Shown here: one piece after another, positions 1 through 21,130 of the stretch
Layout: the number at the start of each line of letters is the position of its first letter
Position numbering within the stretch: the first letter of the stretch is position 1
Source of the DNA: a virus
IMG/VR virus record: IMGVR_UViG_3300027739_000080
Location: 1 to 21,130 of that record
Length of the DNA stretch: 21,130 nucleotides
Strand: one strand, 5' to 3'
Program-made: the position numbers and the translations under genes
The notes under the pieces: model-generated
What the model was told of the DNA's origin: nothing
The model's database searches: none
What the model saw: only the letters and a program-made list of their open reading frames with translations

Positions 1-1
1 T

Positions 2-442
2 ATCAAGGCCTATTGTGATGAGAGGGCGTTATCTGATTTCCCCTTCTCTGAGGCATTAAAGAAGGCTGACAGGAACATTGAGGATTGTGTTACATACATT
101 CTCAATGAGGTCAAGAAAAGCGGATGCGAAGGTTTTGCTGACCAAGAGATATTCAACATGGCAGTACACTACTATGAGGCCGAAAAGGTTGACATAGGTG
201 ACAAGTCTATTAGTGCCAATGTGGTGGTGAACCATCATATTGACAAGCCAAAGCCAACCACCATTGCCAAGACAGACAAGAAGGCTACTGCTCCCAAGAC
301 AGAGAAGAAGGCAGAACCCAAGCCAACCATAGCACCCATGAGCATTGTCAAGAGTGTTACAAGCAAGTATTTTGATGCAAAGAAGGTTGAGAAGCCAGAG
401 GGAGAGGATAAACCAAAGTTCATTGAACCAACACTCTTCTGA
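2..442 (+). CDS. PcfK-like protein, 5' end cut by the window edge
   Basis: The frame is open from base 2 to the stop at 440-442, so the ATG at 158 is internal and the gene begins left of the window. The visible part has 146 residues. An alpha-helical N-terminal portion ends in the motif NMAVHYYEAEKVDIG (residues 52-66 of the fragment). This resembles the AVHYYDED signature of the PcfK-like family, named after a protein of the enterococcal conjugative plasmid pCF10 and common on Bacteroidetes mobile elements. After it comes a low-complexity Lys/Pro/Ala/Thr-rich linker and a short C-terminal tail. The PcfJ-like gene starts two bases downstream, which is the usual pairing and strengthens the call. 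The molecular function of the family is not established; a role in DNA transfer or processing is only suggested by context. Family assignment was made by eye. Confidence 0.8.
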   Translation: MKAYCDERALSDFPFSEALKKADRNIEDCVTYILNEVKKSGCEGFADQEIFNMAVHYYEAEKVDIGDKSISANVVVNHHIDKPKPTTIAKTDKKATAPKTEKKAEPKPTIAPMSIVKSVTSKYFDAKKVEKPEGEDKPKFIEPTLF

Positions 443-444
443 CC

Positions 445-1740
445 ATGAAGCCAAAGACAGAGATACAGAAGGAGGTTGACAGATATAGTCACCACCTTCA
501 CAAGTTCACGGCAGAACAGAAGAGGTATGCCTACGACAATGTGTTTACTGCCCATGTCTATAAGACAAAGGACAAGGCCACATGTCTGACATGCGGTCAT
601 ACATGGGAGGATGCTACCGATAAGGCAAGTCTTCTCCATTCTATTGGCGGTTATACCTGTCCCAAGTGTGCCAGGCACTTGACCGCCCTCCCCACCATGC
701 AACGTACCCTGCATGACAAGGGGTACATTCATCAGTTCATCACATTCAAGAACTACCAAGTGGTTCGGACATGCTTTATAAAGCGTTCGTGCAAGGCAGG
801 GCAGAAGGTAGAGTACAATTTCAATGAGATCATTCAGCATTGGATAAGAGAGGATGGTAAGCACGTTGTCCGTTCTGTCCTGTATCAAGCAATGGGATAT
901 AACGCAGACGCATGGTGTCTGGGTACAGACATAGATATAAGAGGTGATGCAGATAAGTATTATCAACATGCCAAGAACGTATTCCCCAACAAGAGCATAT
1001 TGAAGGTCATCCGCAGAAATGGCTACAAAGGTGGTTTCCATGACCTCCACCCTGCTTATTTCTTCCATGTGATACTGACCTACCCGATGGCTGAAACACT
1101 CTTAAAAGCCAAGCAATACACCTTATTGAGTTATTGGAGTGTCAATCGCATTAAGGAACTTGAGAAGTATTGGCCTCAGATTAAGATTTGCATCCGCAAT
1201 AACTACATCATTAAGGATGTTGGAACATGGTTTGACCAACTTGAACTGCTTGAATACTTTGGCAAGGACATCTTCTCCCCTGCGTTTATCTGCTCCCCCA
1301 CCCTCAAGAACGACCATCAGAGGCTCATTGACAAGAAAGAGAAGATCATGGAGGGCAAGAGGATTGCCGAACTCAAGGGCATGATAGCGAAGGCCAATAT
1401 ACACTACCGCAAGAGCAAGGAGAAGTATTTCAATCTCCGGTTCTCCAATGGCAACGTGGATGTTGTTGTTCTCAACAATGTGATGGAGTTCTATTTGGAG
1501 GGCAAGGCACACCATCATTGTGTGTTCACCAATGAGTATTACAAGAACGAGGATAGCCTTATCCTGTCAGCACAGAGACAGGGCGAGAGGCTTGAGACTA
1601 TTGAACTCTCCCTGCGTGAGATGAGAATACTCCAAGCAAGAGGTCTTCAGAACAAGGAAACCAAGCACCACAAGGAGATCATTAAACTTGTTGAACAGAA
1701 CATTGGAACAATCCGTAAATTAGCACAGAGAGTAGCATGA
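445..1740 (+). CDS. PcfJ-like protein
   Basis: This 431-residue protein matches the PcfJ-like family by pattern. Near the N-terminus it has a zinc-ribbon arrangement, C47-x2-C50 and C72-x2-C75. A middle region rich in aromatic and basic residues follows. The family hallmark lies near residues 353-395: a HHHCVFTNEYY stretch, then SLILSA, then R-x-ETIELSL, and soon after Q-ARGLQN. PcfJ is encoded beside PcfK on pCF10-type conjugative plasmids, and the pair is common in Bacteroidetes conjugative transposons and some phages; its biochemical role is unknown. The ATG lies two bases after the PcfK stop, and its own stop overlaps the next start as ATGA. Zinc binding and a nucleic-acid role are inferences from the Cys pairs and basic composition. 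Confidence 0.85.
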   Translation: MKPKTEIQKEVDRYSHHLHKFTAEQKRYAYDNVFTAHVYKTKDKATCLTCGHTWEDATDKASLLHSIGGYTCPKCARHLTALPTMQRTLHDKGYIHQFITFKNYQVVRTCFIKRSCKAGQKVEYNFNEIIQHWIREDGKHVVRSVLYQAMGYNADAWCLGTDIDIRGDADKYYQHAKNVFPNKSILKVIRRNGYKGGFHDLHPAYFFHVILTYPMAETLLKAKQYTLLSYWSVNRIKELEKYWPQIKICIRNNYIIKDVGTWFDQLELLEYFGKDIFSPAFICSPTLKNDHQRLIDKKEKIMEGKRIAELKGMIAKANIHYRKSKEKYFNLRFSNGNVDVVVLNNVMEFYLEGKAHHHCVFTNEYYKNEDSLILSAQRQGERLETIELSLREMRILQARGLQNKETKHHKEIIKLVEQNIGTIRKLAQRVA

Positions 1741-1946
1741 GTTGGGAACAGAACATACTAACCGCCCAAGTATCTGTAAACAGATGTGGCTGGGCATTGA
1801 ACGTGCGTTCATTTAATAACAATGAAAGTGATTTCAAGAACATAGATGAACGTAACGGGTATATAAAGCAAGAGGCAAGAGAGGCTATTAAAGTCCTTTC
1901 ACAAGCACTTGTAGAACTTGAAAATCAATTAAATTTCGTACCATGA
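1737..1946 (+). CDS. Small uncharacterised protein
   Basis: A 69-residue protein that I do not recognise. Its start overlaps the PcfJ stop by four bases (ATGA) and its own stop overlaps the next start the same way, so it is very probably translated by coupling in the same operon. The second half (about residues 40-65) is predicted helical with a heptad-like spacing of I, V, L and L. There is no signal peptide, membrane segment or Cys cluster. Function is unknown. Confidence 0.7.
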   Translation: MSWEQNILTAQVSVNRCGWALNVRSFNNNESDFKNIDERNGYIKQEAREAIKVLSQALVELENQLNFVP

Positions 1947-2164
1947 AAACGCCAATAGAAATACTCTTAGACAACTTGGATTACACGCCAACAAACGCAG
2001 AGCCAAATAAGGAAGGACTGCCCTATGTCACCCACGAAGGTAAACTACAACTTGGCGATATTACTATCAGTGTATTGGTATTGAGTACAGGCCAAAGGAT
2101 AATACCCAAAGAAGAAATAGAACGACTATTTGGGAAGGACATACAACTAAATAAGACACCATGA
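1943..2164 (+). CDS. Small uncharacterised protein
   Basis: A 73-residue protein, not recognised. Both ends overlap the neighbouring genes by four bases, which supports it as a real gene in the PcfK-PcfJ operon. The middle (about residues 30-55) reads as a small beta-sheet segment, with alternating hydrophobics in QLGDITISVLVLSTGQRII. A short amphipathic helix containing KEEIERLFGKD follows. No catalytic motif is apparent. Confidence 0.7.
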   Translation: MKTPIEILLDNLDYTPTNAEPNKEGLPYVTHEGKLQLGDITISVLVLSTGQRIIPKEEIERLFGKDIQLNKTP

Positions 2165-2415
2165 ACAGGGACAAGAAATATCTGGTGTACTTCACACTAC
2201 AGAAAGACGAAAAGGACAGGTACAGGGTTCTGATATCTGGAAGAGAAACGGATGTGTACATGACCAAGCATGATATTATGAAGGTCTTGACCGCATCTCA
2301 GTTTAAGGAGTTCGTAAAAGAAATGGGTATCTTTGAGATTGAACACAGGGTTCTTGAACCATATCTCAAGCATGAGCCACAGACAAATCACAAAGACCGG
2401 TGGAAGCCGGTATGA
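2161..2415 (+). CDS. Small uncharacterised protein
   Basis: An 84-residue protein, not recognised. It starts with a four-base overlap on the previous gene and is the last gene before the terminator at 2442-2487. The N-terminal half looks like paired beta-strands (YLVYFTL, YRVLISG). The C-terminal half is helical and contains HDIMKVLTASQFKEFVKEMG. Composition is charged and soluble, with no Cys pairs or membrane segment. Confidence 0.7.
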   Translation: MNRDKKYLVYFTLQKDEKDRYRVLISGRETDVYMTKHDIMKVLTASQFKEFVKEMGIFEIEHRVLEPYLKHEPQTNHKDRWKPV

Positions 2416-2441
2416 CATAACTCAAACCTTCGGGGATGAGA

Positions 2442-2487
2442 GAAGGAGGACAGGTTTTTGTGTGTTCCCTGTTCTCCTTCATTTTTA
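2442..2487 (+). terminator. Intrinsic terminator inside the + strand gene block
   Basis: A 13-bp stem is formed by 2442-2454 (gaaggaggacagg) and 2468-2480 (cctgttctccttc), with one G-U pair and a 13-nt loop. A run of five T follows at 2482-2486. It sits 27 bases after the stop at 2415 and about 36 bases before the start at 2523. It probably ends, or partly attenuates, transcription of the PcfK-PcfJ block. I could not find a Bacteroides-type promoter between the hairpin and 2523, so the downstream genes may depend on read-through. Confidence 0.8.
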
Positions 2488-2522
2488 AGCAATCAAATAA
2501 CCATCAAATAAAAACTAAAGAC

Positions 2523-2801
2523 ATGAGAGAGTTAACAAAAGTACAAGACAAGATTGAAGAGATGGCTAAAAAAGAACTTGCCAATGAAATCCTCAAACTT
2601 GATTCAGAGTTCAGAGATTTGATACGGAAGTACAACCACATTACCTGTGATGTAACTATTAAGGTACAGGACAAGGATGGAAAATGTTCAATGCCATACC
2701 TCGTTCAACTCATCAGAAATGAGGCTTTGGTTGAAAGCATCAAGGACAAATACTTGCCGGGGTATGTAGATGTAATGGTCACTAAACTACTTCAAAAATG
2801 A
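2523..2801 (+). CDS. Small uncharacterised, mainly helical protein
   Basis: A 92-residue protein, not recognised. The frame is open further up to an ATG at 2436, but that extension would translate the terminator hairpin at 2442-2487. The ATG at 2523 sits after an A-rich leader, as is usual in Bacteroidota, and is preferred. Residues 1-45 look like a long amphipathic helix (KVQDKIEEMAKKELANEI). A strand pair (DVTIKVQD) and a helical C-terminus follow. The stop overlaps the next start by four bases. Confidence 0.7.
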   Translation: MRELTKVQDKIEEMAKKELANEILKLDSEFRDLIRKYNHITCDVTIKVQDKDGKCSMPYLVQLIRNEALVESIKDKYLPGYVDVMVTKLLQK

Positions 2802-3040
2802 AATGCCCATACACCGACAAAGTAAACGCCTGTGTCTATCTTGATGAGATGACAGAGGATGACCGGAGATATGAATGTCCGGACTGCCCCCACTACGAGC
2901 CAAGATCGTACTACGACAGGCCAGAGGAAGAGAGTTTCATAATCTCAGTCCTATCAGTAGCCTTTATTACAATAATCCTGATGGGTTTTGCGTATATTGG
3001 CATCAGAATAGTTAAGATCGCAATCCAATGGTTTCAATGA
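2798..3040 (+). CDS. Small zinc-ribbon-like protein with one membrane segment
   Basis: An 80-residue protein, not assigned to a family. It has two Cys groups, C3/C12 and C28-x2-C31 (YECPDCPHY), with a possible extra His ligand, which suggests a small metal-binding knuckle. One clear membrane segment lies at about residues 48-72 (ISVLSVAFITIILMGFAYIG and following), with a short basic tail. An N-terminal metal knuckle anchored by one C-terminal helix suggests a membrane-bound accessory protein. It overlaps the gene on each side by four bases. Confidence 0.7.
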   Translation: MKCPYTDKVNACVYLDEMTEDDRRYECPDCPHYEPRSYYDRPEEESFIISVLSVAFITIILMGFAYIGIRIVKIAIQWFQ

Positions 3041-3312
3041 GAAGGCACAGAAAGGCCAAGTTCCCGAAAGAATTTCATGCTCCACAAAAGATGAAGATTA
3101 TCCGTGTAGATTACCACACCCAGATAGAAGTGCCGGAGAACATGCCAGACGATGTAGCCATTGAACGATTTAACTTGAGGAGGAGAGCAGGTCAACGAAT
3201 AGGTAATGTGCCGTCAGAGGTCTTAAAAGAGGCAAAAGAAGAAGGGATAGAGCCTGTGATAGACGTTATCCCTTCCGAGGACAGTCCCCTCATCGAAGAA
3301 GAGGACGATTAG
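3037..3312 (+). CDS. Small uncharacterised protein, basic then acidic
   Basis: A 91-residue protein, not recognised. An in-frame ATG also exists at 3028, giving three more residues. The ATG at 3037 gives the same four-base ATGA overlap seen for the neighbouring genes and is preferred. The N-terminus is strongly basic (MRRHRKAKFPKEF), a central part contains FNLRRRAGQRIGNVP, and the C-terminus is acidic and ends in EEEDD. The bipolar charge would suit a nucleic-acid or protein-binding adaptor, but no fold can be named. It is the last + strand gene before the terminator starting at 3322. Confidence 0.68.
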   Translation: MRRHRKAKFPKEFHAPQKMKIIRVDYHTQIEVPENMPDDVAIERFNLRRRAGQRIGNVPSEVLKEAKEEGIEPVIDVIPSEDSPLIEEEDD

Positions 3313-3321
3313 CATAGCGAG

Positions 3322-3360
3322 AGGCGGTTATTTTTTACCGCCTTTTCCTTTTCCTTTTTT
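3322..3360 (+). terminator. Intrinsic terminator of the + strand gene block
   Basis: Bases 3322-3328 (aggcggt) pair with 3337-3343 (accgcct) around an 8-nt T-rich loop. T-rich runs follow (ttttccttttcctttttt, 3343-3360). The T-tract is present only in the + direction. Read on the - strand, the hairpin is followed by ctcgctatgc, so it is not a good intrinsic terminator for the converging operon. The hairpin also lies inside the 3' end of the - strand microprotein at 3328-3387. Confidence 0.8.
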
Positions 3361-3387
3361 CTTACCACCACATTTTTCGCAAGTCAT
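3328..3387 (-). CDS. 19-residue CxxC, Lys/Gly-rich microprotein
   Basis: Reading the - strand just after the virion-type gene gives ATG at 3387-3385 and a TAA stop at 3330-3328. The product is MTCEKCGGKKKGKGKGGKK. It holds one CEKC pair and then only Lys and Gly. The ATG lies seven bases after the upstream stop (3395), close enough for reinitiation. A zinc knuckle would need a second pair, so metal binding would require a dimer or partner. The basic tail would suit nucleic-acid or membrane contact. Part of the repeat composition may simply reflect the overlapping T-rich terminator on the other strand, so it could be fortuitous. Its regular codon use and clean start and stop argue for keeping it as a candidate. 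Confidence 0.45.
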   Translation of the reverse strand: MTCEKCGGKKKGKGKGGKK

Positions 3388-3394
3388 AGCATTG

Positions 3395-4480
3395 TTATTT
3401 GGTTAATTCATCTGTGCTTCCCAATGAATTGATCTGAAAGTGAAGATCAAAAGACAGGACAGGTGCGGAAGCATTACCGCCTGTATTATATGGACAAGTG
3501 CCGGTAAATTGAAGACTGGCATTTGATGTGTCTCTGTAAATCCGGAATTGGATGATGTCAGAAAGCGTACTGCCAACGGGAGCAAGAATAGGTAAAGAGT
3601 AAGAAATCTGATGAATGGTCGTGCCAGGAGTGTAAGGGAAGGCCAGACTATTGCATTTCAAGAATGTCCAAGCCGTTACTTTTGCTGCTGCGTTAATCTG
3701 CCACCGATATTGAAATAGAAAGTTTGGAATATAGTTCTTTGCTTGCATCCAATGAATGTGAGGATAAACAGATACGGACAAATCCTTATCATGGTTAAGC
3801 TGCACGTTCTTATAAATCATGTCAGCCAAGGCAGGGTTAGCATTATAAGCCGCATTGAAATCAAAATCAACCGTACTTTCTGTTATGTTAAGAGTAATGC
3901 CAGCACCGCTTCTCTGGATAGACAGAGCATCCCCTAATTCATCTCGCCAAGGCCGTGCATCTCCCTCCATTACCTGATGTCCGGTAGCATCAAACTCCGT
4001 TGTGTCTGGTGCATCTCCCATGATCTGATGATCGGTAATACCATAACCATCAATAGTCGTTGGCTTACCTGTAATGTTATCCCAGGCGATTGTATCTTCA
4101 TCGCTGAATTTGGTAATGTATTCCATGCTTAAGCCAACAGCAACTAAAGAGTTATAGCCATTTGCCATAGCAACACCAACCTTTAAGTATGATGTCTCAG
4201 AACCAGATAATGCCCTTGCAGTTCCTCTTATCCCACCATCTCCCGAAATTAAAGATCGGATGACATCTCCTTGTTTACATCTGCCATTGATGAAAACAAA
4301 GACCAAGCCAGAGGTTACTACTTCACAGAGAAGGCCATTTGATATGCCTCCCTCAGTAATAACACCGAGCATCTTCTGTTCGTTATTGCCAAGCAAGGCA
4401 AAGGAGTTTTTTTGGACAGGATTAACCTTCACAAGCCGACCAAGAACCGAACTATTTCCGGTAGCGTTAATGACCTTCAT
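3395..4480 (-). CDS. Virion-type structural protein, probable decoration or tail fibre
   Basis: A 361-residue beta-rich protein. Residues 1-122 look like a compact beta-barrel resembling phage decoration proteins of the DUF2190 kind, with repeated Gly-turns and the segment CKQGDVIRS. Residues 133-140 are WDNITGKP, a short motif frequent in phage fibre and appendage proteins at domain junctions. The C-terminal part contains VYPHIHW (PHIHW at 240-244) followed by FLFQYRW. This corresponds to a sandwich domain with an HPHVHW motif that I know from many uncultured-phage structural proteins. The start overlaps the preceding HNH-like gene by 14 bases. It is the only recognisably structural gene on this strand and lies beyond the terminator at 5001-5036. 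Whether it is a fibre, spike or capsid decoration cannot be decided from sequence alone. Confidence 0.65.
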   Translation of the reverse strand: MKVINATGNSSVLGRLVKVNPVQKNSFALLGNNEQKMLGVITEGGISNGLLCEVVTSGLVFVFINGRCKQGDVIRSLISGDGGIRGTARALSGSETSYLKVGVAMANGYNSLVAVGLSMEYITKFSDEDTIAWDNITGKPTTIDGYGITDHQIMGDAPDTTEFDATGHQVMEGDARPWRDELGDALSIQRSGAGITLNITESTVDFDFNAAYNANPALADMIYKNVQLNHDKDLSVSVYPHIHWMQAKNYIPNFLFQYRWQINAAAKVTAWTFLKCNSLAFPYTPGTTIHQISYSLPILAPVGSTLSDIIQFRIYRDTSNASLQFTGTCPYNTGGNASAPVLSFDLHFQINSLGSTDELTK

Positions 4481-4988
4481 CGAATGTTGGATTTTCTTTG
4501 GTTAAAAGTTTTTTACACTCATCAAGGTACATGGTATTTAGTTTGGTGATGATCACATGTACCTCTTCCGGAGAGTATTTAATACCGATTAAAAGACCCT
4601 TGTGTGAAGGGAAGTATTTCTTATACTCTGCCTTGAGTTCTTCCTTCAGAGCCTCTAATTTGGCCCAATCAGCCTTGTTTATGCCCCCAGATGCCGCCTC
4701 AACCTCTTTAGAATACAATATTCGCGCTTCTTCCGTACCATCATCGTAAAGGGCATGCTCTCCGGGCGTAAGGAGAACGATATTCTTAAGGTAGTTGCGA
4801 AAATACGGGAATTTGTTCTGCCCTTTGGCTAAAACGTGGGCAAACATATTAAAGAAGAGGGGTGTAGCCTCATAACTGCGAAGCCAGAAGCCAGTAATGA
4901 AGGATTTCTTTGGTCTGGTGATCCAGACAATCCGAAAGGTTGCTCTTAAACTGAGATCAATCGGAATGATAGTATTTTCTTTTTCCAT
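4467..4988 (-). CDS. HNH-nuclease-like protein without zinc cysteines
   Basis: A 173-residue protein. Residues 49-85 carry an HNH-like spacing: FAHVLAKG (H51), then KNIVLL (N69), then PGEHALYDDGT (H78). This matches the beta-beta-alpha metal core of HNH proteins in which an AH/HH pair, an Asn and a final His form the site. The CxxC zinc pairs that often brace the fold are absent. A charged helix follows (about residues 108-126), rich in Glu and Lys. It starts just after the terminator at 5001-5036 and overlaps the virion-type gene. It could be an active phage nuclease, a degenerate HNH used only for DNA binding, or a false resemblance; I favour the first two. Confidence 0.55.
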   Translation of the reverse strand: MEKENTIIPIDLSLRATFRIVWITRPKKSFITGFWLRSYEATPLFFNMFAHVLAKGQNKFPYFRNYLKNIVLLTPGEHALYDDGTEEARILYSKEVEAASGGINKADWAKLEALKEELKAEYKKYFPSHKGLLIGIKYSPEEVHVIITKLNTMYLDECKKLLTKENPTFDEGH

Positions 4989-5000
4989 AATTCAAAGATA

Positions 5001-5036
5001 TAAAAAAGGAGGCCACACCATCTCAGTGAAGCCTCC
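5001..5036 (-). terminator. Intrinsic terminator after the recT-like gene
   Basis: On the - strand GGAGGC (5036-5031) pairs with GCCTCC (5013-5008), and an inner CAC/GTG pairing extends the stem beyond a two-base internal loop. A run of six T (5007-5002) follows directly. It lies 44 bases after the recT-like stop (5080) and just before the HNH-like gene (start 4988), so it separates the replication/recombination operon from the genes beyond. The tract 5037-5079 between the stop and the hairpin shows nothing else. Confidence 0.78.
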
Positions 5037-5079
5037 CTTAACTAAAAACAGTAAGTAAGAGTTATCGGGTCAAAGTTAG

Positions 5080-6555
5080 TTAATTTCTGTTTAACAACTC
5101 GCATACCTCCGCTATTGTTGCGAACTGGCAGAAGGCTTCCTTATTTGCATAATGGGCAAACTGCGGAAGATCTCTTTGTAATTCAATAAACCTCTCGTTA
5201 TTCAGAGATGGAGTTAATCCGGAGAGAACATGGTACAACTCTTTCTTCGTTGCAAAGTCTCTTTCGTTGCCCTTATTGAAGGCCGGCACAAACAATTTGT
5301 ACTTGTTCAACTCTGTGCTGCTTGGCTGAATGAGTTCATCCTTAACATTAGTATCTGCCTCCGGGGTCGGATTAATATACATTTTCTCTTCTGGTGTCAA
5401 TGCAGCTTCTTCAAACGGCTTGAGATATTCCCTCAGAGTACCTTCCTGATGTGCAAAGATGATCTCACGGAGTTTCTTGTTGGTATTCTTCCCAGGAATG
5501 AGCATAAGAGCCTCTGACAACTCACTGTCTTCTTTGATTATCTTAAGGAGATCCTCTGTCTCCATGTCTGTCATTTGGGCAATAGTAAGTTTCCGAAACG
5601 CCTGGTCAGGTGTTATAGGATTTTTATGAATATCTTCCTTTGTCCCAAATTCGTGTCCCCTTTCCATTTCATCCACAAGAGGTCCAACTTCATGTGGTCC
5701 TTCATAAACAGGCATCTCTTCAATAGGTGTTGGTGGTATAAAAACCGGAGGAGGAGTTACCGAAACATTGGTTGCATCAACAGGCGCAAAGTCCGGAGCC
5801 TTGATCTTGTCAACTGCTCTTTCCGTGATCTTTCTGCTTCTTCCCTCTGCAAAACTCCTGTCCGGGATCTGCAAGGACACACCATTACCCTGGTCAATCA
5901 CAACCGTCTGGTCAACCGGCATGTCAGTCGCTTCTTCCGTAGTGTAGATGCCGGCCATGACATCAGGGAACAAGTCACGCGCAATAAATCCCAATGCCCG
6001 GTAGTTAATCATTCGTGCCGGATATTTGTACCAAGACGATGACTTGTACTTCCACCCATCCTGTCCATTGACCTGTTGCTGAGTAATCCACAAACCGGCT
6101 CTCTTGGCATTTGCAACAGAGAATGATCGTGTCAAGGTCTGTCCATTGTCAGATCTCGCTGCCGTAATCATAACAATGAAATTCTCTTGTTCGATAGAAC
6201 CCTCTTCTTTCTCAACCCAGGATCCGGATTTAAGTTTTCCGGAATTGAAGATCATGCTCTTTGCCAGGTCCCCTTTGATAGAAAGCAAACCATTGACAGG
6301 AATGATATGCTGCAATGCTGTCAGAGGCGGCAACTGCAACTGATATCCCTGTATCAGAACCGCAACAACTGATGCGGTCTTGCCCTTATCAAAGTCCGGC
6401 TTTCCATCCGGTAGTTTCTCATAGAAGTGGTTCGGGACCAACTTACTCTTCAGTAAGATGTTCGCAAAGTTCTCCATCTTCTCAACTGTCTCGTAGGCAT
6501 CCTCCACGAATTTCGGAAGCCTCGTTTCTGCTTTCACTAATACATTGTCGCTCAT
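5080..6555 (-). CDS. RecT-family single-strand annealing protein
   Basis: A 491-residue protein whose N-terminal half resembles RecT. Residues 59-110 contain the helical core and GYQLQLPPLTALQHIIPVNG, the usual region that opens the family (a stretch like G-x-LGLPPLxAL-x-I-x-x-I-x-G). Residues 174-211 carry SWYKYPARMINYRALG and DLFPDVMAGIYTTEEATD, typical of its C-terminal core. RecT proteins anneal complementary single strands, usually with a 5'-3' exonuclease; the YqaJ-type nuclease at 9468-10571 would be the partner. The family is normally about 270-330 residues. Here about 265 extra residues follow, Pro-rich at first (PPPVFIPPTPIEEMPVYEGP), then helical and acidic. This tail may bind a partner such as an SSB. 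It is the last gene before the terminator at 5001-5036. Confidence 0.82.
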   Translation of the reverse strand: MSDNVLVKAETRLPKFVEDAYETVEKMENFANILLKSKLVPNHFYEKLPDGKPDFDKGKTASVVAVLIQGYQLQLPPLTALQHIIPVNGLLSIKGDLAKSMIFNSGKLKSGSWVEKEEGSIEQENFIVMITAARSDNGQTLTRSFSVANAKRAGLWITQQQVNGQDGWKYKSSSWYKYPARMINYRALGFIARDLFPDVMAGIYTTEEATDMPVDQTVVIDQGNGVSLQIPDRSFAEGRSRKITERAVDKIKAPDFAPVDATNVSVTPPPVFIPPTPIEEMPVYEGPHEVGPLVDEMERGHEFGTKEDIHKNPITPDQAFRKLTIAQMTDMETEDLLKIIKEDSELSEALMLIPGKNTNKKLREIIFAHQEGTLREYLKPFEEAALTPEEKMYINPTPEADTNVKDELIQPSSTELNKYKLFVPAFNKGNERDFATKKELYHVLSGLTPSLNNERFIELQRDLPQFAHYANKEAFCQFATIAEVCELLNRN

Positions 6556-6572
6556 AATCTATTTTTAAAGTG

Positions 6573-6833
6573 TTATTTATTGTTTTCTTCATTTTCTATC
6601 TGCCAAAGGTGGTGACAGTAAGGATGTAGGTTCACAAACTCCGGCTTTGGTGGGAATATCTGTGCCATAGTCACGTTATCTGGTAGAAATAAGTACCTGG
6701 CTTTCTTAATCTCGTTGTATGACGGAGATGCTGATGGTGTACTGATAGACAAATGCCACAAGCCATTGTCAATGCTGACTATGATATAGCACCTGCCCAT
6801 TCTAAATGTTCCGGTCTTAAATTCCTTTTCCAT
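6573..6833 (-). CDS. DUF7694-like phage protein
   Basis: An 86-residue protein with the pattern WHLSIST, then PSYNEIKKARYLFLPDN, then FPPKPEFVNLHPYCHHLW at residues 60-77. The closing PP-x-x-EYVN-x-HP-x-x-HLW block is what I associate with a small domain (DUF7694 as I recall) found in many phages and prophages; its function is unknown. The fold looks like a short alpha/beta domain. It overlaps the winged-helix-like gene by 17 bases and lies 17 bases upstream of the recT-like start, so it belongs to the recombination operon. Confidence 0.65.
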   Translation of the reverse strand: MEKEFKTGTFRMGRCYIIVSIDNGLWHLSISTPSASPSYNEIKKARYLFLPDNVTMAQIFPPKPEFVNLHPYCHHLWQIENEENNK

Positions 6834-7158
6834 CGTTGTATTTCCATTGGTTATTCTTCACTCCCCAGATACTCCTGACCTGTTTTTCTTTATCGCCCTT
6901 GATTAATAAATCCATATCAGTTAAGTTGGTGATACATCTTCTTACTGTGGTAATCAACATGTATTTCATTTCTGGCATACCTTGATCCTCTCCGGTCCAG
7001 GCTTGAATATCATGTGGAGTGAACCATCTGTTTGGCTCTCGCTTGAAGATCTCAAGGATCTGGTCCTGTTGAGTCACCGCCTTCCGTTTGGCCTCCTTCA
7101 ACTCTTCTCCCTCAATAGGTATAGAGTTATGAAAGTCTATCTCTTTCTGCTCTTCCAT
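6817..7158 (-). CDS. Putative winged-helix protein
   Basis: A 113-residue protein. An in-frame ATG at 7176 would give six more residues but would overlap the previous gene by 16 bases. The ATG at 7158 lies two bases after that gene's stop and is preferred. The region from about residue 30 to 95 reads as a winged helix: helix QQDQILEIFKRE, then WFTPHDIQAWTG, then a long recognition-type helix ITTVRRCITNLTDMDLL, then the wing KGDKEKQVRSIWG. Similar proteins are frequent in phage replication modules of Bacteroidota. It may act as a regulator or replication accessory. The N-terminal 28 residues are acidic and probably flexible. Confidence 0.6.
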   Translation of the reverse strand: MEEQKEIDFHNSIPIEGEELKEAKRKAVTQQDQILEIFKREPNRWFTPHDIQAWTGEDQGMPEMKYMLITTVRRCITNLTDMDLLIKGDKEKQVRSIWGVKNNQWKYNDGKGI

Positions 7159-7160
7159 CG

Positions 7161-7451
7161 CTATTCCTTGTAACACGATATACCATCAAGTGAAAGGTAG
7201 ATCCTCTCCCTGCCATCCTTTATAGATGATCGTGCCTTCAGGGCAAAATTGACCGTTACCCAATCATTCCTCTGGATGGTGTCAATCTGCTGCATACTCT
7301 CGTTGATGAACTCAAATTCTACCTTGTTGGCATACTTGCCGTTCATAACCTCCATGACCAGGACCCGCTTGGCAAACTTGTCAAACTGCATCTTTGGCTG
7401 GATGTCAATAACCTTTCCGGAAATTGAAAAATTGTTCGTCTGTACTTTCAT
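7161..7451 (-). CDS. DUF3127-like OB-fold protein, candidate phage SSB
   Basis: A 96-residue protein matching the DUF3127 pattern: an opening strand SISGKVIDIQPKMQF, a middle KRVLVMEVMNG and KVEFEFINESMQQID, then the strand NDWVTVNFALKARSSIKDGRERIYLSLDGISCY. DUF3127 proteins are small OB-fold proteins common in Bacteroidota. They look like truncated single-stranded DNA-binding proteins without the acidic C-terminal tail of SSB. Its place between rusA and the winged-helix-like gene, in an operon with recT and primase-helicase, supports a single-strand binding role. No other SSB candidate is seen in the window. The function remains inferred. Confidence 0.65.
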   Translation of the reverse strand: MKVQTNNFSISGKVIDIQPKMQFDKFAKRVLVMEVMNGKYANKVEFEFINESMQQIDTIQRNDWVTVNFALKARSSIKDGRERIYLSLDGISCYKE

Positions 7452-7469
7452 TTCGCTCGTCTTTTAGTT

Positions 7470-7901
7470 TTACATTAATGTTTGAATTGTTATCTCAGTC
7501 CGGGGTTTCTCCGAATATAGTTTTCTCCCTACTACTTGGCAAATCAGACTGTCATCCCGATAAAAGATCTTATTAAGTGCATCCTGCACAAACTTTATTA
7601 AATTGTCAATATCAGGCTTTGATGAACACCATTCAGGTGCGGTTGCCTTAATCTTGCCGATATTCTTGCCAGTGCCATAGTGTCCTTTAGGTCTCCTCAT
7701 ATAAAAATTAATCTCAAGCATGATCGGTTCGTCAATGGGTGTCGCAGGTGCATCCTGTTGCAGTATTGAGGCAAATGTTTCCTTAACCTTCTTGGCCGGA
7801 TCGTATGTCTGAACGTGCATACGAACACCGGTTCCCATTGTGTAATGCCTGTGTCGTGGTTGTGCTGACGGCTCTCCCAGGACTGTGAGTTTAATTGTCA
7901 T
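7470..7901 (-). CDS. rusA: RusA-family Holliday junction resolvase
   Basis: A 143-residue protein with the complete RusA signature. The opening strand is LTVLGEPSAQPRHR. The central catalytic block is KPDIDNLIKFVQDALN (D97, D99, K103, D107), followed by YRDDSLI with D116 and D117, then a final strand EKPRTEITI. RusA dimers cut four-way DNA junctions using clustered aspartates, and phages use them to resolve recombination or replication intermediates before packaging. Length is slightly above the roughly 120 residues of the E. coli protein. The start overlaps the upstream microprotein gene by 11 bases. Assignment is strong from motif order and spacing. Confidence 0.92.
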   Translation of the reverse strand: MTIKLTVLGEPSAQPRHRHYTMGTGVRMHVQTYDPAKKVKETFASILQQDAPATPIDEPIMLEINFYMRRPKGHYGTGKNIGKIKATAPEWCSSKPDIDNLIKFVQDALNKIFYRDDSLICQVVGRKLYSEKPRTEITIQTLM

Positions 7902-7998
7902 TTGCTTCTTTTTTGTCTCTGTTAATTAGTATTGCCGCACACAACGCAAACCCTACATAAAAGCCAATTATAAAAACGCCAATTATTGTTGCTGTCAT
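7891..7998 (-). CDS. 35-residue single-span membrane microprotein
   Basis: On the - strand an ATG at 7998-7996 opens a 35-codon frame ending with TAA at 7893-7891. Residues 4-25 (TIIGVFIIGFYVGFALCAAI and following) form one uninterrupted hydrophobic helix with small-residue faces. Residues 27-35 (RDKKEANDN) are charged, predicting an N-out/C-in single-pass protein. An A-rich leader (taaaaacataaagaa) precedes the ATG, and its 3' end overlaps the rusA start by 11 bases. It fills what would otherwise be a 114-base gap in a tightly packed operon, which supports it being real. Small phage membrane proteins of this type include holin-like, exclusion and regulatory peptides, but nothing here picks one. 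Confidence 0.65.
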   Translation of the reverse strand: MTATIIGVFIIGFYVGFALCAAILINRDKKEANDN

Positions 7999-8015
7999 TT
8001 CTTTATGTTTTTAAG

Positions 8016-8429
8016 TTATGGTTGCCATACAATACCTGTTCCGTTGCAACTCCGACACGTTTCAGGTGTTATTGAAGTTGATGACCAATCACCGCTGGTT
8101 TGATTATAAAAACCATTTGGTACTTTCCCGTTGCCTCTGCATACAGGGCAAACTACTGCGGTTTTCTTTTCTTCTGTAACGGGGTCGGCATAATAAGCTC
8201 TTATCGCTTCGGGTATATCACTCCGATGCCAACAAGCTCTTGTCGCAACTTCCTCATAATGACTTAACGCTTCTCTCATTAAGTCTTTTCTTGGAGTTTG
8301 GTTTGATGTTTCTTCTGCTGCCATGTTATTTTCAGTATAAAAATCAGGAGGTTTCATTTTTAAGTCATCAACAGATGGCTTATAGTTTTTCAGAAATTCT
8401 AACTCTCTCGGATCATCCATGTTTGACAT
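8016..8429 (-). CDS. DnaJ-type zinc-finger protein without a J domain
   Basis: A 137-residue protein. Two CxxCxGxG motifs of the DnaJ central zinc domain are present: CPVCRGNGKV (C94, C97) and CRSCNGTGIV (C125, C128). This pair can hold one zinc ion; real DnaJ has four such motifs and an HPD-containing J domain, neither of which is here. Residues 1-90 are acidic and helical, with no known domain. An alternative start is the ATG at 8420, three codons in; the first ATG overlaps the previous gene by 17 bases. Similar short proteins occur in phage genomes with unknown roles; client or nucleic-acid binding is possible. Confidence 0.7.
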   Translation of the reverse strand: MSNMDDPRELEFLKNYKPSVDDLKMKPPDFYTENNMAAEETSNQTPRKDLMREALSHYEEVATRACWHRSDIPEAIRAYYADPVTEEKKTAVVCPVCRGNGKVPNGFYNQTSGDWSSTSITPETCRSCNGTGIVWQP

Positions 8430-8637
8430 ATTTACGGGTTATAACATCAGGCTTGTATTTGCCCTGCATTTGCTCAATAACCTCTCGCAATGTTAATTCA
8501 AGCATACCTATTAACTCAAGGGGTGTAAAGCCATCACAAGTTCGGTTAAGGCTCATAGAACCATCCTCATATTTGATTTGCTCAATATGATAGATACTTT
8601 TTGAAACTACTTTATTCTTATTCGCTGTTTTAGTCAT
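8413..8637 (-). CDS. Small uncharacterised protein
   Basis: A 74-residue protein, not recognised. It has a basic N-terminus (KTANKNKVVSK), a short strand region, then a helical part containing PLELIGMLELTLREVIEQM, and a basic tail ending RKYVKHG. This short layout is common among small phage accessory proteins. The start lies 13 bases after the previous stop in the same operon and the stop overlaps the next gene. No function can be proposed. Confidence 0.65.
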   Translation of the reverse strand: MTKTANKNKVVSKSIYHIEQIKYEDGSMSLNRTCDGFTPLELIGMLELTLREVIEQMQGKYKPDVITRKYVKHG

Positions 8638-8650
8638 GGCTTATATTTAT

Positions 8651-8914
8651 TTAGTCATAAATTATTTTTGCTACATCCCAGGCAGTCTTAGCACTTAATC
8701 TCCGCTTATAAAGCCTATCCAGAAAGGTTAATTTATCTATCCCCTTGTAGTAATTAAGTCTCCATACAAGTGATAAAAACATCTTTATGCGTTTTATCTT
8801 TCTCTGCCTCTTTGGGGTTAAATCAACAATTTCATCACCAAAAACCTCCTTCATTTTGGCAATAAAGAGGGCCGAATCATTCTCGTTCCCCATAGTAAAA
8901 ATGTACTTCTTCAT
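8651..8914 (-). CDS. Small basic uncharacterised protein
   Basis: An 87-residue protein, not recognised. It is strongly basic from residue 33 on (LTPKRQRKIKRIK), then largely helical with KLTFLDRLYKRRLSAKTAWDVAK. Its charge would suit DNA or RNA binding, though no fold is identified. The ATG follows the previous stop after one base (TGAgATG), placing it firmly in the operon. Confidence 0.65.
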   Translation of the reverse strand: MKKYIFTMGNENDSALFIAKMKEVFGDEIVDLTPKRQRKIKRIKMFLSLVWRLNYYKGIDKLTFLDRLYKRRLSAKTAWDVAKIIYD

Positions 8915-8915
8915 C

Positions 8916-9152
8916 TCATTCCTCTTTTAAGTTAACTCCCAATACTCTTAACTGATCCGGAGTGAACATCTCTATTGCTCCAGTCTTAATATTCTGGCAC
9001 AGGCCAACAGTATAGTGAACAGGCACAAGATTACCATAGCTATCAGGAAGTAAATCAAACTTAAGACCCCAATGTAAAAGGATGTAGTTCTCCTTCTTAT
9101 CCTCTCCATCTTCCTCATACGTTACCTCAACTATTGTCCTTATTCTGCTCAT
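8916..9152 (-). CDS. Small uncharacterised beta-rich protein
   Basis: A 78-residue protein when started at ATG 9152, which overlaps the NUMOD1 gene by 26 bases. An in-frame ATG at 9212 would add 20 residues but would need an 86-base overlap, so the shorter form is preferred. It alternates hydrophobic strands (IRTIVEVTYE, NYILLHWGLKF, VHYTVGLCQ) and ends with FTPDQLRVLGVNLKEE. I do not recognise the family. The ending resembles short phage proteins that carry a comment-like IxTGxIxxFxPxxL element, seen here as IKTGAIEMFTPDQL. Confidence 0.62.
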   Translation of the reverse strand: MSRIRTIVEVTYEEDGEDKKENYILLHWGLKFDLLPDSYGNLVPVHYTVGLCQNIKTGAIEMFTPDQLRVLGVNLKEE

Positions 9153-9468
9153 CTGCTGCGTATTTCCAAATATGTCCTCTCTTGCTTGGCCTGTTATACC
9201 AAATGGAGTCATAGATTACATCCTTGCTGCACTTTAACTCTTTGGCTGCCACTACCGCACTCTCATATCTGCCAAGGACCTTCATTGATAAATCATATTG
9301 TATCACTGGCTTATTATGGTGCTTTACAAGATGATTTCCTCTTTCATCCCACCCTGCCTGGTACATCCAATCAAGATATACCCTCATCCTCTCCTCGTTC
9401 TCTTCCGACAGGATCCCCTCCGTGTACATTGAGGCAATCATCTTGTTAATGGCCTTTTCCTTCATCAT
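9127..9468 (-). CDS. NUMOD1-domain protein without a nuclease domain
   Basis: A 113-residue protein. The codon at 9471 is GTG; the ATG at 9468 overlaps the exonuclease stop by one base (TGATG) and is chosen. Residues from about 52 to 103 follow the NUMOD1 pattern: KPVIQYDLSMKVLGRYESAV, then AAKELKCSKDVIYDSI, then RGHIWKYA. NUMOD1 is a small helix-turn-helix-like DNA-binding module normally attached to HNH or GIY-YIG homing endonucleases. Here it is fused to an N-terminal 50-residue helical region with no nuclease motif. It could be a remnant of a homing endonuclease or a stand-alone DNA-binding regulator. Confidence 0.7.
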   Translation of the reverse strand: MMKEKAINKMIASMYTEGILSEENEERMRVYLDWMYQAGWDERGNHLVKHHNKPVIQYDLSMKVLGRYESAVVAAKELKCSKDVIYDSIWYNRPSKRGHIWKYAADEQNKDNS

Positions 9469-10571
9469 CACCAGTTGTTTTGCTTAATCTTCGCAAATTC
9501 GGCCTCCACCTTCTCTTCTGCGGGACTTTCTTTGATGCGGACAGTAAATGTACGGTTCTTGGCTCCCTTGCGCTCTGCCCAGGTAATATTGCCCGATTTG
9601 CCAAAGTCAATAACTTCCACACCATAGCGGTTCATGTCACGGAGCAATAAGTTCTGGATCCCGGTTCTCTCTGCCTCTACCCTGGTCTTTAACCTTCTGA
9701 GGAAAGTATCTCTTCTGCAGAGATCAAATTGGTCTATTGTTCCTTCAATAGTCTCTCTCTCCTTGAAGAAGCGTTCGTTCATAAATTCCTGGTACGCCTC
9801 TGAGTTATCCGGGTCCGGCTCATGCTTCTGTATGACAGCATCCCATTTCTCCACTTCCGGTATGTTGGCAATCATCTGCGCCACACCTTTTCTCTCAAAT
9901 GCTTCTTTGGCCGGCAATACCCTGTTTTCCCAGAAAGCCTTTGAGATCTCAATGATCCTCTCACATAGGGCCTCATCCCTCTGGATCTTCTCCACCTTAA
10001 AGACATTGCCATCCTGAAGGATCGCTATCTCAGCATAATCACTCTCAATGATAATCATGTACTGATGAACCTGAGCCAGATAGGAGATTGGAATGCCGTC
10101 TTGCCACATCTGCGCCGACCAGTATGACAAGGTTTTGACTTCCAATACTCCTTCTGTACTCAGTGGTTCACCCGTAATAAGGTTTACGCCACCCTTCATG
10201 TTGATTACCCGGTCAAGACTCGCAAACAGCCAGGGATACTTGGGATTGACAATATAGCCGTTAATATTGCGGCAATCCCTTACGATCTTGTCGTTCTTAA
10301 AGTTCTCGATGTAGCCATCATCGGTTCCATCATAATACTTCCAAATTTCTGCTATCTCGTCCTCAAGTTTACGGCCCCAGAACATCTTTGAGTTATCCTC
10401 CATTCTTGGTTGAATAGTGCCTACTTTTTCATGGAACAAACGGACTGCCGTGTCATATTTGTTCAAACCAAGAATAGTTGAAACTTCCGATCCTCCGATA
10501 CCATTTTTGCGAAAGTCATACCATTCCTGTGAATGAGGTTCTATGCGTGTGATAATAAGATCTGATTTCAT
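9468..10571 (-). CDS. YqaJ/lambda-exo-type recombination exonuclease
   Basis: A 367-residue protein with the YqaJ-like viral exonuclease layout. It opens with EWYDFRKNGIGGSEVSTILG (residues 16-35). Then come WGRKLEDEI (E70), the catalytic SLDR (D120) and LEVK (E144, K146), and YLAQVHQYM (Q170). These are the PD-(D/E)xK active-site residues of the lambda exonuclease group, which degrades one strand of double-stranded DNA 5' to 3' to expose single strands for an annealase. The recT-like gene at 5080-6555 is the evident partner, although ten or more genes separate them. About 170 C-terminal residues follow the nuclease core, helical with charged patches and possibly a partner-binding part. The start overlaps the previous gene by four bases. 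Confidence 0.88.
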   Translation of the reverse strand: MKSDLIITRIEPHSQEWYDFRKNGIGGSEVSTILGLNKYDTAVRLFHEKVGTIQPRMEDNSKMFWGRKLEDEIAEIWKYYDGTDDGYIENFKNDKIVRDCRNINGYIVNPKYPWLFASLDRVINMKGGVNLITGEPLSTEGVLEVKTLSYWSAQMWQDGIPISYLAQVHQYMIIIESDYAEIAILQDGNVFKVEKIQRDEALCERIIEISKAFWENRVLPAKEAFERKGVAQMIANIPEVEKWDAVIQKHEPDPDNSEAYQEFMNERFFKERETIEGTIDQFDLCRRDTFLRRLKTRVEAERTGIQNLLLRDMNRYGVEVIDFGKSGNITWAERKGAKNRTFTVRIKESPAEEKVEAEFAKIKQNNW

Positions 10572-11191
10572 ATAGGATTCATTGTTTTAAGTATCATTCT
10601 AATTTCCCAAGGGAGTTTATCCAACCCCATAATCTCCATTGGCTGATCGCCATTCATTTTGAACCATAATGGGAGAAAATAGAACTCCGTGCCATCTGCG
10701 CTGCGAATAACAGATCCTATTTTGCGGAGTGCTGACCGGAGATCCTCTTTGTCCTCATTAACAAGAATTGGAGGTATATCATTCTCTGCCTTTGCATCTG
10801 CCATCTCCTTCTCTATTTCTTCAAACGTGGGGATATTTGGTTCTTCCCATTTTTTCTGTTCTTCATCAAGTGTATGCTTGATTTGCGCCTTGTCAAGATC
10901 ATTCTGAGCATTGTCAACGAACTCCTCAACGCTCTTAACCTCAATCACACTTCCCCTATGCACAAAAATTCCGTCCATAAATGTCGTGATTGGCTTCTTT
11001 GATTCGTACCAAGGCTTTATCTTGTCCCAGATCTTATCCGGGACCGCCTTGAGGTTATTTCCAAGCTTGATCATTGAGACATATCCCTGGTTAATTCCAA
11101 GGTGGTCCTGTGCCATTCTCTGAGAGATTTTCTCTTCCTCCAAGGCATCTCTGAGCTTGATGTGGATGTCATTTTTTTCTTTTGGTGTCAT
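10568..11191 (-). CDS. Putative HTH (XRE-like) protein
   Basis: A 207-residue protein. Residues 22-42 (ISQRMAQDHLGINQGYVSMI) resemble a helix-turn-helix of the XRE/Cro kind, where the second helix is followed by a GYVSxI recognition-type helix. The rest is not recognised. It has a short beta segment, a long charged helical middle (about 85-135, KTLDEEQKKWEE-like composition) and a hydrophobic C-terminal segment. Neighbours are the exonuclease downstream and a coiled-coil protein upstream, both with four-base or similar overlaps. A regulatory or DNA-tethering role for exonuclease loading is possible but is inference. Confidence 0.6.
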   Translation of the reverse strand: MTPKEKNDIHIKLRDALEEEKISQRMAQDHLGINQGYVSMIKLGNNLKAVPDKIWDKIKPWYESKKPITTFMDGIFVHRGSVIEVKSVEEFVDNAQNDLDKAQIKHTLDEEQKKWEEPNIPTFEEIEKEMADAKAENDIPPILVNEDKEDLRSALRKIGSVIRSADGTEFYFLPLWFKMNGDQPMEIMGLDKLPWEIRMILKTMNPI

Positions 11192-11607
11192 TTTATAGGT
11201 GGTTTAAAGTTTAACTTCAATGGCTCAAGGATAAAGTATATCTGCTCAAAGATCTCCCCCAGAATTTTGGCCTGTTCCGACATCAATTCGGCCTCTTGCC
11301 TTCCATTGTTGGAAATCTGATTGTACCACATCTGATAAAGACCAGAGAGCCGGTCTATCATACCCTCATGTTGTTTTACCAACTTCATACCCTTTGTGTG
11401 AAACTCCCGGAGAAACTTGTATCGGTGTTCCATAGCGTCATACCTGGCCTTTGCAGCCAATTTCTGCTCATCATCCTTCCACTTGTAGTTCGGGTCATTC
11501 ATTATCACAAATGCCTCATCAACCTTTGTTGACAGGAAATGAACCTCTTTCTGCTCAAACTCGTCCAGGATCTTCGCAAACTCGTAGTTATTTACCAATT
11601 CTTCCAT
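11188..11607 (-). CDS. Helical coiled-coil protein, unknown function
   Basis: A 139-residue protein, not recognised, almost entirely helical. Stretches such as FAKILDEFEQKEVHFLSTKV and EQKLAAKARYDAMEHRYKFL show heptad-like spacing, suggesting a coiled coil or helical bundle. A short Pro-rich end (LKLNFKPPIK) closes the protein. Its ATG overlaps the previous stop by one base (TAATG) and its stop overlaps the next start by four bases. No motif suggests an enzyme. Confidence 0.65.
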   Translation of the reverse strand: MEELVNNYEFAKILDEFEQKEVHFLSTKVDEAFVIMNDPNYKWKDDEQKLAAKARYDAMEHRYKFLREFHTKGMKLVKQHEGMIDRLSGLYQMWYNQISNNGRQEAELMSEQAKILGEIFEQIYFILEPLKLNFKPPIK

Positions 11608-12173
11608 TACCTTATTCTTTTAAAATCTATAACCCATACCCAGGGATTTAATACCCATGATCCTTTGCCGTTAATGCTTTCCCATATATCAATATATGTG
11701 GCAAATCCATCATGAACCAATCCATTATGTGAACAACCCTCTAATATGCAATCAGTAAGTGTAATATCATGTAATCTCTGTGCCTTGATATCAATTACTT
11801 CAAGTTTGATCCGGCAGGCTAATTTGGGCATGAAGATTGAAGGTTTCCACTTAAAAAGATGATGATTAGCATCTGGTACGTCTGCTTTGAAAAGCCACTT
11901 AGTTCCGAACAATAGTTCCTCATTAAAATCAGATAGATACCATGTTTCTCTCACCCAGAGAATATCACCAACCTCCCATCGTGCTGTGTCTTTCAGGTAC
12001 ATCGGGATATCCCATCCATCGTGAATATCAAACATGACATTACCAATAAACACATGGCCACTATCCTCGTCATAAACAGGTTGTGGTTTACATATTCTCC
12101 TGGTCTGGTCCTTTCTACCTTCCAGAATAGCACGGACCATCGGTGTGCTAAATAATATCGGTTTCTCTGTCAT
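11607..12173 (-). CDS. ASCH/PUA-like phage protein
   Basis: A 188-residue protein. Its opening KPILFSTPMVRAILEGRKDQTRRICKP (residues 4-30, split here as ILFSTPMVRAIL and GRKDQTRR) is the characteristic start of a widespread phage and prophage family sometimes annotated as morphogenetic. The family has an ASCH/PUA-like beta-barrel. The middle WEVGDILWVRETW and the ending NPWVWVIDFKRI also match that pattern. ASCH domains are thought to bind RNA or modified nucleotides; the exact role of the phage members is not settled. It sits between the GroES and coiled-coil genes with overlaps of four and one bases. Confidence 0.72.
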   Translation of the reverse strand: MTEKPILFSTPMVRAILEGRKDQTRRICKPQPVYDEDSGHVFIGNVMFDIHDGWDIPMYLKDTARWEVGDILWVRETWYLSDFNEELLFGTKWLFKADVPDANHHLFKWKPSIFMPKLACRIKLEVIDIKAQRLHDITLTDCILEGCSHNGLVHDGFATYIDIWESINGKGSWVLNPWVWVIDFKRIR

Positions 12174-12421
12174 TCTATGTAAAAGATTTTATCCTCAAAT
12201 ACAATGTGAAAATCCACGTTCTCTATCTTGATGATACTGGCTACCTTCCTGGCATAATGCACACGATTGCCAACACCAACCTCAGTACATGCGTGTCCGA
12301 CCTTCACTACCCTTCCGGTGTTTGGCGGTTCCTTCGTGGTTTTGGGAATGATTATTCCACCATCTGTCTTTTCCGGTAACGCATCCGGCTTGATTAATAC
12401 TGCTTTTCCAAGTAATTCCAT
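12170..12421 (-). CDS. groES: Phage GroES-type co-chaperonin, shortened roof loop
   Basis: An 83-residue protein with a GroES-like barrel. The mobile loop region EKTDGGIIIPKT (residues 17-28) carries the hydrophobic III tripeptide that would contact the GroEL apical groove. Then come GRVVKVG and GVGNRVHYARKVA, and a final strand HIVFEDKIFYIE. Bacterial GroES has about 97 residues; the missing length falls between residues 42 and 50, where E. coli GroES has its roof hairpin. The phage T4 co-chaperonin gp31 also departs from GroES in this area. The product probably pairs with host GroEL to fold a phage protein. It starts one base after the zinc-protein stop. Confidence 0.87.
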   Translation of the reverse strand: MELLGKAVLIKPDALPEKTDGGIIIPKTTKEPPNTGRVVKVGHACTEVGVGNRVHYARKVASIIKIENVDFHIVFEDKIFYIE

Positions 12422-12422
12422 A

Positions 12423-12641
12423 TCAGTTCGGTTCTATTATTAATATTTCCTGCTTGACATACCATCCTACCATCAGATAGTATGATCTCCATATCTCATC
12501 GCACATGGCACACAGATAATGCTGCGTGGTAGGATCATCTATGACCTCAAAGAGAACATATCCCAAAAGGATGTTGTTATCCTCTGCAATCAGATCGCCA
12601 CAGCGATCACATGTAATTCCCTTGCCTACTATCTCGTCCAT
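12423..12641 (-). CDS. Small two-CxxC zinc protein
   Basis: A 72-residue protein when started at ATG 12641, which follows the primase-helicase stop after one base. An in-frame ATG at 12710 would add 23 residues but would need a 68-base overlap, so it is less likely. Cys pairs C11-x2-C14 (CDRCG) and C44-x2-C47 (CAMCD) form a zinc-ribbon-like unit about 30 residues apart. The rest has short strands (ILLGYVLFEVID) and a hydrophobic end. No family is recognised. Its place between primase-helicase and GroES suggests a replication or folding accessory, as an inference. Confidence 0.7.
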   Translation of the reverse strand: MDEIVGKGITCDRCGDLIAEDNNILLGYVLFEVIDDPTTQHYLCAMCDEIWRSYYLMVGWYVKQEILIIEPN

Positions 12642-12642
12642 G

Positions 12643-14637
12643 TCAGAATGGTAATGGGTCCTTTTTATCAGTGGGAGTAATGTCAAAATCATCTCCCCGG
12701 TCAACCTCATATCTCTCCTTAACAGTTACCGGTTGCTCCTTACTCTTTTTTACATCTTCCTTCTCTTCCTTCTCGGTGTACTCTGTAAATGTTCCACCTT
12801 TATTGAAATCCATCTTTAACTTAACCCTGTCCTCACACCCAAGTTCCTCAAACCGGATCTTCTCTGTGCGAATAATTGTTGGGGCCTTGCTGTCCACAAC
12901 ATACTTGTCATCTTCATCTGTGGTATCGGTTATCTGGTCCTTTGGTTTCATCTTTAGCTTATTTCGATGCACCAGTATTCCAATATCAGCTTTCTCCTTC
13001 CATGCAGAGGATCCTTTGATGTCATAAAGAGATGGCATCTTATAATTCATGTTCGATTGCATGTCAATCTTTCTGGGGTGAACTATGATAATGCCATGTA
13101 CATTATATGTATCGTTGAAATTAATAAGGTAGTCCAGTTGTTGTGAGATGAAGGTTGTCTCGGTCATCCATTTCGGCTGCTCATGCTCGATTTTATTCCA
13201 GGCATCAATCACATAGCCGAAGATGTCCTCAGTCTTTTTAAGGTGTATCAGATACTCCAGAATAGAATTGAGGGTATTGATTTGATTGACCTGTATCTTG
13301 CCGTTGAATGTCTCAAAGTTGTTCCTGTCCGGAGACACAACGAAGAAATGCTTGGCCATGAAAGTAATTGTTTTATTCCGCTGCTCTTCTGTCATGGAGT
13401 TTGTGGTACCTTCTTCAAATCTCTGTCCTGCCAATACTTCCGCCAGCTTTGCAAATTCCCTTGATACAGGTCTGTTCTCTGGTGTAAACAACGCCCACTT
13501 AATGTTCTTGTTGTGACGCACAAACTGAGCCAGATACCACCGGATGAAAACCGACTTGCCTGATCCTGGCACTCCTGTCACAAAGGTTATATGCTTTGGC
13601 TTTAATGTGAATAACCTATCAATATAAGGGTATCCAATGCCCAGACCAGGCGTAAAACCGTGCTTGGCCAGAGTATTCATCTCTTCAATGACATCATAGG
13701 GCCTTATGATACCCTTGACAGCGAAGGATGATAGGTTGTTGTAACATTCATCTACTCCGGCTTTACCAAGTGCCGGCAGTCCTTTCTTGACATCTCCGTT
13801 ATAAACCTCGTTGATATCCTTATATCCTGTCGGATAATTGATGTACTTACATCTCACCTTGCCAAAGAAATGAACCAGGTGTTCTCTCAGGAACTTACCG
13901 GCCTCATCATTATCGGTTGAAAATATCAACTGGTCCACGTTGTCCGGGTGGAAGAAGCTCTGTACATACGGATCCTCCGCATACGCAAACTCTTCTTTGA
14001 AGTTCTTGGCCTTTGGGGATGGTGCGCCCTGCGGAACGCTTACGGCATTGTTATATCCACATTGTTTCCATGTGAGCATGTCAATCTCTCCCTCCGTGAT
14101 AATGACAGTCCTATTCTTCTGTATCTCGTCATCACTCTCAAAACTGATGGATTGCATACCCCAGAATATAGGCTTTGACCCGTATTCTTTCTTCATCTGC
14201 CACCACTTCAATCCGGCCTCTTCTGAATTATACCTAACATTGAGGTATTTGACATTCACCAGTGTCATATTAATGAATGAAGGAAATCCAAGAACCGGAT
14301 TGCCTTTTACAGTATATTCAAATACTTTCTCTCTGATAGCTATCGCGGGATCTATGCCTCGCCTCTTAAAATAATCGCGGACCTCAGTCGTAAATATGGA
14401 TGCCGGTTGCTTGGGCATACGACTATGCTCAACAACTTCCTTATACTTATCCTGTATATCAAGGTTTCCGCTAAAATTGCAATGATGGCACTTGTACCAC
14501 CGGTTCCCCGGCTCGTCATTGACAGTCAGGCACGGTACATTCTTGTGCTTCTTTCTGCTCTCATTGCATTTCGGACAAATAGTGTAGTATCGGGATGCCC
14601 CCGACTTGGTATGGATCCCCAGCTCCTCAAACGTCAT
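12643..14637 (-). CDS. Bifunctional primase-helicase (Twinkle/T7 gp4-like)
   Basis: A 664-residue replication protein in three parts. A zinc-binding N-terminus has C21-x2-C24 and C50-x2-C53. The Toprim primase-type domain has TEGEID (181-186), TDNDEAG (241-247) and KDINE (273-277). The RecA-fold helicase has the Walker A GVPGSGKS (355-362), TPEN (385-388), a Walker B-like FGYVIDAWN (473-481), HGIIIVHPRK (514-523) and a C-terminal KGSSAWKEKAD motif (541-551). This order is that of the T7 gp4/Twinkle group, which unwinds DNA 5' to 3' and often primes. Whether this member primes cannot be told from sequence alone. About 90 charged residues at the C-terminus may bind a polymerase. The start overlaps the preceding gene by four bases. 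Confidence 0.9.
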   Translation of the reverse strand: MTFEELGIHTKSGASRYYTICPKCNESRKKHKNVPCLTVNDEPGNRWYKCHHCNFSGNLDIQDKYKEVVEHSRMPKQPASIFTTEVRDYFKRRGIDPAIAIREKVFEYTVKGNPVLGFPSFINMTLVNVKYLNVRYNSEEAGLKWWQMKKEYGSKPIFWGMQSISFESDDEIQKNRTVIITEGEIDMLTWKQCGYNNAVSVPQGAPSPKAKNFKEEFAYAEDPYVQSFFHPDNVDQLIFSTDNDEAGKFLREHLVHFFGKVRCKYINYPTGYKDINEVYNGDVKKGLPALGKAGVDECYNNLSSFAVKGIIRPYDVIEEMNTLAKHGFTPGLGIGYPYIDRLFTLKPKHITFVTGVPGSGKSVFIRWYLAQFVRHNKNIKWALFTPENRPVSREFAKLAEVLAGQRFEEGTTNSMTEEQRNKTITFMAKHFFVVSPDRNNFETFNGKIQVNQINTLNSILEYLIHLKKTEDIFGYVIDAWNKIEHEQPKWMTETTFISQQLDYLINFNDTYNVHGIIIVHPRKIDMQSNMNYKMPSLYDIKGSSAWKEKADIGILVHRNKLKMKPKDQITDTTDEDDKYVVDSKAPTIIRTEKIRFEELGCEDRVKLKMDFNKGGTFTEYTEKEEKEDVKKSKEQPVTVKERYEVDRGDDFDITPTDKKDPLPF

Positions 14638-14975
14638 GCCTTCAAGAATTTCTCGCTCTTCTCGTTTCGTAAGATAAACTTGGGACCTGTACCTTCCGAA
14701 TCCTGGAATGGATACACGGTATCAAACTCAAAGTAGATCTTACCTTCAAGAATGGAAGGTCTGGTCTTGTTTGTGATAGTAGATACCGGAAGTCCGGACA
14801 GGTTTGCGAACTGATTGACGGTAAAAACATTGTATCTCATCATGCTTTTAACCGCCAGTAATGGGAGGTTTCTCTTTATTGCCAGCTTCTCTACCAGCGC
14901 AGGATCAGTCTTTACGAACTTGCACTCTACGCTCTGGGCAACAATAACATTAACATCGTTTTCTGCTTCTGCCAT
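14634..14975 (-). CDS. Putative HTH protein, first gene of the replication operon
   Basis: A 113-residue protein that is the first gene after the promoter at 14998-15028. Residues 52-73 (TVNQFANLSGLPVSTITNKT) look like a helix-turn-helix, with the typical Ala-x-x-x-Gly turn. The N-terminal 50 residues are helical with a basic patch (KLAIKRNLPLL). The C-terminal part is beta-like and ends in basic residues. Its ATG gives a leader of about 15 bases from the predicted transcription start. It overlaps primase-helicase by four bases. A replication-initiation or autoregulatory role is plausible for a first-in-operon HTH protein but is not shown. Confidence 0.62.
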   Translation of the reverse strand: MAEAENDVNVIVAQSVECKFVKTDPALVEKLAIKRNLPLLAVKSMMRYNVFTVNQFANLSGLPVSTITNKTRPSILEGKIYFEFDTVYPFQDSEGTGPKFILRNEKSEKFLKA

Positions 14976-14997
14976 ATTTGCTGAATTAATTTCTCAA

Positions 14998-15028
14998 CAA
15001 ATATAGCAAACAAATTTAATAAAACAAT
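14998..15028 (-). promoter_or_regulatory. Bacteroides-type promoter for the replication operon
   Basis: On the - strand the box TATATTTG (15005-14998) fits the Bacteroides primary sigma factor -7 consensus TAnnTTTG exactly. ATTG (15028-15025) lies 19 bases upstream and fits the -33 element TTTG with one mismatch. Transcription would begin about 15 bases before the ATG at 14975. The tract 14976-15031 is AT-rich, has no GC-rich hairpin and sits just after the exported-protein stop, so it is a natural operon boundary. Confidence 0.72.
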
Positions 15029-15031
15029 ATT

Positions 15032-15481
15032 TCAATTAAAATTAAACGCCACTCCTGTCAGAAGAAAGAAATTTTTAGTAGAGATGTTGTACCCACCACC
15101 GAAAGCAATGTATTGCCACAACTGTACGGTGCCGGCCAGAGAGATTTCTGCCGGAGACACCTCGCCTATGTCTGTGCCAAATAACACTATTGCGCTAAAG
15201 GCATAGTCCATATATGGCTCTCCGTTCTGTTCGGTAAAATGGCCTATGGTAAGACCTGTTCCCAAAGAAGATAGGGGGGTAACGAGAACCTGATCTGAGA
15301 AAGTGAACTGCATTGCTGATACCTGTACTACTGGCCGGAACAGCCATTGGACGTTTACCCCCCTATCGTTTGTTGGTATCTTATCCGGAACCCTTCCGAA
15401 GAAGTTGTTCCATTTGTCCTGGGCATTTAAGGATGTTGCAATAACTCCTAATAATGCCATAATTAGTAATGTCTTTTTCAT
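15032..15481 (-). CDS. Secreted, beta-rich outer-membrane-like protein
   Basis: A 149-residue protein with a clear N-terminal signal peptide: a Lys-Lys start, a hydrophobic core and an Asn-Ala end at residue 20, before QDKWNN (likely cleavage after A20). There is no lipobox Cys, so it is not a lipoprotein. The mature part alternates hydrophobic and polar residues (QVLVTPLSSLGTGLTIGHF, FLLTGVAFNFN) and ends in an aromatic-rich strand like outer-membrane barrels. About 129 residues would be small for a full barrel. The ATG overlaps the polyvalent-protein stop as ATGA, so translation is coupled to it. No family is recognised; a phage-driven envelope change such as superinfection exclusion is one idea. 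Confidence 0.65.
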   Translation of the reverse strand: MKKTLLIMALLGVIATSLNAQDKWNNFFGRVPDKIPTNDRGVNVQWLFRPVVQVSAMQFTFSDQVLVTPLSSLGTGLTIGHFTEQNGEPYMDYAFSAIVLFGTDIGEVSPAEISLAGTVQLWQYIAFGGGYNISTKNFFLLTGVAFNFN

Positions 15482-18400
15482 TTGTTCAGTTTTTTATATT
15501 CCTGTGCTTCTTCATACATTTTCACAAAATCAATACCTGGCTGATCCCATATCTCGCGGATCTTCGTGGCAAGATCTCTCACATCCTTTCCAACCTTGAG
15601 CATTAATGTCCTGTCTTTCTGAACATCTTCGCTGTAATAGGTCTTGATAACGCTATTGAGAAGGTCAACGTATGGATGCTGATATAACTTGTACTTCTTT
15701 GCCGTCTGGAGTACCCATTGAACATCTTTTGCTCCATATACAGGAGATGCGCGGAAGATACCCAGGTCAGTGATATCAAACTTCATCTCTCTCTGCGCTA
15801 TCTTGCCCGTAAAGGCATCTGCGCCAAGTTCAACTCCCTTCAGCATGTATTCTCCATAGTAAGGGAACTGAGCCATGATGAAATCATCAACCATACGCGC
15901 ATCCCACTTAGGCTCTCCACCAAGACCAGAGACTTTCTGTAATGCCTGGCCAATGACTGTTGCTCTTTCGGTATTGCGGAGAGATATTGAGATATCCATC
16001 TCACTTGGAGGAATAATCCATTTATCCCGGAAGAAGTCTCTCTTGGTTGCTGCATGAAGTATTCCTGCAAAGCCACCGGTAAGTCCGGCAAAGTCAAACG
16101 GGAAGAATGTCTTATACCCCAAACGATACCAATCCTCTGTAAATGCTTTGTCATCATTTAGTATCAGATTATCAAGGATCCTCTGTACTGATGATGCCAT
16201 ATAACCAAGTTCAAACGGCTTTGGTATTGATAGCCATCTACCATTGCCCAGGGGAATATTGAAATACATATCTCTCTGGTATGCCGGTAACTGCTTATAT
16301 TCCTCAATGGTGTCATCATCCATCTGTGCGATCAGGATACTGTTGGCCAGGGCCGGAGCCAGTGCTATCATTGCCCACCATGCTAAGAAGTTCCCTGGAT
16401 TATCCCTGGCTGACCTCACAACCTTTGCCAGACCCCGTATTGCTGCATTGGAGAACACCACGAACTGATTAAGGCTCTTCATGTAGGTTCCTGCCACATG
16501 GAAGTCAAGAAGGTCCCTGGCCTCAAACGCTGCTCTTAAGGTAGCCTCATAAGGACTTAATCCCATCTTGATGCCCTTGTCGTATTCGGCCTTATACAGA
16601 CTTATACGGTTGATCTTCTCTGATTTTGAGAAGAAGTTGTCAATGTTATCCCAATTTGTTTGAACGAATGTCTTGAAATCCATAAAATACTTGTTGGGAT
16701 CCTTGGAGTGTTTGAACATCCATTCTCTCTGCAGACGATAATAGTCAATCTGATTCTTGATATAAAATCCGAATTGACCACCACCAGTAAGATCGAGCAT
16801 GTGTCCTGGCGTTTCTCCATAGAATAACATCTCTCTCTTGATGTTTGGCAATCCCTTTGCCCCGCCAACGATCAGCCTCGTAAAGAAGTCTCGTATTGGG
16901 TTCCTGATCATAAAAGGAAGTGAATGAGTCACCATTGTCCTTAATAGGCTTGGGAAGTACGTTGCCCATTTCGGGAACATTGGACTATCGTTCAACCCCT
17001 TGAGGCTGGCATAGACATACGGATCCTGTATGGTTATCCATAATGGCTTACCACGAATGAGGAATTTCAATGATGTTCCGGCTTGCCCTGGGATCTTTGT
17101 GATATATCCTATCCCGGCTATCTCAAACTTATCTTTATCGTAAAATTCCCTATCTCCTGTGAACGCCAAGGTCCATTGTCTGAGAACATTGTTCTTGTCC
17201 GTGTTTATAATAATAGAATGTGCGGTTTCAATCTGCACTAAATACGGGTCCACAATGGGATGAACGCTTCCTTTGATCGGATAAATGTGCAACCGGCCTT
17301 CATATCCCCTGCTATCCCTTCCTATGGAGTAGAAATCATTGAACCCTTTTATTTCCCAACTCTCTGTCCCAGGTCCATGTTCTCTGAAGTAACGATGGAA
17401 GGCAATATAATGCAGATCTTCAGTAGAGATAAGTTCATATAACTCATCACTCATTAATCCACCCTCCCAGGCATACCTGTTATAGTTCATCACATTTAAC
17501 AGATACCTCCTATTGAACTCTTCAATCTGTTCTGCCTTTCTTGGATCGGAAAGTTTTAATGCCTCCCACTCCTTCTTCGTCTTGTCGGCAACCATCTTAT
17601 CTGTTTCACCTTCCTGTGCTATGCCATAGATCGCATCATTATCATGGTTGTATCTGTCTGCCGGAAAGAAAACCTTGTCAGGATCAAGTTCACCTTTCAT
17701 TATTTTGTTGACGATCCTGTTGATCTTTGCCGAATATTTATCCGCAATGTGCGGATACTTTCGCAATATATCCAAAGGAGGCAGCATGTCACCTGGTTGA
17801 GCAAGGTCTATCTTAACCTGTTTGCCGCCAAGTTTCCATATAACCTCAAGGATCCTGTCGGCTGCATTAAATCCATAAGCTAATTCCAAGAACTCTCTCA
17901 TCTCCGGGAGACTGCTATCCGGTAATGCCTCATATTGCCAGGGGAAGCTGATAGCTTCACCAGTGATGGGATCTATCTGCCGTTCCAACTTATTGTTAGT
18001 AACGCCAAACATCATCATGTCACCAATCTTATCCATGCCACCAAGTAAAAGATGTGACAGAGTTATGAAATTCTCACTTGGAGGAACTTTCTTCGGATCT
18101 TTAACATCTTTGTCTTTCTTCTTAGACATTGCCCATCTCCATGCCTTCTCTGCTATACGGCCTTCATCAAGCCACTTCAGAGCAAAGAGATCGAACTTTG
18201 TCACTACCCAATCACCCATCTTTGAGGATGGTTTAAACAGGCTTGTCCATCCCCAGGGAACCTTTCCTTCTTTCGGCAGTCCCCATTTGACATGTTTCCT
18301 CATCCGGTCAACACCACTGGCACCAAGATATTCTCTGAAATCGGTGCTGAGAACCTGTATGGCATCCCAGATCTTTGGACTCATGCGCTTAACTCTGGCC

Positions 18401-21130
18401 TCGAACCACCTGGTAAACTCCGGGAATGACCTTGCTGTTTCAGTAGGATTGACAAGATATGCACGGAAGAACTCTGCCACGCCCTCTTTCATCTTGTACA
18501 TCAGAGGATTCTTGTCTCCCTTGGGTGGATTACTCCCGAACTGCCATAGTTTCTTAAGTTCAGGTTGGAATAACCCGTATAATGGTTCTGCCTCCGGACC
18601 AACCAGGCCGAACATATCATCAAGCCTGTGTCCAAGTTCATGCGTACCAACTTCCAATCTGCCTTTGAACAACTTATCAACAACAAGTTTTCCTATTGAC
18701 GGTGTGTAGGATCCGGCCCCTCTTCTGACAGACTTATCCCAGAATATCTTCTGGTCAATAACATCAGCAAAATCCTTAAGTATCTGCCATATCGGTTTAG
18801 GCTCTTTCCCCTCAATAGGCTCCGGCTGTATCCTCTCGCCCATATTGGCTTTGCTCTTTGAGGCTTTTACCTCTGCCTCTGGCCTCTTCTCTCCATGACC
18901 ATTAATATTCTTGGTTGCTCTCTCAAACTCCCGAACCATGTTTATCCCACTTCCCTGGCTTGAGGATCCCTTTACTACATTATCGGCACGGACCTCAAAG
19001 GTTTCTCCGTAATGATCCTGTATGTATTGGAGCAATCCTTCAAGTCTTGGCTCAGACACAATACCGACCATCTTATCACCATGCACATTGAAGATCTTAT
19101 CGTAAACAAACTCCTGCAGTCCTTTGTCTCCCCAATATTTCTCACCTCTGGACCTCGATGCCGGCACACGCAACTTATACTGGACCTGACCCTCATAGTT
19201 GGGTCTGTCTTTCATTATCTGGATATTGCCACTTGAACTCTCAACGTAGTCCATCGGTGACAATGCCTTGATGATATTCAATGCCCTTGTTGCAGGAACA
19301 ATAATGCGGTTCTTGTCCTCTTTCACATAGTTCTCCGGAAGCAATAATCCCTTCCGGACCGATCCATCCTGCATGGTATATTCTATGAGCCGGCCCTTGT
19401 ATTTGGCCATGCCCTGCAGAATGTTTCCGGTAATAACAAATCTCTTCTCCCTGTTCCTGGCCGGCTTGAGTTTATCCCAATCCCGTCTGGTTTCCTCCTG
19501 CTCCATTCTGCCAATGCTATAAGAGTTGGCAATGATCTGGCTGACATGAGTATCCTTACTGGCCGGGATCCGGAACCTTCTGCGACTATCTGCCGTTGCA
19601 AAATTGAGCATGATATTGCTCGGTGCATAAGGATTAGATTTGGCTTCATTGATATCAAATCCCAGGAATACACCTTTATTCATTCTGATGAGTCCAAGTT
19701 GATCGTTCTCTGTGAATGGTACCTCAACCACCCTGCCAGGATAGAAGAACCTGATTAATTTCTCGGTCTTATCTTTTATGTAGGTTGCGCTATCAAGATA
19801 CATGTTTGTCATGGTCTGATGCTTATCCTCCATTTGCTCAAGCTGTTCTTTCAGCCACCACTCAATATCCTCGGCCCTTCCTTTCTTTCCTTCTGCCTCT
19901 TTGCGCTTGGCTGCTATGTTTGCATCAAAACTCACTTGGAGATCTGCTATCCTTTTCCCATATACAGCATCAACACCGGTCCTCATCTTCTCAATAAGTG
20001 CAACATTGTATTCATCATCAGACTTGCCGTCAAGGACAGCGTTCACAGCCTCGTCAATCTGGACCTTTGTTAAAGGTTTGCGTAAAATATCAACTTCGAT
20101 TGTCTCCAGGGTAGTGTCATCTCCAAAGATCGAGATGCCTCCCTTGCCAATGATGACCACTTCTTTCTCAACTGTCACGGCATTTAATGGCTCATTTTTT
20201 ACCTCCAGGTCATTCTGCCCACTGGCATTGAGATATTCAATCTCTGCATTATATCTCTGAATGATCTCAGTATAGAACTGTTCCTGTCTGTCAATAGGAA
20301 GAACGGCCAGCTTGCCGGTTATCTTATGAGCCAATCCGCTTGCGTCATCTTTTGTCAGATCAACGGGATCTCCCATGTCGCTATTCAGGTCCGGGTTCTC
20401 CCTCATGTATTCAAGGACAATCTTATCTCCGTACTTATTGAGGAAATCAGTTGTCTCAGTAATGGACTTGCTTGACTGCTGATTGGATGTGGTATTGGCA
20501 TAGAGAGACTTCAGCTTCTTGGCATTCATCATCGCTATTCTCTTCTCTGCCGGTAAGACAGAAATGACATGGATATACTCAGGCTTATTCACCTGGTCTG
20601 CCCTGTTTATCCTACCATCCTTCTGAACTACCACGTTGACATCAAGATCCGGCTGAAGGTTTATCCCAACCCTTTGCTTGGTGTCATTGAATTTCGGTGA
20701 ACTATGTGCAGACAACCCGGTGGATCCGGACACGTTGGCTATGATTGCCCAACCAGGTTCGTTGTTAAAACTGTTGATCAACTTGTTCTTGTTCGGCTTA
20801 CGATTGGGAATATACTTGCCCTTCATGTAATCGTCAGTCAACTCAAACCTTGATTTACGGCCTGTTATCTCTGCAATCTTAAACCCTGCGTCCGTTATTC
20901 CTTTTATGAGAACATCAATGGGAGATATCGTAATCCCGGTTGATACAGCTTTGATCTTTTCAATCAGTCTCTTATATTCTGCTGCACCCATCTCACTCAG
21001 GTCGGTGACATCCAACTGATGCGGCTCATGTACACCCGATGGAGTTTTTAAGGTATATCTCATCACTCCGTTCAGTCCTCTCTTAAGAACTTCCCGGAAG
21101 TCTGTTTCAATAGTCTCATTATAGTCCAGA
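15478..21130 (-). CDS. Giant polyvalent protein, N-terminal part beyond the window
   Basis: The frame is open to the window edge: 21 codons precede the GTG at 21066, so that GTG is not a reliable start. Numbered from that GTG, residues 100-170 contain NVSGSTGLSA, RVGINLQP and QKDGRINRADQVNKPEYIHV, matching the C-terminal lobe of a strawberry-notch-like SF2 helicase; its N-lobe must lie right of the window. A coiled-coil region (about 350-430) and a beta-rich region (430-700) follow. HELGH at 809-813, with E865 in VAEFF, is a zinc metallopeptidase site. Residues near 1385-1640 hold RNPIRD, a helical region and QFVVFSNAAIRG, typical of the LPD38 module. Polyvalent proteins combine such domains in phage and conjugative elements. 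The stop overlaps the exported-protein gene by four bases. Confidence 0.8.
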   Translation of the reverse strand, partial: LDYNETIETDFREVLKRGLNGVMRYTLKTPSGVHEPHQLDVTDLSEMGAAEYKRLIEKIKAVSTGITISPIDVLIKGITDAGFKIAEITGRKSRFELTDDYMKGKYIPNRKPNKNKLINSFNNEPGWAIIANVSGSTGLSAHSSPKFNDTKQRVGINLQPDLDVNVVVQKDGRINRADQVNKPEYIHVISVLPAEKRIAMMNAKKLKSLYANTTSNQQSSKSITETTDFLNKYGDKIVLEYMRENPDLNSDMGDPVDLTKDDASGLAHKITGKLAVLPIDRQEQFYTEIIQRYNAEIEYLNASGQNDLEVKNEPLNAVTVEKEVVIIGKGGISIFGDDTTLETIEVDILRKPLTKVQIDEAVNAVLDGKSDDEYNVALIEKMRTGVDAVYGKRIADLQVSFDANIAAKRKEAEGKKGRAEDIEWWLKEQLEQMEDKHQTMTNMYLDSATYIKDKTEKLIRFFYPGRVVEVPFTENDQLGLIRMNKGVFLGFDINEAKSNPYAPSNIMLNFATADSRRRFRIPASKDTHVSQIIANSYSIGRMEQEETRRDWDKLKPARNREKRFVITGNILQGMAKYKGRLIEYTMQDGSVRKGLLLPENYVKEDKNRIIVPATRALNIIKALSPMDYVESSSGNIQIMKDRPNYEGQVQYKLRVPASRSRGEKYWGDKGLQEFVYDKIFNVHGDKMVGIVSEPRLEGLLQYIQDHYGETFEVRADNVVKGSSSQGSGINMVREFERATKNINGHGEKRPEAEVKASKSKANMGERIQPEPIEGKEPKPIWQILKDFADVIDQKIFWDKSVRRGAGSYTPSIGKLVVDKLFKGRLEVGTHELGHRLDDMFGLVGPEAEPLYGLFQPELKKLWQFGSNPPKGDKNPLMYKMKEGVAEFFRAYLVNPTETARSFPEFTRWFEARVKRMSPKIWDAIQVLSTDFREYLGASGVDRMRKHVKWGLPKEGKVPWGWTSLFKPSSKMGDWVVTKFDLFALKWLDEGRIAEKAWRWAMSKKKDKDVKDPKKVPPSENFITLSHLLLGGMDKIGDMMMFGVTNNKLERQIDPITGEAISFPWQYEALPDSSLPEMREFLELAYGFNAADRILEVIWKLGGKQVKIDLAQPGDMLPPLDILRKYPHIADKYSAKINRIVNKIMKGELDPDKVFFPADRYNHDNDAIYGIAQEGETDKMVADKTKKEWEALKLSDPRKAEQIEEFNRRYLLNVMNYNRYAWEGGLMSDELYELISTEDLHYIAFHRYFREHGPGTESWEIKGFNDFYSIGRDSRGYEGRLHIYPIKGSVHPIVDPYLVQIETAHSIIINTDKNNVLRQWTLAFTGDREFYDKDKFEIAGIGYITKIPGQAGTSLKFLIRGKPLWITIQDPYVYASLKGLNDSPMFPKWATYFPSLLRTMVTHSLPFMIRNPIRDFFTRLIVGGAKGLPNIKREMLFYGETPGHMLDLTGGGQFGFYIKNQIDYYRLQREWMFKHSKDPNKYFMDFKTFVQTNWDNIDNFFSKSEKINRISLYKAEYDKGIKMGLSPYEATLRAAFEARDLLDFHVAGTYMKSLNQFVVFSNAAIRGLAKVVRSARDNPGNFLAWWAMIALAPALANSILIAQMDDDTIEEYKQLPAYQRDMYFNIPLGNGRWLSIPKPFELGYMASSVQRILDNLILNDDKAFTEDWYRLGYKTFFPFDFAGLTGGFAGILHAATKRDFFRDKWIIPPSEMDISISLRNTERATVIGQALQKVSGLGGEPKWDARMVDDFIMAQFPYYGEYMLKGVELGADAFTGKIAQREMKFDITDLGIFRASPVYGAKDVQWVLQTAKKYKLYQHPYVDLLNSVIKTYYSEDVQKDRTLMLKVGKDVRDLATKIREIWDQPGIDFVKMYEEAQEYKKLNK

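Follow-up and report, generated by a model that had tools for sequence, protein, structure and literature searches.

The window, by which we mean the whole stretch of 21,130 nucleotides analysed here, is a 21-kb phage fragment in which the gene of a small exported protein lies between a giant gene and a replication module. The features of this junction, all on the minus strand, are the following.

12643..14637, minus strand: primase/helicase gene (TOPRIM and DnaB-like), at the start of the replication module
14634..14975, minus strand: conserved gene of 113 amino acids, HTH-like by weak similarity, downstream of the promoter and marking the same junction in relatives
14998..15027, minus strand: Bacteroidota-type promoter, TTG-N19-TATATTTG, ahead of the downstream replication genes
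15032..15481, minus strand: gene of the exported protein (149 amino acids, 149 codons), from the open reading frame, the family alignment and HMM matches
15035..15058, minus strand: C-terminal TGVAFNFN, which as read from the sequence resembles the outer-membrane beta-signal (G-x-x-aromatic-x-aromatic)
15131..15280, minus strand: core, residues 68-117, of a predicted beta-meander, near-identical to that of G003 despite third-position changes
15422..15481, minus strand: predicted signal peptide, residues 1-20, with cleavage before Q21, from the sequence, its hydrophobic segment and the family pattern
15478..15481, minus strand: ATGA overlap of the polyvalent stop with the start of the exported gene, shared by the window, G003 and L007
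15478..21130, minus strand: C-terminal part of a giant polyvalent gene that runs off the window, with a Strawberry-notch helicase, a zincin-like HELGH motif and LPD38

Two longer records, G001 (46.9 kb) and G002 (76.3 kb), are 100% identical to the window over the genes compared. G002 is complete, since it carries an exact 99-bp terminal repeat, for a genome of about 76.2 kb. The source is an uncultured virus of Bacteroidota, and the phage group to which it belongs is podovirus-like.

The exported proteins of the window and of G003 are 88% identical, with a dN of 0.069 and a dS of 1.10; from residue 37 to residue 117 they differ by one substitution only, while third codon positions differ. Because residues are kept while third positions change, we read the gene as real coding sequence under purifying selection, strong in the core. 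A chance open reading frame is rejected on account of this selection and conservation.

The N-terminus consists of MKKTLLIMALLGVIATSLNA followed by QDKW, the signal ending in NAQ, and reads as a typical Bacteroidota signal for Sec export and signal peptidase I, with no lipobox. The protein of the window contains no cysteine, and its only hydrophobic stretch, as checked on the G003 orthologue, is the signal peptide. All six members of the family described below start with MKK and appear to have a signal peptide, with a Q at the predicted cleavage site or right behind it. The signal peptide also led us to reject the protein as a component of the virion.

The sequence-only reading had described a signal peptide and a barrel-like mature part. 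The export signal holds as a reading of the sequence; the barrel is a candidate fold. AlphaFold2, run with three sequences, predicts an all-beta meander with a mean pLDDT of 38.8 for the full length and of 37.7 for the mature protein only, the latter run giving eight strands. Foldseek finds no match at E <= 0.001 for these low-confidence models, and a test of beta-alternation against shuffled sequences is not significant. On such models a beta-barrel fold is plausible. The best hint of an outer-membrane protein in the sequence is a C-terminus with a glycine and then an aromatic residue: five of the six family members have this arrangement at or adjoining the end (GVAFNFN, GASINF, GGGITF and GINLKYNF are found, and the L007 member fits loosely, with GIKIDVFNNIQ). 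A C-terminal beta-signal with a terminal aromatic, as expected of an outer-membrane beta-barrel, is present in the family.

On the other side of the ATGA overlap, the giant gene encodes Helicase_C_4 (Strawberry notch; E 1.3e-20) and LPD38 (E 1.6e-19), and is in this respect like the large polyvalent LPD38 proteins (PMC5512222), which join both in one very long protein; the main text of that article makes no mention of signal peptides or of the outer membrane. At full length the product reaches 4,836 amino acids in G001 (31461-45971) and 5,078 in G003 (17169-32405). No large gene of the virion operon comes after the giant gene in either record, and giant genes for structural proteins hold the syntenic position in Cellulophaga and Flavobacterium phages.

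The overlap that had been reported between the polyvalent gene and the exported gene was found in three lineages, the window, G003 and L007, and suggests that the two are translationally coupled. The independent promoter said to follow the exported gene is also well supported: the pattern TTG-N18-24-TAnnTTTG has a single intergenic match in the complete 76-kb genome G002, and the core TTGCTATATTTGT is conserved in all three lineages. Homing-endonuclease-like insertions occur near the HTH gene and the virion genes of relatives (L007:5213-5806, L046:8985-9632, G739:26084-26929).

Coupling in three lineages makes it natural to ask whether the exported and the polyvalent proteins act together in DNA entry, the giant product being ejected like gp16 and the exported protein preparing the envelope. 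The giant gene follows genes of about 230 and 550 amino acids, an arrangement shared with Cellulophaga phages, in which the products of the syntenic genes carry structural annotations; and a relative of the LPD38 region in Pelagibacter phage Lederberg adjoins an internal virion protein gene. However, a signal peptide directs the product to the envelope of the cell that makes it rather than into the virion, and most other LPD38 or giant genes have no exported gene after them. The exported gene follows the LPD38 end only in the window with G001 and G002, in G003 and in L007. After the next related giant gene, that of L049 (C-terminus 61% identical), comes a lysis cassette instead, and no exported gene of this kind stands after the giant or LPD38 gene of L049, G006, Vibrio 1.232, HTVC010P, Lederberg, BA3, Pondi or phiARM81mr. 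What comes after these other genes is a lysis gene, a tail fibre, a holin-like gene or no gene at all, and in the other LPD38 phages checked no clear signal peptide was found on the gene after LPD38. The exported gene is no constant neighbour of LPD38 polyvalent genes. The idea of a two-gene cassette must consequently be given up: the pairing is limited to three close lineages, and distant homologues of the exported gene, in G739, G740 and the phage of G007, lie far from the giant gene. These locations largely refute the DNA-entry reading, which we regard as very improbable.

Within the three lineages, the exported gene does not diverge as its neighbours do. The L007 allele, which is placed in the family mainly by its position, N-terminus and length, direct pairwise similarity being weak, is about 25% identical to that of the window, with a dN of 0.99, whereas the neighbouring genes are 59-76% identical, with dN values of 0.17-0.34 (giant gene 0.17, primase 0.18). 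Between the window and G003, the exported gene has the lowest dN of the four genes compared. Since the gene has diverged far more than its neighbours in one comparison and less in the other, its divergence is not clock-like, which suggests the replacement of alleles in a fixed slot.

The distant homologues came from a survey of genes with signal peptides in related genomes, which had been located by way of the primase; the survey led to G740 and G739. Over 107 amino acids, the G740 homologue is 38% identical to the G003 protein (E 8e-18) and 35% to that of the window (E 5e-16); the G739 homologue aligns to the G740 member with an E-value of 7e-6. With the profile of the other five, a sixth member came to light in MAG G007, on a phage contig of 72.7 kb (E 4.4e-14, about 24% identity). 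The three phages are 66-73 kb long, and the family HMM matches seven records: G001, G002, G003, G004, G739, G740 and the G007 phage.

In all three phages with a distant homologue, the exported gene is the last of a lysis cassette, and the same virion gene comes after it (MTLWDIYNLV, MSLWEMWDLV and MTLYEMFSLI). Here and below, "XhlA-like", "holin-like" and "spanin-like" are labels given by length, membrane segments and position, none being above a family cut-off. The cassettes read as follows.

G740: XhlA-like, phage lysozyme (Pfam 5.5e-10), 241-amino-acid protein, 63-amino-acid holin-like, exported
G739: order similar to that of G740, endolysin unassigned, the exported gene overlapping the holin-like gene by ATGA
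G007 phage: XhlA-like, GH108 endolysin (6.9e-23), holin-like, C1 protease (9.2e-20), exported

Papain-like C1 proteases or look-alikes recur in the lysis cassettes of the group (L039:1202-2014; L124:2001-2828, E 9.2e-20), as a C1-protease gene of 241-275 amino acids or one similarly placed; G739 and G740 each have a gene of 241 amino acids.

With an endolysin and a C1-like protease among the lysis neighbours of relatives, the exported protein could be a secreted periplasmic beta-protein, for instance an inhibitor or regulator of one of these enzymes; the low confidence of the barrel model and the non-significant alternation leave room for this. However, the window phage has no adjoining C1 gene, and a charge of 12%, hairpins rich in glycine and aromatics, and aromatic C-termini are more in keeping with an outer-membrane protein. 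We find the periplasmic reading improbable.

This phage group carries its lysis genes at either of two places: locus A lies ahead of the MTLWDIY virion gene, and locus B is flanked by the giant gene and the HTH-primase module. Locus B of the window lineage holds the exported gene alone, 30 kb from the holin and the endolysin, a distance that counts against a role in lysis. The corresponding locus of L049 is fuller.

L049, locus B: XhlA-like, DUF5675 protein (likely endolysin), lipoprotein, holin-like, spanin-like

Endolysin, holin and spanin-like genes are likewise found at locus B of L061 and L072, and probably of L062/L063, the spanin-like gene being last or next to last; a spanin-like gene with a transmembrane segment and a coiled coil also precedes the HTH-primase genes of L039, L052, L060 and L065. 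At locus A, G002 has XhlA-like, caspase, holin-like, DUF5675, lipoprotein and Sec-exported 374-amino-acid genes, and no gene of the exported family. This complete genome has holin-like, endolysin-like and XhlA-like genes, and lacks the spanin-like gene of family A10. That family is present in G743, G744 and G006, and the exported family in G001, G002, G003, G004, G739, G740 and the G007 phage: no genome has both, and G741, Panino, phi38:1, phi19:3 and elemoF have neither. This lack of co-occurrence backs a replacement of the spanin, as weak evidence, resting on about seven tree-correlated genomes in a group where some phages have neither family.

Spanins (lambda Rz/Rz1, the T1 u-spanin gp11; PMC6139136) are late envelope proteins of very diverse sequence, encoded at the end of the lysis module, and the exported protein resembles them in these respects, its slot being held in sister phages by a spanin-like transmembrane/coiled-coil gene. 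The periplasmic domain of T1 gp11 is also predicted to be mainly beta (PMC6139136). Cassette membership with a holin and an endolysin is observed in G739, G740 and the G007 phage, and not in the window lineage. Unlike spanins, the exported protein has neither a lipobox cysteine nor an inner-membrane transmembrane domain, and no sequence similarity links the two. With no lipobox and no inner-membrane anchor, it cannot be a classical spanin; it may be an unlinked outer-membrane component that works toward the same end, or a protector of the progeny at release.

We therefore put forward, tentatively and at slightly less than even confidence, that this is a late, Sec-exported protein of the lysis module, acting at the outer membrane during lysis or release and possibly replacing the spanin. 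Judging by its position, the ATGA overlap and the separate promoter downstream, the gene would be translated late, at the distal end of the virion operon. Sec would export its product and signal peptidase I would process it, as the protein sequence suggests, and the beta-meander of the low-confidence model would fold into the outer membrane by way of a BAM-type C-terminus. After holin and endolysin have breached the inner membrane and the wall, the protein would weaken the outer membrane, doing the job of the spanin-like gene of sister phages, as slot and non-overlapping distribution suggest. In the window lineage, the exported gene stands apart from the other genes of the lysis cassette, alone at locus B behind the giant gene. 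A more specific version, in which a small beta-barrel processed by signal peptidase I, probably inserted by BAM and having no lipid or inner-membrane anchor, replaces spanins, its alleles being swapped between the two lysis loci, is unlikely; if true, it would be a previously undescribed way of breaking the outer membrane by Bacteroidota phages.

About 13% (about one in eight) of the phage genomes surveyed by Kongari et al. have no recognisable spanin (PMC6139136), so that unknown factors of outer-membrane lysis are to be expected, and the exported family could fill this gap. An exported beta-protein family in the last lysis slot, with no spanin-like gene, is a testable candidate for the missing outer-membrane step of Bacteroidota phages.

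A late, exported and probably outer-membrane protein could also serve in superinfection exclusion or in shielding from debris, by masking or altering a receptor so that progeny are spared or secondary phages excluded. Genes that interact with the host typically have their alleles replaced within a fixed slot, and the contrast between the L007 allele (dN 0.99, against 0.17-0.34 for its neighbours) and the window-G003 pair (0.069) fits such a role. Small exported phage proteins of the outer membrane, T5 Llp and Cor, act in superinfection exclusion; however, both are lipoproteins, whereas the exported protein has no lipobox, has no sequence link to them and is located in a lysis module. Pfam, PHROGs and PADLOC give no match, and exclusion does not predict membership in the lysis cassettes of three lineages. 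The setting among lysis genes speaks in the first place for a step at the outer membrane during lysis or release, and we judge exclusion or shielding rather unlikely. Even as an exclusion factor, the family, with six members and none in Pfam or PHROGs, would represent an interaction with the host envelope not yet described.

Accessory genes of the moron type also settle beside lysis genes, which counts against the lysis reading. The exported gene might be such a late passenger, one that modifies the host surface and takes part in neither lysis nor the exclusion of phages: it occurs at two different genomic places, is absent from many relatives and has no fixed partner. By position it is comparable to lambda Lom and Bor; Lom, of the Ail/Lom beta-barrel type, is a small exported beta-protein whose gene, like ours, is downstream of the last virion gene. 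Unlike Lom, the exported gene has a lytic context, and its product matches none of the Pfam families of outer-membrane beta-barrels. Moreover, we see no promoter of its own, the late operon being shared through ATGA overlaps; its core is under strong purifying selection; and in the parts that we read no genes for lysogeny stood out, which makes a benefit to the host less likely. A passenger role seems to us hardly probable.

Returning to the family itself, the exported protein has no match in Pfam, PHROGs, NCBIfam, PADLOC or PDB sequences, in agreement with the initial remark that it belongs to no named family. A tblastn search of 50,697 phage genomes with the members of the window, L007, G740, G739 and the G007 phage returned nothing credible. 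HMM searches of four overlapping samples of Bacteroidota genomes (395, 395, 395 and 393) gave signal-peptide or marginal matches only, except for the G007 phage contig; as its member is about 24% identical, it provides one of these searches with a positive control. Homologues in host genomes far from phage genes, which would have spoken against a phage family, were not found in these samples: the one copy, in MAG G007, is phage-borne. We take one marginal host match for a chance or generic similarity: L137, an outer-membrane-like protein of 166 amino acids (E 3.7e-4) from one of the 393 genomes. The family is probably larger than its six listed members, because the IMG/VR scans reach close relatives only.

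Several other genes of these loci deserve mention. L047:1215-1814 and L067:6807-7461, the latter seemingly split by a frameshift, occupy the slot before the HTH-primase genes. Their products are anchored in the inner membrane and carry a DTF-type linker and, at the C-terminus, a short beta-meander. They are a possible bridge between the spanin-like and the exported beta-proteins; a profile comparison of the exported family with these two proteins is not significant (P 0.029 and 0.38). The Sec-exported protein of 374 amino acids that adjoins the lysis genes of G002 (30077-31201) is repetitive and beta-helix-like, and has homologues in G003 and L065 and no family. Finally, the caspase-like gene in the lysis cassette of G002 (32438-33193, or L022:12438-13193 on the minus strand; Peptidase_C14, E 2.5e-24) has a counterpart at G003:916-1698, caspase-like by its resemblance to the G002 copy; the placement is unusual, and possibly linked to the timing of lysis or to host cell death.
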